NCBI RefSeq assembly: GCF_001969385.1
Contig: NZ_CP014796.1
Coordinates: 1,381,501 to 1,445,500 of the forward strand
Direction of reading: 5' to 3'
DNA length: 64,000 nucleotides
DNA from: Salipiger profundus
GTDB lineage: Bacteria; Pseudomonadota; Alphaproteobacteria; Rhodobacterales; Rhodobacteraceae
Shown here: one piece after another, positions 1-64,000 of the stretch
How positions within the stretch are numbered: position 1 is the stretch's first letter
Layout of the letters: each line of letters starts with the position of its first letter
The notes under the pieces: model-generated
The model's database searches: none
Told to the model about the DNA's origin: nothing
Seen by the model: only the letters and a program-made list of their open reading frames with translations
Translations under genes and position numbers: made by a program

Positions 1-1638
1 TTGCTCACGAAGATCCAGTGGGTGGTCGGTGTCGGTCCTGAGCACACGAAATGCATCGTCGTAGCGACCACTTGCGGCGAGCGCCCGGACTTGCGCGAGC
101 CAGAGCCTGGATCCCTGATCCGTACCCCTCAATTCGGTCGCATAGGCCGCAGCGAGGTCCCCCATCTTTGGATCGATCCTCTCCCCCTCGCGCACAGCAA
201 TCTCGATGCTGTCGGCCACCGCATTGGCGGCATTGGAGCCGGTTCCGTCGGCAATTCGCTTCAGTTCTTGCCGTGCGGTTCCAACGGCACCCCCAAGCTT
301 GTCCACTTGCGCGGCACTGAACGCCATCTGCTCATCGGACTTGCCAAGCGCTCGCGAAAGCCTGCCCAGCAGACTACGCGCGGCGTCCGGCGCGCCTTCT
401 TCCGCGAGCCTGATTGCAAGCCGTGGCCCAAGCGATGTTCGTAGATGCAACGGAAGCGCTTCGAAACTTCGCAATACCGCGTTCGAATTGACCTCTGCTT
501 CCTTTGGCAGCGTGGCTGACCCGAGAAGCGCCCAAAGGGCTGCGTGCCCCTCGCAGTTCGATTGTCCGGCAAACACGCCAACCCTATCGATCTCCCCATC
601 GACGATGCCGGCGAGGGCAAACAATCCGGGGTCCGGCGGTTCGGGGAGGAGGTCGAGAAGCGCACGCGCCTCGGCGCCGAAGCCAAGATAGACGTAGGCC
701 TTGGCAAGCGTCACCGCAATCTCGTCGTCGAGGCGATCGAATTCGCCGAACAGTTTGCCTCGAAGCTCCGGTATGCCTTTCCGCAAGGTGTCGTCGTCTC
801 CCCAGGAAGCAAGATCCAACACAGAGGCCGGAATGCAGACGTCTCCGCCGATGCGGACACGCGTTTCACGATCATTGGAAGTTCGGGATGCAATCTTGGC
901 ATCGATGGTGACCGTCCTATTCTCCGACACCGGTAGCGGCGGCTCTTCGGAAACTGCTCCCTTGTCCGGAACGAGCGAGATCGAAATGGCGGGATCGAGC
1001 AGTCCGTCCGTGGCAGCGCGCGCCAATTGCTCCGCAAGCATCCGCTCGAAATCTCCCTCCTGAGAGCTCAATGGTACGTTCTGCACTGCCAAGGCCTGAC
1101 TTTGGCCATTCGCCCGAAATCGCGGGACAAGCATCGACTGCTCGAGTCGTGGGCCGATTCCCGGATCGGGGCCAAGGCGAAGCTCGGATAGCACCTCGTG
1201 ATCAAGATCCACGGTACTGGCGTTTCTGGCCTGCTCAGTCTCTGCCAGATCGCCTTCGAGCGGCTCGACAACACCGATGGCATCGCGAATATCGATGACC
1301 AACATGTCGTCTTGATGCAGAAAGCTGTCGGCGCTGCAGCGACAGGCCAACTCGATCGACACGCCATCTCCGTTGGGAAGGGGCGTGACCTCGGATATTC
1401 TTTCCGTATTGATGCGATCGAAGACGCTGGAGACATCGAGATCGAGCCCCCTCGCATCAAAGGTGACGGCAAGCTTTCGACGTTCCGGGCGATCAACCCG
1501 CCATCGCAGATCCGAGGGCATATCGAAAACGAGACGCGTGAAATCATCATGTTCGCCAGACCGGAGCACGACACTCTGGGCAAGGCCGACGCACGGTAGA
1601 AGAGCAAGAAGCATCGCCGCCAGCGTGATCCGTCTCAT
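1..1638 (-). CDS. Secreted protein of unknown function downstream of motA (3' end outside window)
   Basis: An uninterrupted minus-strand frame of 546 codons runs from an ATG at 1638 to the window edge, so the C-terminus is missing. The ATG overlaps the motA TGA (ATGA), which suggests translational coupling to the stator gene. Residues 1-20 form a signal peptide (charged MRR, hydrophobic core, LAQS cleavage region), so the product is probably periplasmic. Residues 21-115 look like a small beta domain of AMIN type (pattern R-x-G-x-H-x-D-x-x-R-L-V-F-D). The later part is alpha-helical with TPR-like stretches (for example AYATELRG and ASGRYDDAFRVL). I do not recognise the family. A role in stator or motor function is inferred only from the operon. 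A shorter 179-codon frame at 1068-1607 on the same strand is a shadow of this one. Confidence 0.85.
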   Translation of the reverse strand, partial: MRRITLAAMLLALLPCVGLAQSVVLRSGEHDDFTRLVFDMPSDLRWRVDRPERRKLAVTFDARGLDLDVSSVFDRINTERISEVTPLPNGDGVSIELACRCSADSFLHQDDMLVIDIRDAIGVVEPLEGDLAETEQARNASTVDLDHEVLSELRLGPDPGIGPRLEQSMLVPRFRANGQSQALAVQNVPLSSQEGDFERMLAEQLARAATDGLLDPAISISLVPDKGAVSEEPPLPVSENRTVTIDAKIASRTSNDRETRVRIGGDVCIPASVLDLASWGDDDTLRKGIPELRGKLFGEFDRLDDEIAVTLAKAYVYLGFGAEARALLDLLPEPPDPGLFALAGIVDGEIDRVGVFAGQSNCEGHAALWALLGSATLPKEAEVNSNAVLRSFEALPLHLRTSLGPRLAIRLAEEGAPDAARSLLGRLSRALGKSDEQMAFSAAQVDKLGGAVGTARQELKRIADGTGSNAANAVADSIEIAVREGERIDPKMGDLAAAYATELRGTDQGSRLWLAQVRALAASGRYDDAFRVLRTDTDHPLDLREQ

Positions 1639-2504
1639 GCTGCTGCCTGCTTCACGCTTTTCAGAGCTTCCTCGAGATCTACAAAGCTTGGGCGAATGTG
1701 CGCCGGTGTATTCTGCCGCCCGACCTCGATGCAGATGTTGGTTGCATGGTTGTGCAGGTTCGCCACCAGAACCTCGCGGATAAGCTGGTAGAAATGCAGG
1801 TCGTCTTCGACCACGGTTTTCACCTTGTTCGCGAAGGGTCCGAAAAATCCGTATGCCATGAAGACGCCGAGAAAGGTGCCGACCAAGGCACCCCCGATCA
1901 TCTTGCCCAGAACCTCGGGAGGTTGATCGATCGAGCCCATCGTCTTGATCACGCCTAGAACCGCTGCGACGATACCTAGTGCAGGCAAACCGTCGGCCAT
2001 GCTCTGCAAGGCATGGCTGGAATGGAGGCGATGGTGCTCGAGTTCCTCGATGCGCTTGTCGAGAACCTCTTCCACCTGGTGAGGATCATCGTAGTTCATC
2101 GACATTGACCGCATGGTATCGCAGATGAGGTCGATGGCGATCTTGTCCCCCTGGATCTTCGAGTATTTCGAGAAGATCGCAGACTCTTGAGGGGACTCGA
2201 CGTGCTCTTCGATCGCGACAGGACTTTGTCTTGCTAGCCGGATCAGTTCGAACAAAAGACAAAGCAGGTCGCGATAGTCACCGGGCTTCCACTTCGAGCC
2301 CTTGAAGACCTTTCCGATATCCTTGACCGTGTGCTTGACGACGCCGATGTCATTTCCGATCAGAAAGGTCCCAAGCGCGGCACCACCGATGATCATGAGT
2401 TCGAAGGGCAGCGCCTTGAGGATGATCGCCATCTTGCCCCCGGCAAGAATATATCCTCCGAAAACCATGACGAAGATGACGATGATCCCGACGATTCCCA
2501 GCAT
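1635..2504 (-). CDS. motA: Flagellar motor stator protein MotA
   Basis: 289 aa, usual MotA length. Inner-membrane proton-channel component of the flagellar stator, working with MotB to convert ion flow into torque. The sequence shows an N-terminal membrane pair (residues 4-50), a long charged cytoplasmic loop, then the MotA/TolQ-type segment GLPALGIVAAVLGVIKTMG with the conserved proline and a fourth helix ending GFFGPFA. The start is supported by AAGGAG 8 bp upstream. It follows flgI after a 78-bp gap and overlaps the next secreted-protein gene by 4 bp. Unusually for textbook operons, motB is not adjacent but lies at the head of this flagellar cluster 5 kb away; both are on the same strand. 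Confidence 0.95.
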   Translation of the reverse strand: MLGIVGIIVIFVMVFGGYILAGGKMAIILKALPFELMIIGGAALGTFLIGNDIGVVKHTVKDIGKVFKGSKWKPGDYRDLLCLLFELIRLARQSPVAIEEHVESPQESAIFSKYSKIQGDKIAIDLICDTMRSMSMNYDDPHQVEEVLDKRIEELEHHRLHSSHALQSMADGLPALGIVAAVLGVIKTMGSIDQPPEVLGKMIGGALVGTFLGVFMAYGFFGPFANKVKTVVEDDLHFYQLIREVLVANLHNHATNICIEVGRQNTPAHIRPSFVDLEEALKSVKQAAA

Positions 2505-2582
2505 TGGGAGACTCCTTCACCAACCTTTGGTGCATCGTATGTGGCAGCAGTTAGGAAAAGCTTGTGCAGACTGCTGAAGCGC

Positions 2583-3692
2583 TCACATCACGAGGAATTC
2601 CGCGTGAAGCGCACCCGCCGCCTTGATGCTCTTGAGGATGTCGATCATGTCGCGGGGAGACACCCCGAGCGCATTCAACCCAGCGATAACCTCTGACAGC
2701 GATGTGCCGCCGGGAATTTCCGCCAGCCCGATTCCCGGCTCCTTGACGATGTCTGCGTTGGTCCTCGGGACAATGACCGTTTCCCCTGCCGCAAATGGAT
2801 TTGGCTGCACGGTGATCGGGGCTTCTTCGATGCGGAGGGTCAGGTTTCCTTGGGAGACCGCGACGCGCGAGAGTCTCACGTCTTCCCCCATCACAATCGT
2901 TCCGGACCGCTGATCGACGACCACACGGGCCCGACGCTCCGGTTCGACCGCAAGGTTCTCGATAGCGACTACGGCCCTGGCAGGAGACGAGGCCCCGGTT
3001 CGGCGCAGGTTCACGGAGACCGTTCCGGCATCGAGCATCTCGGCAGCGCCGGAACCGACGCGTCGGTTGATCGCAGCCTCGATCCTTGCCGCTGTCGTGA
3101 AATCCGGTTCGCGCAGCGCAAGACGAAGCGAAGAGAGCTCACTGAACTCGAAATCGACCTCGCGTTCGATCCGCGCACCGGACGGAATGACACCGGCAGT
3201 CGGGACCCCTTGGACAACCCTCGCCGCGTCTCCCTCGGCGCCGACCCCGCCAGCGATTACCGTGCCCTGCGCCACGGCATAGATCTGTCCGTCCGCCGCA
3301 TTCAGCGGCGTCATGATCAACGTCCCGCCAAGAAGGCTCTGCGCGTCACCAATTGCTGAAACGGTAACATCGATCTGGCTTCCGGTGCGTCCGAAAGCGG
3401 GCAGCCGGGCGGTCACGAATACAGCCGCCACGTTTCGAGGGCGAAACTGTTCGCCGGTGACGTTGACGCCAAGTCGTTCCAGAATGTTCTGCATGATCTC
3501 TTCGGTGAAGGGCGCGTTTCGCAGACCATCGCCCGTTCCATTGAGACCGACGACGAGCCCGTAGCCGACCAGGTCGTTGGCACGCACGCCATCCACCTCT
3601 ACAAGATCCTTGATGCGCACCGCCTGTGCCGCAGCATGTGACGGCCAGTGGATCAGGCCGAGACAGAGCGCGAAGAGGATGGTTCGGATCAT
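2583..3692 (-). CDS. flgI: Flagellar basal body P-ring protein FlgI
   Basis: 369 aa from ATG 3692; a GTG one codon upstream is also in frame. FlgI forms the periplasmic P-ring around the flagellar rod. A cleavable signal peptide (about residues 1-22, ending HAAAQA) is followed by the family hallmark VRIKDLVEVDGVRANDLVGYG and GLNGTGDG. The length matches the family. The ATG shares its A with the flgL stop (TGATG), so translation is probably coupled. The C-terminal region contains the conserved LNALGVSPRDMIDILKSIKAAG. Export is Sec-dependent, unlike the neighbouring axial proteins, which use the flagellar secretion system. Confidence 0.96.
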   Translation of the reverse strand: MIRTILFALCLGLIHWPSHAAAQAVRIKDLVEVDGVRANDLVGYGLVVGLNGTGDGLRNAPFTEEIMQNILERLGVNVTGEQFRPRNVAAVFVTARLPAFGRTGSQIDVTVSAIGDAQSLLGGTLIMTPLNAADGQIYAVAQGTVIAGGVGAEGDAARVVQGVPTAGVIPSGARIEREVDFEFSELSSLRLALREPDFTTAARIEAAINRRVGSGAAEMLDAGTVSVNLRRTGASSPARAVVAIENLAVEPERRARVVVDQRSGTIVMGEDVRLSRVAVSQGNLTLRIEEAPITVQPNPFAAGETVIVPRTNADIVKEPGIGLAEIPGGTSLSEVIAGLNALGVSPRDMIDILKSIKAAGALHAEFLVM

Positions 3693-4693
3693 CACATGTA
3701 CTCCACCAACGACAGGCGCGACGAGCGGACCGTGATCGCATAGAGGCTTTCAAGTTGCGCCCGCGTGTTTTCGTACCGGGTCGCCGTTTCGAATTGGTCC
3801 GCGCCGACCAGCTCGAGGCGCGCCATGCTGGTGGCCGTTCGCTCTGCGGAGTTCCGTGCGGTCGCCTCTTCGATACGATTCTCGACCGCTCCAAGACCTG
3901 CGCGTGTTTCTACCATCCGCGCCTCTGCGCCCTGAAGTTCCAGGGCGGCGTGCGAAATCAGAGCCGTCTTCGTCTCCGCCGTGAGTGCCAGCGTTTCGTC
4001 GGCCGCCAAGGCGGCCTTCGCAACGGATTTCAGCGTCTCGCGAAACACCTGGTCGTCGGCACGAATATCGAGGCGGGCGCTCTCGTTTTCGCTCAGGCGC
4101 AGTGGCGCGAGCGAGGTCGTGGAACCGCGATAGGCAATGGTTTCGAAACCCCCGCCGGGAGTATCGAACCAGGTGTCCAGCTTCGTCTCGATACCGACGA
4201 CCGTCGTTTCCCCCGCGAGCAAGGCCTGCAACTCTGAAAGCATCTCCTCGCTGTCGATCAGCGGTGGGGTATCCGTCGCGGTCCCCGAGAACAGAAATCG
4301 ACCGCCGACCGATCTGTTCAGTCCGTTGATCATCTGGTCCAGCGCGCTTGCCGCGTTTTCCGAGAGCGTTCTGAACATCTCATCGTTCGGGGTCAGTTCG
4401 ACCGATACCAGCACTTGCGACAAGGTCCCGCCACGGTCCTGGATTTCCTCGAGCGTGGTCTGCATCGTTCCTGCCAGATGCGACGCCTCGGACGTGTTCA
4501 AGCGGAAGGTTTCAAGCTTGGCGAGTGTCCGGTCGATTGCGATGAGCCCCGAGACATCACCGCCAAGATGAGCTGCGGGATCGCGGACGAAACCAGAGGC
4601 GATCTCGACCCCAAGCGTGTCCAAATCACGGTTGAGCCGGGTGTGGGCGGTGCGCAGAAGAAGTGCGCGCGCGAGGTCTCCGACGGTATCCAT
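3692..4693 (-). CDS. flgL: Flagellar hook-filament junction protein FlgL
   Basis: 333 aa flagellin-like protein. Together with FlgK it joins the hook to the filament. The assignment rests on the helical N-terminus (LLLRTAHTRLNRDLDTLGVEIASG), a flagellin-like C-terminal helix with the ARLELVGADQFETATRYENTRAQLESLYAIT region, and position directly after flgK and before flgI. AGGAGAA precedes the ATG. It is more divergent than the other flagellar genes, which is normal for FlgL in Rhodobacteraceae. There is a 10-bp gap to flgK. It carries no Sec signal peptide, consistent with export by the flagellar type III apparatus. Confidence 0.88.
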   Translation of the reverse strand: MDTVGDLARALLLRTAHTRLNRDLDTLGVEIASGFVRDPAAHLGGDVSGLIAIDRTLAKLETFRLNTSEASHLAGTMQTTLEEIQDRGGTLSQVLVSVELTPNDEMFRTLSENAASALDQMINGLNRSVGGRFLFSGTATDTPPLIDSEEMLSELQALLAGETTVVGIETKLDTWFDTPGGGFETIAYRGSTTSLAPLRLSENESARLDIRADDQVFRETLKSVAKAALAADETLALTAETKTALISHAALELQGAEARMVETRAGLGAVENRIEEATARNSAERTATSMARLELVGADQFETATRYENTRAQLESLYAITVRSSRLSLVEYM

Positions 4694-4703
4694 TTTCTTC
4701 TCC

Positions 4704-6164
4704 TCAGATGCTCAACAAGGTCTGCATCAGGTCATCGACCGTGCTCATGACCCGGGCATTCGCAGCGTAGTGCTGTTCGATCTGCATGAGATCCTGCAGC
4801 TCGGCATCGGTATCCACGCCTTTGGAGAGTTCGAGCTCTTTCAGGGCGGTGTGCCGGGCGCTGGTGAAGCTTTGCTCGCCGTCGGCACGAACGCGGGCCG
4901 CCGAGACTGCGGCAATGAAATCGGTGACGTGGCCTCCGAAGCTGGAGGCCCCGGATCCGAGGCTGGAAGACCCCGGTACATCCAGGTCCGACAAGGCGTC
5001 GGAATAGCCCAGCAAACGCGATGCGTCGCCCACAGCGCCCTGCGTCGCCGCCCCGAGACCATCCCGCAGCCGCCAGACTTCGGTGCCTTCGGGATCGACG
5101 AGGGCATTGAGGGAGATGCGGCCGGCAAGCCCAGGCTCGTTTGTCGGATCGAAGGCCAAACCGCCATCCGTGAAGAGCCCCGGGTCGCCGGTGCTAAGGG
5201 TTCCGTCGGGTCCGCCGGGTCCAAAACGTTCGACCAGATCCCGCGCTACGCCATCCAGCACGCCTTGCATGTCCACGGCGACGGTATCTCGAATCTGAAG
5301 CTGCGCCCCAAGCGTTCCGCCTCCGAGCAGTCCGCTGTTGCTGCTGTTGATCGCCTTCCCGTCGATGGTCAGCCCTGACAGGAAACCGTTCTCAAGCGTG
5401 GTGTAGGCCGTGACCGGGTCGTGCGGCTGAAACCCGATCTCGACCGGATCGCGGTGTATCGAAGGATCGAGCAAGACGGTTCCCGAGCCCGCGTAGAGCG
5501 CCAGAGCGCCGTTGTCACGGGCAACTGCGCGCAGGGGAACGATCGCGGACATCTCGTCGATCACGCGTTGCCGCTCGTCCATCAGCGACGACGGGTCGCC
5601 GCCGCGGGTCGCACCGTCGGCGATGGCGGTGTTGAGGTCGCGAACGCGCGCAAGCCCTGTATTGAGCGAAGAGACCTGCGCAGAGACGGAACGGTCGGCG
5701 TCGGTGCGCGCGGCCTGTATGCTGTCGCTGATCGTGTTCAGGGTCGTGGCGAAACCCTGCGCGGCATGAGCAACGGTTTTGAGCCTCTGGGTCGAAGAGG
5801 GGTCCGAGGCCGCCGCCGTCAGAGCGTTTTCAAAGGCGGCATACATGCTGTTCAGGGACCCCGGCGCATCGCTTTCGCCGAGCAGCGTCTCGATCCGTGT
5901 CGCAAAGGACTGCATGTCGTTCGCAAAACCGGATTGCGCATCCGAGAACCTCCGGTCCGCGATGACGGCGGCGTCGGTGTTGCGCACGACACCACCGATC
6001 ATGACGCCTCCGGAGGTGCCCGCGGCACGAGAGGAAAGTTCGAGCGTACGCCGACCGTAGCTCTCGGTCGTCGCGTTGGCGATGTTCGAGGCAACCAGCG
6101 TCGCGGCGCGGCTGTTCGCGGTGAGGCCGCTCAATGCGTTGGACAGGGCTCCGGAGAGTGACAT
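4704..6164 (-). CDS. flgK: Flagellar hook-associated protein FlgK
   Basis: 486 aa. HAP1 is the first hook-filament junction protein. The N-terminal rod/hook domain is clear (SLSGALSNALSGLTANSR followed by SNIANATTESYGRRTLEL), and the C-terminal heptad region (LQDLMQIEQHYAANARVM, VDDLMQTLLSI) matches the flagellar rod-protein C-terminal domain. Start supported by AAGGAGG 7 bp upstream. It lies between flgE and flgL, the usual axial-protein order. Length is near the low end for FlgK, reflecting a small variable middle domain. Confidence 0.94.
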   Translation of the reverse strand: MSLSGALSNALSGLTANSRAATLVASNIANATTESYGRRTLELSSRAAGTSGGVMIGGVVRNTDAAVIADRRFSDAQSGFANDMQSFATRIETLLGESDAPGSLNSMYAAFENALTAAASDPSSTQRLKTVAHAAQGFATTLNTISDSIQAARTDADRSVSAQVSSLNTGLARVRDLNTAIADGATRGGDPSSLMDERQRVIDEMSAIVPLRAVARDNGALALYAGSGTVLLDPSIHRDPVEIGFQPHDPVTAYTTLENGFLSGLTIDGKAINSSNSGLLGGGTLGAQLQIRDTVAVDMQGVLDGVARDLVERFGPGGPDGTLSTGDPGLFTDGGLAFDPTNEPGLAGRISLNALVDPEGTEVWRLRDGLGAATQGAVGDASRLLGYSDALSDLDVPGSSSLGSGASSFGGHVTDFIAAVSAARVRADGEQSFTSARHTALKELELSKGVDTDAELQDLMQIEQHYAANARVMSTVDDLMQTLLSI

Positions 6165-6201
6165 TCAGCGGCCTCCTTCAGGCGGCTGGTCCCGGGAAGG
6201 A

Positions 6202-7497
6202 TCAGCGTTTGATGTTGGTGGTTTCCTGCAGCATCTCGTCGACGGTCTGGATGACCTTCGCGTTTGAGGAATAGGCCCGCTGCGTCTGGATCATGTCCGT
6301 CAGTTCCTGGGCCACGTCGGTGGCCGACTCTTCGCGCGCAAAGGACTTGATGTCGCCCGTCGGCCCGTCGCCCGCATCCCAGAGGAAGAACGGCCCGCTT
6401 TCCGGCGAGGGCCGGAAGGTCTGGTTGTCCATGGCGATCATGCCGTTCGGGTTCGGCAGGTCGGCCAGCGGGATCTGGTAGAGCACGCTGCTGACCCCCG
6501 TGTCATAGAGCGCGCTGACGTAGCCGTTCTCGTCGACCTCGACCGAGACCATGTTGCCGACCGGCGAGCCGTCCTTGGAGATAGAGATCGGTGCGAAGCT
6601 GTCGGAGAGCTGCGACAGGCCCGTGTTTTCGCCCACGGCACCGATATCGAATTCGATCGGCCCCCCGGCGACGTCGACCGACAGCAGGCCGGTGGTGTCG
6701 TCATAGGCGCCGCCGGTCACGGTCGTGACCGATGCGATGGTGCCCCCCGCAGTGCGGGAGTCGTCGAAGGTGATGACGTATTCGCCGATGACCGCATCGT
6801 CCTGCGCGGAGTCGGTCATCACGACCGTCCATTCGTTCGACATCCCGGTCGCCGGCACCGTCGGCGTGAAGGTCAGCGAAATGTTCTGCGAGACGCCGAG
6901 GTTGTCGAAATACTCCACGGACAGGTTGTAGGGGTCACCGCTCTGGCCGGTTTCGGTATCGGTTGCAGGAAGGTTCAGCGCCATGGACACCGCCGTGGTC
7001 GGATCCCCCGTGAGGCTCAGGCTGAACTGCACGGGCTCGAGGCCATCCGTCGTGTCACGCGGGTAGGAAGGGATGGACCCGTCGAGGTTCGCGGGCCAGC
7101 CCATCAGGTAATAGCCGGCCTCGTTCGCGAGGAAGCCGTTCTCGTCCAGGCGGAAGGAGCCGGTGGACGTCAGCAGCAGCTCGGCATCGCCGGTTGCCGC
7201 GAATTGCGAGGACGAGACGACCGGAATCATCCCGCGACCGCGCACCGCGAGATCGGTCGGGTTGCTCGTGGTGACCAGCGATCCACGCTCGTCGACGAGC
7301 CGGATGTTCTCGGCCTGGACGCCGCCCGCCGTGTAGCTGCGGCCGCCATTTGTCATAACCAGTGAATTGAACTCGGTCTCGGCACGGCGGTAACCGTAGG
7401 TCGACGCGTTCGCGATGTTGTCGGAGATCGCCGCGAGCCGGCTTGCGTTGGCCGCAAGGCCGGACACGCCTGCGTTAAGGGACGAAGAGATGGTCAT
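6202..7497 (-). CDS. flgE: Flagellar hook protein FlgE
   Basis: 431 aa from ATG 7497; an in-frame GTG two codons earlier is less likely because AAAGG lies at a better distance from the ATG. FlgE polymerises into the flexible hook. The N-terminal flagellar rod domain is seen at residues 1-35 (SSLNAGVSGLAANASRLAAI, SDNIANASTYGYRRAETEF). The middle holds a FlgE D2-type beta domain. The C-terminal domain ends with VAQELTDMIQTQRAYSSNAK and a VIQTVDEMLQETTNIKR tail. It is the first axial gene after motB, with a 104-bp upstream region that includes a CtrA-like site. FlgF/FlgG are less likely given length and neighbours. Confidence 0.92.
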   Translation of the reverse strand: MTISSSLNAGVSGLAANASRLAAISDNIANASTYGYRRAETEFNSLVMTNGGRSYTAGGVQAENIRLVDERGSLVTTSNPTDLAVRGRGMIPVVSSSQFAATGDAELLLTSTGSFRLDENGFLANEAGYYLMGWPANLDGSIPSYPRDTTDGLEPVQFSLSLTGDPTTAVSMALNLPATDTETGQSGDPYNLSVEYFDNLGVSQNISLTFTPTVPATGMSNEWTVVMTDSAQDDAVIGEYVITFDDSRTAGGTIASVTTVTGGAYDDTTGLLSVDVAGGPIEFDIGAVGENTGLSQLSDSFAPISISKDGSPVGNMVSVEVDENGYVSALYDTGVSSVLYQIPLADLPNPNGMIAMDNQTFRPSPESGPFFLWDAGDGPTGDIKSFAREESATDVAQELTDMIQTQRAYSSNAKVIQTVDEMLQETTNIKR

Positions 7498-7556
7498 GGA
7501 CACGCCTTTCTGCTGTCTCGATCAGGTCTTTCTCGACAACGGATAGGGATCCGGGC

Positions 7557-7571
7557 TTAACACCGCGCTAA
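7557..7571 (-). promoter_or_regulatory. Possible CtrA-type operator upstream of flgE
   Basis: TTAA-N7-CTAA (TTAG-N7-TTAA read on the minus strand) lies 60-75 bp upstream of the flgE start. The CtrA consensus is TTAA-N7-TTAA, so there is one mismatch. CtrA controls flagellar genes in many Rhodobacteraceae (family knowledge); binding here is inference. Confidence 0.35.
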
Positions 7572-7601
7572 CAGATAAAATGCGCATCATCCCGGCGCCG
7601 G

Positions 7602-8441
7602 TCAGCCCTTACGGAGGAACACGATCTCGAGCCGCGTGTTGCGAGGATCCATCGGATTGCGTTCGGCGGGCTCGCGGTCGGCATGAGCCGTCACGCGACT
7701 CACGCGAGTCTTCGGCAGGCCGTCCGCCAGAAGCAGCCGGCGGAAACTGTCCGCGTGATCGGAGGACACCTCCCACGACGGGTCACGCGCCAGGACCACG
7801 GGATAGGCGCTCACGTGTCCCTCGATCGCGAGCGGGTTCTTCACCATCCCGGACACACGCACGATGACGCCCGCAAGCGAGCGCAGAAGCTCGGTCGGGT
7901 CGCCATCGGGCGTGAACAGCCGCGCCTCGGCGGTCTCGAAAAGCTCGACGACGAGCCCCTCGTCGGTCACCCGCGTCACGATGTGGCGCAGCAGGCCGTC
8001 GTCGACCATGCTTTCGCCACCGCGCCCCATGAGCAGCTCCTCGACCTCGCGGAAGGCCTCGTCGTTTCCGGCACCGTCATCGCTTTCGGCGCTCGGCGTC
8101 ATCGCACCGCTTGCGCGGTTCTGTGCCATCGGCCGCAGGCTGGTCGCGCCGGTGCCGACGCGGGGCAGGGTATTCTCGCTGAACACGCTGTCGCCGCCAA
8201 GCGATCCATCGCCACCGCCCGAGACACGGCTGATCGCCACGGTCGGACTGAAGTAATCCGCGAGCCCCTTGCGCTGCTTCTCGGTCGTCGCGTTGAGCAG
8301 CCACATCAAGAGAAAGAATGCCATCATCGCCGTCACGAAGTCGGCGTAGGCGACCTTCCAGGCACCGCCATGGTGCCCGTCCCCGCCCGAGACCTTCTTT
8401 CGCTTGATGATGATCGGCGCAACATTGCTGTCGACAGCCAT
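7602..8441 (-). CDS. motB: Flagellar motor stator protein MotB
   Basis: 279 aa from ATG 8441; a TTG ten codons upstream is open but less likely. Peptidoglycan-anchored stator subunit paired with MotA. The single transmembrane helix (about residues 31-49, AYADFVTAMMAFFLLMWLL) carries Asp34, the predicted proton-binding residue. A plug/linker follows, and then a C-terminal OmpA-like domain (about 165-275; IEGHVSAYP, NTRLEIVF). The N-terminal basic tail (IIIKRKK) is typical. It is first in the minus-strand flagellar run and divergent from the polysaccharide genes, with a 221-bp intergenic region that probably holds promoters for both directions. Confidence 0.93.
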   Translation of the reverse strand: MAVDSNVAPIIIKRKKVSGGDGHHGGAWKVAYADFVTAMMAFFLLMWLLNATTEKQRKGLADYFSPTVAISRVSGGGDGSLGGDSVFSENTLPRVGTGATSLRPMAQNRASGAMTPSAESDDGAGNDEAFREVEELLMGRGGESMVDDGLLRHIVTRVTDEGLVVELFETAEARLFTPDGDPTELLRSLAGVIVRVSGMVKNPLAIEGHVSAYPVVLARDPSWEVSSDHADSFRRLLLADGLPKTRVSRVTAHADREPAERNPMDPRNTRLEIVFLRKG

Positions 8442-8662
8442 CTCCACCACCTGTTTCTTACACCCCGGCAATGGTGCTAGCGCGGCAGCGGTTACGCTTG
8501 GCTTAACAATTCAAAATGTAGCCTTAACGGGCGTCCCGTGACGTGCCGTTTATCCCACAAATCCACCACCGCTGCCTCTCCGCGGCAACCGCGCGAATGG
8601 ACAGGCGCGTGAAATCCGACTAGCCCTGTTCAGGAGGATCCTTTGCATCACGAGGTCATTTC

Positions 8663-10813
8663 ATGCGCGCGGGGGCAGCACATCTGAAGCGACGCATCAG
8701 GCTCGGCACATTGGCCGCGCTCTTCGCCAGCGTCTCGGGGCCGGCACTGACCGAGGGGCTGCCGTCGTTCAACCTCTACGGCGCGCCGGGCCTGATCGAC
8801 ATGCCGAGCGCCGAGATGGCGCCCGATGCGACCCTGGGTTTCACCTACGGGCGGATCGGGGACAGCAACCGGGGCTCGATGATCTTCCAGATCACGCCGC
8901 GGCTGATCGGCACCTTCCGCTATTCCGGAATCCAGAACTTCGACCACCCCGACGCGGTGGACGGGGTCTATTACGACCGCAGCTTCGACCTGCGCTACCA
9001 GATCTTCACCGAAACCGACATCCGCCCCGCCATCGCCGTTGGCCTGCAGGACTTCATCGGCACCGGTCTCTACAGCGGCGAATACGTCGTCGCCACCAAG
9101 ACCCTGTCGCCCGGCCTCAAGGTGAGCGCCGGCCTTGGCTGGGGGCGGCTCGCGAGCCACAACCCCGTGACCACCATCGGCACGCGTCCGGCCTACGATG
9201 TGTCGCAAGAGGGCGGCACGGTCAGCTACGATCGCTGGTTCCGGGGGGACATCGCGCCGTTCGGCGGCATCAGCTACGCGCCGAACGACAGGCTCAACTT
9301 CACGCTCGAGTATTCCTCGGACGGATACGACCTCGAGACCCGGCGTGGCGGGTTCGAGCACAGCTCGCCCTTCAATTTCGGGGTCGTCTACCGGTTCAAG
9401 AACGACACGCAACTTTCGCTCTACTACGCCCACGGCACCACGCTCGGCGCGCAGGTCACCGTTGCCCTGAACCCGAAGACGACCGGCATTCCAGCCGGCA
9501 ACGAGACCGGGGGCCTGCCGGTCAAGCCGCGTCCGCAGGGATCGGCCAGTGATCTCGGTTGGACCACCCAGCTCGCGGCGGCCGAGGCGAGCGTGCAGCA
9601 GAGGCTTGTCAGCAGCCTCGACCGCGAGAAGCTTCTGGTCGCCGGTTTCGAGCTTCAGCCGCGCAGCGCGACGCTGCGCCTTGAGAACCCGACCTACGGC
9701 GCCCCGGCGCAGGCCATCGGCCGCGCCGCCCGGGTGATGACCCGGATCATGCCGGACTCGGTCGAGGAATTCACCATCGTTCCGGTCGAGAACGGGATGC
9801 CGATGTCGGCGATCACCCTTCAGCGGTCCGACCTCGAGGCGCTCGAGAACGATGCCGCCGTCGAGATGCTCGCCCGGACCCGGTTCCGCGATGCCGTCGG
9901 GCTCGCGCCAGCCCCAGACCTCTCGGAGCACCCGAAGTTCACTTGGGCGCTCACCCCCTATTACTCCTACTCCAGCTTCGATCCGGACAATCCGCTGCGC
10001 ATCGACCTTGGCGCCGAGTTGAGCGGCAGCTACGAGATCACGCCGAACGTGGTGCTCTCGGGCTCTGTCCGGAAGAAGGTGGTCGGCAACCTCGACACGA
10101 TCGAGCGGGTGGACGAATCCAAGCTCCCGCGCGTGCGGACCGACTACCGGCTCTATGCCGCCGAGGGCGATCCGCTGATCAACCGGCTGACGCTCGACCT
10201 CTACGGGCGTCCGGGCCGCAATCTCTACAGCCGCCTGTCGCTCGGCTATCTCGAACAGATGTATGCGGGCGCCTCGGCCGAGCTCCTGTGGAAGCCGGTT
10301 GCAAGCCGTCTCGCACTGGGGGCCGAGGTCAACTACGTGCGCCGTCGTGACTACGACGGGATGCTGGGCATCCAGGAAAACGTCACCATCGACCCGGTCT
10401 CGGGCATCCAGCGCGAGATCCCGGACGTGAACGGGCATGTCTCGGCCTATTACGCCTTTGGCAACGGGTTCCACGGGCAGGTCGACGTCGGCCGCTACCT
10501 TGCCGGAGACTACGGCGCGACGTTCACCGTGAGCCGCCAGTTCGCGAACGGCTGGCGGGTGGGCGCCTTCGCCACGCTGACAGATGTCTCGAGCGAGGAG
10601 TTCGGCGAAGGCTCGTTCGACAAGGGCATCATGCTGACGATCCCGCTGTCGGTCGGTATCGGCACGCCGACGCGCACGACCAACAGCACCACCATCCGTT
10701 CGGTGCAGCGTGACGGCGGCGCACGGCTCAACGTGTCGAACCGGCTCTACGAGCAGGTCCGCACATGGCACGAGCCCGACGTGGCAAACACCTGGGGAAG
10801 GTTCTGGCGATGA
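8663..10813 (+). CDS. YjbH-family outer-membrane exopolysaccharide protein
   Basis: 716 aa. N-terminal signal peptide (about residues 1-30), then a long beta-rich sequence with many aromatic, alternating strands typical of the YjbH/GfcD family (NLYGAPGLIDMPSAEMAPD; GFTYGRIGDSN; YYDRSFDLRYQIF). In enterobacteria YjbH is the outer-membrane member of the YjbEFGH/GfcABCD exopolysaccharide locus. Start supported by GAGG 7 bp upstream of the ATG. The stop overlaps the following lipoprotein gene by 4 bp (ATGA), reproducing the YjbF-YjbH partnership. No YjbE- or YjbG-like gene is visible beside it. The family is confident; the exact polymer is unknown. Confidence 0.88.
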   Translation: MRAGAAHLKRRIRLGTLAALFASVSGPALTEGLPSFNLYGAPGLIDMPSAEMAPDATLGFTYGRIGDSNRGSMIFQITPRLIGTFRYSGIQNFDHPDAVDGVYYDRSFDLRYQIFTETDIRPAIAVGLQDFIGTGLYSGEYVVATKTLSPGLKVSAGLGWGRLASHNPVTTIGTRPAYDVSQEGGTVSYDRWFRGDIAPFGGISYAPNDRLNFTLEYSSDGYDLETRRGGFEHSSPFNFGVVYRFKNDTQLSLYYAHGTTLGAQVTVALNPKTTGIPAGNETGGLPVKPRPQGSASDLGWTTQLAAAEASVQQRLVSSLDREKLLVAGFELQPRSATLRLENPTYGAPAQAIGRAARVMTRIMPDSVEEFTIVPVENGMPMSAITLQRSDLEALENDAAVEMLARTRFRDAVGLAPAPDLSEHPKFTWALTPYYSYSSFDPDNPLRIDLGAELSGSYEITPNVVLSGSVRKKVVGNLDTIERVDESKLPRVRTDYRLYAAEGDPLINRLTLDLYGRPGRNLYSRLSLGYLEQMYAGASAELLWKPVASRLALGAEVNYVRRRDYDGMLGIQENVTIDPVSGIQREIPDVNGHVSAYYAFGNGFHGQVDVGRYLAGDYGATFTVSRQFANGWRVGAFATLTDVSSEEFGEGSFDKGIMLTIPLSVGIGTPTRTTNSTTIRSVQRDGGARLNVSNRLYEQVRTWHEPDVANTWGRFWR

Positions 10814-11484
10814 CACTCCGCATGATCAAACCGCTCGCCCTGGTGCTCGGCCTTGGCGCGGCGCTTTCCGCCTGCAGCAACGAGCCGTATTTCACCAACC
10901 CGGTGACGAACCTCTACGACGTGCTCTTCAAGAGCGGCGAGGGCGCGCCGGCGCCGATCACGCAGCAGCAGATCGTCCAGACCCTGTCGGCGACCGAGCT
11001 CCCGGTGGCCTTTCTGAACATCGAGAAGCGGAAATCGCAGTCGCTTCTGGTGCGGATCGAGCAGAACCCGCCCTATGACACCTTCGCCACTTCGACCCGG
11101 CAGGCGGTGACCATGCGGCACGGCATGATCACCGGCACGCGCGGGCTGGGCGGCGACCTCATGTCGACCGACGAGGGCCCGCTGCTCGCGCAGGTTCGAT
11201 CGCGCCAGACCGGTCATGTGACCCACATCCAGCGCTTCCTGACGCCCGAGGACGTGACCGAAGTCATCACCTATCGCTGCGGCGTCGAGGCCGACAAGCC
11301 GGTGAACGTCGAGATGGGGCTGGTGCGCGGCACGGCGGTCGAGGTCATCGCCGCCTGCGAAAGCCCCGAGGGTCCGCCGTTCGTCGACTACTATGTCGTG
11401 GGGCAGGGCGGAGACATCGTTGCCTCGCGCCAGTGGCTCGGCAGCGAGATCGGCTACGTCGCCATGCACATGCTGCGGCGCTGA
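10810..11484 (+). CDS. YjbF/GfcB-family lipoprotein
   Basis: 224 aa. Lipoprotein signal with lipobox ALSAC (Cys22). The body (NPVTNLYDVLFKSGEG; TRQAVTMRHGMITGTRGLGGDLMS) matches YjbF/GfcB group-4-capsule lipoproteins, which have a family signature of a translocated beta-barrel-like fold. The ATG at 10810 overlaps the upstream yjbH-like stop. An in-frame ATG 45 bp earlier would lack a lipoprotein signal and is disfavoured. The product likely sits in the outer membrane facing the periplasm and acts with the YjbH-like protein in polysaccharide secretion. Converges on the sugar transferase gene with a 13-bp gap. Confidence 0.86.
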   Translation: MTLRMIKPLALVLGLGAALSACSNEPYFTNPVTNLYDVLFKSGEGAPAPITQQQIVQTLSATELPVAFLNIEKRKSQSLLVRIEQNPPYDTFATSTRQAVTMRHGMITGTRGLGGDLMSTDEGPLLAQVRSRQTGHVTHIQRFLTPEDVTEVITYRCGVEADKPVNVEMGLVRGTAVEVIAACESPEGPPFVDYYVVGQGGDIVASRQWLGSEIGYVAMHMLRR

Positions 11485-11497
11485 GCCGCCGGACCGC

Positions 11498-12109
11498 TCA
11501 ATGCAGCGAGATGCGGCGCAGCACGGTCGCCGCCATCAGCTTGAGATCGTAACACAGGCTGCGCCGCCGGGCGTAGATCAGGTCGAGATGCGCCTTGCGC
11601 GGCACGCAGCGGCGGCAATAGACCTCTTCGGTCTCGTCCTTGCTGGAGCACGGCGTCAGCAGCCGCTCCTCGGTGCGGTGAAACGCGAGAGTCGCAAGTC
11701 CGGTCACGCCGGGGCGCGATTTCAGCACCTGCCCGTAGAGCGCCGGAAACATCTCGGTGTAGCGCCGCAGCGGCGGGCGCGGCCCGACGAAACTGATGTC
11801 CCCGCGCAGGATGTTCCAAAGCTGGGGCAGCTCGTCGAGCCGATGGCGCCGCAGGAACCGCCCCGTGCGCGTGATCCGCGCGCTCTTGTCTCCACCCGAC
11901 ACGCCCCGATCCGACGCATCCGGCCGCATGGTGCGGAATTTCCAGAGCAGGAACCCCTCGTCCACCGTCTTCATCCGCTCCGACAGGTAGAAAACGGGCG
12001 CCCCGTCGAGGACCAGGATCGCCAGCGCGATGACGAGAATCACCGGGAAGAACACGACCGAAAGCGCGAGCGCGGCGAAGATGTCGAGAAGACGCTTTGC
12101 CGGTGTCAT
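11498..12109 (-). CDS. Undecaprenyl-phosphate sugar phosphotransferase (short WcaJ/WbaP-type)
   Basis: 203 aa; only the catalytic bacterial sugar transferase domain, without the extra N-terminal membrane bundle of WbaP/WcaJ. One hydrophobic helix (about 12-36) anchors it. Catalytic motifs are present: WKFRTM, RLDELPQLWNILRGDIS, FVGPRPPLR and RPGVTGLA. It transfers the first sugar-1-phosphate to undecaprenyl phosphate to start polysaccharide assembly. Odd feature: the C-terminal part has a cluster of cysteines (TPCSSKDETEEVYCRRC). It is transcribed away from the Wza-like gene, with a 183-bp shared upstream region, and is convergent with the YjbF-like gene. The sugar substrate cannot be told from the sequence. 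Confidence 0.9.
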   Translation of the reverse strand: MTPAKRLLDIFAALALSVVFFPVILVIALAILVLDGAPVFYLSERMKTVDEGFLLWKFRTMRPDASDRGVSGGDKSARITRTGRFLRRHRLDELPQLWNILRGDISFVGPRPPLRRYTEMFPALYGQVLKSRPGVTGLATLAFHRTEERLLTPCSSKDETEEVYCRRCVPRKAHLDLIYARRRSLCYDLKLMAATVLRRISLH

Positions 12110-12292
12110 CGGCCACCGTCCCGTGGGCCGGAGAAATTGTTGGCGAGTTCCTGCCGGAGCCCCTCCGATTGCGGTGTTGGCGTCACGCGTTTTGGTCCAT
12201 TTGTGTTTTCGGGCGACAACGGGCTGTCTATCATCGTCAACAAACGCTAAGAAAGCTCAATATGGCAGAACGAATTTCCGGGGGGATCTGAG

Positions 12293-13411
12293 TTGTTCCG
12301 GCTACAATCCATTTGGGGCGCGCTTGCCGTGGTCGCGCTGATTTCGGGATGCACCCTTCCGCGCGGCGCTGCCCTGCAATCCGAGGTGGTCAGCCAGTCC
12401 GCCTCCGAAAGTCCCACTTTCCAGGTCGTATCGGTTACACGCGCCAACATGCCCGCGATCTCGTCCTGGCCGCGCACCGGATGGGACAACGAATACGGCT
12501 GGCCGGCAACGTCCGAAGGCTCGAATTCGCACGTCATCCAGACCGGCGACAAGGTGGACATCACCATCTGGGACAGCCAGGAAAACTCTCTTCTGACCAA
12601 CGCGACCGAGAAGTCGACGGTGATGAACGCGGTCGAGGTCGGCCCGAACGGCGCGGTCTTCGTGCCTTACGTGGACCAGGTATTCATCCGGGGTCTCACG
12701 CCGCAGATGGCGCGCGGCCGCATTCAGGACCGTCTCGCGCAGATCGCGCCCTCGGCGCAGGTGCAGCTGAGCCTCGTTCAGGGCCGCAGCAACTCGGTCG
12801 AGCTGGTCGGCGGCGTTCAGGCGCCCGGTGCCTACCCCATGCCCTCGCGCAACTACAAGGTGCTCGGCCTCATCGCCGATGGCGGTGGCATCTCGCCCAG
12901 CATTCGTAACCCGCGCGTGCGTCTGATCCGGGGCGGCACCACCTATGAAACCTCGGCCTCGCAACTTCTTGAGAGCGGGCGGCGCAACGCGCTGCTGCGC
13001 CCCGGCGACACCGTCATCATCGAACAGGACGACCACAGCTTCACCGCGCTCGGTGCCTCGGGGCAGGAAGATCTCATCTACTTCCCCAAGGACGACCTGA
13101 GCGCGCTCGAGGCGATTTCGCTCATGGGCGGCCTCGCGGACTCCCGCGCCGACCCGAAGGGCATTCTGGTGCTGCGCGAATACAGCGTCCGCCACCTGCG
13201 GTCCGACGGCAGCGCGCCGAAGATGCAGCAAGTGGTGTTTACCTTTGACCTGACCTCGGCCGACGGGCTCTTCGCCGCACGGAATTTCCGGATCAATCCG
13301 AACGATACCGTGCTTGCCACGGAGTCGCCGATCACCATGGCGCAGACGGTCTTCAGCCTCGTCGGAACTGCCTTCGGACTGACACGGCAGGCCACAACGC
13401 TGGCGAACTGA
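12293..13411 (+). CDS. Polysaccharide export lipoprotein (Wza/KpsD family)
   Basis: 372 aa starting at TTG 12293; no in-frame ATG precedes the signal peptide and a GGGGGG run lies upstream. Lipobox LISGC (Cys20) predicts outer-membrane anchoring. A Poly_export domain follows (HVIQTGDKVDITIWDSQEN through ARGRIQDRLAQIAPSAQVQL), then two SLBB-type beta-grasp segments (SVELVGGVQAPGAYPMPS; FTALGASGQEDLIYFP) and a C-terminal amphipathic stretch that in Wza builds the outer-membrane pore. It should form the export channel for the polymer begun by the adjacent sugar transferase. No Wzc kinase, flippase or polymerase is nearby. A strong terminator follows. Confidence 0.92.
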   Translation: MFRLQSIWGALAVVALISGCTLPRGAALQSEVVSQSASESPTFQVVSVTRANMPAISSWPRTGWDNEYGWPATSEGSNSHVIQTGDKVDITIWDSQENSLLTNATEKSTVMNAVEVGPNGAVFVPYVDQVFIRGLTPQMARGRIQDRLAQIAPSAQVQLSLVQGRSNSVELVGGVQAPGAYPMPSRNYKVLGLIADGGGISPSIRNPRVRLIRGGTTYETSASQLLESGRRNALLRPGDTVIIEQDDHSFTALGASGQEDLIYFPKDDLSALEAISLMGGLADSRADPKGILVLREYSVRHLRSDGSAPKMQQVVFTFDLTSADGLFAARNFRINPNDTVLATESPITMAQTVFSLVGTAFGLTRQATTLAN

Positions 13412-13436
13412 TCGTCTAAGTTATTGTTTATAAAAG

Positions 13437-13464
13437 AAAGGGCGCATCTTCGGATGCGCCCTTT
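13437..13464. terminator. Strong bidirectional intrinsic terminator (UUCG tetraloop)
   Basis: Perfect 12-bp stem (13437-13448 with 13453-13464) closed by a TTCG tetraloop, with A-run on one side and T-run on the other. It lies between the convergent Wza-like gene and the cytochrome gene, so it can stop both transcripts. Confidence 0.92.
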
Positions 13465-13499
13465 GTCGTCGTCATGGCCCTTCCCGATCTTGCCGGGTC

Positions 13500-13913
13500 C
13501 TAGTCCGAAAGCGATGCGAGATAGGCGTAGACGTCCGAAGCCCCCTCGCGCAGCTTGAAGGTCATGCCCGAGCGCGCGCCGCCATCGTCGAGATACTCCT
13601 TCAGGAAGGCGGTCGGGTCCTGCACGTAGGCCTCGAAGGTCTCTTCGTCCCAGGTCAGCCCCTTTTCGCCAGCCGCCACGATGTCATCGCGGTAGCGGAA
13701 ATCCTCGACGCTGCCCGCCTGGCGCCCGATGATGCCGTAGAGGTTCGGACCGGTGCGGCCGCCCTTGACGATGACCTCGCCGGCATCATCGACGATCGAG
13801 TGGCAGGCCCGGCAACGCTTGCCGAACACCTCTTCACCCTCGTCGGCATCCTGGGCATGTGCTGCGCCCGCAAGCATCACTGCGGCGATCGCCGTGGCTA
13901 TCCTGAAGTTCAT
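13500..13913 (-). CDS. Periplasmic class I c-type cytochrome (c2/c550-like)
   Basis: 137 aa from ATG 13913. Signal peptide residues 1-20 (ending GAAHA), heme-binding motif CRACH (Cys34, Cys37, His38) and a C-terminal Met117 in SGMTFKLR as the probable sixth ligand. Soluble electron carrier in the periplasm. The sequence GRTGPNLYGIIGRQAG is typical of mitochondrial-like cytochromes c. Single gene, divergent from idi, terminated by the UUCG hairpin. The specific redox partner cannot be inferred from the neighbourhood. Confidence 0.9.
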   Translation of the reverse strand: MNFRIATAIAAVMLAGAAHAQDADEGEEVFGKRCRACHSIVDDAGEVIVKGGRTGPNLYGIIGRQAGSVEDFRYRDDIVAAGEKGLTWDEETFEAYVQDPTAFLKEYLDDGGARSGMTFKLREGASDVYAYLASLSD

Positions 13914-14047
13914 GTGTCGTCTCCCGTGACAGATTGGTAGGGCGACGGTATCCCGCACCGGAAAGGCCGCCAAGCGCGACCCGGCGGGCTGCGACCAATT
14001 GCCAAGGCACGCTTGACGCCGTCGGGACATGAGGGGAGATAGGCGTC

Positions 14048-14575
14048 ATGGACAGCATTCCCGCATGGATCGACGGTGTTCTCACACCGGTGGACAAGCT
14101 CGAGGCGCATCGGCGCGGACTGCGGCACAAGGCCGTGTCGGTCTTCGTTCTGCGCGGTGACAAGGTGCTTTTGCAGCGCCGGGCGCTGGGGAAATATCAC
14201 ACGCCCGGGCTGTGGGCGAACACCTGCTGCACGCATCCGCACTGGGACGAGAGCGGCTTGGACTGCGCGCGCCGGCGTCTTGTCGAGGAACTCGGGATCT
14301 CCGATCTCGACCTGCAGCCACGCGGCACAGTGGAATACCGGGCCGACGTCGGCAACGACATGATCGAGCACGAGGTCGTCGAGATCTTCGTGGCAAGGGC
14401 AGGGGACACGCTCGTGCCGCGCCCGAACCCCGACGAAGTGATGGACACCGCGTGGGTTTCCCTCGACGATCTGCACCGCCAGACCGGGGAGACGCCCGAG
14501 CGCTTCACTCCGTGGATGCGCATCTACCTTAAGGAGCATGCGCGGCAGATCCTCTCGGGGATCGAGCCGCGTTAA
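14048..14575 (+). CDS. idi: Isopentenyl-diphosphate delta-isomerase type 1
   Basis: 175 aa, normal for the Nudix-fold type 1 enzyme. Interconverts IPP and DMAPP for isoprenoid synthesis (ubiquinone, carotenoids). Motifs: GLWANTCCTHPHWDE, containing the catalytic-cysteine region (Cys61) and metal-binding His; the RRLVEELGI Nudix-like helix; and the acidic IEHEVVEIF segment. The start is supported by GGGGAGA about 7 bp upstream. The 3' end overlaps the convergent Smr gene by 4 bp. In phototrophic Rhodobacteraceae idi often sits with pigment genes; here it stands alone. Confidence 0.95.
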   Translation: MDSIPAWIDGVLTPVDKLEAHRRGLRHKAVSVFVLRGDKVLLQRRALGKYHTPGLWANTCCTHPHWDESGLDCARRRLVEELGISDLDLQPRGTVEYRADVGNDMIEHEVVEIFVARAGDTLVPRPNPDEVMDTAWVSLDDLHRQTGETPERFTPWMRIYLKEHARQILSGIEPR

Positions 14576-15159
14576 CGACGCTTGCGCAGGTAGACGTAAT
14601 AGGCGCCGGTTCCGCCATGCCGCTGGTGCGCCTCGGAGATCTGAAGCACCGCCTGTGAGACCCCGGGGAGCCGCAGCCATTGCGGCACCTGCGTCTTGAG
14701 AATGCCACGGCGCCGGGGCATCGGGTCGTGCGGGTCCTCCCGCGTGCCCTTGCCGGTGATCACCAGAACGAGCCGCAAACCCCGCATCTGCGAGGTGAGG
14801 ATGAAACGCACCAGCGTCGGATGGGCCTGGTCAAGCGTCATGCCGTGCAGGTCGATCCGTGCTTCCGGAACCAGTTTGCCGCGCTTCATCCGGGTGAAGT
14901 TCTTGGAATCCATCCGCACCGGCTCGCCCGAAAGACGTTCGGCCGTGGTGCCCTTGTAGTCGCGCTTTTCGGGCGCGGGAGCCTTGGCGCTGCCGATGTC
15001 GAAGGAGGGCAGGGGATCACGCGGCGGAGGGCTCTTGCGCAGCGGGGCCTCGCGGTCTTTCGGCGGTGGCGCCGCGTTGCGGCCCGGCAGGCGTTCGGCG
15101 GTCTGCGCCACCTGCCGCCAGAGCTCGAGCTCGTCCGGTCGCAGGCGGCGTCGGCTCAT
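14572..15159 (-). CDS. Smr/MutS2-domain protein
   Basis: 195 aa. The N-terminal 90 residues are proline-rich and probably disordered; the C-terminal part is a stand-alone Smr domain with LDLHG-type motif (RIDLHGMTLDQA) and GKG motif (LVITGKGTREDP). Smr domains are nucleases or RNA/DNA-binding modules; stand-alone versions are common in alphaproteobacteria without a settled function. Its ATG overlaps the mltA stop (ATGA), so it belongs to the Tim44-like/mltA/smr operon. The gene overlaps idi tail-to-tail by 4 bp. Confidence 0.88.
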   Translation of the reverse strand: MSRRRLRPDELELWRQVAQTAERLPGRNAAPPPKDREAPLRKSPPPRDPLPSFDIGSAKAPAPEKRDYKGTTAERLSGEPVRMDSKNFTRMKRGKLVPEARIDLHGMTLDQAHPTLVRFILTSQMRGLRLVLVITGKGTREDPHDPMPRRRGILKTQVPQWLRLPGVSQAVLQISEAHQRHGGTGAYYVYLRKRR

Positions 15160-16199
15160 AGAACCGATTCCGGCAGCAGCGCATAGGCGCGCTGGATCGG
15201 CAGCAGCACCACGAGGCGCCCTGCATCCTTGATCTTTCCCGCCTCGGAGCCGGCCTCAGCGCCGGTGCCAAAGAAGATGTCGGCACGCTGCGCGCCCTTG
15301 ATGGCCGACCCGGTATCCTGCGCGATCATCAGCCGCCGCATCGGCTCGGCCCCGTCCTTTTCGATCCAGACCGGCGCACCAAGCGGCGTGAAAGCGGGGT
15401 CGACCGCGATCGAGCGCATCGCGGTGATCGACCGGTTCATCGCGCCGAGCGGACCACGCTCGGGCGGAACCTCGTTGACCTCGCGGAAGAACACGTAGGA
15501 GTCGTTGTGAAAGAGCAGCTCCTCGCCATCGAACGGGTTGCCGCGCACCCACGACTTGATGCCCTGCGCCGAAACCTCGTGCTCGGTCATCGTGCCGCGG
15601 CGGATCAGCTCCTTGCCGATCGAGCTGTAGGGATGGCCGTTCGCGCCGCCGTAGCCAACCCGGAGGTGGCTCCCGTCGGGCAATCGAACCCGCCCGGATC
15701 CCTGAATCTGCAAGAAGAAGAGCTCTACCGGATCGTCGACCCAGGCGATCTCGAGGTCGCGACCCTCCATCACGCCAGACGTCAGGATCTCGCGCCGGGT
15801 GAGCCACGGCCGCGTGACCTGCGCCTCGGGCGGCATCCGGTAGAGGGGGTAGCGATAGCGCGGAGAGGGTTCGAGCGCGCCGTCGAGTTCCGGCTCGAAG
15901 TAGCCGGTAAACAGCCCGTCGCCGCCGGATTTCATCATCACCGGACGGAAGAAAAGCTCAAAGAAATCACGGGCATCGGTTGTTTCACGTGCAACAGCAC
16001 AAAGGCTCGACCAATCCGGGTCGCGCATGTCGCCGCAGGTCTCCAGGAAGACCGCAAGAGCCGCGGCATGGTCGTCATCTGCCCAGCCGTCGAGATCCTC
16101 GAAACCGAGGATCTCGTAAGTGGTATCCGTCTCCGCCGCGCTCATGCTGCCTGCCAGTACCATGCCGGCCACGCATGCGGCACGGACCCTGCGCCACAT
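15156..16199 (-). CDS. mltA: Membrane-bound lytic murein transglycosylase A
   Basis: 347 aa. N-terminal signal peptide (about 1-21, ending SMSAAE; no clear lipobox). MltA domain and C-terminal 3D domain: FTGYFEPELDG, FFLQIQGSGRVRLPDG, and AQDTGSAIKGAQRADIFFGTG with the catalytic aspartate region. Cleaves peptidoglycan glycan strands to give 1,6-anhydromuropeptides. The ATG overlaps the stop of the Tim44-like gene (TAATG), and its own stop overlaps smr. The coding sequence contains a 15/16 parS-like site encoding A-V-A-R-E-T-T. Confidence 0.94.
   Translation of the reverse strand: MWRRVRAACVAGMVLAGSMSAAETDTTYEILGFEDLDGWADDDHAAALAVFLETCGDMRDPDWSSLCAVARETTDARDFFELFFRPVMMKSGGDGLFTGYFEPELDGALEPSPRYRYPLYRMPPEAQVTRPWLTRREILTSGVMEGRDLEIAWVDDPVELFFLQIQGSGRVRLPDGSHLRVGYGGANGHPYSSIGKELIRRGTMTEHEVSAQGIKSWVRGNPFDGEELLFHNDSYVFFREVNEVPPERGPLGAMNRSITAMRSIAVDPAFTPLGAPVWIEKDGAEPMRRLMIAQDTGSAIKGAQRADIFFGTGAEAGSEAGKIKDAGRLVVLLPIQRAYALLPESVL
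15982..15997. other. parS: Degenerate parS-like site (15/16 match) inside mltA
   Basis: TGTTTCACGTGCAACA differs from the perfect 16-bp parS palindrome at one base. It lies about 5 kb from the putative origin, on the opposite side from the two perfect sites, and is read through as coding sequence of mltA. ParB binding is inferred. Confidence 0.7.
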
Positions 16200-16858
16200 T
16201 ATTCGTCGGTCGCGACCAGCTGCCAGTTCGGGTCGTCGCTGCCCATGCGGCGTGCATAGGTCCAGACGTCCTTCTGACGCTTGACCGCGGTCGCGCTGCC
16301 TTCGATCACTTCACCTTCGGAGTTCTTCACGACCGAAGTCAGCTCGCCGACGTATTTCACGGTGATTTCGGCCAGCCGCTCGGTTTCGTCGAAGGTCGCG
16401 TCGACGAGGTTCATCTCGCGGACACCGACGAACTCGGCCTCGATCGTGAGACCCTGCTGGCGGCGCGCCTCGATCACCTCTTCGAAACTTTCGTAAAGCT
16501 CGTCCGAAAGAAAGCCCTTGAGATCCGAGATATCACCGTTGTCGAAGCTCATGAGGATCATCTCGTAGGCGCCTCGCGCGCCCGAGAGGAATTCGCTCAC
16601 GCTGAAGGACGGCTCGGCCCGCTTCATCTTGGCAAGTGCTTCGGCAGCGGGGCTGTTTTCGGGGACATGGTCGATGATGTCCCGGTCCGGGCCGCCCTCG
16701 ATCACCTCGAAATCGGGTTTCGCCGTGTCACGCTGACTTTGGGCGGGCGCCGGAGGTTTCTCGAAACCGTCCCGCGTTCCCAAAACGCTGCGCAGGCGCA
16801 GGATCAGGAAAATCGCGATCCCGGCAAGGACCAGAAGTTGGACGATCGGCGTGTTCAT
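16199..16858 (-). CDS. Tim44-like domain membrane-anchored protein
   Basis: 219 aa from ATG 16858. One N-terminal transmembrane helix (about 5-22, VQLLVLAGIAIFLILRL), a short charged linker, then a Tim44/Tim21-like domain (about 75-215; FLSGARGAYEMILMSFDNGD, LKGFLSDELYESFEEVIEAR). Alphaproteobacterial TimA proteins are homologues of mitochondrial Tim44; membrane association is expected but the bacterial role is not settled. It heads an operon with mltA and smr (1-bp stop/start overlap) and diverges from fxsA. SecB and FxsA lie next door, but only proximity links them. Confidence 0.88.
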   Translation of the reverse strand: MNTPIVQLLVLAGIAIFLILRLRSVLGTRDGFEKPPAPAQSQRDTAKPDFEVIEGGPDRDIIDHVPENSPAAEALAKMKRAEPSFSVSEFLSGARGAYEMILMSFDNGDISDLKGFLSDELYESFEEVIEARRQQGLTIEAEFVGVREMNLVDATFDETERLAEITVKYVGELTSVVKNSEGEVIEGSATAVKRQKDVWTYARRMGSDDPNWQLVATDE

Positions 16859-16961
16859 CGGCACCTCATGCGCGCAAACGTGGAATTTCTCGTGTTGCAT
16901 TCCTATGTAGGTGCTGGGTTCCGGCAAGTCTACCGGCGCCCGGACGCAAGGGAGACCCATC

Positions 16962-17477
16962 ATGTGGCTTTTTCTGGCATTTCTTCTGGTGCCACTCATC
17001 GAGATCGCGCTTTTCATCCAGGTCGGGGGGCTGATCGGCCTGTGGCCGACGCTGGCCATCGTCGTGATCACCGCGATCGTCGGCACCGCGCTTGTCCGCT
17101 CGCAGGGGCTGCGCGCGCTGGGGGAACTGCAGGGGTCGTTCTCGCGGCTCGAGGATCCGACGACGCCGCTCGCGCACGGTGCGATGATCCTGCTTGCCGG
17201 CGCGCTGCTGCTGACGCCGGGGTTCTTCACCGACGCCGTGGGCTTCGCGCTTTGCACCCCGCAGTTCCGCTCGGCCGTGCTGCGCTACCTGTCCTCGAAG
17301 GTGACCGTCCAGCGGTTCGAGATGGGCGGCCGCCCGCCGCCGCGCGCGGATATGGGCCGCGGCCCGTCGCGTGGCCCGCGTGCCCCCAAGGACGGTGACG
17401 TGATCGAAGGCGACTTCACCGAAGTCCCCGACGACAAACGCCCCAATCATCCCGGTTCCGGCTGGACGAAGCATTGA
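16962..17477 (+). CDS. fxsA: FxsA family inner-membrane protein
   Basis: 171 aa from ATG 16962. Three or four membrane helices (residues 2-20, 25-47, 75-100) with the family pattern PLIEIALFIQVGGLIGLWPT and LLTPGFFTDAVGFAL, then a basic, Pro/Arg-rich cytoplasmic tail. E. coli FxsA was found through suppression of phage T7 exclusion by F plasmids; its normal role is unknown. The conserved GLRAL linker between helices is visible. It precedes secB with 59 bp between, possibly co-transcribed. Confidence 0.9.
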   Translation: MWLFLAFLLVPLIEIALFIQVGGLIGLWPTLAIVVITAIVGTALVRSQGLRALGELQGSFSRLEDPTTPLAHGAMILLAGALLLTPGFFTDAVGFALCTPQFRSAVLRYLSSKVTVQRFEMGGRPPPRADMGRGPSRGPRAPKDGDVIEGDFTEVPDDKRPNHPGSGWTKH

Positions 17478-17536
17478 GACGCCGCCTGCCGCCTGCTATT
17501 GCAGGTCAAACCTGTTTCGAGGAGTGAGAGAACCCC

Positions 17537-18061
17537 ATGGCAGAAAACCAGCAAGAGAACGGCGCGACGGAATCCGCAGGCGCGGCCGCACCGGTCAAGA
17601 TGAACGTGCTCGCGCAATTCGTGCGTGACCTGTCCTTCGAGAATATTCTCGCCCAGAAGGGCAGCCAGGGCGAAGTGCAGCCCGACGTTCAGGTTCAGGT
17701 GAACCTCGATGCGAAGAAGCGCAGCGCCGATCACCAGTACGAAGTGGTGATGAAGCTCAAGATCGAGTCCAAGTCCAAGGGCACCGACACGACGCTTTTC
17801 ATCCTCGAGATGGATTACGCCGGCGTCTTCCACGTCGAGAACGTTCCCGAAGAGCAGCTGCACCCTTTCCTGCTGATCGAATGCCCGCGGATGCTGTTCC
17901 CCTTCGCGCGCCGCATCGTGTCGGACATCACCCGCGACGGTGGCTTCCCGCCGCTGAACCTCGAGATGATCGACTTCGTGCAGCTCTATCGCAACGAGAT
18001 CGCCCGCCGTCAGAAGCAGCAGGCGGCGACCGGCGGCGGCGAGCAGAAGCTCGACGCCTGA
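17537..18061 (+). CDS. secB: Protein-export chaperone SecB
   Basis: 174 aa. Tetrameric cytoplasmic chaperone that keeps preproteins unfolded and hands them to SecA. The family core is present (VLAQFVRDLSFENI; EVVMKLKIESKSKGT; LLIECPRMLFPFARRIVSD; GFPPLNLEMIDFVQLY) with an acidic, Gln-rich disordered N-terminus and a C-terminal tail. GGAG precedes the start by 10 bp. The gene is tail-to-tail with dnaQ, only 6 bp apart, with no obvious terminator. secB-dnaQ-coaE-aroE linkage near the origin is widespread in alphaproteobacteria. Confidence 0.97.
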   Translation: MAENQQENGATESAGAAAPVKMNVLAQFVRDLSFENILAQKGSQGEVQPDVQVQVNLDAKKRSADHQYEVVMKLKIESKSKGTDTTLFILEMDYAGVFHVENVPEEQLHPFLLIECPRMLFPFARRIVSDITRDGGFPPLNLEMIDFVQLYRNEIARRQKQQAATGGGEQKLDA

Positions 18062-18067
18062 TCGGCG

Positions 18068-18754
18068 TCAGCCGCGCGTCCAGAGCGCGTTTTCTCCGAG
18101 TTTTTCGACAAAGGCGGCGTGAGCCGCCTTTTCTTCGTCTGTGATCCGCGAGGGCAGCGGAGTCTCGCGCCGCGTGGGGCGCCAGTCGTCTCCCGCGCCT
18201 CCGGATCCGCTCGAATGGACCTGGTTCAGGACAAGGTCGGGCTGCTTGCCCCCGATCAGCTCGAGATACACTTCCGCGAGGATTTCGCTGTCGAGCAAAG
18301 CGCCGTGCAGCGTCCGCGACGAGTTGTCGATGCCGAACCGGCGGCACAGCGCATCCAGCGAGGCCGGAGAGCCGGGAAACTTGCGCCGCGCGATGTCGAG
18401 CGTGTCGATGGCGCAGTCGCGCGGCAGAAGCGGGCGCTTCGACCAGCCCAGCTCGGCGTTGAGGAATTTCACGTCGAAGGCCGCGTTGTGGATCACAAGC
18501 TTCGCGTCGCCGATGAATTCGAGAAATTCGTCGACGATCTTCACGAAGACCGGCTTGTCGCGCAGGAAATCGTCGCCCAGCCCGTGGACCTGGAACGCTT
18601 CCTGCGGCATCGACCGCTCGGGGTTGATATACTGGTGATAGGTCTTGCCCGTCGGCACGTGGTTGAAGAGCTCGACCGCGCCGATTTCGACGATGCGGTC
18701 GCCGGTTTCGGGCTCGAAGCCGGTGGTTTCGGTGTCGAGAACGATTTCACGCAT
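18068..18754 (-). CDS. dnaQ: DNA polymerase III epsilon subunit (3'-5' proofreading exonuclease)
   Basis: 228 aa. DEDDh exonuclease fold: Exo I DTETTGF (Asp7, Glu9), Exo [16 protein letters not shown], and Exo [17 protein letters not shown] with the catalytic His and Asp. Part of the replicative polymerase core with DnaE and HolE. The C-terminal region is shorter than in E. coli DnaQ (243 aa). Start overlaps the end of coaE by 8 bp, so it is translated from the maf-aroE-coaE-dnaQ operon reading away from the putative origin. Confidence 0.95.
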
Positions 18755-19337
18755 GTCGCCGCCTTTCGATGTCTTCCAGCACGGCCCGCACCTGGGCCCG
18801 CGCGTGCTCTATCGTATCCGTTTCGATCACGAAATCCGACCGCGCGCACTTTTCCGCGTTCGGCATCTGCCGGGCGAGGATACGGTCGAGATCCTCGGCG
18901 TTCATCGTGCCGCGCGCGAGCACCCGCGACCGCTGTAGATCCGGCGGAATGTTCACGCAGGCCACGGCGTCCATTTCGGTCTCGGATCCGGTCTCGAACA
19001 GCAGGGGGATGTCGAACACGCAGATGGTGTCGGGGTGATTTTCCGAAAATCTGGCGCGATCTTCGCGCACGAGCGGATGCACCACGGCCTCGATCCGGCT
19101 CAGCGCCGCGCTGTCGCGGCCGATGATGTCGCGCAGACGGTCGCGCGAGACGGCGCCATCCTCGATTGCCTCCGGAAACAGCGACCCGATGGGCTCCACT
19201 GCCGCGCCACCCTGCGCATACAGGCGATGAACGGCGGCATCCGCGTCCCAGACAGCGCAGCCTTCCTCCGCGAAGAGCGCTGCGGTCGTCGATTTTCCCA
19301 TGCCGATCGAGCCGGTCAGCCCAAGCCGGAAGATCAT
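18747..19337 (-). CDS. coaE: Dephospho-CoA kinase
   Basis: 196 aa from ATG 19337, which overlaps the aroE stop (ATGA). Final step of coenzyme A synthesis: ATP-dependent phosphorylation of the ribose 3'-OH of dephospho-CoA. P-loop [11 protein letters not shown] (residues 7-17), [10 protein letters not shown], the lid region and [11 protein letters not shown] are all characteristic. Longer open frames upstream in the same frame run through aroE and are not used. Co-operonic with aroE and dnaQ. Confidence 0.96.
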
Positions 19338-20167
19338 CGCAGAATCGCGGCGCGCGTGGCCTCGTCGACCTCGGGGCGCTGACCGAACCACCGCTCGAAC
19401 CCGGGCACGGCCTGGTGGATGAGCATCCCCAGCCCGTCGACCGTCGTGCACCCCTGTTCTTCCGCCACGCGAAGAAGCCGCGTCTGCAACGGCGCGTAGA
19501 CAAGGTCGGTCACCACCGCGCCCCGCCGCAACCCGTCGAGCGGCACCCGGAGTTCGGGTTTTCCGACCATCCCGAGAGACGTGGTGTTCACGACAAGCGC
19601 CGCATCTTCGAGAACGTTGCCCGCCTTGACCCATTCCACGACCGAAAGACGCGATCCGAAGTCCTCGCGAAGCTTCTCGGCCCGCAACTTCGTGCGGTTC
19701 GTGATGCGAATTTCCGGCACGCCGCTGTCGAGAAGCGCAGCAACGACCGCGCGCGCAGCTCCGCCCGCGCCAAGAACCACGGCCGGCCCGGCCTTGGGGT
19801 CCCAATCCGGCGCGCCCTGCCGCAGGTTTTCGAGAAACCCGTAGCCATCGGTGTTGTCGGCATGAATGCCGCCATCGGCGCGAAAGATGATCGTGTTCGC
19901 GGCCCCGATCAGCGTCGCGCGGTCCGAAACCTGGTCGGCGATCTCCATCACCCGCTCCTTGTGCGGGATGGTGACGTTCGCGCCGACGAAACCAAGCTTC
20001 GGAAGCATCCTGAGAGCGGATTCAAAGTCTTCGGGCGCGATGTCCATCGGGATGTAATGCCCGGGTAGCCCGTACTTGCGAAGCCAGTGCCCGTGCAGTT
20101 GCGGCGAGCGTGAGTGCGCCACCGGGTGCCCGATGACGCCGGCGAGCGGAATGCGTGTGTCAGTCAT
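19334..20167 (-). CDS. aroE: Shikimate dehydrogenase (NADP+)
   Basis: 277 aa. Reduces 3-dehydroshikimate to shikimate in aromatic amino acid synthesis. Seen: [17 protein letters not shown] (substrate site), NVTIPHKE with the catalytic lysine, the NADP-binding glycine-rich [19 protein letters not shown] after beta-2, and the C-terminal [20 protein letters not shown] overlaps the maf stop and the stop overlaps the coaE start, so all three are likely translationally coupled. Confidence 0.96.
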
Positions 20168-20763
20168 GCGGCAATGATCTCCCGGACGGACAGAAAGGCA
20201 AGAAGTTCAAGCAGGGGCAGGCCGAGAATGGTGAAGTGATCCCCCTCGATCCGCGCGAAAAGACGAACGCCTTCTTCCTCAAGCTTGTATCCGCCCACCG
20301 AATGGCGCGCGCTTTCCCAGTTACGCGCGAGATAGTCGTCGAGATAGGCTTCCGAGAACTCGCGCATCACCAGACGTGCGACCCCGACGTGGCGCCAGAT
20401 CGGCTCTCCGTTCTCGTAGATCACCGCGCCGGAGTAGAGGTGATGACGCTCGCCGCGCAGACGCATGAGCTGGGCGCGGGCCTCTTCCGGGTCGCGCGGT
20501 TTGGAGAAGACCTCCTTTCCCAGCGCGAGGATCTGGTCACAGCCAAGAACGAAGGCGCCGGGGTTCTTCTGCGAGACGCGCCGCGCCTTATACTCGGCCA
20601 GCGCGTCGGCCATGTCGCGCGGCCCGGCCCCTTCCTGGGCAAGTGAGTCGCGGATCGCGGATTCGTCGATCCGCGCGACCTCGATTCGGTGCGGAACGCC
20701 CGCTGAAGTGAGCAAATCGGTCCGGATCTGCGAGCCGGAAGCGAGGATGAAGGGCGTGGACAT
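20164..20763 (-). CDS. Maf-family nucleotide pyrophosphatase (YceF-like)
   Basis: 199 aa. Maf fold: N-terminal [13 protein letters not shown], catalytic region [14 protein letters not shown], and [29 protein letters not shown] stretch. The DQ in the third motif resembles YceF (7-methyl-GTP preference) rather than YhdE, which has DT; this sub-assignment is inference. Hydrolyses aberrant or modified NTPs to NMPs. First gene left of the putative origin, reading away from it; its start codon overlaps a TTTTCCACA DnaA-box-like sequence. Confidence 0.9.
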
Positions 20764-21294
20764 GTGGAAAAACCTGTCGACATCTGCAGGGTCTTGTCAG
20801 GGGATGGTTCTGCGGAAAATCCCGATCACATGCAAGCCGGTGGAAAACCCGGCCCTCCCAGGTCGATTCGTGCCGATTCCAGCACATGTGGGAAAGAATA
20901 AGTCCGAGCTGCGGGGGACTCACCCCGCGTCTGACTTCTACCAAAGTTGTCCATAGGTGCGAGTTGATAGTTAACTTGCCATCAGACAACGAAAAATCTC
21001 GATTCATGTTTTGTTAAGAAATCTCTATCTACAAAGTTATCCACAAGATGATCAGGATGGGACAACTTCGGGGACAGACCGATAATCCACCGAAAATCGG
21101 CGCACAAACTCTTCATCATCCTTTCTATCTTTAAACTTGAGAGTGGCTCCGCCCGCTCATCTCGGGAAAATCACCGGCAAGATTGACTCAAGCTTCCCGG
21201 ATGACTAATTCCCTTCTCCAACGCCCGTCCGGGTGTGTGTATTTCCCAGAGACAGCCAGTACGGGGCCGCCAGCTCGGCCCGGAAGGATCCATT
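20764..21294. other. oriC: Putative chromosomal replication origin (oriC)
   Basis: A 531-bp gene-free stretch between divergent maf and rho. It is clearly more AT-rich than its surroundings, especially 20960-21050 and 21105-21140. It carries one perfect DnaA box (TTATCCACA, 21037-21045), a 7/9 tandem partner 12 bp away (CTATCTACA, 21025-21033), TTTTCCACA on the minus strand at 20763-20771, TTGTCCATA at 20947-20955, a minus-strand TTTCCCACA at 20887-20895 and TAATCCACC at 21083-21091. Five GANTC methylation motifs lie at 20865, 20875, 20917, 21001 and 21185. The context matches alphaproteobacterial origins (maf/aroE/coaE/dnaQ on one side, parAB-parS on the other), and genes on both sides run outward. 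The rho promoter and leader must also lie here. No open frame or RNA gene was recognised. Confidence 0.72.
21037..21045 (+). promoter_or_regulatory. Perfect DnaA box TTATCCACA
   Basis: Exact consensus DnaA-binding nonamer within the AT-rich part of the maf-rho gap; a degenerate copy sits 12 bp upstream in the same orientation. Confidence 0.8.
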
Positions 21295-22566
21295 ATGAGC
21301 AACGAGACGCTCAACCTCTCCGATCTGAAGGCGAAGAGCCCGAAAGATCTGCTCGCGATGGCCGAAGAGCTCGAGATCGAGAACGCTTCGACCATGCGCA
21401 AAGGGGAGATGATGTTCCAAATTCTCCGCGAGCGCGCGGACGAAGGCTGGGAGGTCTCCGGCGACGGGGTGCTCGAGGTGCTTCAGGACGGCTTCGGCTT
21501 CCTGCGCTCGCCCGAGGCGAACTATCTGCCGGGCCCGGACGACATCTACGTATCGCCGGACATGATCCGGAAGTACTCGCTGCGCACTGGCGACTCCGTC
21601 GAAGGGGAAATCCGCGCACCTGATGGCGAAGAGCGCTACTTCGCGCTCGTCGACGTCGCGAAGATCAACTTCGAGGACCCCGACCGAGCGCGTCACAAGA
21701 TCGCCTTCGACAACCTCACGCCGCTCTATCCCGACGAGCGGCTCAAGATGGAAATCGAAGACCCGACGATCAAGGACAAGTCCGCCCGGATCATCGACCT
21801 CGTCGCACCGATCGGGAAGGGGCAGCGCTCGCTCATCGTGGCGCCGCCGCGGACGGGTAAGACCGTCCTGCTGCAGAACATCGCCAGCTCGATCGAGAAG
21901 AACCACCCCGAGTGCTACCTGATCGTCCTGCTGATCGACGAGCGCCCGGAAGAGGTGACCGACATGCAGCGGTCGGTGAAGGGCGAGGTGATCTCCTCGA
22001 CCTTCGACGAACCCGCCACACGGCACGTTGCCGTGTCCGAGATGGTCATCGAAAAGGCCAAGCGCCTGGTCGAACATAAACGAGATGTTGTTATCCTTCT
22101 CGATTCGATCACTAGACTTGGTCGTGCCTTCAACACCGTGGTGCCGTCGTCGGGCAAGGTTCTGACCGGTGGTGTCGACGCGAACGCCCTTCAGCGGCCG
22201 AAGCGTTTCTTCGGTGCCGCACGGAACATTGAAGAGGGCGGGTCTCTGACCATCATCGCGACCGCGCTGATCGACACTGGCTCGCGGATGGACGAGGTGA
22301 TCTTCGAGGAGTTCAAGGGCACCGGCAACTCCGAGATCGTCCTCGACCGGAAGATCGCGGACAAGCGCGTGTTCCCGGCCATCGACATTCTCAAGTCGGG
22401 CACCCGGAAAGAGGACCTGCTCATCGACAAGAGCGACCTGCAGAAGACCTTTGTCCTGCGGCGTATTCTCAACCCGATGGGCACAACCGACGCGGTCGAA
22501 TTCCTGCTGTCGAAGCTGAAGCAGACCAAGACCAACTCGGAATTCTTCGACTCGATGAACAGCTAG
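21295..22566 (+). CDS. rho: Transcription termination factor Rho
   Basis: 423 aa from ATG 21295 with GGAAGGA 7 bp upstream. Hexameric RNA helicase. Domains: N-terminal helical bundle ([21 protein letters not shown]), cold-shock-like RNA-binding fold (about 48-120; [22 protein letters not shown]), then RecA-type ATPase with Walker [10 protein letters not shown] (about 182-190), Walker [16 protein letters not shown]-loop [13 protein letters not shown] and R-loop GTGNSE. Length is normal (E. coli 419). It is the first gene to the right of the putative origin; the 5' leader is inside that region. mnmE starts 19 bp after its stop. Confidence 0.98.
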
Positions 22567-22585
22567 AGCCGGCCAGGAGGCAGGT

Positions 22586-23869
22586 TTGGACACCATCTTC
22601 GCCCTTGCGAGCGCGCCGGGTAAAGCCGGCGTCGCCGTCATTCGTGTTTCCGGGCCCGAGGCCTGGAGCGCGGCTGAACGGCTGGGCGGTCGTCTTCCGG
22701 GAGCCCGGCAAGCCGTAGTGCGGAAACTTCGAGACGAGACCGGGCAGGTGTTGGACGAAGCACTGCTTCTGCTTTTCGCGGAGGGTGCAAGCTTTACGGG
22801 CGAAGCCGTGGCAGAGTTTCATCTCCACGGCAGCCTTGCGATCCAACGCGCCGTTCTGCGTGTGCTCGGGGAAATGGACGGTTTGCGTCTTGCCGACCCG
22901 GGGGAGTTCACACGACGAGCGCTCGAGAATGACCGTCTCGATCTGACACAGGTCGAAGCGCTGTCCGATCTCATCGAGTCCGAGACCGAGAGCCAGCGTC
23001 TTCAGGCATTGAAGGTGTTTTCGGGTGCTTTGGCCGAGAAGGTCGACGATTGGCGAAGTGACCTGATCCAGGCGGCCTCTCTGCTCGAGGTGACTATCGA
23101 CTTCGCCGATGAAGAGGTTCCGGTCGATGTCGCAGATCCGGTCTCGGAGTTGCTACGAAAGGTGTCCTCTGCGCTCCAACAAGAGTTGGCCGGCCTCGAT
23201 GCCGCCGAACGTATCCGCACCGGTTTCGAAGTTGCCATCGTCGGTGCGCCGAACGTCGGCAAGTCGAGCTTGCTCAACGCGCTCGCCGGGCGGGATGCGG
23301 CCATCACATCGGAAATCGCGGGGACGACCCGCGACGTGATCGAAGTTCGGATGGAGATCGCCGGTCTGCCCGTCACCTTGCTCGATACGGCCGGCCTGCG
23401 CGAGACCCAGGACCCCGTCGAGAAAATCGGGATCGAGCGCGCGCGTGATCGCGCATCTGCCTCGGACTTGCGGGTCGTCCTGACCGACGAGCGGGGCACG
23501 CCCGATATCGTGATTGGACAGGATGATATCGTTCTGAGATCGAAGGCCGATATCGCCGGAGATCCGGATGGATTGTCTGCGAAGACAGGGCAGGGGATCG
23601 ACCGGCTCATCGCGTCGATTGGGGACAAGCTGTCGGAGCGGGTTCAGTCAGCTGGGCTTGCGACACGGGAACGGCATCGTGTCGCCTTTCTCGAGGGTGC
23701 GTCGGCGATTTCGCGCGCTGAAGGTCTGCTCCTGCATGGTCAGGATTGCTATGATTTGGCCGCAGAGGAGTTGCGGGTTGCGATTCGCAGCCTTGAGCTT
23801 CTGATTGGGCGGGTGGATGTAGAAAATCTTCTAGACGAGATTTTCTCGAATTTCTGCCTCGGAAAGTAA
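22586..23869 (+). CDS. mnmE: tRNA modification GTPase MnmE (TrmE)
   Basis: 427 aa from TTG 22586, chosen because AGGAGG lies 5 bp upstream and the N-terminal [22 protein letters not shown] is complete. With MnmG it installs the 5-carboxymethylaminomethyl group on wobble uridine 34. The N-terminal folate-binding domain is followed by a helical domain with an inserted G domain: G1 GAPNVGKSS (about 220-228), GTTRD (about 246), DTAG (about 267). The C-terminal FCLGK carries the catalytic cysteine (canonical FCIGK). Immediately followed by its partner mnmG. Confidence 0.97.
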
Positions 23870-23873
23870 GGAG

Positions 23874-23889
23874 TGTTTCACGTGAAACA
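23874..23889. other. parS: Perfect parS site at the mnmG translation start
   Basis: TGTTTCACGTGAAACA, an exact 16-bp palindrome matching the universal parS. It sits between the AAGGAG ribosome-binding site (23868-23873) and the GTG start at 23882, whose G is the ninth base of the palindrome. Confidence 0.95.
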
Positions 23890-25750
23890 ACGCGACTTCG
23901 ATGTCATCGTCGTTGGTGGCGGCCACGCCGGGACCGAGGCTGCTGCCGCTTCGGCGCGGATGGGCGCCCGCACCGCACTCGTTACCCTGACGGAAGCCGG
24001 GATCGGCGTCATGTCCTGCAACCCGGCGATTGGGGGGCTCGGCAAGGGCCATCTCGTTCGTGAAATCGACGCCATGGATGGTGTCATGGGGCGTGTCGCC
24101 GACCAGGCGAGTATTCAATATCGGCTTCTCAACCGTCGAAAGGGGCCTGCTGTGCAAGGGCCCCGCGCCCAAGCCGATCGTAAGCTTTATCGCAATGCCA
24201 TGCTGAGCGAGATGAAAGCGACGCCGAATCTGACGATCGTCGCGGGCGAGGTCACAGACCTCATCATGAACGATCAATGCGTCGAAGGCGTTGTCTTGGC
24301 TGATGACACGAGACTTGTTGCCGGAGCCGTCGTTCTGACCACCGGTACATTTCTTCGTGGAGTCATCCATATCGGAGACAAGTCGCGACCTGGAGGCCGC
24401 ATGGGCGACAAGCCCTCGGTGCGACTGGCGGAGCGGATTGACGCGCTCGGCCTGGAACTCGGTCGTCTGAAAACTGGAACTCCACCGCGGCTTGATGGAA
24501 GAACCATCGACTGGACCCAACTTGAGGAGCAGCCCGGTGATGAAGATCCGGTCCTGTTCTCTTTCCTTTCAAAGGCGCCTGCGGCTCGGCAGGTCAGCTG
24601 CGGTATCACCCACACCAACGAACGAACGCACGAGATCATTCGCGAGAACCTGGATCGGTCGGCGATGTATGGCGGACATATCGAGGGAATTGGGCCGAGG
24701 TACTGCCCGTCCATCGAGGACAAGGTGGTTCGCTTCGCTGAGAAGACGTCACACCAGATCTTTCTCGAGCCCGAGGGCCTGGACGATCACACCATCTACC
24801 CGAACGGCATTTCGACATCGCTTCCGGAAGACGTCCAGCTCGATTACGTCCGCTCGATTGCAGGGCTTGAGAAAGCGGAAATCCTGCAGCCGGGATACGC
24901 CATCGAGTATGACTTTGTCGATCCGCGGTCTCTTGACCTGCGCTTGGCCGTTCGATCTGTCGAGGGGCTTTATCTCGCCGGGCAGATCAACGGGACGACC
25001 GGATACGAAGAGGCCGCCGCTCAGGGCATGGTTGCGGGGCTTAACGCCGCGCGTGAGGCGTCTGGAGAAGATCCCGTCCACTTTACACGCGCAGAATCCT
25101 ATATCGGCGTCATGATTGACGACCTGACATCGCGGGGGGTTTCCGAGCCCTATAGGATGTTCACCTCCCGTGCCGAATTCCGGCTGTCCTTACGTGCTGA
25201 CAACGCCGATCAACGACTGACCCCGAAGGCGATTGAACTTGGTTGTCTTTCCGACCAACGGCGCGACGCGTTCCTTGAGAAGAGCGAGAAGCTCGAGAGC
25301 GGGCGCGCAACTTTGGAGGCAACGCAATTTGCGCCGCGGGATCTGATCGGCATGGGTATCCAGGTCTCGGCCGATGGTCAGAAGCGGAATGGCTTCCAGC
25401 TACTTGCGTTCCCGGACGTGGACATGAAAACGCTTCAAAAAGGGACCGAGGCGTTCGACGATATCAAGCCTGAGATTGCTCGACAGCTGGAGCGAGATGC
25501 GCTGTATGCGAATTACATCGCGCGTCAGCATCGCGATGTCGAGGCACTGCGCCGGGACGAAGCTATGACAATTCCGCGGGACTTTGATTTTAGCCTTATC
25601 GAAGGCCTGTCCAACGAGCTCAAGCATAAGCTTATGTTGGCGCGCCCGGACAACATGGCGCAGGCCGGCAAGGTTGATGGGATGACGCCTGCAGCGCTGT
25701 CGCTCGTCCTGCTTAGGTTGCGTCGCCATGGGCAGGCAAAGACTGCATGA
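23882..25750 (+). CDS. mnmG: tRNA uridine-5-carboxymethylaminomethyl modification enzyme MnmG (GidA)
   Basis: 622 aa from GTG 23882; an in-frame GTG at 23873 would give 625 aa but overlaps the ribosome-binding site. FAD-dependent partner of MnmE. N-terminal Rossmann motif [56 protein letters not shown]-terminal helical tRNA-binding domain with NYIARQ and PRDFDF. The ribosome-binding-site spacer is a parS site, so ParB loading could physically meet translation and transcription here. The stop overlaps the rsmG start (ATGA). Confidence 0.97.
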
Positions 25751-26370
25751 GCGTTCTGGATGATCGGCTACCGACGCTTGATGTTTCACGTGAAACACTG
25801 GCGCGCCTTCGGAAACTTTCGGACCTCCTGAATAAATGGTCTCCGAAGATCAACCTTGTCGCAAAGGGAACGCTTGAGGCAAGTTGGGACAGGCATGTCC
25901 TGGATTCAGCTCAGGTCTTCGATATTCCCAAACAACGCGAGGGGCACTGGGTGGACCTCGGGGCAGGGGGCGGCTTTCCCGGTCTCGTGGTGGCAATTCT
26001 TGCGACCGAACTGGCGCCAAACCTTCGCGTTACGCTGGTCGAAAGTGACCGTCGGAAATCTGTGTTTTTGCGGACCGCGCTTCGGGAAACCGGTGTGAAG
26101 GCTGATGTCATTGCGGACAGGATCGAACGCATTGACCCGTTGAATGCGGATATTCTTAGTGCGCGTGCGTTGGCCGATCTTTCGACGCTTCTGTCATTCG
26201 CGGATCGTCATCTGGCCCCGAGTGGTGAGGCTGTGTTTCTCAAGGGAGCCAACTGGGAAAAAGAGGTCGCAGAGGCGCAGGAATCGTGGAACTTCAGCTT
26301 CACTAAGCGTAGAAGCATTACAGACCCCAACGCAGTCGTTCTGTCTATCGGAGCTCTCACTCATGTCTGA
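25747..26370 (+). CDS. rsmG: 16S rRNA (guanine527-N7)-methyltransferase RsmG (GidB)
   Basis: 207 aa. SAM-dependent methyltransferase of 16S rRNA G527; loss gives low-level streptomycin resistance in several bacteria. Motif [11 protein letters not shown] (about 69-78), [13 protein letters not shown], and the family-typical DVSRETL near residue 12, which is the translation of an embedded parS site. ATG overlaps the mnmG stop by 4 bp, and its own 3' end overlaps the parA start by 8 bp. Confidence 0.96.
25782..25797. other. parS: Perfect parS site inside rsmG
   Basis: Second exact TGTTTCACGTGAAACA, read in frame as V-S-R-E-T within the DVSRETL segment of RsmG. It is about 1.9 kb from the first site and 0.6 kb upstream of parA. 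Confidence 0.95.
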
Positions 26371-27172
26371 CTCGTCGCGCCCCGGCGGCCCGAAGATTAT
26401 TGCAATCGCAAACCAGAAGGGCGGCGTGGGAAAGACCACGACCACCATCAACCTCGGGGCCGCTCTGGCCGAGAAGAACCTGAATGTCCTGGTGGTCGAT
26501 CTGGACCCGCAGGGCAACTCGTCTACGGGTCTTGGGATCGAGCCGACAGATCGCCAATACACGGCGTATGAGCTTCTGCTCGATGATGTTCCGATGGAGG
26601 ATGTGATCCTCAGGACAGAGCAGCCGAACCTCGACCTGATCCCGGCGACCGTCGATCTAAGCTCGGCGGATATCGAGCTTGTGGCGAATGAAAAGCGGAG
26701 CTTCCTTCTGCGCGAGGCGTTGCGTCAGGCTGCGATGAACGCTCTGAATTACGATTACGTCCTGATCGATTGCCCCCCTTCTCTGAACCTCCTGACGGTG
26801 AACGCGATGGTTGCCGCGCACTCGATTCTGGTGCCGCTTCAGAGCGAGTTCTTCGCGCTCGAGGGTTTGTCGCAGCTCATGCTGACGGTTCGGGAAGTCC
26901 GCCAGAGCGCGAACCCGGACCTGCGGATCGAGGGGGTCGTTCTGACGATGTATGATGCGCGGAACAACCTGTCGCGTCAGGTCGAGGACGACGCCCGCGA
27001 AAACCTTGGAGACCTTGTGTTTTCGACGGTGATCCCGCGCAACGTGAGGGTGAGTGAGGCGCCGTCCTTCGCGATGCCCGTGCTGAGCTATGACGCGCAG
27101 TCCAAGGGTGCGCTTGCGTACCGGGCGCTGGCGGACGAGTTGCTGCAGAAGAACGCCAAGATCGCCGCCTGA
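26363..27172 (+). CDS. parA: Chromosome-partitioning ATPase ParA
   Basis: 269 aa from ATG 26363, which overlaps the rsmG 3' end. Deviant Walker [12 protein letters not shown] (about 17-27) with the signature lysine, VVDLDPQGN, and [15 protein letters not shown]. It lacks the N-terminal HTH of plasmid ParA type Ia, so it is the chromosomal Soj type. It forms the nucleoid-bound ATPase gradient that pulls ParB-parS complexes. parB follows after 23 bp. Confidence 0.98.
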
Positions 27173-27195
27173 AAGACAGAAAAGAAAGAGCAGAA

Positions 27196-28110
27196 ATGGC
27201 AGAGAAAAAGGAACCTCGCCGGGGACTCGGCCGCGGCTTGTCGGCGCTGATGTCGGACGTCGACATCGCACCCGCACAAGACGCTGAAACCGAGACCGCC
27301 AAGAGCCCCGACAGAATGATTCCCATCGAGAAGATCGTCCCGAACAAGGACCAGCCGCGTCGTACGTTCACGGACGAGCAGCTCAAGGAGCTGTCGGATT
27401 CGATCCGCACCAAGGGGATCCTGCAGCCGATCATCGTGCGTCCGTCGCCGGGCGATCCGGGCATGTTCGAGATCGTCGCCGGCGAACGCCGCTGGCGCGC
27501 GGCGCAGCTGGCGAAGCAGCATGAGGTTCCCGTCCTCGTCCGCGATCTTGACGATCAGGAGATGCTCGAGGTCGCGATCATCGAGAACATCCAGCGCGCC
27601 GATCTGAACTCGATCGAAGAGGCGGCCGGCTACAAGCAGCTGATGTTCAAGTTCGGCCACACGCAGGAAAAGATCGCGGAAGCGCTCGGCAAGAGCCGCA
27701 GCCACATCGCAAACCTTCTTCGGCTTCTCAACCTTCCGGAGAGCGTGCAAGAGCATGTTCGAAACGGGGCGCTGAGTGCGGGGCACGCGAGAACTCTTGT
27801 GACCGCTCAAGACCCCGAAGCGATGGCGCAGCAGATCATCACCAAGAAGCTTTCCGTGCGCCAGGCAGAAGCGCTTCTGCGCTCCGAGGGAGACGCGTCG
27901 AAGCCCAAGATGCGCCCGGCGGCGGCATCCGCAGCGACTGCGGAAAAGGATGCGGACACGCGGGCGCTCGAGGGCGACCTGTCTGCCGCGCTTGGTATGA
28001 AGGTGACTGTAACGCACAAGCCGGGCGGCGAGTCGGGAAAGCTGACGATTGCCTACGAGAGCTTTGACGAGCTGGATTCCCTGTGCAGCGTCCTGAGCGC
28101 CGCGCGCTGA
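27196..28110 (+). CDS. parB: Chromosome-partitioning protein ParB
   Basis: 304 aa. N-terminal ParA-interacting basic segment (PRRGLGRGLSALM), CTPase/ParB-N domain with IVPNKDQPRRTF and the arginine-rich GERRWRAAQLAK motif (from about 95), then the HTH that reads parS (QEKIAEALGKSRSHIANLLRLL) and a C-terminal dimerisation domain. The two perfect parS sites lie 1.4 and 3.3 kb upstream. A good terminator follows. Confidence 0.98.
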   Translation: MAEKKEPRRGLGRGLSALMSDVDIAPAQDAETETAKSPDRMIPIEKIVPNKDQPRRTFTDEQLKELSDSIRTKGILQPIIVRPSPGDPGMFEIVAGERRWRAAQLAKQHEVPVLVRDLDDQEMLEVAIIENIQRADLNSIEEAAGYKQLMFKFGHTQEKIAEALGKSRSHIANLLRLLNLPESVQEHVRNGALSAGHARTLVTAQDPEAMAQQIITKKLSVRQAEALLRSEGDASKPKMRPAAASAATAEKDADTRALEGDLSAALGMKVTVTHKPGGESGKLTIAYESFDELDSLCSVLSAAR

Positions 28111-28138
28111 GCGTCACCTGACATCGAAACAAGACCTG

Positions 28139-28171
28139 AAAGCGGGGCCGAGCGTATCGGCCCCGCTTTTT
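28139..28171. terminator. Intrinsic terminator between parB and hemW
   Basis: 13-bp stem AAAGCGGGGCCGA (28139-28151) with 28157-28169, 5-nt loop, T-run to 28171. The A-run on the other side lets it also end the convergent rph-rdgB-hemW transcript, although that would lie at or inside the hemW stop codon. Confidence 0.9.
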
Positions 28172-29328
28172 CAGTCCGCGAGAAGCTCTGTCACGAGTGC
28201 GTTGAGAACCAGTCTCCCGCGCAGTGTCGCACCGAAACGGTCCTCCGTGCGCCAGATGAGGCCAAGGTCCTCGAAATCCGAAAGCGGCATGGCATCGGAC
28301 CACGCGCCTCCGATACGGCGGGTTCGGTCGATATCTAGGCCCTCCGATAGCCGTAGCCCCATCATGAGGTATTCGCCCCAAATATCTTGTGGGGTTAGAA
28401 TATCTCGGCTCTCTTCGCCGCTGCTACCCTCTGCATCCGCGATCCACGCGCCCGGCAAACGCTTTGCCACGGTGGCGTATCGCTGACCGTCGAGCGTGAT
28501 CCTGCCGTGGGCGCCGGGGCCGATACCGACGTAGTCGCCCCCGCGCCAGTAGACGAGATTGTGCCGCGACATGGCGTCAGGGCGCGCGTAGTTCGAGACT
28601 TCGTAGGCCTCGAAGCCGGCCGCGCCGCAGATGTCGCGCGTGGCAAGGTAGAGGTCCGCGCCGAGATCCTCGTCTGGCAGTCCCTTGAGGCCGCCGGCCT
28701 GCGCACGGTCCCAGAAGGCGGTGCCTTCCTCGATGGTGAGCTGGTAGAGCGACAGGTGGTCGCCGGCGAGGTCCAGAGCCTCGCGAAGCTCGCTTTCCCA
28801 GTCCTGAAGGGTCTGACCCTGCCGCCCGTAGATCAGGTCGAAGCTGACCCGGTCAAAGGTCGCTCGCGCGATCTCGAGCGCTTTCAGCGCCTCGTCGACA
28901 CCGTGCAGGCGACCGAGCTTGCGCAGATCGTCGGGCCGCAGCGCCTGCACCCCGAGCGACACCCGGTTCACGCCGGCCCTGGCGAAACCTTCGAACTTCT
29001 CCGCCTCGACCGAGCGGGGGTTCGCCTCGAGCGTGATCTCGATGTCATTGGCCCAGGCCCACTGCTCGCGGGAGGCACGCAGGATCGCGTCGACCGTGGA
29101 GGGCGCCATGAGCGAGGGCGTGCCGCCACCGAAGTAGATCGAGCCAAGCACGCGGCCCTCGGTTCCTTGGGCATAGCGCCGCAACTCGGAGACCATCGCC
29201 CTGGCCCAGCGATCCTGGTCGACATGGCTCACGACATGGCTGTTGAAGTCGCAATAGGGGCACTTGGCCTCGCAGAAAGGCCAATGCACGTAGAGGCCGA
29301 AGCCACCGTGGCGCCATTCCTCAGCCAA
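28171..29328 (-). CDS. hemW: Heme chaperone HemW (radical SAM; formerly annotated HemN-like)
   Basis: 385 aa from TTG 29328; an in-frame stop lies just upstream and no ATG or GTG is available near the N-terminus. Radical-SAM cluster CEAKCPYC (Cys19, Cys23, Cys26) after GLYVHWPF. HemW proteins bind heme and deliver it to acceptors and are not true coproporphyrinogen oxidases; the C-terminal HemN-type domain is present (LRLSEGLDIDRTRRI). The start region overlaps the rdgB end by 8 bp. Last gene of the rph-rdgB-hemW operon. Confidence 0.93.
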   Translation of the reverse strand: MAEEWRHGGFGLYVHWPFCEAKCPYCDFNSHVVSHVDQDRWARAMVSELRRYAQGTEGRVLGSIYFGGGTPSLMAPSTVDAILRASREQWAWANDIEITLEANPRSVEAEKFEGFARAGVNRVSLGVQALRPDDLRKLGRLHGVDEALKALEIARATFDRVSFDLIYGRQGQTLQDWESELREALDLAGDHLSLYQLTIEEGTAFWDRAQAGGLKGLPDEDLGADLYLATRDICGAAGFEAYEVSNYARPDAMSRHNLVYWRGGDYVGIGPGAHGRITLDGQRYATVAKRLPGAWIADAEGSSGEESRDILTPQDIWGEYLMMGLRLSEGLDIDRTRRIGGAWSDAMPLSDFEDLGLIWRTEDRFGATLRGRLVLNALVTELLAD

Positions 29329-29932
29329 AGCAGCCCGTCACGAACTTCTTGAACGCATCGGCGCGGTGGCTGATGCGGTTCTTTTCCCAGCGATCCATCT
29401 CGCCGAAGGTGATGTCGTAGCCGTCGGGCTGGAAGATCGGGTCGTAACCGTGGCCCTGGTCGCCCCGCATGGGCCAGACCACGCGGCCGGGCATCTCGCC
29501 GGGGAAGACGTCATCGCTGCCGTCGGGATAGGCCAGCACCAGCGTGCAGCAGAAGCGCGCAGTCCAAGGCTCGGGCTTGCCGCTGTCGACCAGCGCCTTG
29601 TGGGCCTTTTCCATCGCCATGACGAAATCGCGACCCGAGCCGGTTTCGGCCCAGTCCGCGGTATAGACACCCGGCGCACCGTCCAGCGCGTCGATGGCGA
29701 TGCCGCTGTCGTCGGAAAGGGCAGGGAGGCCGGTAGCCTTTGCGGCGGCATGGGCCTTGATCCGGGCGTTCTCGACGAAGGTGGTGCCGGTCTCTTCGGG
29801 CTCGGGCAGGCCCTTTTCGGCGGCACCGATGACGGTGATGCCGTAGGGCTTGAGAAGATCGGTGATCTCTTCGAGCTTGCCCTTGTTGTGGGTCGCGACA
29901 AGCAGCGTGTCGCCTTCGAACTTGCGGGTCAT
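29321..29932 (-). CDS. rdgB: RdgB/HAM1 non-canonical purine NTP pyrophosphatase
   Basis: 203 aa. Removes ITP, dITP and XTP from the nucleotide pool. The substrate loop [11 protein letters not shown] (near residue 12), [25 protein letters not shown], and [18 protein letters not shown] with [10 protein letters not shown] are diagnostic. ATGA overlap with rph upstream and 8-bp overlap with hemW downstream. Confidence 0.96.
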
Positions 29933-30642
29933 GCCACGGCTGCCTTCTGCGCTGCGACCAGCTCGGCGGTGCCGGCCTCGGCAAGGTCCATCAGGTTTGT
30001 CATCTGATCGCGCGAGAAGGTCGCGCCCTCGGCGGACATCTGCACCTCGATGAGCTGACCGTCGCCGCGCAGGATGAAGTTGCCATCGACACCGGCTTCG
30101 CTGTCCTCGGCATAGTCGAGGTCGAGCACCGGCTGCCCGGCGTAGATCCCGCAGGACACCGCGGCCACGGGCGAGACGAGCGGATCGCTCACCACGTCGC
30201 CGGCCTTCATCAGCTTGTTCACGGCAAGCCGCAGCGCGACCCAGCCACCGGTGATCGCGGCGCAGCGGGTGCCGCCGTCGGCCTGAAGCACGTCGCAGTC
30301 GACGGTGATCTGGCGTTCGCCGAGCGCGACGCGGTCGACACCGGCACGCAGGCTGCGGCCGATCAGGCGCTGGATCTCGACCGTGCGGCCGCCCTGCTTG
30401 CCCGAGGTGGCCTCGCGCCGCATGCGCGAGCCGGTGGAGCGCGGCAGCATGCCGTATTCCGCCGTCACCCAGCCCAGCCCCGAGCCCTTGATGAAGGGCG
30501 GCACGCGCGGCTCGAGCGAGGCGGTGCAGATCACGTGGGTGTCACCGACCTTGATCAGGCAGGAGCCTTCCGCGTGCTTGGTCACGCCCGTTTCGATTGA
30601 AACGCTGCGCATTTCGCTTAAATCTCGTCCTGACGGTCTCAT
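29929..30642 (-). CDS. rph: Ribonuclease PH
   Basis: 237 aa from ATG 30642; an in-frame extension upstream has no family support. Phosphate-dependent 3'-5' exoribonuclease for tRNA 3' trimming. Seen: [46 protein letters not shown] and [18 protein letters not shown], all family hallmarks; phosphate-binding GGTR is intact. Divergent from hrcA with a 113-bp gap, and coupled to rdgB by a 4-bp overlap. Confidence 0.97.
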
Positions 30643-30702
30643 CGGCGCCCCTTTCTCGCTTGCGGTCGGGATACTGATGCCTCGCCATTCCCGCAACCCC
30701 GA

Positions 30703-30730
30703 TTGACGGCACGAGACGGGCGCCTTTAAT
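30703..30730 (+). promoter_or_regulatory. Candidate housekeeping promoter for hrcA-grpE
   Basis: TTGACG, 16-bp spacer, TTTAAT. Transcription would start near 30737, which places the ATG at 30729 inside the -10 element and supports the hrcA start at 30756. No CIRCE element (TTAGCACTC-N9-GAGTGCTAA) is visible here. Confidence 0.5.
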
Positions 30731-30755
30731 GACCGGAGGTCGTGGAGATGCAGGA

Positions 30756-31820
30756 ATGAAGGAAGGCAGACAGGTTCTCGAGGAAATGAACGATCGCTCG
30801 CGCGAGGTGTTCCGGAAAGTCGTCGAGAGCTACCTCGAATTCGGCGAGCCGGTCGGTTCGCGCACGCTGACCCGCTCGCTGAGCGAGAAGGTGTCGGCGG
30901 CGACCATCCGCAACGTGATGCAGGATCTCGAGTATCTCGGCCTGCTCGACAGTCCGCACGTCAGCGCCGGCCGTATCCCGACGCAGATGGGGCTGCGGAT
31001 GTTCGTCGACGGGCTTCTCGAGGTGCGCGATCTCGACCTGTCCGACCGCGAGAAGCTGGACGCGACACTCGGGCCCGACAGCGACGACGTCGGCGGGGTG
31101 CTCGACCGCGTGGGGGCGGCGCTTTCTGGTGTGACGCAGGGCGCCTCTCTGGTGCTGACGCCGAAGCACGAGGCGCCGATCAAGCATATCGAGTTCGTGA
31201 GTCTCGGGCATGACCGCGCGCTGGTGGTGCTGGTGTTCGCCGACGGTCATGTCGAGAACCGCCTGTTCCGCCCGCCGCCCGGTCAGACGCCGAGCTCGAT
31301 GCGCGAGGCGGCGAACTTCCTCAACGCGCTGATCGAGGGCCGCACGCTGAGCGAGCTGCGCTTCGTCATGGCCGAGGAGATCAAGCGCCGCCGTCGCGAG
31401 ATCGACAGCCTGGCCGCCGACCTGATCGAGGCCGGTGTCGCCAGCTGGGAGACCGATGCCGACAACTCTGCCCGGCTGATCGTGCGCGGACGCGCGAATC
31501 TGCTGGGCGCGGAGTCGGAGGTCGAGGAGCTCGACCGGGTCCGGAGCCTGTTCGACGATCTCGAGCGCAAGCGGGACATCGCCGAGTTCCTCGAACTGGC
31601 CGAGACAGGCGACGGCGTGCGCATTTTTATCGGCTCGGAGAACAAACTTTTCTCACTTTCGGGTTCCTCTCTGGTGGTCTCTCCTTATATGAACGCGGAT
31701 CGTAAGATCATCGGCGCGGTGGGCGTGATCGGACCCACCCGTCTCAACTATGGCCGTATCGTTCCGATCGTGGATTACACGGCACAGCTGGTCGGCAAGC
31801 TGATTGCCGAGCGGAGCTAG
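30756..31820 (+). CDS. hrcA: Heat-inducible transcription repressor HrcA
   Basis: 354 aa from ATG 30756 (GGAGA 7 bp upstream). Represses groE/dnaK-type operons by binding CIRCE. N-terminal winged helix ([58 protein letters not shown]), then the GAF-like HrcA domain ([31 protein letters not shown]). Followed by grpE after 9 bp, a common heat-shock pair. An ATG at 30729 would add nine residues but overlaps the candidate -10 element. Confidence 0.96.
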
Positions 31821-31829
31821 AGGTGAAGA

Positions 31830-32387
31830 ATGGCAGACCAGAAAGACGACGAGTTTCTCGATGACATCGAATCCGCCGAGGCCGAGGCCTATGCGGACGA
31901 CAGCGAGGACATGGACCCCGTCGAGGTCGAACTGGACGCGCTCCGCGCTGAGCGCGACGAGCTGAAGGACCGTTTCATGCGCGCGCTCGCGGATGCTGAG
32001 AACGCCCGCAAGCGTGCCGACAAGGACCGCCGCGAAGCGCAGCAGTACGGCGGCTCGAAGCTGGCGCGGGATCTTCTGCCCGTCTACGACAACCTGAACC
32101 GCGCGCTCACCGTCGCGCGCGAGGAAAACGGCGCCGACGCGCTGATCGAGGGTATCGAGCTGACCCTGCGGGAGCTGCTCAACACCTTCACCAAGCACGG
32201 CATGACGGCGATCTCGCCGCAAGTCGGTGAGAAGTTCGATCCGCAGCAGCACGAGGCGATGTTCGAGGCGCCTGTGCCCGGCACGAAGCACGGCGAGATC
32301 ATCCAGGTCTCGGCCGAGGGCTTCATGCTCTACGACCGGCTGCTGCGTCCGGCGCAGGTGGGCGTGAGCTCGACCCCGGCAAGCTGA
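31830..32387 (+). CDS. grpE: Nucleotide exchange factor GrpE
   Basis: 185 aa. DnaK co-chaperone that releases ADP. Acidic N-terminus, long dimerising coiled coil (about 30-75, LDALRAERDELKDRFMRALA followed by DAENARKRADKDRREA), then the C-terminal beta domain (QQHEAMFEAPVPGTKHGEII, GFMLYDRLLRPAQVGV). Second gene of the hrcA operon, ended by a repeat element and a strong terminator. dnaK/dnaJ are not in the window. Confidence 0.97.
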   Translation: MADQKDDEFLDDIESAEAEAYADDSEDMDPVEVELDALRAERDELKDRFMRALADAENARKRADKDRREAQQYGGSKLARDLLPVYDNLNRALTVAREENGADALIEGIELTLRELLNTFTKHGMTAISPQVGEKFDPQQHEAMFEAPVPGTKHGEIIQVSAEGFMLYDRLLRPAQVGVSSTPAS

Positions 32388-32410
32388 TCGCGGTCGACTT
32401 TCGGGGATGA

Positions 32411-32474
32411 GGGGGCTCTGCCCCCGTCTGCCTGCGGCAGACTCCCCCGAGGGTATTTGCAAACCGGAGAAGAC
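32411..32474 (+). repeat. REP-like intergenic palindromic element, copy 1
   Basis: Two consecutive hairpins: GGGGGC-TCT-GCCCCC (32411-32425) and GTCTGCC-TGC-GGCAGAC (32426-32442), followed by TCCCCCGAGGGTATTTGCAA and an AGAAG-type tail. The same architecture recurs at 41.9 kb. It lies between grpE and mutS. Confidence 0.8.
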
Positions 32475-32476
32475 CG

Positions 32477-32512
32477 GGGCGGCGCACTCGTGGAGAGGCG
32501 CCGCCCTTTTTC
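32477..32512 (+). terminator. Intrinsic terminator after grpE
   Basis: Stem GGGCGGCGC (32477-32485) with GCGCCGCCC (32498-32506), 12-nt loop and TTTTT from 32507. It ends the hrcA-grpE transcript just before the convergent mutS stop codon. Confidence 0.88.
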
Positions 32513-35154
32513 TATTCGCCGAGCAGGGACTTCAGCTCGTAGAGCGCCTGCAGTGCCTCGCGCGGCGAGAGGTCGTCGGGCTGGAGCGCGGCAAGCCGTT
32601 CCTCGGCCGGGGAGGGGCCGGATTTCGCCGCGGGTTGCGGTGCCGGCTGGGCGGCGGCGGAGAAGAGCGGCAGGTCGTCGATGAGCGCCTTGGGCGCGGC
32701 GCGGTCGCGCTCGCCCTTTTCCAGCGCCTCGAGCACGGTGCGGGCACGCGTGATGACCGGCGCGGGCAGGCCCGCGAGTTGCGCCACCTGCACGCCGTAG
32801 GAGCGGTCGGCGGCGCCTTCGCGCACCTCGTGCAGGAAGATGACCTCGCCGTCCCATTCCTTGACCGCAACGGTCGCGTTGCGCACGCCGTCGAGCTTGC
32901 CCGCCAGCACGGTGAGTTCGTGGTAATGCGTGGCGAAGAGGCCGCGCACACGATTGACCCCGTGCAGGTGTTCGAGCGTGGCCCAGGCGATGGACAGCCC
33001 GTCGTAGGTGGCGGTGCCGCGGCCGATCTCGTCGAGGATCACCAGCGCGCGGTCGTCGGCCTGGTTGAGGATGGCGGCGGTCTCGACCATCTCGACCATG
33101 AAGGTCGAGCGCCCCCGGGCAAGGTCGTCGGAGGCGCCGACACGGCTGAAGATCTGGCTGACGAGGCCGAGGTGGGCGCGCCGGGCCGGAACGTAGCTGC
33201 CGATCTGCGCCAGCAGAGCGATCAGCGCGTTCTGCCGCAGGTAGGTCGATTTGCCGGCCATGTTCGGGCCGGTGAGCAGCGTCACCGCCGCGCCGTCGCC
33301 GGCCACCGTCAGCGCGCAGTCGTTGGCGATGAAGGGCCCGCCGCCCTGCGCCTGCAGCGCGCGTTCGACCACCGGGTGACGACCGCCGTCGATCTCGAAG
33401 GCGCGGCTTTCGTCGACTTGCGGGCGGCACCAGTCCTGCGCCCGCGCGAGATCGGCGAGGCCGATCGCGAGGTCGAATTCCGACAGTGCCAGCCCGGTCT
33501 CGGAAAGCGTCGGGGCCTCGGCGAGGATTGCGTCCCTCAGGCTGGAATAGAGCCGTTTCTCGATCTCCAGCGCCTCGTTGCCGGCGTTCAGGATACGGGT
33601 TTCCAGTTCGGTCAGTTCGACCGTGGTGAAGCGCACCTGGTTGGCGGTGGTCTGGCGGTGGATGAAGAGCTCGTTGAGCGGCGGCGACATCATTTTTTCG
33701 GCGTGGGTGGCCGTGGTTTCGACAAAGTAGCCGAGCACGTTGTTGTGCTTGATCTTCAGAGACGTGACGCCGGCCTTCTCGGCGTATTGCGCCTGCATCG
33801 CGGCAATCACGCCGCGCCCCTCGTCGCGCAGCTTGCGGGCCTCGTCGAGCCCGGCGTCGTAGCCGGGGGCGATGAAGCCGCCGTCGCGGGCGAGCAGGGG
33901 CGGTTCGGCGACGAGCGCGGCGTCGAGCAGGGCGAGCAGCTCGTCGTGGCCGCGCAGGGTGTCGCGGGCTTCGGAGAGCAGCGGCGGAAGCGAGAGACCC
34001 TCGAGCGTGTCGGCCAGTTCCTCGGCCTGGCCGAGGGCGTTGCGGACGGCGGCGAGATCGCGCGGGCCGCCCCGGTCGAGGCCGAGCCGGGACAGGGCGC
34101 GGTCGAGGTCGGGCACCTTGCGCAGCATGTCGCGCAGCGCCGCGACCGAGGCGGAGTCCATCGCCCAGTCGATGGCGTCGAGCCTGCGGGCGATCACCTC
34201 GGTCTCGCGCGAGGGCGAGGAGACGCGGCGTTCGAGCAGGCGCCCGCCGCCGGGGGTGACGGTGCGGTCGATCACCGACAGCAGGGAGCCCTGCCGGCCG
34301 CCGTTCATCGAGTGGGTAAGCTCGAGGTTGCGGCGGGTCGCGGCGTCGATCTGCAGAAGCCGCGAGACGGCGTCGCGCTGGGGCGCCCGCAGCAGCGGCA
34401 GTTTCCCCTTCTGGGTGATCTCGAGGTAATCGACGACCGCCCCCATCGCCGCGAGTTCGGGGCGGGTGAAGGTGCCGAAGCCGGCGAGCGTCTGCACGCC
34501 GTAGAGACTGCAGAGCCGGGTCTCGGCACCGCTGGAGTCGAAGGAGGCACGCCCCAAGACCGTGGGAAAAATTCCCAGATCAGAGAGAACAGCGCGCAGC
34601 TCTTCTTCGACCGAGTCCGAGACGAGCAGCTCCGACGGCGCCAGCCGGGCCAGTTCCGCGCCGATCCGCGACCGGCCGAGCGGCATCACGTGGAAGGCGC
34701 CGGTCGAGATGTCGCTCCAGGACAGCGCCCAGTCGTCGCGCACCCGGGACAGCGCCGCGAGGAAGTTGTGCCGTCGTGCTTCCAGCAGCGACTCCTCGGT
34801 CAGCGTGCCGGGGGTGACGAGCCGCACGACCTCGCGCTTCACCACCGATTTCGAGCCGCGCTTCTTTGCCTCGGCGGGGCTTTCCATCTGCTCGCAGACC
34901 GCCACGCGAAAGCCCTTGCGGATGAGCGTCAGCAGGTAGCCCTCGGCGGCGTGCACCGGCACACCGCACATCGGGATGTCGTCGCCGGCATGCTTGCCGC
35001 GCTTGGTGAGCGCGATGTCCAGCGCCTCGGCCGCGGCGACCGCGTCGTCGAAGAAGAGTTCGTAGAAATCGCCCATCCGGTAGAAGAGCAGCGCGTCGGG
35101 ATGCTCTGCCTTGATCTCCAGATATTGCGCCATCATCGGCGTGACTGCGGTCAT
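32512..35154 (-). CDS. mutS: DNA mismatch repair protein MutS
   Basis: 880 aa from ATG 35154; an in-frame ATG 11 codons upstream is possible. Mismatch-binding domain I with the Phe-x-Glu equivalent near residue 28 (LLFYRMGDFYELFFDDA), connector, lever and clamp domains, and the ATPase with Walker A TGPNMAGKST (628-637), FMVEMVETA, VILDEIGRGTATYDG and LFATHYHEL. Length is normal. The C-terminal helix-loop region for tetramerisation is present. It diverges from maeB with 133 bp between start codons. Long open frames on the opposite strand are shadows. Confidence 0.98.
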   Translation of the reverse strand: MTAVTPMMAQYLEIKAEHPDALLFYRMGDFYELFFDDAVAAAEALDIALTKRGKHAGDDIPMCGVPVHAAEGYLLTLIRKGFRVAVCEQMESPAEAKKRGSKSVVKREVVRLVTPGTLTEESLLEARRHNFLAALSRVRDDWALSWSDISTGAFHVMPLGRSRIGAELARLAPSELLVSDSVEEELRAVLSDLGIFPTVLGRASFDSSGAETRLCSLYGVQTLAGFGTFTRPELAAMGAVVDYLEITQKGKLPLLRAPQRDAVSRLLQIDAATRRNLELTHSMNGGRQGSLLSVIDRTVTPGGGRLLERRVSSPSRETEVIARRLDAIDWAMDSASVAALRDMLRKVPDLDRALSRLGLDRGGPRDLAAVRNALGQAEELADTLEGLSLPPLLSEARDTLRGHDELLALLDAALVAEPPLLARDGGFIAPGYDAGLDEARKLRDEGRGVIAAMQAQYAEKAGVTSLKIKHNNVLGYFVETTATHAEKMMSPPLNELFIHRQTTANQVRFTTVELTELETRILNAGNEALEIEKRLYSSLRDAILAEAPTLSETGLALSEFDLAIGLADLARAQDWCRPQVDESRAFEIDGGRHPVVERALQAQGGGPFIANDCALTVAGDGAAVTLLTGPNMAGKSTYLRQNALIALLAQIGSYVPARRAHLGLVSQIFSRVGASDDLARGRSTFMVEMVETAAILNQADDRALVILDEIGRGTATYDGLSIAWATLEHLHGVNRVRGLFATHYHELTVLAGKLDGVRNATVAVKEWDGEVIFLHEVREGAADRSYGVQVAQLAGLPAPVITRARTVLEALEKGERDRAAPKALIDDLPLFSAAAQPAPQPAAKSGPSPAEERLAALQPDDLSPREALQALYELKSLLGE

Positions 35155-35287
35155 GTCTTTCCCCGTCTGCCCGTTCCGGCGAGACATACCAAAGCCCGCG
35201 CCGGAGACGAAAGGCGAAAACCGCGCTGTTGAGTGGTCGTTGACCCTGCGCTAAGAGCAACGACGCTGCAGCGCTGGAGAGGACGTC

Positions 35288-37543
35288 ATGGCCAAGATCA
35301 AATTCACCCGGGAAGAGGCGCTTGCCTTCCACCTGGAACCCACCCCCGGCAAGTGGGAGGTGCAGGCCACCGTCCCGATGACCACGCAGCGCGACCTGTC
35401 GCTGGCCTATTCGCCGGGTGTCGCGGTGCCCTGCGAGGATATCGCCGAGAACCCCGAACTGGCCTACGACTACACCAACAAGGGCAACCTCGTGGCGGTG
35501 ATCTCGAACGGCACGGCGGTGCTGGGTCTCGGCAACCTCGGGGCGCTCGGCTCGAAGCCGGTGATGGAGGGCAAGTCGGTGCTCTTCAAGCGCTTCGCCG
35601 ACGTGAACTCGATCGACATCGAGCTCGACACCGAGGACCCGGACGAGTTCATCAAGGCGGTGAAGCTGATGGCGCCGACCTTTGGCGGCATCAACCTCGA
35701 GGACATCAAGGCGCCCGAGTGTTTCATCATCGAGCAGCAGCTCAAGGAGCTGTGCGACATCCCGGTCTTCCACGACGACCAGCACGGCACGGCGGTGATC
35801 TGCGCGGCGGGGCTCATCAACGCGCTCTACCTCTCGGACAAGAAGATCGAGGACGTGAAGATCGTGCTCAACGGCGCGGGCGCGGCGGGGATCGCCTGTC
35901 TCGAGCTGGTGAAGGCGATGGGTGCGACGCACGACAACTGCATCATGTGCGACACCAAGGGCGTGATCTACCAGGGCCGCACCGAGGGCATGAACCAGTG
36001 GAAGTCGGCGCATGCGGCGGTGACCGATGCGCGCACGCTCGAGGACGCGATGAAGGGGGCCGACGTGTTCCTCGGCGTGTCGGCCAAGGGCGCGGTGACG
36101 CAGGCGATGGTCGAGAGCATGGCCGAGAACCCGGTGATCTTCGCCATGGCGAACCCCGATCCCGAGATCACGCCGGAAGAGGCCCACGAGGTGCGCGCCG
36201 ATGCCATCGTCGCCACCGGACGCTCGGACTATCCCAACCAGGTGAACAACGTCCTGGGCTTTCCCTATCTCTTCCGTGGGGCGCTCGACATCAACGCGCG
36301 GGCGATCAACGACGCGATGAAGATCGCCTGTGCCGAGGCGCTCGCGGCCATCGCTCGGGAAGATGTGCCCGACGAGGTCGGCCTCGCCTACGGCAAGCAG
36401 CTCAGCTTCGGCCGCGACTACATCATTCCCACGCCCTTCGATCCGCGTCTCATCCATCGCATCCCGCCGGCCGTGGCCAAGGCCGGAATGGACACCGGTG
36501 CAGCCCGGCGGCCGATCATCGACATGGAGGCCTACGAGGAGGCGCTGAAGGGCCGGATGGATTCCACCGCGCCGATGCTGCGGTCGATCAACAACCGCGC
36601 GCGCCAGGCGCAGGCCCGGATGATCTTCGCCGAGGGCGACGATCCGCGCGTGCTGCGGGCAGCGGTCATGTACCAGCGCAACGGGCTCGGGAAGGCGCTG
36701 GTCGTCGGGCGCGAGGACGACGTGCGCCAGAAGCTCGAGGCGACGGGTCTCGGGGATGCGGTGCGCGAGCTCGAGGTGATCAACGCCGCGAACACGCGTC
36801 ATCTCGATACCTACAAGGACTTTCTCTACAAGCGCCTGCAACGCAAGGGCCGCGACCTGAAGGACATCCACCGGCTCGCCGCGCGCGACCGGCACGTCTT
36901 TGCCTCGCTGATGCTGGAGCATGGGCATGCCGATGGCCTGGTGACCGGCGCCACGCGCAAGTCGGCGCATGTGATGGAGCGGATCAACACGGTCTTCGAT
37001 GCCGACGCGCAGCACGGCGCGGTGGGTGTCACGGCGCTGCTCCTGAACGGGCGGATCGTGCTGATCGCCGACACGCTGGTACACGAATGGCCCGACGAGA
37101 ACGACCTTGCCACGATCGCCGAGCGGTCGGCGGGCGTGGCGCGGCATCTCGGGCTCGAACCTCGCGTGGCCTTCGTGTCGTTCTCGACCTTCGGCTACCC
37201 GGTCTCGGAGCGGGCACAGAAGATGCACAAGGCGCCCGAGATCCTCGACGCGCGCGGCGTGGACTTCGAGTACGAGGGCGAGATGACCGTCGATGTGGCG
37301 CTCAGCACCAAGGCGCAGGAGGCTTACCCGTTCCAGCGCCTGACCGGGCCCGCGAACATCCTCGTGGTGCCGGCGCGTCACTCGGCGTCGATTTCGGTGA
37401 AGCTGATGCAGGAGATGGCCGGTGCCACGGTGATCGGCCCGATCCTGTCCGGCGTCGACAAGTCGATCCAGATCTGCTCGACCAACATGACCGCGAACGA
37501 CATTCTCAACATGGCGGTTCTGGCGGCCTGCAAGGTCGGGTAG
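35288..37543 (+). CDS. maeB: NADP-dependent malic enzyme with C-terminal phosphotransacetylase-like domain
   Basis: 751 aa, the hybrid MaeB architecture. The malic domain (about 1-430: SLAYSPGVAVPCEDIAENP, FHDDQHGTAVICAAGLINAL, the NADP fold GAGAAGIACLELV) decarboxylates malate to pyruvate. The C-terminal PTA-like domain (about 430-751: MIFAEGDDPRVLRAAVMYQR, VGVTALLLNGRIVLIADTLV) is usually regulatory and responds to acetyl-CoA. GGAGAGGA precedes the ATG. The stop codon lies inside a 28-bp perfect palindrome. Confidence 0.96.
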   Translation: MAKIKFTREEALAFHLEPTPGKWEVQATVPMTTQRDLSLAYSPGVAVPCEDIAENPELAYDYTNKGNLVAVISNGTAVLGLGNLGALGSKPVMEGKSVLFKRFADVNSIDIELDTEDPDEFIKAVKLMAPTFGGINLEDIKAPECFIIEQQLKELCDIPVFHDDQHGTAVICAAGLINALYLSDKKIEDVKIVLNGAGAAGIACLELVKAMGATHDNCIMCDTKGVIYQGRTEGMNQWKSAHAAVTDARTLEDAMKGADVFLGVSAKGAVTQAMVESMAENPVIFAMANPDPEITPEEAHEVRADAIVATGRSDYPNQVNNVLGFPYLFRGALDINARAINDAMKIACAEALAAIAREDVPDEVGLAYGKQLSFGRDYIIPTPFDPRLIHRIPPAVAKAGMDTGAARRPIIDMEAYEEALKGRMDSTAPMLRSINNRARQAQARMIFAEGDDPRVLRAAVMYQRNGLGKALVVGREDDVRQKLEATGLGDAVRELEVINAANTRHLDTYKDFLYKRLQRKGRDLKDIHRLAARDRHVFASLMLEHGHADGLVTGATRKSAHVMERINTVFDADAQHGAVGVTALLLNGRIVLIADTLVHEWPDENDLATIAERSAGVARHLGLEPRVAFVSFSTFGYPVSERAQKMHKAPEILDARGVDFEYEGEMTVDVALSTKAQEAYPFQRLTGPANILVVPARHSASISVKLMQEMAGATVIGPILSGVDKSIQICSTNMTANDILNMAVLAACKVG

Positions 37544-37567
37544 GGTGGGCAATATTGCCCACCCTAC
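37540..37567. repeat. 28-bp perfect palindrome at the maeB stop
   Basis: GTAGGGTGGGCAAT (37540-37553) followed by its exact reverse complement (37554-37567). The maeB TAG is inside the left arm. The GTAGGGTGGGC core is a dispersed intergenic motif known in many proteobacterial genomes. No T-run follows, so terminator function is uncertain. Confidence 0.85.
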
Positions 37568-37604
37568 GGGCGCGCCACGGTAGCAACAGGAAGGACGGAC
37601 CGGC

Positions 37605-38483
37605 ATGACGATCTTCAATCTCGGGTCGATCAACGCGGACCTGTTCTACGCGCTGCCCCACATGCCAAGCCCCGGCGAGACCATCGCCGCGGCCTCGCTC
37701 GAGCGTGGTCTCGGCGGCAAGGGCGCCAACATGTCCGTCGCCGCCGCCCGCGCGGCGTCCCGGGTCGTGCACATGGGGGCGGTCGGTGCCAACGGTGGCT
37801 GGGCGGTCGAGCGCCTGCTCGAATACGGCGTCGACACCCGCCACATCGTGCAGGTGGAGGCCGACACCGGCCACGCCATCATCCTCGTCGACCAGGCGGG
37901 CGAGAACACGATCATCATTCACCACGGCGCCAACCATGCCATCCCCGAGGACCTGTTGGGCCGGGCGCTGTCCGAATCCGAGACCGGCGACACGCTCCTG
38001 TTCCAGAACGAGACCCTGCTGCAGCCCGAAGCGGCTGCCATGGCGCGCAAGCTGGGCATGCGGGTCGCCTACGCCGCGGCCCCCTTCGATGCCGAGGCCG
38101 CGCGGGCGTTGCTGCCGCTGACCGACCTCCTCGTGCTCAACGAGATCGAGATGGAGCAGCTCAAGTCAGCCAGCGGTCAGGACCTGCGCGAGATGGCCGT
38201 GCCGACGGTGATCGTGACCGAAGGTGCGGCGGGCGGACGCCTGCACCGGGTCGAAACCGGGTGGGAGGCCGAGCGCTTTTCCTCGCCCGAGGTCAAGGCG
38301 GTGGACACGACCGGGGCAGGGGACACCTTCACCGGCTACCTCGTCGCCGGGCTCGACCGCGGGATGCCGCTGCGCCAGGCGGTCGCGCTTGCAAGCCAGG
38401 CGGCGGCGCTGATGGTCACCCGTCACGGCACCGCCGATGTCATCCCCGATCTGCGCGACGTGCAGGACGCGCGCTTCGGCTGA
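37605..38483 (+). CDS. PfkB-family carbohydrate kinase (ribokinase-like)
   Basis: 292 aa. N-terminal signature LERGLGGKGANMSVAAARA and C-terminal DTTGAGDTFTGYLVAGL with the catalytic base Asp240; ATP site SQAAALMVTRHG. The closest recognised type is ribokinase, but the substrate is not proven by context: no ribose transporter or regulator is adjacent. GGAAGGA precedes the ATG. It lies between maeB and the convergent msrA, with only 3 bp between the two stop codons. Confidence 0.88.
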   Translation: MTIFNLGSINADLFYALPHMPSPGETIAAASLERGLGGKGANMSVAAARAASRVVHMGAVGANGGWAVERLLEYGVDTRHIVQVEADTGHAIILVDQAGENTIIIHHGANHAIPEDLLGRALSESETGDTLLFQNETLLQPEAAAMARKLGMRVAYAAAPFDAEAARALLPLTDLLVLNEIEMEQLKSASGQDLREMAVPTVIVTEGAAGGRLHRVETGWEAERFSSPEVKAVDTTGAGDTFTGYLVAGLDRGMPLRQAVALASQAAALMVTRHGTADVIPDLRDVQDARFG

Positions 38484-38486
38484 TCC

Positions 38487-39134
38487 TCAGCCGCCGGCGA
38501 AGGGCGCATCGCCGCCCCAGAGCGCGCGCACCCGCTCGTCCCGGCCGCAGGCATCGCGATACCTCTTGTAGGCCTTCGCCATGCTGAGCGGCCCGAAACG
38601 GGTCAGCACAAGCGACGAGCTCTTGTAGTAATCCTGATGATAGTCCTCGGCCTTCCAGAATGGCCCGGCCTGCAGGATCGGGGTCACGATCCTTTGCCCG
38701 AGCGCCGCCTGCGCATTTGCCTTTGCCTTTTCTGCAGCGGCCTTTTCCGCAGGATCAGAGACGAAAATCGCCGTGCGGTAGCTCTCGCCCCGGTCGCAGA
38801 ACTGGCCGCCCGCGTCGGTCGGGTCGACCGACCGGAAGAACATGGAATAGAGCTGGTCGCGGTTCACCCGGGCGCTGTCGTAGGTGATCTTCACCGCTTC
38901 GTAGTGGCCCGTCCCGCCACGGCTCACCTGCTTGTAGGTCGGGTTGTCGACACTGCCGCCGGTGTAGCCCAAGACCGCCTCGATGACCCCGGCGACCTTC
39001 TCGAAATCGGCTTCGACACACCAGAAGCAGCCACCGGCGACGACGATGTGGCGTCGTTCTCCGGCACTGGCGCGATGGCTCTGCGCGGCGAAGCCGGCAA
39101 CGATGAGGACGGTCAACAACAGGCTGCGGAACAT
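38487..39134 (-). CDS. msrA: Peptide-methionine (S)-S-oxide reductase MsrA, exported form
   Basis: 215 aa from ATG 39134 with GGAGGAA upstream. Signal peptide (about 1-24, ending RASAG) places it in the periplasm, unlike cytoplasmic E. coli MsrA. Catalytic motif GGCFWC (Cys36), then GYTGGSVDNPTYKQVSRGGTGHYEAV and the MsrA-conserved FWKAEDYHQDYY. It reduces methionine-S-sulfoxide in proteins. MsrB is not adjacent, and the resolving cysteine arrangement was not assigned. Divergent from the aminotransferase gene. Confidence 0.93.
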   Translation of the reverse strand: MFRSLLLTVLIVAGFAAQSHRASAGERRHIVVAGGCFWCVEADFEKVAGVIEAVLGYTGGSVDNPTYKQVSRGGTGHYEAVKITYDSARVNRDQLYSMFFRSVDPTDAGGQFCDRGESYRTAIFVSDPAEKAAAEKAKANAQAALGQRIVTPILQAGPFWKAEDYHQDYYKSSSLVLTRFGPLSMAKAYKRYRDACGRDERVRALWGGDAPFAGG

Positions 39135-39266
39135 GGTCTTTCCTCCCTTTGATGAAAGGCTGCGCGAGATCCGCTGCCCGATCAATTGGCTGCAACGCCA
39201 TTTCACCGCTTGGTGAGCGTGCGTTATCCCTTCCGTCCTGTGTGAAACGGTCCTAGCGTCAGGCGC

Positions 39267-40163
39267 ATGGACAAGGTCACGACACATCAGGCGCAGGACG
39301 ACGCCCGCAACGAAGAGATCCTCATCTGGGTCAATGGAACGCTCAAGCCCAAGGCCGAGGCGCTCGTCTCGGTCTACGATTCGGGCTTCATGCTGGGCGA
39401 CGGCATCTGGGAGGGGCTGCGCCTCTACGACGGGCGCTGGTCCTTCATCGACGAGCACCTCGACCGGCTGTTCGAGGCGGCGCTTGCGGTCGCTCTCGAC
39501 ATCGGCATGGACCGGGCCGCGCTGAAGGCGGCGATCGCCGAGACGCAGGAAGCCAACGGCATGGTCACCGACGCCCATTGCCGGCTTATGGTGACGCGCG
39601 GGATCAAGACACGGCCCTTCCAGCATCCGGCGCTGTCGCGGCAGGGGCCGACGGTGGTGATCCTGATGGAGCATTCCACGCCGTCGATCCCCCGACCGAT
39701 CCGGCTTGCCACGGTGCCGCACCAGCGCGGCCTGCCGATGACGCAGGACCCGAAGCTCAACTCGCACTCCAAGCTGAACTGCATCCTCGCCTGCATCGCC
39801 GCCGAGAAGGCTGGCGCGGACGAGGCGCTGATGCTCGACGTGCATGGCTTCGTGAACACCACCAACGCCTGCAACTTCTTCATCGTCCGCAAGGGCGAAG
39901 TCTGGACCAGCACCGGCGACTACTGCATGAACGGCATCACCCGGCAGAAGGTCATCGACATCTGCCGCGCGAACGACATTCCCGTGCACGAGCGCAACTA
40001 TTCGCTGGTCGACACCTACGGCGCCGACGAGGCCTTTCTCACCGGAACCTTCGGCGCGCAGACCCCGGTGGGCGAGATCGACGGCCGGGTGATCGGCAGC
40101 GGCGAGATGGGGCCTGTCACCAGGCGCATCCGCGCGCTCTACAAGGAGCTCGTCGCCGCATGA
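39267..40163 (+). CDS. Class IV PLP aminotransferase (branched-chain or D-amino acid type)
   Basis: 298 aa. Fold-type IV enzyme: SVYDSGFMLGDGIWEGLRL (about 36-54), the PLP lysine in NSHSKLN (Lys169), phosphate-binding GTFGAQTPVGEIDGR near the C-terminus. Resembles D-alanine aminotransferase/BCAT-like proteins; class IV members overlap in sequence and the substrate cannot be fixed. The next gene (sulfotransferase-like) starts 11 bp after the stop, so they form a two-gene unit. Confidence 0.87.
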   Translation: MDKVTTHQAQDDARNEEILIWVNGTLKPKAEALVSVYDSGFMLGDGIWEGLRLYDGRWSFIDEHLDRLFEAALAVALDIGMDRAALKAAIAETQEANGMVTDAHCRLMVTRGIKTRPFQHPALSRQGPTVVILMEHSTPSIPRPIRLATVPHQRGLPMTQDPKLNSHSKLNCILACIAAEKAGADEALMLDVHGFVNTTNACNFFIVRKGEVWTSTGDYCMNGITRQKVIDICRANDIPVHERNYSLVDTYGADEAFLTGTFGAQTPVGEIDGRVIGSGEMGPVTRRIRALYKELVAA

Positions 40164-40173
40164 GGAGCACGCC

Positions 40174-40896
40174 ATGAAAATCGCCATGTGGTCCGGGCCG
40201 CGCAACCTGTCGACGGCGATGATGTATGCCTTCGGCAACCGCTCCGATTTTCACGTGATCGACGAGCCTTTCTACGGCCCCTACCTGCGCCTGACCGGCC
40301 TGCCGCACCCGATGGCAAAAGAGATCATGGAGAGCCGCCCGGAAAGCGCCGATCAGGTGGCCGAGGCACTGTCGGGGCCGGTCCCGGACGGCAAGCCGCA
40401 CGCCTACCACAAGCACATGTGCCAGCACATGATCGACGGCATCCCGCGCGATTTCATGGCCGATTGCGTGAACGTCTTCCTGCTGCGCCACCCGGCGCGG
40501 GTGGTGGCGAGCTTCTCCAAGGGCTACGAGAATCCCACCGCCGCGGATATCGGCTTCGAGGCGCAGGCCGAGCTTTACGAGCACGTTCTGTCGCTGGGAC
40601 AGACACCCTTGGTGATCGAAAGCGCGGACATCCGCCGCGCTCCGGAGCGCATGCTCCGTGCTCTCTGCGACGCGATCGGGCTGCCCTTCGACCCTGCCAT
40701 GCTGGCCTGGCCGGCGGGCGGGCACCCGCAGGACGGTGTCTGGGCGTCGCATTGGTACGCTTCCGTTCACCGATCCACCGGCTTCGCCAGTGCCGAGGGA
40801 CCGCTGCCGGAGCTGTCCGGAGCGGCCGCGCGGCTCGCGGAAGAGGCCATGCCGCACTATGAAAAACTGCGCTCAGGTTCGCTCATCGGACATTGA
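40174..40896 (+). CDS. Sulfotransferase-like P-loop protein
   Basis: 240 aa. The N-terminal MWSGPRNLSTAMMYAFGNR resembles the 5'-phosphosulfate loop and DEPFYGPYL follows, while VFLLRHPARVVASFSKGY resembles the 3'-phosphate motif of PAPS sulfotransferases. Acceptor unknown; several roseobacter homologues are annotated only as sulfotransferase family or hypothetical. Coupled to the class IV aminotransferase, which hints at amino-acid-derived substrates, but that is inference. Confidence 0.75.
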   Translation: MKIAMWSGPRNLSTAMMYAFGNRSDFHVIDEPFYGPYLRLTGLPHPMAKEIMESRPESADQVAEALSGPVPDGKPHAYHKHMCQHMIDGIPRDFMADCVNVFLLRHPARVVASFSKGYENPTAADIGFEAQAELYEHVLSLGQTPLVIESADIRRAPERMLRALCDAIGLPFDPAMLAWPAGGHPQDGVWASHWYASVHRSTGFASAEGPLPELSGAAARLAEEAMPHYEKLRSGSLIGH

Positions 40897-40995
40897 GATC
40901 GCAGCGCGTGAAACTCCTGTCCCACGACTTGCGTGGCTTCGTTCAGGTTGGGCGGCATGTCGCTGCCCGCACCTGCAACAGATAGGAGCGACACG

Positions 40996-41406
40996 ATGAA
41001 ATACATGATTGCCGCCGCCGCACTCTGCGCCGCAACCGGTGCCTACGCCGCATCCGACAGCATGACACCGATGGTCGAGGCGTCCGACCAGAGCGTCGCC
41101 AATGGCGTGGTCAGTGCCGACATGGTCAGCGCGCCCGAGAACGGCTGGCTTGTCGTGCATCGGACCGATTCCGACATGGCCCCGGGCCCGGTCGTGGGCC
41201 ATGCGCCCCTGCGCGCCGGCGAGACGAGCGACGTGGCCGCGATCCTGACCGAAGATGTCGCCTCGGGCGACATGCTGATGCTCATGGTCCACAGCGAAGC
41301 CGGGGGTTCCGAGACCGGAATTTTCGAATACACCCTCGGGGCTTCCGAGGACGGGCCGATCAAGCCCGAGGGTGACCTCGTGATGACGGTCATCACCGCC
41401 GAGTAA
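40996..41406 (+). CDS. Secreted DUF7282-like protein
   Basis: 136 aa from ATG 40996 (AGGAG 8 bp upstream). Signal peptide 1-19 (ending GAYAAS). The mature part resembles the DUF7282 beta-sandwich domain (QSVANGVVSADMVSAPENGW; LVVHRTDSDMAPGPVVGHA; GDMLMLMVHSE). Met- and acid-rich. Probably periplasmic or extracellular; function unknown. Single gene, 99 bp after the sulfotransferase-like gene. Confidence 0.75.
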   Translation: MKYMIAAAALCAATGAYAASDSMTPMVEASDQSVANGVVSADMVSAPENGWLVVHRTDSDMAPGPVVGHAPLRAGETSDVAAILTEDVASGDMLMLMVHSEAGGSETGIFEYTLGASEDGPIKPEGDLVMTVITAE

Positions 41407-41449
41407 TATCGAGATTTCCCGCCGCCCCGGCCGCCGGGCAGGGGCGGTT

Positions 41450-41863
41450 TCAGGCGAGGGTGTCCCGGGTGACCGGGCACCGCTCACTTTCATAAAGATG
41501 GTCAAGCACCCGCCCGAACACGGGCGGCGCCCCCGACACGGACTCGAAGAGCGTCATGCAGGACCGCACCTTGAGCGCATCGACATGGCCGAGAATAGCC
41601 TCCGGTGTCTTGCCGTCATGGGTCAGCAGGATCTCGGAGACCTCGATCAGTCGCGGACCCAGCACGGGGTGCGCAAGATAGGATGCCGCCTCGTCCAGTC
41701 CCGACAAGCCGAAATGGCGCGCCATGCCCGAGCGGCCCAGCGTCTCGAGCTGTGGAAAGACGTACCAGATCCAGTGCGTCACCTTCCGGCCGTCGCGCAG
41801 CTCGGCGAAGATCTGCGGCCAGTGGCTGTCCTGCGCCTCAACGAATTCTTGCAGTTCTGCCAT
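41450..41863 (-). CDS. DUF1810 family protein
   Basis: 137 aa from ATG 41863. Matches the small DUF1810 family: LQEFVEAQDSHWPQIFAELR near the N-terminus, THWIWYVFPQLETLGRS, and ALKVRSCMTLFESV. No biochemical role is established. Monocistronic and convergent with the DUF7282-like gene (43 bp). The upstream region holds a REP-like repeat pair. Confidence 0.88.
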   Translation of the reverse strand: MAELQEFVEAQDSHWPQIFAELRDGRKVTHWIWYVFPQLETLGRSGMARHFGLSGLDEAASYLAHPVLGPRLIEVSEILLTHDGKTPEAILGHVDALKVRSCMTLFESVSGAPPVFGRVLDHLYESERCPVTRDTLA

Positions 41864-41882
41864 GTCTGCCTCCGGATGGTTC

Positions 41883-41942
41883 GGGGCGCTGCCCCGTCCG
41901 CGCGGCGCGCGGACTCCCCGGGATATTTTCAGCCAGAAGAAA
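41883..41942 (+). repeat. REP-like element, copy 2 (left arm of an inverted pair)
   Basis: Hairpins GGGGC-GCT-GCCCC (41883-41895) and GTCCGCGC-GGC-GCGCGGAC (41896-41914), then a GGGATATTTT...AGAAGAAA tail (41920-41942). Same layout as the copy at 32.4 kb. Confidence 0.82.
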
Positions 41943-41967
41943 CCGGGGTGCAATTCAGCTCCCGGGA

Positions 41968-42011
41968 TTTCTTCTGGCCAAAAATATCCCCGCCGGAGGC
42001 TGCTCCGACGG
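41968..42011 (-). repeat. REP-like element, copy 3 (right arm of an inverted pair)
   Basis: On the minus strand, the tail GGGATATTTTTGGCCAGAAG plus AAA (41968-41990) matches copy 2 at 21 of 23 positions. It is preceded by hairpin CGGAG-GCTG-CTCCG (41994-42007). The pair spans the DUF1810-argG gap. Confidence 0.8.
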
Positions 42012-42041
42012 GGACGATGTCGCTTCGGTGCGGGGCCGGGC

Positions 42042-43262
42042 TCAGCCTTTCAGGCGGCGGGCCCGTGCGGCGAGAAGCTTGAGGCGCAGCGCGTTGAGCT
42101 GGATGAAGCCCTTGGCGTCTTCCTGGTTGTAGGCGCCGGCGTCGTCCTCGAAGGTCACATGCGCCTCGGAGTAGAGCGAATGCTCGGACCAGCGGGCGAC
42201 CGTGCGGGCCGAGCCCTTGTAGAGCTTGAGGCGGACGGTTCCGGTGACATGCTCCTGGCTCTTGTCGATCAGCGCCTGCAGCATCTCTCGCTCGGGCGAG
42301 AACCAGAAGCCGTTGTAGATCAGCTCGGCGTAGCGCGGCATGATCGAGTCCTTGAGGTGGCCGGCGCCGCTGTCGAGCGTGATCTGCTCGATGCCGCGGT
42401 GCGCTTCCAGCAGGACGGCGCCGCCCGGGGTCTCGTAGATGCCGCGGGACTTCATGCCGACGAAGCGATTCTCGACGAGGTCGAGCACGCCGATGCCGTG
42501 CTTGCCGCCCAGCTCGTTGAGCTTCGTCAGGATCGTGGCGGGCGACATCGCCTCGCCGTCGATGGCCACGGCGTCACCCTTCTCGAAGGAGATCTCGATA
42601 TACTCGGCTTCGTTCGGGGCCTCCTCGACCGGAACGGTGCGCTGCAGCACGTAATCGGGGGCCTGCTCGGCCGGATCTTCCAGCACCTTGCCCTCGGAGG
42701 AGGTGTGCAGCAGGTTCGCGTCGACCGAGAAGGGCGCTTCGCCGCGCTTGTCCTTGGCGATCGGGATCTGGTTCTTCTCGGCGAAGTCGATGAGCTTCGT
42801 GCGCGAGGTCAGGTCCCAGAGCCGCCACGGCGCGATGACCTTGATGTCGGGATTGAGGGCGTAGGCGGCGAGCTCGAAGCGCACTTGGTCGTTGCCCTTG
42901 CCGGTGGCACCGTGGGCGATGGCGTCGGCGCCGGTTTCCTCGGCGATCTCGACCAGCCGCTTCGAGATCAGCGGCCGCGCGATCGAGGTGCCCAGCAGGT
43001 AGAGCCCCTCGTAGACCGCGTTGGCGCGGAACATCGGGAAGACGAAGTCGCGCACGAATTCCTCGCGCAGGTCCTCGATGTAGACCTCCTTGGCCCCCAT
43101 CATCTCGGCCTTGCTGCGGGCAGGCTCGAGCTCTTCGCCCTGGCCGAGGTCGGCGGTGAAGGTCACCACCTCGCAACCGTATTCGGTTTGCAGCCATTTC
43201 AGGATGATGGAGGTATCGAGGCCACCGGAATAGGCCAGGACTACTTTCTTGGGCGCCGACAT
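42042..43262 (-). CDS. argG: Argininosuccinate synthase
   Basis: 406 aa from ATG 43262 (GGAAGGA upstream). Condenses citrulline and aspartate in arginine synthesis. PP-loop [11 protein letters not shown] near the N-terminus, [16 protein letters not shown], and [18 protein letters not shown]. Length is typical of the 400-residue class. No other arg gene is near. The 3' side carries the REP-like pair. Confidence 0.97.
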
Positions 43263-43401
43263 GAGGGGTTTCCTTCCGTGAAATCTGGCAGGCGAGTTAT
43301 AGCGTTTTGCCGTCAGGGGCAAGGATCGGGCGTTGACCGCCGGGCGCGCTGTGCTAGCCCTTCGCGCGAGGATGCAAAATTGATCAAGGGCGGGCAGGTC
43401 G

Positions 43402-44133
43402 ATGGGCTGGAAGATGTTTCTGCACTCGGTGCGGATGGTGCTGGACAATCTGGGTGTCGCGCTGCGGCTGTCGCTGCTGCTCTACCTCGTCCAGGTGGTC
43501 TTCACGGTCTTCCTCTTCACCTCGCCCGGCGGCGGCGATCCGATGCAGCAGACCCCGGCCGGCGCGGGCGAGATGTTCCTGCTGTCGCTTTTCGCCGTGG
43601 TTTCGAGCCTGTGGATCGCGGTCGGCTGGCATCGGTTCGTGCTGACCGGTGAGACGCCCCCGGGCTTCGTGCCGCGCTGGCACGGCAGCGAGATGCTGTC
43701 CTATTTCGGACGGTCCCTGCTGATCGGGCTGCTGCTGATCGCCATCGCCTCGGTCATCGGCGGGCTGGCGCTGGGGCTCGCGGCACAGGTGCCGGCGCTG
43801 ACGGGCATGGTCGTCTTCGGGCTTGTCGGCCTGTGCAGCTACGTCTTCTTCCGGCTCGGGCTGGTGCTGCCGGCGGCGGCGCTCGGCCAGTCGTTGAAGC
43901 TGCGCGAGAGCTGGGACGCGACCAAGCGCGACACCACCGCGCTGGTGCAGCTGGCGGTCATCGTCATGGGCGGGCGTCTGCTGATCGAGATCCCGGGCAT
44001 GATCGACGGCACCACCGGCGGCGTGGTCAGCCTGGTCTACAACGTGGTGCTGAACTGGTTCGTCACGATGATCGGCGTGTCGCTGCTGACCACCCTTTAC
44101 GGGTATTTCGTCGAGGGGCGCCGGATCGACTAG
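43402..44133 (+). CDS. Inner-membrane protein of unknown function
   Basis: 243 aa, about five to six transmembrane helices (near 17-40, 58-75, 103-128, 133-155, 175-195, 205-235). The profile (small conserved [20 protein letters not shown] between helices 2 and 3) resembles uncharacterised membrane proteins found beside threonine ammonia-lyase in roseobacters. No catalytic motif is visible. ilvA starts 20 bp downstream, so co-transcription is possible. Divergent from argG. Confidence 0.75.
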
Positions 44134-44152
44134 GCTTGCCAAGCGCGGCGCG

Positions 44153-45397
44153 ATGGCCCAACTCTCCGACATGGACAGCTTTCACGACAGGGCTCGCGCC
44201 GCGGCGGTGGCGATGCGCGATGTTTTCCCCGAGACACCGCTTTTGCGCAACGCTCATCTGAGCGAGCGCTTCGGCGCGGATATCTGGCTGAAGCGCGAGG
44301 ATCTGAGCCCGGTCCGCAGCTACAAGCTGCGCGGCGCGTTCAACGCCATGCGCAAGCGGCCCGACGCGGATCTCTTCGTGGCGGCGAGTGCCGGCAACCA
44401 TGCGCAGGGCGTGGCCTTCATGTGCCGCCAGTTCGGCAAGAAGGGCGTGATCTTCATGCCGGTGACGACGCCGGACCAGAAGATCCAGAAGACCAGGATG
44501 TTCGGCGGTGACGCGGTCGAGGTCGTTATGACCGGCGACTACTTCGACGACACGCTGGCGGCGGCGCAGGCGTTCTGCGCCGAGAAGGGCGGGCATTTCC
44601 TGTCGCCCTTCGACGACCCGGACGTGATCGAGGGGCAGGCCAGCGTCGCGGTCGAGATCGAGACCCAGCTCGGGCGGCTGCCCGACCAGGTGGTGATCCC
44701 GGTCGGCGGCGGCGGGCTGGGCTCGGGGATGCTCAGCTACTTCGGGAACGATACGCAGTATACCTTTGTCGAGCCCACGGGCGGCGCCTGCCTGCGCGCG
44801 GCGCTTCAGGCCGGCAAGCCGGTGACGCTGCCCAGCGTGAACACCTTCGCCGACGGCGCGGCGGTGGCGCGGATCGGGGCGCAGACCTTCGAGTGCCTCA
44901 AGGGCGTGGGGCTCGCGAACACGCTGACCGTGGACGAGGACCGGGTCTGCACGACGATGCTCGAGATGCTGAACGTCGAGGGCATCGTGCTCGAGCCCGC
45001 CGGTGCCCTGTCGGTGGACGCGCTGCGCGACATGGGGCAGGCCATTCGCGGCCGGACCGTGGTCTGCGTCACCTCGGGCGGGAACTTCGATTTCGAGCGG
45101 CTGCCCGAGGTCAAGGAGCGCGCGCAACGCTACTCGGGCGTGAAGAAATACTTCATCCTGCGCCTGCCGCAGCGGCCGGGTGCGTTGAAGGATTTCCTCG
45201 ACCTTCTGGGCCCCGAGGACGATATCGCGCGGTTCGAATATCTGAAGAAATCCGCGCGCAACTTCGGGTCGGTCCTGATCGGTATCGAGACGTCGGACCA
45301 TGCGAATTTCGATGTGTTCTTCGGCAAGCTCGACGAGAGGGGCTACACCTACCGCGACATCACCGACGACGAGATCCTCGCCCAGTTCCTGATCTGA
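44153..45397 (+). CDS. ilvA: Threonine ammonia-lyase (biosynthetic-type)
   Basis: 414 aa. PLP enzyme converting threonine to 2-oxobutanoate for isoleucine synthesis. PLP lysine in SYKLRGAFN (Lys58), SAGNHAQGVAF, and the phosphate-binding GGGGLGSG. The C-terminal part (from about 330; YFILRLPQRPGALKDFLDLL, FFGKLDERGYTYRDI) is a single ACT-like regulatory region, so allosteric control is plausible. An alternative ATG lies six codons in. It ends 8 bp before the convergent Hpt gene. Confidence 0.93.
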   Translation: MAQLSDMDSFHDRARAAAVAMRDVFPETPLLRNAHLSERFGADIWLKREDLSPVRSYKLRGAFNAMRKRPDADLFVAASAGNHAQGVAFMCRQFGKKGVIFMPVTTPDQKIQKTRMFGGDAVEVVMTGDYFDDTLAAAQAFCAEKGGHFLSPFDDPDVIEGQASVAVEIETQLGRLPDQVVIPVGGGGLGSGMLSYFGNDTQYTFVEPTGGACLRAALQAGKPVTLPSVNTFADGAAVARIGAQTFECLKGVGLANTLTVDEDRVCTTMLEMLNVEGIVLEPAGALSVDALRDMGQAIRGRTVVCVTSGGNFDFERLPEVKERAQRYSGVKKYFILRLPQRPGALKDFLDLLGPEDDIARFEYLKKSARNFGSVLIGIETSDHANFDVFFGKLDERGYTYRDITDDEILAQFLI

Positions 45398-45404
45398 GCG
45401 CTGG

Positions 45405-45740
45405 TCAGGCGGCGAGCCTTTCGGGCTGTTCGCTCAGGAACGTGCCGCGCGAGCGGGCGTAGAGTGACAGGATGGCATCGACGTCGATCGGGGCGGTGGA
45501 GCCGCTTCGGGCGGCAATCTCGCCCGACTGGCAGCAGTCGGCGAGCGCCGAGAAGCCGAGGTTGAGCGCGCTGCCCTTCAGGAAGTGCAGCTTCTCTTCC
45601 ATCTCGGCGGGCTGAGCCATGGCGCCGGGCAGATCGGCGAGTGTGGTTTCGACCTCTTTCAGGAAGAGATCGACCACTTCGTGAAAATTCTCTGCGCCGA
45701 TTTCATCCCGCAGTTCCGCGATCCGGGTCCAGTCGATCAT
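45405..45740 (-). CDS. Histidine phosphotransfer (Hpt) domain protein
   Basis: 111 aa, a lone Hpt four-helix bundle. His52 in LHFLKGSALNLGFSALADCC is the phosphoacceptor, and the following KGSALNLG is the Hpt hallmark. AGGAGG precedes the ATG. Divergent from the receiver-SpoIIE phosphatase, 144 bp apart, which suggests that the pair forms a phosphorelay. No hybrid kinase is adjacent. Confidence 0.92.
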   Translation of the reverse strand: MIDWTRIAELRDEIGAENFHEVVDLFLKEVETTLADLPGAMAQPAEMEEKLHFLKGSALNLGFSALADCCQSGEIAARSGSTAPIDVDAILSLYARSRGTFLSEQPERLAA

Positions 45741-45884
45741 GGCGCACCTCCTGATCGTCAGGGGTAGGCGGGAAAGATGAAGAAAGTCTTTTCTCCCGAC
45801 GAGATCCGGTTTGCGCGGCGAAAGCCCGCGTTAACCTGCGCGCGCTAGACCTGCCCCGGAACAGGCTGTCGATCAGGAGCGCGC

Positions 45885-47135
45885 TTGCACCCGGACCCAT
45901 TGGATATTCGCGCTGCCGCCCCCTCGGCAGATGTGCTTCGCCGCGTTCTGGTGGTCGATGACAGCCCCGCGCAGCTCAAGATCCTCGTGGCGATGATGCG
46001 GCACTGGGGGTTCGAGGTCTGGCAGGCAGACAATGCCTCCGACGCCCTGGAACTCTGCCACCGGATTGCCCCCGACGCCGTGCTGTCCGACTGGATGATG
46101 CCCGGCATGGACGGGCTTGAATTCTGTCGCAGGTTCCGCGCGCTCGACCGTGACAACTATGGCTATTTCATCCTTCTGACATCGAAGAACGAGAAAGGCG
46201 CCATCGCGCGCGGGCTCGACGCCGGGGCCGACGACTTTCTTACAAAACCGGTCCACGCCGACGAACTGCGCGCCCGCATCAACGCCGGCGCCCGCATCCT
46301 CACGATGGAGCGGCAGCTGGGCGACACGCTTGGTCGGCTGCAGTCGGCCTACGACGCGATCGACCGCGACTTGCGGCAGGCGCGGCACATCCAGCAGGCG
46401 CTCGTGCCCGTGCGCAGCCGCGATTTCGGCGCGGCGCGGGTGAGCCTGCTACTCAAGCCCTGCGGCCACGTGGGTGGCGATCTCGTCGGTATGTTCGGCC
46501 CGAACGGGGGCAGCGTCGGGGTCTACGGTTTCGACGTCTCGGGCCATGGCATCACCTCGGCCCTGATGACGGCGCGGGTGGCGGGGCATCTCGGCAACGA
46601 TTTCCCGGCGCTCAACATCGCGCTGACCCCCGGGGGCACCGCTCTGCGCCCGCCGGAGGACGTGGCGAGGCAGCTCAACGACCGGCTCGCCGCCGATCCG
46701 GGCGTGCTCGAATACCTGACCATGGCCTATCTGACGCTCGAGCTGGCCTCGGGGCGGATCGGTCTGGTTCAGGCAGGGCATCCGCCACCGTTGCTCATCC
46801 GGGCCGATGGCGGGCTGTCCTTCGTGGGAACCGGGGGGCTGCCCATCGGCCTGATCGGCGGCGCGCGCTATGACAGGATCGGCCTTAGCCTGAAGCCGGG
46901 CGACCGGATCCTGCTCTATTCCGACGGCCTGACCGAGGCCGAGCTGACCACCGGCGGCCTTCTCGATCAGTCGGGGCTTGCGTCGCTGGTCGCGCAATGT
47001 CGCGGGTCCGAGGGGACCGAGTTTCTCGACGATCTCTACTGGCGACTGAGCCAGGTCACCCGCCGGGGCACACGGCTGGCCGACGACGTGTCGGCGGCGC
47101 TGGTGGAATACGCCGGCCCCGAGGGCTCAGCGTAG
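45885..47135 (+). CDS. Response regulator with PP2C-type SpoIIE phosphatase output
   Basis: 416 aa from TTG 45885 (AGGAG 5 bp upstream). Receiver domain residues 20-135: Asp25/Asp26, phosphoacceptor Asp69 (LSDWMMPGMDG), Thr99, Lys121. A coiled linker (MERQLGDTLGRLQ) connects to a SpoIIE/RsbU phosphatase (about 185-410): metal-site KPCGHVGGDLVG, DVSGHGITSALM, QAGHPPPLL, YSDGLTE. Such proteins dephosphorylate anti-anti-sigma factors in general-stress partner switching. No anti-sigma or STAS gene is in the window, so the target is unknown. The 3' end overlaps the convergent Nudix gene by 9 bp. Confidence 0.92.
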   Translation: MHPDPLDIRAAAPSADVLRRVLVVDDSPAQLKILVAMMRHWGFEVWQADNASDALELCHRIAPDAVLSDWMMPGMDGLEFCRRFRALDRDNYGYFILLTSKNEKGAIARGLDAGADDFLTKPVHADELRARINAGARILTMERQLGDTLGRLQSAYDAIDRDLRQARHIQQALVPVRSRDFGAARVSLLLKPCGHVGGDLVGMFGPNGGSVGVYGFDVSGHGITSALMTARVAGHLGNDFPALNIALTPGGTALRPPEDVARQLNDRLAADPGVLEYLTMAYLTLELASGRIGLVQAGHPPPLLIRADGGLSFVGTGGLPIGLIGGARYDRIGLSLKPGDRILLYSDGLTEAELTTGGLLDQSGLASLVAQCRGSEGTEFLDDLYWRLSQVTRRGTRLADDVSAALVEYAGPEGSA

Positions 47136-47564
47136 CAGGTCGCGGACAAAGGCGCGGTCGCCGGGGTTGCCGAGCAGGTCCGCCGCAAGATCGGGGGCCA
47201 TCCAGTGGGCGCTGTGACCGTCCTCCGACGGCGGGCCGAGCGGACGGACCGGATGCGCGACGTAGATGATGCAGAGCTTCTCGGCCCAGAGGTCGTATTC
47301 CGGCATGAAGGTGAAGCGCCGGAACGCCCCGAGCCGCCTTGGGCGCGCGATGCGCCAGCCGGTCTCTTCGAAGACCTCGCGGTGCAGCGCCGCCAGCGGC
47401 GATTCTCCCGGATCGATGCCGCCGCCCGGAAGCTGGAACTCGGGCCATGGCTCGTCCTGGTGGGTGACGAGCAGCGCGCCGTCGCGCGGAAGCACGGCGT
47501 AGGCCCCGGTGCGCTGCGTGTAGCGACGCCCGGCCTCGGGCGGTTCTCCGTAACGAGCGATCAT
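47127..47564 (-). CDS. Nudix hydrolase
   Basis: 145 aa from ATG 47564 (AGGGGG upstream); a TTG six codons earlier is in frame but less likely. Full Nudix box from GGGIDPGESPLAALHREV into FEETGW (about 47-70, GX5EX7REUXEEXGU). Substrate unknown; it resembles broad NDP-sugar/oxidised-nucleotide Nudix enzymes. Single gene, divergent from hslO. Confidence 0.88.
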   Translation of the reverse strand: MIARYGEPPEAGRRYTQRTGAYAVLPRDGALLVTHQDEPWPEFQLPGGGIDPGESPLAALHREVFEETGWRIARPRRLGAFRRFTFMPEYDLWAEKLCIIYVAHPVRPLGPPSEDGHSAHWMAPDLAADLLGNPGDRAFVRDLLR

Positions 47565-47639
47565 CAGGCCCCCTTGGTTCAAGCCTTGTCCTGCCTATAT
47601 GGTGCCGGTATGCCAACGCGCGGCAGATAAGGAAACCCC

Positions 47640-48620
47640 ATGACCATCGGCAGCAAACTCGCCTGGGATGACACTGTCCTCCCGTTCCAGCTCGATCTTT
47701 CCGACATCCGGGGCCGGGTGGCGCGGCTTGACGGGGTGTTGAATGGCATCCTGAGCCAACACGACTACCCCGAGCAGGTGGAAACGCTCGTGGCCGAGAT
47801 GGCGCTGCTCACGGCGCTCATCGGCCAGACCGTGAAACTGCGCTGGAAGCTCTCGCTCCAGGTGCAGACGCGCGGCGCCCTGAGGATGATCGCGACCGAC
47901 TACTTCGCACCCTCGGAAGAGGGGGAGCCGGCGCGAATCCGCGGCTACGCCAGTTTCGACCGCGAGAAGATCTCGGACATCGCCGCCTTCGATCAGCTCG
48001 AAGACGGCTATTTCGCCATTCTCATCGACCAGGGCGAAGGCACCACGCCTTACCAGGGCATCACACCGCTCGCGGGAGGGTCGCTCGCGGCCTGCGCAGA
48101 GTCCTACTTTGCCCAGTCCGAGCAGATCCCGACGCGCTTCGCGCTGAACTACGGCAAGGTGATCGGCGCCGACGGCAATGGCGAATGGCGCGCCGGTGGC
48201 ATGATGATCCAGTCCATGCCCAAGGCCTCGCCCTTCGCGCAGGGCGGCGGTTCGGGCGAGGGCGGTCTCCTGCGGCCCGAGGACGTGGTCAACGGCGAGG
48301 ACGAGGAAGAGAACTGGCGTCGCGTCAACTTCCACGTCGACACCGTGGACGAGCTCGAGCTGATCGGGCCCGACATTTCACCGACGACGCTGCTCGTGCG
48401 CCTGTTCCACGAGGAACAGCCGCGGGTCTTCGACGCCCAGCCGGTGCGCTTCGGCTGCACCTGCTCGGAGGATCGCGTGCGAAATTCGCTGTCGATCTAC
48501 TCGAAGCGCGACATCGAGAAGATGACCACGGACGACGGGCTCGTCACCGCCGACTGCCAGTTCTGCGGTGCGCATTACGAGCTCGATCCGGCGACGGTCG
48601 GTTTCGAGGCCGACGAGTGA
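47640..48620 (+). CDS. hslO: Redox-regulated chaperone Hsp33
   Basis: 326 aa. Holdase activated by oxidation. The N-terminal substrate-binding fold (LLTALIGQTVKLRWKLSLQV) is followed by a linker and the C-terminal redox-switch zinc site with four cysteines: RFGCTCSEDRV and ADCQFCGAHYEL. AAGGAAA precedes the ATG. The stop overlaps the CoA Nudix gene (GTGA). Confidence 0.95.
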   Translation: MTIGSKLAWDDTVLPFQLDLSDIRGRVARLDGVLNGILSQHDYPEQVETLVAEMALLTALIGQTVKLRWKLSLQVQTRGALRMIATDYFAPSEEGEPARIRGYASFDREKISDIAAFDQLEDGYFAILIDQGEGTTPYQGITPLAGGSLAACAESYFAQSEQIPTRFALNYGKVIGADGNGEWRAGGMMIQSMPKASPFAQGGGSGEGGLLRPEDVVNGEDEEENWRRVNFHVDTVDELELIGPDISPTTLLVRLFHEEQPRVFDAQPVRFGCTCSEDRVRNSLSIYSKRDIEKMTTDDGLVTADCQFCGAHYELDPATVGFEADE

Positions 48621-49222
48621 GCCGCTCGGGGGAGCAGATCGAGGCCCTGCGCCGGGCAATGGCGCGCGAGGTGGCGCCCTCCTCGGATTTCGATCTGAAC
48701 CCCGAAACCATTCTTCCGGCGGGCCGCAAGCTGCGGCCCGCCGGTGTTCTGGCCGCCTTCATTCCCGGTGATGACGGGCTCGAGCTGCTGCTGACCAAGC
48801 GATCCTCGCGGTTGAAGCATCACCCGGGGCAGATCGCCTTTCCCGGCGGCAAGGTCGATCCGGTCGATGACGGCCCGACGGATGCCGCCCTGCGCGAAGC
48901 GCGGGAAGAGGTCGGCCTGCCCGGCAGCGCGGTCGAGATCATCGGCACCACGGCCCCGCACGAGACGGTCACGGGTTTCCTCGTGACCCCGGTTTTCGGC
49001 ATAGTCAGAGACACATTCACCCCGATCCCCGAGCCGGGCGAGGTGGCCGAGATCTTCCGCGTGCCCTTCGACCATGTCACCGACCCGGCGCGCTACAGCA
49101 TCCAGGGACGGCGCTGGCGCGGGCAGCGGCGGCTCTATTACACCGTGCCCTATGGACCCTACTACATCTGGGGGGCGACGGCGCGGATGCTGCGCTCGTT
49201 GACGCAACGGCTGATGGAATGA
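48617..49222 (+). CDS. Nudix CoA pyrophosphatase family protein (NudL-like)
   Basis: 201 aa from GTG 48617, overlapping the hslO stop. The UPF0035/CoA signature LLTKRSSRLKHHPGQIAFPGGK precedes the Nudix box from AALREAREEVGL. C-terminal DPARYSIQGRRWRGQ is common to the family. Hydrolyses CoA or acyl-CoA to 3',5'-ADP and phosphopantetheine (family function). Its stop overlaps cca (ATGA). Confidence 0.9.
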   Translation: MSRSGEQIEALRRAMAREVAPSSDFDLNPETILPAGRKLRPAGVLAAFIPGDDGLELLLTKRSSRLKHHPGQIAFPGGKVDPVDDGPTDAALREAREEVGLPGSAVEIIGTTAPHETVTGFLVTPVFGIVRDTFTPIPEPGEVAEIFRVPFDHVTDPARYSIQGRRWRGQRRLYYTVPYGPYYIWGATARMLRSLTQRLME

Positions 49223-50367
49223 CGCGCGTCCGGGGGGAGTGGATCAGCTGCGCCTCGACGCAAGAGGTGCTGGCCATGCTCGAGGGCGGTGGCCATCTGG
49301 CCTATGTCGTCGGCGGCTGCGTGCGCAACGCGCTGATGGGCGTGCCGGTGAGTGATGTGGACATCGCCACCGATGCCCGCCCCGAGCGGGTCATGGCGCT
49401 GGCCGAGGCGGCGGGACTGAAGCCGGTGCCCACCGGCATAGACCACGGCACCGTGACAGTCGTCGCCGAGGGCATCGGCCACGAGGTCACCACCTTTCGT
49501 GCCGATGTCGAGACCGACGGACGGCGCGCGGTGGTGCGCTATTCGGACGACATCTCCGAAGATGCCGCGCGGCGCGATTTCACCATGAACGCGCTCTACG
49601 CCGATGCGCGGGGCGATGTGCTCGATCCGCTGGGTGGGTTGCCCGACCTCGAAGCGCGGCGGGTGCGCTTCATCCGCGACGCTGGCGAGCGCATCCGCGA
49701 AGATTACCTTCGCATCCTGCGCTTCTTCCGCTTCAACGCCTGGTATGGCGACCCCGAGCAGGGCGTCGACCCCGAGGCGCTGGCAGGCATCGCCGCCAAT
49801 CTCGACGGGCTCTCGACGCTCTCGGCCGAGCGGGTTGGGCACGAGATCACCCGGCTTCTGTCGGCGAACGACCCCGCGCCCTCGGTCGGCGTTATGGAAC
49901 AGGTCGGTGTCCTGCCGCAGGTGCTGCCGGGGGCGACGGCCCGTGCGCTCGGGCCGCTCGTCGCCCATGAGGCGGCGCTGGGCCTTGCCCCCGATCCGAT
50001 GCGCCGGCTAGCCGGCCTGGGCTTTTCCGATGGCCGCAGCCTGCGGCTGTCGAAGGCGCAACAGAAGCAACTCGAGGCGTATCAGAGCCTCATTTCCGCC
50101 ACCGCAGGCCCCGCCGAGATCGCCTGGCGCAAGGGGGCAGAGATGGCGCGCGGCGTGGTCGCCCTGCGTGCGGCAAGCTTCGGCGCGCCGGTTTCTCCCG
50201 ATGCCGCCACCGAGATCGAAACCGGCGCGGCGGCGGTGTTTCCCGTGAAACCCCGCGACCTCATGCCCGACTACGAAGGGCCGGCACTGGGCCGGAAGCT
50301 CGAGGAGCTGCAGCGCCGCTGGATCGACTCCGGCTTTGCCCTGACCCGCGAGGACCTGCTGTCGTGA
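49219..50367 (+). CDS. cca: tRNA nucleotidyltransferase / poly(A) polymerase family protein (CCA-adding)
   Basis: 382 aa. Class II nucleotidyltransferase: VVGGCVRNALMG (residues 30-41) with DVDIATDA carrying the catalytic aspartates, then RRDFTMNALY and the RNA-binding IREDYLRILRFFRF. Most likely the CCA-adding enzyme; a PcnB role cannot be excluded, but the short C-terminus favours CCA. ATG overlaps the upstream Nudix stop, and the 3' end overlaps the LysE-type gene. Confidence 0.9.
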   Translation: MTRVRGEWISCASTQEVLAMLEGGGHLAYVVGGCVRNALMGVPVSDVDIATDARPERVMALAEAAGLKPVPTGIDHGTVTVVAEGIGHEVTTFRADVETDGRRAVVRYSDDISEDAARRDFTMNALYADARGDVLDPLGGLPDLEARRVRFIRDAGERIREDYLRILRFFRFNAWYGDPEQGVDPEALAGIAANLDGLSTLSAERVGHEITRLLSANDPAPSVGVMEQVGVLPQVLPGATARALGPLVAHEAALGLAPDPMRRLAGLGFSDGRSLRLSKAQQKQLEAYQSLISATAGPAEIAWRKGAEMARGVVALRAASFGAPVSPDAATEIETGAAAVFPVKPRDLMPDYEGPALGRKLEELQRRWIDSGFALTREDLLS

Positions 50368-50948
50368 TGCTCGATCCGCTCTACGGCTTCGTGTTCTTCG
50401 GCCTGTTCTCGCCGGGGCCGAACGTCATCCTGCTGACCTCCTCCGGTGCACGGTTCGGCGTGCGTCGGACCCTGCCGCATCTCTTCGGGGTCGTGCTTGG
50501 GGTGGGCATCACCGCGGGCCTCACCGGTCTTGGCATCGCGGCGCTGCTGCGGCAGGCGCCGATGCTGGAACTGGCGTTGAAGATCGCGGCGAGCCTGTGG
50601 ATGCTCTACATGGCGTGGGGCCTCTGGACCGCCGATCGCCGTCGCGGCAAGGCCGATCGCGACCGGCCCATGACCCTGATCGAGGCGGCGCTTTTCCAGT
50701 GGGTGAACCCCAAGGTCTGGGCGGTGGCGCTGGCGGCGGCCTCGGCCTATCCCGGGCTCTCCGGTCCGTGGGGCGAGGCGCTGCGGCTTGGCAGCGCCTT
50801 TTCGGGCATCAACCTCGGGGTCTGCCTGTTCTGGACTTCGGCCGGGGCGCTGCTGACCTTCCTGCTCACGACGCCGGCGGCCTGGCGGGTGTTCACGCGG
50901 ATCATGGCCGTCGCGCTGGCCAGCTTTTCCGTCATGGTCTTCCTGTAG
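50364..50948 (+). CDS. LysE/RhtB-family amino-acid exporter
   Basis: 194 aa starting at GTG 50364 or ATG 50367, overlapping the cca stop. Six helices with family motif FFGLFSPGPNVILLTSSGARFG near the N-terminus (PGPN hallmark). The cargo is unknown; the family exports basic amino acids, homoserine and threonine. Cotranscription with cca is likely positional only. Confidence 0.87.
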   Translation: MMLDPLYGFVFFGLFSPGPNVILLTSSGARFGVRRTLPHLFGVVLGVGITAGLTGLGIAALLRQAPMLELALKIAASLWMLYMAWGLWTADRRRGKADRDRPMTLIEAALFQWVNPKVWAVALAAASAYPGLSGPWGEALRLGSAFSGINLGVCLFWTSAGALLTFLLTTPAAWRVFTRIMAVALASFSVMVFL

Positions 50949-50990
50949 GGAATCGAGGACACTCCGCGCTCGCGAGACAGGAGGCTCCGT

Positions 50991-52835
50991 TTGTTCCGCT
51001 ACTTCGAAAACCTCGTCGATCCCTACACCGATTACCCGCCGACGGACCGTCCGCCGACGCGGCTGCTGCCGTTCCTGATGGACTACGCGCGGCCGTTCCG
51101 CCGGGTCTTCGTCTGGGCGGCGCTTCTGTCGGTGGTCGTGGCCGGGGTCGAGGTCGGGCTGATCTGGGCGATGGGCTGGGTGGTCGACATCCTGTCCGGC
51201 GACCCGGCGCAGGTGTGGGACACCCACGGCACCACGCTGATCCTGCTGGGGCTTTTCGTGCTGCTCGTCCGTCCGGTGATACAGGCGCTCGACGTGCTGG
51301 TGCTGAACAACGCGATCATGCCGAACTTCGGCACCCTGATCCGCTGGCGGGCCCATGCGCAGGTGTTGCGGCAGTCCATCGGCTGGTTCGAGAACGATTT
51401 CGCCGGGCGCATCGCCAACCGCATCATGCAGACGCCCCCCGCGGCGGGCGAGGCCGTGTTTCAGGTCTTCGACGCGCTGACCTTCTCGCTGGCCTATGTC
51501 GTCGGTGCGGCGGTGCTGCTGTTCGATGCCGACCCGCGGCTGCTTCTGCCGCTGGCGCTCTGGTTTGGCGGCTACGTGCTGCTCATGCGCTGGACGATCC
51601 GGCGGGTGGGGCCGGCGTCCAAGGCCGCCTCGGACGCGCGCAGCTTCGTCAACGGCCGGGTGGTGGACGCCTATACCAACATCCACTCGGTGAAGATGTT
51701 CGCGCAGGACCGGCAGGAGCTCGACTACGCGAAAGAGGCGATCGACCGGGCGCGCGACACCTTCCAGGGCGAAATGCGGCTCTACACAGTGATGGACGTG
51801 GCGCTCGTGGTGCTGAACGGTCTGCTGATCGTCGGCGTGGTCGGCTGGGGCCTGCTGCTGTGGATGCAGGGCGCGGCCTCGGTGGGCGTGGTCGCCGCGG
51901 CGACGGCGCTTACGCTGCGGCTCAACGCGATGACCGGCTGGATCATGTGGGCCACCACGACCTTCTTCCGGCAGCTCGGGGTGGTGTCCGAGGGCATGGA
52001 GACCATAGCCCAGCCGATCACCCTGACCGACGACCGCGATGCCGAGGATCTGGTGCTCGACCGGGGCGAAATCCGCCTCGACGGGCTGAGCCACCACTAC
52101 GGGCGTGACAGCGGCGGCCTCGACGACATCACGCTGACCATCCGACCGGGTGAGAAAGTCGGGCTCATCGGGCGCTCCGGCACCGGGAAATCGACCCTCG
52201 TGAAGCTGCTTTTGCGGTTCTACGATGCCGAGAAGGGCCGCATCCTGATCGACGGGCAGGACATCTCGCACGTCCGGCAGGACAGCCTGCGGAAGCAGAT
52301 CGGCATGGTCCAGCAGGACAGCACGCTGCTGCACCGCTCGGTCCGCGAGAACCTGCTCTACGGCCGTCCCGACGCGACCGAGGAACAGATGGTCGCCGCC
52401 GCGAAACAGGCGCAGGCGCATCACTTCATCCTCGACCTGCAGGACCCGCAGGGTCGCACCGGCTATGACGCGCATGTCGGTGAACGGGGCGTGAAGCTGT
52501 CGGGCGGGCAGCGGCAACGGGTGGCGCTGGCGCGGGTGATCCTCAAGGATGCGCCGATCCTGCTGCTGGACGAGGCGACAAGCGCGCTGGATTCCGAGGT
52601 CGAGGCCGCCATCCAGGACACGCTCTACGGCATGATGGAAGGCAAGACGGTGATCGCCATTGCACACCGTCTCTCCACCATCGCGCATATGGATCGCATT
52701 CTCGTGATGGATGGCGGGCGCATCGTTGAACAAGGCAGCCATGACGTGCTTTTGAGGTCCCAAGGCCTATATGCGCAGTTCTGGGCCCGCCAGTCCGGCG
52801 GGTTCATGGATCCGGACACCGAGGCAGCCGAATGA
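50991..52835 (+). CDS. ABC exporter, fused membrane and ATPase domains (first of pair)
   Basis: 614 aa from TTG 50991 (no earlier ATG; AGGAGG upstream). N-terminal six-helix exporter domain (about 35-330), then NBD: Walker A GRSGTGKST (about 393-401), signature LSGGQRQRVALAR (about 503), Walker B ILLLDEATSALDSE with catalytic Glu, and the His switch AIAHRLST. The next gene, starting 4 bp before this stop, is similar throughout, so a heterodimeric transporter is likely. Cargo (lipid, peptide, drug) unknown. Confidence 0.9.
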   Translation: MFRYFENLVDPYTDYPPTDRPPTRLLPFLMDYARPFRRVFVWAALLSVVVAGVEVGLIWAMGWVVDILSGDPAQVWDTHGTTLILLGLFVLLVRPVIQALDVLVLNNAIMPNFGTLIRWRAHAQVLRQSIGWFENDFAGRIANRIMQTPPAAGEAVFQVFDALTFSLAYVVGAAVLLFDADPRLLLPLALWFGGYVLLMRWTIRRVGPASKAASDARSFVNGRVVDAYTNIHSVKMFAQDRQELDYAKEAIDRARDTFQGEMRLYTVMDVALVVLNGLLIVGVVGWGLLLWMQGAASVGVVAAATALTLRLNAMTGWIMWATTTFFRQLGVVSEGMETIAQPITLTDDRDAEDLVLDRGEIRLDGLSHHYGRDSGGLDDITLTIRPGEKVGLIGRSGTGKSTLVKLLLRFYDAEKGRILIDGQDISHVRQDSLRKQIGMVQQDSTLLHRSVRENLLYGRPDATEEQMVAAAKQAQAHHFILDLQDPQGRTGYDAHVGERGVKLSGGQRQRVALARVILKDAPILLLDEATSALDSEVEAAIQDTLYGMMEGKTVIAIAHRLSTIAHMDRILVMDGGRIVEQGSHDVLLRSQGLYAQFWARQSGGFMDPDTEAAE

Positions 52836-54667
52836 CGCTTTCCGATATCATCGACCCCTTCGCCCGCGCCCAGACCCCGCCGCCGCGGACGCTTGGCCGC
52901 TTCATGGGCTGGGCGTTGCGCGGCGCATGGCCTGTGCTGATCCCGGCGGCGCTGTTCTCGATCCTCGGCGGCATCACCGAGGTGATCGCCGCGAAGCTGC
53001 TCGGCGACGCCATCGACCGCGCGCTCGGCAGCGAGGCGTCGCAGATCTTTGGCGAACACGGGCTGTTCCTGATCCTCTGCGTGGCCTTCTTCATCCTGCT
53101 GCGGCCGGCGATCCTCGGGCTTTCGGCCTATGCGCAGTCGGTGATGATGCAGCCGAACGTGTTCAACCTGATCCTGAGCCGCGTGCACCGCTACACGCTT
53201 GGCCATTCCGTGACCTTCTTCGACAACGACTTCGCCGGGCGGATCTCGCAGAAGGAGATGCAGACCGCGCGGGCAATGAACGACGTTGTGACCGAGCTCG
53301 TGCACTCGGTGCTCTTCGCGCTGGCCTCGGTGGTGGGCTCGGTGATGCTTCTGGGCGCGGTCGACTGGCGCATCGCCGGCGGTCTGGTGGTCTGGATCGT
53401 GGCCTACGCGCTGCTGATCCGGCATTTCATGCCGAAGATCCGGTCGCGCTCCAAGGCGCGGGCGGCGGCGCGGGCGATGGTGACCGGGCAGCTCGTCGAC
53501 ACGGTGACCAACATCAAGACCGTGAAGCTCTTTGCCCATGACGAGTTCGAGGACCAGGCCGCGCTGGGGGCCATGGGCACCTACCGCGACCGCTTCATCG
53601 CCTTCGGGCATGTCTCGGCCGCGTTCCGCTTCTGGCTGATGGCGCTGGCCGGCACGCTGCCGGTGCTGCTGATCGGTGGCGCGCTGTTCTACTGGTCGGT
53701 CGGGCTGGTGAGCGCGGGCGACATCGCCGCCACCGGCGCGGTGGCCCTGCGGCTGGCGCAGATGACCGGCTGGGTCAGCTTCACGCTCATGGGCATGTAT
53801 GCCAACGTCGGCGAGATCGAGGACGGCATCCGCACCATCACGCCGGCGCACACGCTGCTCGATGCGCAGGACGCCGCGCCGCTCGAGGTGACCGATGGCC
53901 GGATCGAGTTCCGCGACGTGGGCTTTGCCTATGGCCGCGAGACCGGGGGCGTCGAGCATATCGCGCTCGACATCGCGCCGGGCGAGAAGGTCGGCGTGGT
54001 CGGTGCCTCGGGGGCGGGGAAATCGACGATGGTGGCCCTGCTGCTGCGGCTCTACGACACCGAGAAGGGCGGCATCTACATCGACGGTCAGAACATCTCT
54101 GACGTGACGCAGGAGAGCCTGCGCAAGCAGATCGGCATGGTCACGCAGGAAACGGCCATGTTCAACCGCTCGGCGCTGGACAACATCCGCTACGGTCGCC
54201 CCGGTGCCACGATGGACGAGGTCATCGCCGCCGCCGAAAAGGCCGAGGCGCATGAGTTCATCCTCGAGCTCGAGGACCACATGGGACGGCAGGGATACGA
54301 CGCGCACCTTGGCGAACGCGGCGTGAAGCTGTCGGGCGGACAGCGTCAGCGCATCGCGCTGGCGCGTGCCATCCTCAAGGACGCGCCGATCCTCGTGCTC
54401 GACGAGGCGACGTCGGCGCTTGATTCCGAGGTCGAGGCCTCGATCCAGTCGGCGCTGGAGCGGGTGATGGAGGGAAAGACCGTGATGGCCATCGCGCACC
54501 GCCTGTCGACCCTGTCCGAGATGGACCGGATCATCGTGCTGGATCAGGGTCACATCGCCGAGCAGGGCACCCATGATGCGCTGCTGGCGCAGAACGGGCT
54601 CTACGCGCGCTACTGGTCGCACCAGTCCGGCGGCTTCATGTCGCCCGAGAGCGAGGCCGCAGAGTAG
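52832..54667 (+). CDS. ABC exporter, fused membrane and ATPase domains (second of pair)
   Basis: 611 aa. Start ATG 52832 overlaps the upstream ABC stop by 4 bp. Six-helix domain (about 30-320) and NBD with Walker A GASGAGKST (about 391), LSGGQRQRIALAR, ILVLDEATSALDSE and AIAHRLST. Both NBDs of the pair keep intact catalytic residues, so ATP hydrolysis would be symmetrical. The C-terminal tail QSGGFMSPESEAAE closely matches the first subunit's tail (QSGGFMDPDTEAAE), consistent with tandem duplication. Confidence 0.9.
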   Translation: MTLSDIIDPFARAQTPPPRTLGRFMGWALRGAWPVLIPAALFSILGGITEVIAAKLLGDAIDRALGSEASQIFGEHGLFLILCVAFFILLRPAILGLSAYAQSVMMQPNVFNLILSRVHRYTLGHSVTFFDNDFAGRISQKEMQTARAMNDVVTELVHSVLFALASVVGSVMLLGAVDWRIAGGLVVWIVAYALLIRHFMPKIRSRSKARAAARAMVTGQLVDTVTNIKTVKLFAHDEFEDQAALGAMGTYRDRFIAFGHVSAAFRFWLMALAGTLPVLLIGGALFYWSVGLVSAGDIAATGAVALRLAQMTGWVSFTLMGMYANVGEIEDGIRTITPAHTLLDAQDAAPLEVTDGRIEFRDVGFAYGRETGGVEHIALDIAPGEKVGVVGASGAGKSTMVALLLRLYDTEKGGIYIDGQNISDVTQESLRKQIGMVTQETAMFNRSALDNIRYGRPGATMDEVIAAAEKAEAHEFILELEDHMGRQGYDAHLGERGVKLSGGQRQRIALARAILKDAPILVLDEATSALDSEVEASIQSALERVMEGKTVMAIAHRLSTLSEMDRIIVLDQGHIAEQGTHDALLAQNGLYARYWSHQSGGFMSPESEAAE

Positions 54668-54717
54668 CGGCAGAGTAGGGCTTGCCAGAATGTGCCCATG
54701 CAGGGCATGAGCGGCGC

Positions 54718-55941
54718 ATGAAACAGGTCACGATCGAACGGCTGGGGCACCAGGGGGACGGCATCGCGCCGGGCCCCGTCTTCGTCCCCGGCGCCCTTCC
54801 CGGCGAAACCGTCGAGGGCGAGGTTGAAAGCGGCGTCATGCAGGCGCCGCGCATCGTCACGCCGTCGGAGATGCGGGTGCGCGCGCCCTGCCGTCACGCG
54901 AAAAGCTGCGGCGGTTGCCAGTTGCAGCACGCGCGCGACGATTTCGTCGTGGACTGGAAGCAGGACGTCGTCCGGCAGGCGCTGGCCGCGCACGGGCTCT
55001 CCTGCGACTTCCGGCCCTGCGCCACGTCGAAGCCGCAGAGCCGTCGTCGCGCCGCCTTTTCCGCGCGGCGCACCAAGAAAGGCGCGCTGGCGGGCTTCCA
55101 CATGAAAGGCTCGGACGTGGTGGTCTCGGTCCCGGACTGCCTGCTCGTCGATCCGAAGCTCGCCGCGGCGCTGCCGCTGGTCGAGGCGCTCGCCGTGCTT
55201 GGCGCAAGCCGCAAGGGCGAATTGTCGGTGCTGGTCACGGTGAGCCTCTCGGGGCTCGACGTGTCGGTGAAGGGCGGCAAGCCGCTCGACGCGCAGTTGC
55301 AGGCCGACCTTGCCGATCTTGCCCGCGAGCATGGCGTCGCACGCGTGGCCTGGGGCGAGGACGTGGCACTGACCCGGCTGCCGCCGCTGCAACGCATGGG
55401 CCGTGCCGACGTGGTGCCGCCGCCCGGAGCGTTCCTCCAGGCCACCCCCGAGGGCGAGGCGGCGCTGCTCGCCGACGTGCGCGAGGCCGTGGCCGGTGCG
55501 GCGCGCATCGTCGATCTCTTCGCCGGGTGCGGCACCTTCGCGCTGCCGCTGGCCGAGGACGCGCGGGTGCACGCGGTCGAGGGCGACCGGGCGATGACCG
55601 CCGCGCTCGACAAGGGCTGGCGCATGGCCGAGGGGCTGAAGCAGGTGACCAGCGAGTCGCGCGATCTCTTCCGCAATCCGCTGCTGCCCGACGAGCTCGA
55701 GCGGTTCGACGCCGCGGTCATCGACCCGCCGCGCGCCGGGGCCGAGGCGCAGGTTTCCGAGCTGGCCCGCGCCGGTGTCGAACGCATCGCCTATGTCTCG
55801 TGCAACCCGGTGAGCTTTGCCCGCGATGCGGCAACGCTCGAGGCGTCGGGTTACACGCTCGAATGGCTGCGGGTGGTGGACCAGTTCCGCTGGTCGACCC
55901 ACATCGAGCTGGTGGCCTTCCTGCGCCGCGTCGACCGGTAA
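54718..55941 (+). CDS. TrmA/RumA-family 23S rRNA or tRNA uracil-5 methyltransferase
   Basis: 407 aa from ATG 54718. TRAM-like N-terminus, [4Fe-4S] ligands in CRHAKSCGGCQLQH (Cys58, Cys64, Cys67) and a later cysteine (about 141), SAM motif DLFAGCGTFALPL, and the C-terminal catalytic Cys near 362 in YVSCNPVSFARD. Methylates uracil C5; RlmC/RlmD/TrmA cannot be separated without alignment. It follows the ABC genes by 50 bp. Confidence 0.9.
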   Translation: MKQVTIERLGHQGDGIAPGPVFVPGALPGETVEGEVESGVMQAPRIVTPSEMRVRAPCRHAKSCGGCQLQHARDDFVVDWKQDVVRQALAAHGLSCDFRPCATSKPQSRRRAAFSARRTKKGALAGFHMKGSDVVVSVPDCLLVDPKLAAALPLVEALAVLGASRKGELSVLVTVSLSGLDVSVKGGKPLDAQLQADLADLAREHGVARVAWGEDVALTRLPPLQRMGRADVVPPPGAFLQATPEGEAALLADVREAVAGAARIVDLFAGCGTFALPLAEDARVHAVEGDRAMTAALDKGWRMAEGLKQVTSESRDLFRNPLLPDELERFDAAVIDPPRAGAEAQVSELARAGVERIAYVSCNPVSFARDAATLEASGYTLEWLRVVDQFRWSTHIELVAFLRRVDR

Positions 55942-56039
55942 AATCTCGCGCGGGAGGCTTATCCCTCGCTATTCCGATGCCGCGAAATGGGCTATGATGA
56001 AGCCGCAGAAAAAAACCGACAAGAACAACGAGCGGACAG

Positions 56040-56534
56040 ATGCGGTTTCTCAGGCTGATTCTCATCCTCGCCCTGGCGAGCGGTGTCGCTGCGTGCAGCA
56101 GCAAGTTCAAGACATACCACGGCCCCGAGGTCACCCATGTGGTGGTGCAGAAGAGCGCGCGGCGGCTCTACCTGCTGCACCACGACAAGGTGCTCGAAGC
56201 CTACGATATCGGGCTTGGTTTCTCGCCCGCGGGCGACAAGAAGATCGAGGGGGACGGCAAGACGCCGGAGGGGATGTATTTCATCGACCGGCGCAACCCG
56301 AACTCGAACTTCCACCTGAGCGTCGGGATTTCCTATCCGAACCCGGTGGATCGGGCCGAAGCGGCGGACCTGGGGAAAAGCCCCGGCGGCGACATCTTCA
56401 TTCACGGGCGTCCGTGGAAGAACCGCAAGGGCGGGCGCGACTGGACGGCGGGATGTATCGCCGTGACCAACCGCGAGATGGAAGACATCTACGCCATGGT
56501 GCGCGACGGGACGCCGATCACGATCCGTCCGTGA
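56040..56534 (+). CDS. YkuD-type L,D-transpeptidase lipoprotein
   Basis: 164 aa. Lipobox GVAAC (Cys19). YkuD domain with IHGRPWKNRKGGRDWTAGC (His122, catalytic Cys139), forming 3-3 peptidoglycan cross-links or attaching proteins. YDIGLGFSPAGDKKIEGDGK-type stretch precedes. Convergent with the CAP-domain gene (20-bp gap). A second L,D-transpeptidase lies 0.8 kb further on. Confidence 0.88.
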   Translation: MRFLRLILILALASGVAACSSKFKTYHGPEVTHVVVQKSARRLYLLHHDKVLEAYDIGLGFSPAGDKKIEGDGKTPEGMYFIDRRNPNSNFHLSVGISYPNPVDRAEAADLGKSPGGDIFIHGRPWKNRKGGRDWTAGCIAVTNREMEDIYAMVRDGTPITIRP

Positions 56535-56553
56535 CCGGCGTCGGGCGCGTCGA

Positions 56554-57138
56554 TCAGGATGCGCCCGCGCTTGTCGAGCCGGCCGAGGCGATCGGGCCGC
56601 TTCCGGGCGTCGGCGCTAGACCTGGTGCGCCGGTCACTAGCGTCCACCAGATCTTGCCGTTGTTCTCCTGGTACCAGGCAAAGCCCATCTCGCGCGCGGC
56701 CGGGTCGAGGATCACGTCGCGGGTGGGGGCATCCTCCATCCACGCGGCCAGCGTCTCGAGCTCTGTCTCGTAGGTCTCGGAGATGTTCTCGCCGACGAGC
56801 CGGCCCGAATAGCCGACGCGGCGCACCCGGTCGATCGGCGAGGAGCCGTCCGAGCCGAAGTGCCAAGGGCGGTTCTGAACGGACATGTCGCGCGAATGGG
56901 TCGCGGCGGCGGCGTTCAACTTGGCGTTGAGTGTCAGCGGCGACACGCCACGCGCCTGGCGCAGGGCGTTGACCGAATCGAGCATGCTGTACTCGATCTC
57001 GGCGCTCGATCCCGACGGGATGCGGTATGCGCGGGGCAGCGGCTTGCCATCCGGGCCGAGAGCGGGCGGCGCGGTGGTCGCCCCGCATGAGGCAACGACA
57101 AGCGCTGCGGCAACCGTAAGGAACGAACGTCTGAGCAT
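56554..57138 (-). CDS. CAP/SCP-domain lipoprotein
   Basis: 194 aa from ATG 57138. Lipobox VASC (Cys18). CAP-superfamily core (VNALRQARGVSPLTLNAKL; HSRDMSVQNRPWHFGSDGSS; GENISETYETELE) with the two histidines typical of CAP proteins. Bacterial CAP proteins are secreted and mostly uncharacterised; some bind sterol or lipid. Positioned between two L,D-transpeptidase genes. Confidence 0.88.
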   Translation of the reverse strand: MLRRSFLTVAAALVVASCGATTAPPALGPDGKPLPRAYRIPSGSSAEIEYSMLDSVNALRQARGVSPLTLNAKLNAAAATHSRDMSVQNRPWHFGSDGSSPIDRVRRVGYSGRLVGENISETYETELETLAAWMEDAPTRDVILDPAAREMGFAWYQENNGKIWWTLVTGAPGLAPTPGSGPIASAGSTSAGAS

Positions 57139-57350
57139 TTTCCTGACTGTATCCTGATATGTCGTTGCGATTTCGACTGAAGTACCTTGCCGCACGTGTC
57201 TGTTCAAACCCACAACCCCGTGAGGCAGCGCTCTCACCGGTGTTTGACTTGTGACTGATGCTTTACGGCCATATGCTGAAAACGGTATTTCCGCCAGAAA
57301 CTGGACTCCCTGACCGGGAGAATTCGCTGGATCTCAGAGGAACATGAACC

Positions 57351-57941
57351 ATGGCCAAGACAGGTTTTGATCGCCGCGCCTTTCTTGCAGGGGGCGCCGC
57401 GCTTCTCGGAACGCCCGCGCTCGCGCAGGGAATGAACGCAAACGAAACCGTCGAGATCGAGCGGAACGTCTCGTCGGTGATACGCCGCAACGTGTCGAGC
57501 TTCCGCACGATGGACTGGCAGCCGTACTTCGACTCGCTCAACAATGGCGCGATCCTGGTCGACATCGACTCGCGTGCGCTGCACTTCTGGGAGCAGAACG
57601 GCGCCTACCATCTCTACCCGTGCTCGGTGCCGCTGACCGAGGATCTTACACGCCGTGGCCGCACCCGTGTCGTGCTCAAGGATCCCGAGCCCGACTGGCG
57701 GCCGACGCCCTCGATGAAAGAGCGCAACCCGGAGTGGCCCGACTACGTCGGCCCCGGCCCGGACAACCCGCTTGGCACCCGCGCCATGCACCTCAGCTGG
57801 ACCTACTACCGGATCCACGGCACCCACGACACGCGCAAGATCGGGCGCCGCTCTTCGAACGGGTGCATCGGTCTCTACAACGAGCACATAGAGGCACTTT
57901 ACGACATGTCGAAAGTCGGCACGCAGGTGTTGCTTATTTGA
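57351..57941 (+). CDS. TAT-exported L,D-transpeptidase (YkuD)
   Basis: 196 aa. Twin-arginine signal (DRRAFLAGGAALLGTPALAQ), then YkuD domain with RIHGTHDTRKIGRRSSNGC (His156, catalytic Cys172). RAMHLSWTYYRIHG is characteristic. AGAGGA lies about 10 bp upstream of the ATG, and an upstream TTGTGA-N17-TATGCT (57249-57277) is a weak promoter candidate. Two such enzymes in 2 kb suggests redundancy or specialised roles in envelope cross-linking. Confidence 0.9.
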   Translation: MAKTGFDRRAFLAGGAALLGTPALAQGMNANETVEIERNVSSVIRRNVSSFRTMDWQPYFDSLNNGAILVDIDSRALHFWEQNGAYHLYPCSVPLTEDLTRRGRTRVVLKDPEPDWRPTPSMKERNPEWPDYVGPGPDNPLGTRAMHLSWTYYRIHGTHDTRKIGRRSSNGCIGLYNEHIEALYDMSKVGTQVLLI

Positions 57942-58084
57942 CGAAAGCGTTGTGGCGGCGCGACACCCCAAGGCGAGTCTCGTTGCAATCGGGGCAAATT
58001 GTTGCTTAGACAGACTCACGAGGTAAGTCTTGGGTGCTTGACACGGAAAATCTCTCCGCGTCAGGCGATTATCTGGAGGATAAC

Positions 58085-58279
58085 ATGAAAAAACTCGCTC
58101 TCGCCGCCGTGCTCGCCGCCACCGCTTCGACCGCAATGGCCGGTTCCTACGCGAAGGACGACGTGGTCATGGAGCCCGTCGTTGTCGTGGAAGAAGCTCA
58201 GCAAAGCTCGTCGTCCGCCGGCATCCTGATCCCGCTGCTGCTCATCGCAGTGGTGGCAGCTGCCGCTTCGGCCGACTAA
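58085..58279 (+). CDS. Small secreted membrane protein, unknown
   Basis: 64 aa from ATG 58085 with GGAGG 8 bp upstream. A signal peptide (1-19, STAMA/G) is followed by an acidic, valine-rich segment (VVMEPVVVVEEAQQ), a serine linker and a C-terminal transmembrane helix (about 46-61, AGILIPLLLIAVVAAAA). No homology recognised. It has its own strong terminator, and the tidy ribosome binding site argues that it is a real gene rather than chance. Confidence 0.75.
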   Translation: MKKLALAAVLAATASTAMAGSYAKDDVVMEPVVVVEEAQQSSSSAGILIPLLLIAVVAAAASAD

Positions 58280-58303
58280 GCTTCGCGCTTCGGACTGAAC
58301 AGG

Positions 58304-58335
58304 AAAAGGCGGTGCCTCGGCACCGCCTTTTTCTT
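58304..58335. terminator. Intrinsic terminator after the small protein
   Basis: Stem AAAAGGCGGTGC (58304-58315) with GCACCGCCTTTT (58320-58331), CTCG tetraloop, T-rich tail. Bidirectional; also serves the convergent hemH. Confidence 0.9.
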
Positions 58336-58394
58336 TTGCCCGTTGATGTCTCGGGCTGACAGGCGGCCCTCGGGGGCCGCCTGATGGGGTGGTA

Positions 58395-59453
58395 TCAGAC
58401 CCAGCCGCCGAGGTTTTCCTCGATCACGGTGGTCAGCGCATCCACATGCGCGGGCTCGTCGTTGAGGCAGGGGATATAGGTGAACTGCTCGCCGCCGGCA
58501 TGCTCGAAGGCTTCCTTGATTTCCTCGTTGATCTCTTCGAGCGTCTCGATGCAGTCGGCCGAGAAGGCCGGCGCGATCACCGAGATCTTCTTCTTTCCCT
58601 GTTTCGCCAGCTCGGCGACGTGCTCGACCGTGTAGGGCTTGAGCCATTCCTCGGGGCCGAAAACCGACTGGAAAGTGGTGGTGATCTGCGTCTCGTCCCA
58701 GCCGAGCCGCTCGCGCAGAAGGCGAGTCGTCTTCTGGCACTGGCAGTGATACGGATCGCCCTGCCGCAGGTAGCGCTGGGGCATGCCGTGGTAGCTGACC
58801 ACGAGGATGTCGGGCTTGTCCTCGATCCCGGCGTAGCCCCGTTCGACCGACTGGGCGAGCGCCTCGATGTATTTCGGGTGCTCGAAATAGGGGTCCACCA
58901 CGCGCGCCGTGGGCTGCCAGGTCTCTTCCATCAGGGCGCGGAAGAACTGGTCGTTCGCCGTGGCCGAGGTCGCCCCCGCGTATTGCGGATAGAGCGGGAA
59001 GAACAGGATCTTGCGGCAACCGGCCTTCACCATCGTCTCGACCTTGGACTTCGTCGAGGGGTTGCCGTAGCGCATGCAGAAATCGACCATCACCGCGTCG
59101 CCGTGGCGCTCTTTCACCTTGGCGGCGATGGCGGCGGTCTGCTGCTTGGTGATCGTCATCAGGGGGCTTTCGTTCAGCTCCTCGTTCCAGATCGACTTGT
59201 AGGCCTCGCCCGAGGCGAACGGCCGCTTGGTCAGGATGATGCCCTGCAGGATCGGCTGCCATTTCCACTTGGGGTAGTCGATGACGCGCGCGTCCGAGAG
59301 GAACTCGTTCAGGTAGCGCCGCATCGGCCAATAGGAATAATGGTCAGGCGTGCCGAGGTTGGCCAGCAGGACGCCCACCTTGGGCGCGGCGATCTTGGGG
59401 TGGTCCTCGGGCGCGTGTGCCGGCCGCTGGGCAGAGTTGGTGGCGTCGAGCAT
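58395..59453 (-). CDS. hemH: Ferrochelatase
   Basis: 352 aa. Inserts Fe2+ into protoporphyrin IX, last step of heme synthesis. GVLLANLGTPD near residue 27, metal/porphyrin motifs VVSYHGMPQRYLRQGDPYHC with the catalytic histidine, and APAFSADCIETLEEINEE with the acidic pocket. C-terminal end at LGGWV, without the [2Fe-2S] extension of mitochondrial-type enzymes. Terminated by the hairpin at 58304. Confidence 0.96.
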   Translation of the reverse strand: MLDATNSAQRPAHAPEDHPKIAAPKVGVLLANLGTPDHYSYWPMRRYLNEFLSDARVIDYPKWKWQPILQGIILTKRPFASGEAYKSIWNEELNESPLMTITKQQTAAIAAKVKERHGDAVMVDFCMRYGNPSTKSKVETMVKAGCRKILFFPLYPQYAGATSATANDQFFRALMEETWQPTARVVDPYFEHPKYIEALAQSVERGYAGIEDKPDILVVSYHGMPQRYLRQGDPYHCQCQKTTRLLRERLGWDETQITTTFQSVFGPEEWLKPYTVEHVAELAKQGKKKISVIAPAFSADCIETLEEINEEIKEAFEHAGGEQFTYIPCLNDEPAHVDALTTVIEENLGGWV

Positions 59454-59521
59454 GGTCCTGTCGTCCTGTCCTGAACTGTATCCCTGATTGATTTACCTAG
59501 GTATCGCGTCCTTGGAATGAT

Positions 59522-60343
59522 TCAATCGTCCAAAGACGTTTCCCGTGTATTCAGGGCGTCGGCGAGACGTTGCGCCGCAGACCCGGGGCGCAGCGGCTTC
59601 TGCTGGCTCTCGTCGGGGCTCCAGCCGGTGAGCGTGACGATCTCGAAAGACGCGGGCACCCGGCCATCGTCGCCGCCGTAGGTCTCGGCGTAGAGCTCGG
59701 CAGCACGCAGGATCACCGCGCGCCGCGTCGGGTGACGCAGCCGGCCCGTGAGCGCGTTGGTCTCGCCCATGGCGCGCAGGTCGCGCATCAGGTGCAGCGC
59801 CGAGGTGTAGCTTGCATTGATCGGGAAAGAATCGGCCACCGGCAGCGCCAGTCCCGCGCGCTGCAGCAGCGCGCCGAGGTCGCGGATTTCGCCCATCGGA
59901 ACGATGCGCGGCGACAGGCCCCCGGTCACCTCGATCTCGGCCTGCCCGAGGGCGGCGCGGAGCTCCTGCAGGGTCTGACCGCCGAAGCACATGCCGAGGA
60001 ACAGGCCGTCGGAGCGCAGGGCGCGGCGGCTTTGCACGATCTGCCCCACCGGATCGTTCGCCCAGTGCAGCGCCATCGCGTGAATGACAAGGTCATGCGC
60101 ACCCTCGTCCAGCGCGAGGGTCTCGTCGTCGGCCACGATCGTGGCGTCGGGGAAGACCGGCTCCCAGACCTGAGGAAAGGGTGTGATGACGGCCGGCGCC
60201 GTAAAGCTTCTGTTAACCACCATGAGCCGATCCTGCACCTCGTCGCGGGCGGCTTCATGCAGGAAGAGCGCTGGGTCGCGGCTGGCGCGGGCGCGGTGGC
60301 GCAGCAGCGCCGGGCGGTCGGTGAGGGGGGCAGGGCTCGACAT
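59522..60343 (-). CDS. Methyltransferase-like protein (NDUFAF5/BioC-related)
   Basis: 273 aa. Related to NDUFAF5, an assembly factor of complex I: FLHEAARDEVQDRLMVVNRSF at the N-terminus, HDLVIHAMALHWANDPVGQI, and SPRIVPMGEIRDLGALLQRAG are family-typical. The usual SAM-binding glycine loop (after about residue 45) is not recognisable, so a classical methyltransferase role is doubtful. Starts 5 bp from the divergent comF start. Function inferred only from family. Confidence 0.72.
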   Translation of the reverse strand: MSSPAPLTDRPALLRHRARASRDPALFLHEAARDEVQDRLMVVNRSFTAPAVITPFPQVWEPVFPDATIVADDETLALDEGAHDLVIHAMALHWANDPVGQIVQSRRALRSDGLFLGMCFGGQTLQELRAALGQAEIEVTGGLSPRIVPMGEIRDLGALLQRAGLALPVADSFPINASYTSALHLMRDLRAMGETNALTGRLRHPTRRAVILRAAELYAETYGGDDGRVPASFEIVTLTGWSPDESQQKPLRPGSAAQRLADALNTRETSLDD

Positions 60344-60348
60344 GGCGG

Positions 60349-61086
60349 ATGATTAGAATGCTGCGGACGAGTTTGCAAACCTTGCTCCGCGTCGTCTACC
60401 CGCCACGCTGCCTGCTCTGCGGCGGATTGGTGGAAAGCGACTTCGGCCTGTGCGGGACCTGCTGGCGCGACACGCCCTTCCTGTCGGGTCTGGGCTGCGC
60501 CACCTGCGGCACGCCGCTGCCCGGCCAGTCGGACGAGGCCGAGTTCTGCGACGCCTGCCTTGCGATGCCGCCGCCGTGGAGCCAGGGCGCTGCGGCGCTG
60601 CTCTACCGCGACAACGGCCGCAAGCTGGTGCTGCTGCTCAAGCACGCCGACCGTCACGACATCGCGGCGGCGGCCTCGGTCTGGATGGCGCGGCAGGCCC
60701 GGCCGATGCTGCGCGAGGGCATGGTCGCGGTGCCGGTGCCGCTGCATCTGCGGCGGCATTTTTCCCGGCGCTTCAACCAGGCCGCGCTGCTCGCCTCGGG
60801 TCTGGCGCGGGCGCTGGAGATCGGGCACTGCCCCGACGCGCTGCTGCGGGCCCGGCACACGCCCCCGCTCGACGGCAAGAGTCGCGAAGAGCGCTTCGCC
60901 ATGCTCGGCGAGGCGATCCGGCTGTCGCCCGCACGCGCCGCACTGATCCGCGACCGGCCGGTGCTTCTGGTCGATGACGTGATGACCTCGGGCGCGACGC
61001 TTTCGGCGGCGGCGGATGCCTGTCTTGCCGGTGGCGCGAGCGAAGTTTGCGTCTGCGTGCTGGCGCGCGTTGCAAAGGATGCCTAG
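60349..61086 (+). CDS. comF: ComF-family phosphoribosyltransferase-like protein
   Basis: 245 aa from ATG 60349 (alternative ATG 60358). N-terminal zinc-ribbon cysteines (CLLC, CGTC, CATC, CDAC) and C-terminal PRPP-binding VLLVDDVMTSGATL. ComF/GntX proteins support DNA uptake or carbon use in other bacteria. It reads divergently from the methyltransferase-like gene with only 5 bp between the start codons, so the promoter must lie inside that gene. Confidence 0.9.
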   Translation: MIRMLRTSLQTLLRVVYPPRCLLCGGLVESDFGLCGTCWRDTPFLSGLGCATCGTPLPGQSDEAEFCDACLAMPPPWSQGAAALLYRDNGRKLVLLLKHADRHDIAAAASVWMARQARPMLREGMVAVPVPLHLRRHFSRRFNQAALLASGLARALEIGHCPDALLRARHTPPLDGKSREERFAMLGEAIRLSPARAALIRDRPVLLVDDVMTSGATLSAAADACLAGGASEVCVCVLARVAKDA

Positions 61087-61125
61087 ATCCCCTGTGATAC
61101 CTCGAACGTTCAGAAGGGATTGCCG

Positions 61126-61383
61126 ATGCAACCGATCGAAATCTACACCACGCCCTACTGCGGTTTCTGCCATGCCGCCAAGCGGCTGCTGAATTCGAAG
61201 GGCGCCGCGTTCACCGAGATCGACGTGGCGGAAGAGCCTTCGCGCCGGCCCGAGATGGTGCAGCGCGCCAACGGCGGCCGGACGGTGCCGCAGATCTTCG
61301 TGGGGGAAACGCATGTCGGCGGCTGCGACGAGCTTTACGCGCTCGAGCGCGCGGGCAAGCTCGACACGCTGCTGGCCGGCTGA
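61126..61383 (+). CDS. grxC: Glutaredoxin 3
   Basis: 85 aa from ATG 61126 with AAGGG 7 bp upstream. Dithiol active site CGFC (Cys12, Cys15) in YTTPYCGFCHAAKRLL, the cis-Pro TVPQIFV and GGCDELYALERAGKLD. GSH-dependent disulfide reductase. The CPYC of E. coli is replaced by CGFC, which usually alters redox potential. Single gene between comF and the MarR regulator. Confidence 0.94.
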   Translation: MQPIEIYTTPYCGFCHAAKRLLNSKGAAFTEIDVAEEPSRRPEMVQRANGGRTVPQIFVGETHVGGCDELYALERAGKLDTLLAG

Positions 61384-61490
61384 CCGACCACCTCCGATCA
61401 TGGTAACGGTTGACCTCGCGGGGTCTGCCGTTCAGAAAACCCGAACCCCGCTTTACCCCAGCAAACAGACCGAAGATTTCGCGGCCCCGA

Positions 61491-61931
61491 ATGACTGACA
61501 CACAAGATGCGCTTGCCATTTCGCTCTTCAGCGAGTTGCTGATGGCCGATCAGCTTCTGCGCAACCGTCTGACACGGGTGCTGCCGAACCGGATGGAAAT
61601 CTCGCATTTCTCGGTGCTGAACCACCTTGCGCGGGTGCAGGAAGAACGGACGCCGGCGCAGCTCGCGCGGAGTTTCCACGTCACGCGCGGGGCAATGACC
61701 AACACGCTCGCGAAGCTCGAGGTGGCGGGATACATCCACATCCGGCCCGACTGGGACGATGCGCGCCGCAAGATGGTGGCGATCAGCCCCGCCGGTGTCC
61801 GCGCGCGGGAAGCGGCGCTTGCCGCCATGGCGCCGGTGATCTCCGAGACGGTGCGCGAGCTGGGCTCGGACAAGGTGCGCGCGGCACTGCCGGTGCTGCG
61901 CGACCTGCGGCTGAAGCTTGAGGTGAAGTAG
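61491..61931 (+). CDS. MarR-family transcriptional regulator
   Basis: 146 aa from ATG 61491. Winged-helix MarR fold: ISHFSVLNHLARVQEERTPAQ, LARSFHVTRGAMTNTLAKLEVAGYI, RPDWDDARRKMVAISPAG with the wing arginines. Ligand and targets unknown; its closest neighbours are grxC upstream and a convergent YciI gene. An in-frame 27-codon upstream extension is rejected because it lacks family similarity. Confidence 0.9.
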   Translation: MTDTQDALAISLFSELLMADQLLRNRLTRVLPNRMEISHFSVLNHLARVQEERTPAQLARSFHVTRGAMTNTLAKLEVAGYIHIRPDWDDARRKMVAISPAGVRAREAALAAMAPVISETVRELGSDKVRAALPVLRDLRLKLEVK

Positions 61932-61979
61932 CCGGGGCGGGCGCCGTGCGCGCCAAGGCGCTTTGGGTCGGGCTCAGCG

Positions 61980-62282
61980 TCAGGCCAGCGCCGGGTGCCG
62001 GTTGGACGCCGAGAAGGGCGTGATCGTTACCGTCACCACCCCGGCCTCGACGAAGGGATCGCGGGCCATCAGCGCCTCGATCTCGTCGCGCGACGGGCCG
62101 GTCGCGATGACGATGCCGCCGGTGCGGGGGTCTTTCGGGCCAGAGACGAGGAAACGACCCTCGGCGTAGCACTGCTTCACGAAGTCCATGTGCGGTGCCA
62201 GGACCGGCTCGATCTGCTCGAAGGGGACGGTGTACTCAATGTCGATCACGAACAGGCCGTGGCCCTCTGGGATAAGGCTCAT
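61980..62282 (-). CDS. YciI-family protein
   Basis: 100 aa, ferredoxin-like YCII fold: [39 protein letters not shown] with the His of the family, and TGGIVIATG. Dehydrochlorinase-like structural family with unknown substrates in most cases. ATG overlaps the ubiG stop (ATGA), so it is the second gene of a ubiG-yciI unit. Confidence 0.9.
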
Positions 62283-63025
62283 GCCGCGGTCCCGGGGTTC
62301 AGCGCGGCCGTCACGTAGTTCACCGACAGGTCACGGTCCGAGATGTGCCACGACCAGCTCACCGGGTTGAAAACGTAGCCCTTGCGGTCGACCGGCTCGA
62401 GCCCAGCCCTGCGCATGAGGTCGTAGAGCTCGTCGGGCGTGATGAACTTCGACCATTCGTGCGTGCCCTTCGGCAGCCAGCGCATCACCCACTCGGCCCC
62501 GACGATCGCCATCGCGAAGCTCTTGGAATTGCGGTTGATGGTCGAGCACAGGTGCAGCCCGCCGGGCTTCAGCAGCGCGCGGCAGGCGGTGAGATAGGCG
62601 AGCGGATCGGCGACGTGCTCGACCACCTCCATGTTCAGCACCACGTCGAAGCGCTCTCCGGTCTCGGCCAGCGCCTCGGCGGTGGTGTGGCGGTAGTCGA
62701 TCTCCAGCCCCGACTGCTCGGCGTGCAGCTGCGCCACGGGAATGTTGCGCTCGGCCGCGTCGACCCCCACGACCTCGGCGCCGAGCCGTGCCATCGGCTC
62801 GCAAAGAAGTCCGCCGCCGCAGCCGATGTCGACGATGCGCAGCCCCTCGAAGGGACGCTCGGACGACAGGTCACGCCCGAACTCGCCCGCCACCTGCCGG
62901 GTGATGTAATCGAGCCGCACCGGGTTCATCATGTGCAGCGGCTTGAACTTGCCGGTGGGGTCCCACCACTCGGCGGCCATCGCTTCGAACTTGGCGATCT
63001 CGGACGGGTCGACGGTTACGGTCAT
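62279..63025 (-). CDS. ubiG: Ubiquinone biosynthesis O-methyltransferase UbiG
   Basis: 248 aa. Catalyses both O-methylations in ubiquinone synthesis. SAM motif [20 protein letters not shown] (about 71-90), [16 protein letters not shown], the post-I loop and [31 protein letters not shown] at the N-terminus is family-typical. Divergent from the aminopeptidase gene, 52 bp. Confidence 0.95.
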
Positions 63026-63077
63026 CGGTCACTTTTCCCCATGGTCATTCGGGTGCCCCTGAACATATAGATGGGAC

Positions 63078-64000
63078 ATGGACAAAATCCCGGGCCAGAA
63101 GCGCGCAGTGCAATATCTCTACCCAGCCCTGGACCCGTTCGATCAACGCATGATCGACATGGGCGATGGGCACAAGATCTATATGGAGCAGTGCGGCAAC
63201 CCGCGCGGGATCCCCGTGATCGTGCTCCATGGCGGCCCGGGCGGCGGCTGTTCGCCCGCCATGCGCCGCTATTTCGACCCGCGCGTGTTCCGCGTGGTGC
63301 TGTTCGACCAGCGCGGGTGCGGCCGGTCGCGGCCCCACGCCAGCGTCACCGACAACACCACCTGGCATCTCGTCTCGGATATCGAGCGCATCCGCGAGAT
63401 CCTCGAGATCGACCGGTTCATCGTCTTCGGCGGCAGCTGGGGCGCGACGCTGGCGCTGATCTATGCGGTCAGCCATCCCGAGCGCGTGCGACATCTCGTG
63501 CTGCGCGGCGTCTTCATGATGACCCGCACGGAGCTCGACTGGTTCTACGGCGGCGGCGCCGGGCAGTTCTGGCCCGAAGCCTGGGCACGGTTCAGCGAGC
63601 TGATCCCGGAGGACGAGCGCGGTGACCTGATCGGCGCCTATCACCGGCGGCTGTTCTCGGGCGACATGCAGGAAGAGACCCGCCACGCCCGGGCCTGGTC
63701 GGGCTGGGAGAACGCGCTGGCCTCGGTCTACTCGAACGGGCAGGGCGGCGAGGCCCCCGGCGACTACGCCCGGGCCTTCGCCCGGCTCGAGAACCACTAC
63801 TTCGTGAACGAGGGCTTCCTCGAGGAAGACGGCTGGATCCTGAACAACGCCGACCGCCTCCACGGCATCCCCGGCGTGATCGTGCAGGGCCGCTACGACA
63901 TGATCTGCCCGCCGCGCCGCGCCTGGGAGCTGGCGCAGGCCTGGCCCGACGCGAACCTGCGGATGATCCGCAACGCCGGCCACGCGCTCTCCGAGCCCGG
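63078..64000 (+). CDS. pip: Prolyl aminopeptidase (proline iminopeptidase), 3' truncated
   Basis: Open from ATG 63078 to the window edge (307 codons; stop outside). Alpha/beta-hydrolase: oxyanion region LHGGPGGGCSPAMRRYFDP, nucleophile elbow GGSWGATLAL, DQRGCGRSRPHAS and the late VQGRYDMICPPRRAWELA. Releases N-terminal proline from peptides. The full-length family is about 310-320 residues, so only the last few residues are missing; the catalytic His is probably the one in NAGHALSEPG. Confidence 0.93.
   Translation, partial: MDKIPGQKRAVQYLYPALDPFDQRMIDMGDGHKIYMEQCGNPRGIPVIVLHGGPGGGCSPAMRRYFDPRVFRVVLFDQRGCGRSRPHASVTDNTTWHLVSDIERIREILEIDRFIVFGGSWGATLALIYAVSHPERVRHLVLRGVFMMTRTELDWFYGGGAGQFWPEAWARFSELIPEDERGDLIGAYHRRLFSGDMQEETRHARAWSGWENALASVYSNGQGGEAPGDYARAFARLENHYFVNEGFLEEDGWILNNADRLHGIPGVIVQGRYDMICPPRRAWELAQAWPDANLRMIRNAGHALSEP

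Follow-up and report, generated by a model that had tools for sequence, protein, structure and literature searches.

The interval between maf and rho on the main chromosome of a marine Salipiger-like bacterium is, with a probability that we put at about 95% from its sequence features, the replication origin oriC of that chromosome. It spans C1:1402264–1402794, or positions 20764–21294 of the window, i.e., the whole stretch of 64,000 nucleotides that was analysed (C1:1381501–1445500 of a 5.42 Mb genome in nine contigs, C1 having 4,609,584 bases). The origin proper appears to be shorter, from about 20811 to 21150, because 21183–21294 is predicted to be promoter and leader of rho and the left edge coincides in part with a probable maf promoter. 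The origin call of the original prediction is supported by the sampled GC skew, a conserved array of DnaA boxes, and local skew minima in relatives. The maf/rho origin is ordinary in kind; what is new is its boundary, the conserved box map, an apparent loss of neighbouring genes, and the rho leader.

Gene borders and base skew

The interval exactly fills the gap from the maf start codon to that of rho (Table 1). Genes on both sides read outward, as had been predicted, with maf, aroE, coaE, and dnaQ on the minus strand and rho, mnmE, mnmG, rsmG, parA, and parB on the plus strand, and the flanking maf-aroE-coaE-dnaQ and parAB-parS neighbourhoods, including the parS sites, were located as claimed. 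The two exact parS sites are 2.6 and 4.5 kb away from the interval, and the 800 kb sampled beyond the window contains no parS with up to two mismatches. The AT-richness ascribed to the interval is real: its G+C content is 51% versus 65% for the window, whose lowest 200-base G+C (in 50-base steps) begins inside it, at 20951. Its description as the only long gene-free stretch stood where one other candidate gap was concerned (45398–45884), which is occupied by an Hpt-domain gene. GANTC sites number five in the interval, where ~2 are expected at its composition (a hand estimate), and 94 in the window, in which a tRNA scan found no tRNA. By maf, the closest named relatives are Salipiger species, and 19 of the 60 other genomes searched were assigned to the same genus. 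Elsewhere in the window, 11498–13411 has a minus-strand match to a bacterial sugar transferase and a plus-strand match to a polysaccharide export protein, which suggests a small exopolysaccharide locus.

For GC skew, 40 stretches of 20 kb were sampled and the window was added as three pieces, which makes 43 segments; the skew and box-cluster sampling together cover 864 kb, or ~19% of the contig. In the left arm, 21 of 23 segments are negative and two are zero to four decimals; in the right arm, 19 of 20 are positive, the sole exception being C1:3200001–3220000, which is negative. The sign switches back between 3.70 and 3.80 Mb, where both samples are near zero and where the arm boundary was placed after the data were seen; the antipode of the maf/rho site, at 3.707 Mb, falls near this return switch. 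Across the contiguous 124 kb, the cumulative G–C minimum is at window position 19958, 0.8 kb from the interval, with a block-bootstrap 95% range of −5.0 to +4.0 kb when the switch is assumed at the site. The cumulative-skew minimum that the original prediction expected here was therefore found both in the samples (~19% of the contig) and across the uninterrupted 124 kb, together with the near-antipode return switch of an oriC and with one contrary segment.

Similar local minima accompany the site in two relatives, at distances computed with their own maf–rho gap lengths. In G022, the minimum within a contiguous 120 kb is at 3475899, with the maf start at 3477847, i.e., 1.0 kb from the interval; 3 of its 16 samples (1, 2600001, and 3300001) have an unexpected sign. 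In G015, the minimum within a contiguous 80 kb is at 1595827, with the maf start at 1597810, i.e., 1.4 kb from the interval; 16 stretches were tabulated on a contig of 2.9 Mb from a 5.5 Mb genome, perhaps not the whole chromosome. One G015 stretch ~20 kb from the origin, C1:1617501–1637500, has 47% G+C, the other tabulated stretches having 61–67%.

The orientation of the motif GGGNAGGG fits the arms in most sampled segments. It was dropped as a fine locator because its orientation switches left of the site: window 1–20763 (the 20.7 kb left of the site) holds five forward copies and one reverse, against the left-arm rule, while skew there stays negative. The segment C1:3200001–3220000 is opposite to its arm in both skew and GGGNAGGG orientation (0 forward, 8 reverse), and is perhaps a recent inversion or inserted DNA.

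Table 1. Features in and around the maf–rho interval (window positions; slot counts refer to 23 aligned sequences).
Feature	Position	Strand	Remarks
parS-like site	15981		one mismatch
maf	20164–20763	minus	left border of interval
DnaA box TTTTCCACA	20763–20771	minus	one mismatch; overlaps maf start codon
Probable maf promoter	20807–20835	minus	TTGCAT, 17 bases, CAGAAC; from sequence; contains weak slot 20811
Weak DnaA-box slots	20811, 20839, 20887, 20910 (20811–20918)	minus	mean mismatches 2.5–2.9
DnaA-box slot TTGTCCATA	20947–20955	plus	≤2 mismatches in 11/23
AT-rich spacer between box groups	20960–21024		sequence variable; within the window's lowest 200-base G+C
Tandem DnaA boxes CTATCTACA (21025) and TTATCCACA (21037)	21025–21045	plus	12 bases apart
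Weak DnaA-box slot	21058–21066	minus	degenerate here; ≤2 mismatches in 10/23
DnaA-box slot TAATCCACC	21083–21091	plus	conserved; mean 2.04 mismatches, ≤2 in 20/23
Candidate DNA-unwinding element	21104–21150		mean G+C 0.27–0.29
rho promoter	21183–21211	plus	−35 TTGACT 21183–21188, 17 bases, −10 TAATTC 21206–21211
rho-leader hairpin	21221–21236	plus	6-pair stem; GTCC loop at 21227–21230
Putative second rho-leader hairpin	21264–21281 (region 21264–21288)	plus	just 5′ of ribosome-binding site GGAAGGA
rho	21295–22566	plus	right border of interval
parS	23874–23889		exact; second exact site at 25782
parA	26369–27172	plus	gene match
parB	27196–28110	plus	gene match
parS-like site	50237		two mismatches

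DnaA boxes, AT-rich segments, and gene order in relatives

The predicted perfect DnaA box with several degenerate ones was recovered as seven boxes with at most two mismatches starting inside the interval, the exact one at 21037(+) included; none of 500 dinucleotide shuffles reached seven (mean 1.2). The lone exact box is weak evidence, present in 3 of the 500 shuffles, and means little because the genome has 8 exact boxes versus 11 matches to a reversed control pattern. The cluster is another matter: its 500-base score is 12 at the interval, the best elsewhere in the sampled stretches being 7, and within the contiguous 124 kb the interval ranks first, followed by a separate cluster of score 4.

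The boxes recur in relatives. Two partly overlapping sets of genomes, from searches contributing 30 and 80 loci, gave 110 loci (L054–L163), of which 102 with maf and rho matches were measured; once loci with a gap above 1.4 kb, segments shorter than 450 bases, and identical copies had been set aside, 68 unique segments remained for box counting. Boxes with at most one mismatch number 163 in the first 420 bases upstream of maf in these 68, versus a mean of 5.6 and a maximum of 12 in 40 rounds of shuffling, and at least one such box is present in 64 of them. The array of an oriC, above chance and kept in relatives, is thus found here.

Individual slots were followed in 25 short-gap segments hand-picked out of 35 unique ones, or 23 rows after near-duplicates were dropped, against a background of 5.75 mismatches (sd 0.80). 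The start of the interval, GTGGAAAA, is largely kept in the 25 rows. Slot 21037 is the best conserved of the array, with a mean mismatch of 1.48 and at most two mismatches in 19 of 23 sequences, and slot 20910, degenerate in this genome, is near consensus in some relatives. The tandem pair described in the original prediction is present, but its conservation resides mainly in the downstream box, the upstream slot at 21025 being weak (mean mismatch 3.35; at most two in 4 of 23), so that a reading of the pair as a conserved tandem is weakened. In 3 of the 25 rows (L063, L082, and L107), the one-mismatch box is the upstream tandem slot and the downstream slot has five mismatches.

An AT-rich segment adjoins the boxes, as in a bacterial oriC. 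Averaged over the 23 rows, 21104–21150 is the most AT-rich and least stable part of the interval, while in this genome alone 21004–21053 is slightly less stable. Similarly, in Bacillus subtilis oriC, DnaA boxes adjoin an AT-rich tract, and the accessible text of PMC8287927 describes a basal unwinding system of DnaA boxes and DnaA-trios, with three or more trios no more than 16 bases from a box. Here, no convincing trio run was seen by eye: the NTN triplets that follow box 21083 begin 17 bases from it, beyond the 16-base limit.

The distance between maf and rho falls into three classes, of ~500–590 bases, ~900–1340 bases, and ~2.8–3.7 kb, assigned by gap length alone except at three annotated loci. 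At two of these, L102 and L112, of the ~900–1340-base class, hemJ lies between the boxes and rho; at the third, L144, of the ~2.8–3.7 kb class, ppsR, hemE, and hemJ lie between maf and rho. These classes bear on a rival account, in which the interval is a mere divergent promoter region of maf and rho, its boxes are DnaA-responsive regulatory sites, and the true origin lies within a few kilobases. DnaA boxes are able to regulate genes, the interval has a probable maf promoter on one side and a clear rho promoter on the other, and the uncertainty of the skew minimum is several kilobases. This account is nonetheless very unlikely, since no other box cluster in the 124 kb scores as high as that of the interval (12 against 4), a local skew minimum lies less than 1.5 kb from the interval in three genomes, and the boxes stay next to maf where hemJ intervenes in the longer gap (L102, L112).

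An origin at the interval also has to be set against the places where origins are known in other bacteria. The origin adjoins dnaA in many of them. In Caulobacter, the experimentally identified origin adjoins hemE (accessible text of PMC1914354), and both Caulobacter crescentus Cori and its Rickettsia counterpart lie between hemE and COG1806 (ppsR). The accessible text of PMC6699656, PMC8287927, PMC1914354, and PMC7561715 bears out this classical flank and the criteria applied here. In the present genome, hemE is at C1:866529–867545, ~535 kb off, and the nearest skew samples (800001 and 900001) are both negative; dnaA is 47 kb from the interval, and no comparable box cluster surrounds it. We therefore rejected an origin next to either gene, and consider it scarcely credible that the origin moved with hemE or adjoins dnaA. 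Three further DnaA-domain matches (C1:2634755, C3:63826, and C8:23210; L002–L004), with equal scores of 33.2 bits and equal frames of 297 residues, are perhaps copies of a transposon helper ATPase.

With oriC placed at the maf–rho interval, its likeness to the Caulobacter and Rickettsia origins consists in DnaA boxes and an AT-rich segment. The ppsR–hemE gap of L144, which has a 3 kb maf–rho gap, matches the classical origin position because the order there is maf, ppsR, hemE, hemJ, rho, and is the positional counterpart. The difference is in the flanks: maf and rho border the present origin directly, without hemE and COG1806, because ppsR and hemJ are unmatched and hemE is far away (ppsR has no match in this genome, with controls that worked; hemJ has no match with one relative's protein as query, a search run with no control). 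The CtrA consensus is TTAA-N7-TTAA and that of IHF is WATCARNNNNTTR; of these Caulobacter-type elements, no CtrA pair site was found in the window when exact pairs were scored, and no IHF-like site came within one mismatch. Gene order suggests a Caulobacter-type origin minus its ppsR, hemE, and hemJ neighbours, the presumed direction of change, namely loss of neighbours, being read from gene order.

Ori-Finder predictions of oriC exist for 101 closed Rhodobacteraceae genomes (PMC6699656). The features used there according to the accessible text (a skew minimum, a local GC minimum, DnaA boxes, and proximity to parAB) are all present at the maf–rho interval. The same text names no flanking genes but parAB and gives no box alignment, in which it differs from the present map. 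No description of a maf–rho-bordered origin or of the rho leader was found in the accessible text of the four papers or among the titles listed from the largely open-access literature searched.

Promoter and leader of rho

The edges of the interval carry signals of the flanking genes. On the left, TTGCAT-17-CAGAAC is a probable maf promoter, its hexamers and spacing kept by eye in most alignment rows. On the right, the last ~110 bases (21183–21294) are, as judged from sequence, promoter and leader of rho, not origin. In an alignment of 44 hand-picked rows, the TA of the −10 element is invariant and the TTGAC of the −35 element is kept in at least 90%; the transcription start is predicted from these elements.

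A hairpin with a G-T-pyrimidine-C loop and at least four pairs is present in 52 of the 68 unique rho leaders (from L054–L130 and L162), versus an average of 1.8 in mononucleotide shuffles and 0–6 for five other loop patterns. By contrast with this count, the covariation alignment (44 of the 68 leaders) leans towards structure, because 12 of the 16 leaders without the hairpin are among the 24 that it omits. In these 44 rows, pairing is seen in 75.3% of hairpin cells (54.7% in shuffles) and covariation scores 0.600 (0.173 in shuffles), with 0 of 500 shuffles as high in either case; when slid, the covariation score is at most 0.19. All seven pairs change on both sides, but neither this measure nor the number of pair types settles the matter (40 and 70 of 500 shuffles, respectively, reach the observed values), and the outermost pair is formed in only 6 of the 44 rows. 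The whole leader folds no better than shuffles (z −0.28), and therefore the case for the hairpin rests on covariation and recurrence. Hairpins resembling the second one of the leader were seen by eye in relatives; pairing of the leader's 5′ end with the ribosome-binding site in the predicted fold was not apparently conserved by eye. None of the 25 leaders of the long-gap class has a stem of at least four pairs on a G-T-pyrimidine-C loop.

The one strong match of a promoter-plus-leader model in this genome lies upstream of rho, with E 5e-13; the next two have E 0.7 and 1.0, among the 150 of 1000 first-look candidates that were scored. At E up to 1, the model matches 36 of 61 genomes, many of which supplied model rows. 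All 28 genomes with E below 0.001 belong to the 37 of the same family; the other nine of this family comprise three weak matches beside maf/rho (0.02–0.03), one match only at 0.9, and five without a match. The best match in the 24 genomes of other families has E 0.048. A search of the window against Rfam at gathering thresholds gives no hit, and even with E allowed to reach 1 none appears in 20700–21400. The odds are roughly even that the right part is a structured RNA leader of rho, specific to the family and not yet catalogued, with one strong copy per genome, a G-T-pyrimidine-C hairpin where the transcript presumably begins, probable control of Rho synthesis, and a possible link to the origin. 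The leader would probably control Rho synthesis by, e.g., attenuation or mRNA decay. The rho promoter adjoins the candidate unwinding segment, and transcription of rho could for that reason respond to, or act upon, the state of the origin.

Proposed initiation and significance

In the proposed course of initiation, DnaA would occupy two boxes, the strong one at 21037 and the conserved one at 21083, and would spread to the weaker slots at 21025 and on the maf side. The AT-rich segment 21104–21150, or alternatively 20960–21053, would melt, and helicase loading would set up two forks, one leaving leftwards through dnaQ and the other rightwards through parAB. Segregation of the new copies would fall to ParB at the parS sites close by, and the sequence from 21183 on would serve rho expression, not initiation.

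The origin of a Salipiger-type chromosome is narrowed in this way to ~340 bases, with a conserved box map. The conserved rho leader, which could otherwise be mistaken for origin sequence, is separated from it. The comparison with relatives suggests that a classical alphaproteobacterial origin could have stayed in position as ppsR, hemE, and hemJ disappeared from beside it.
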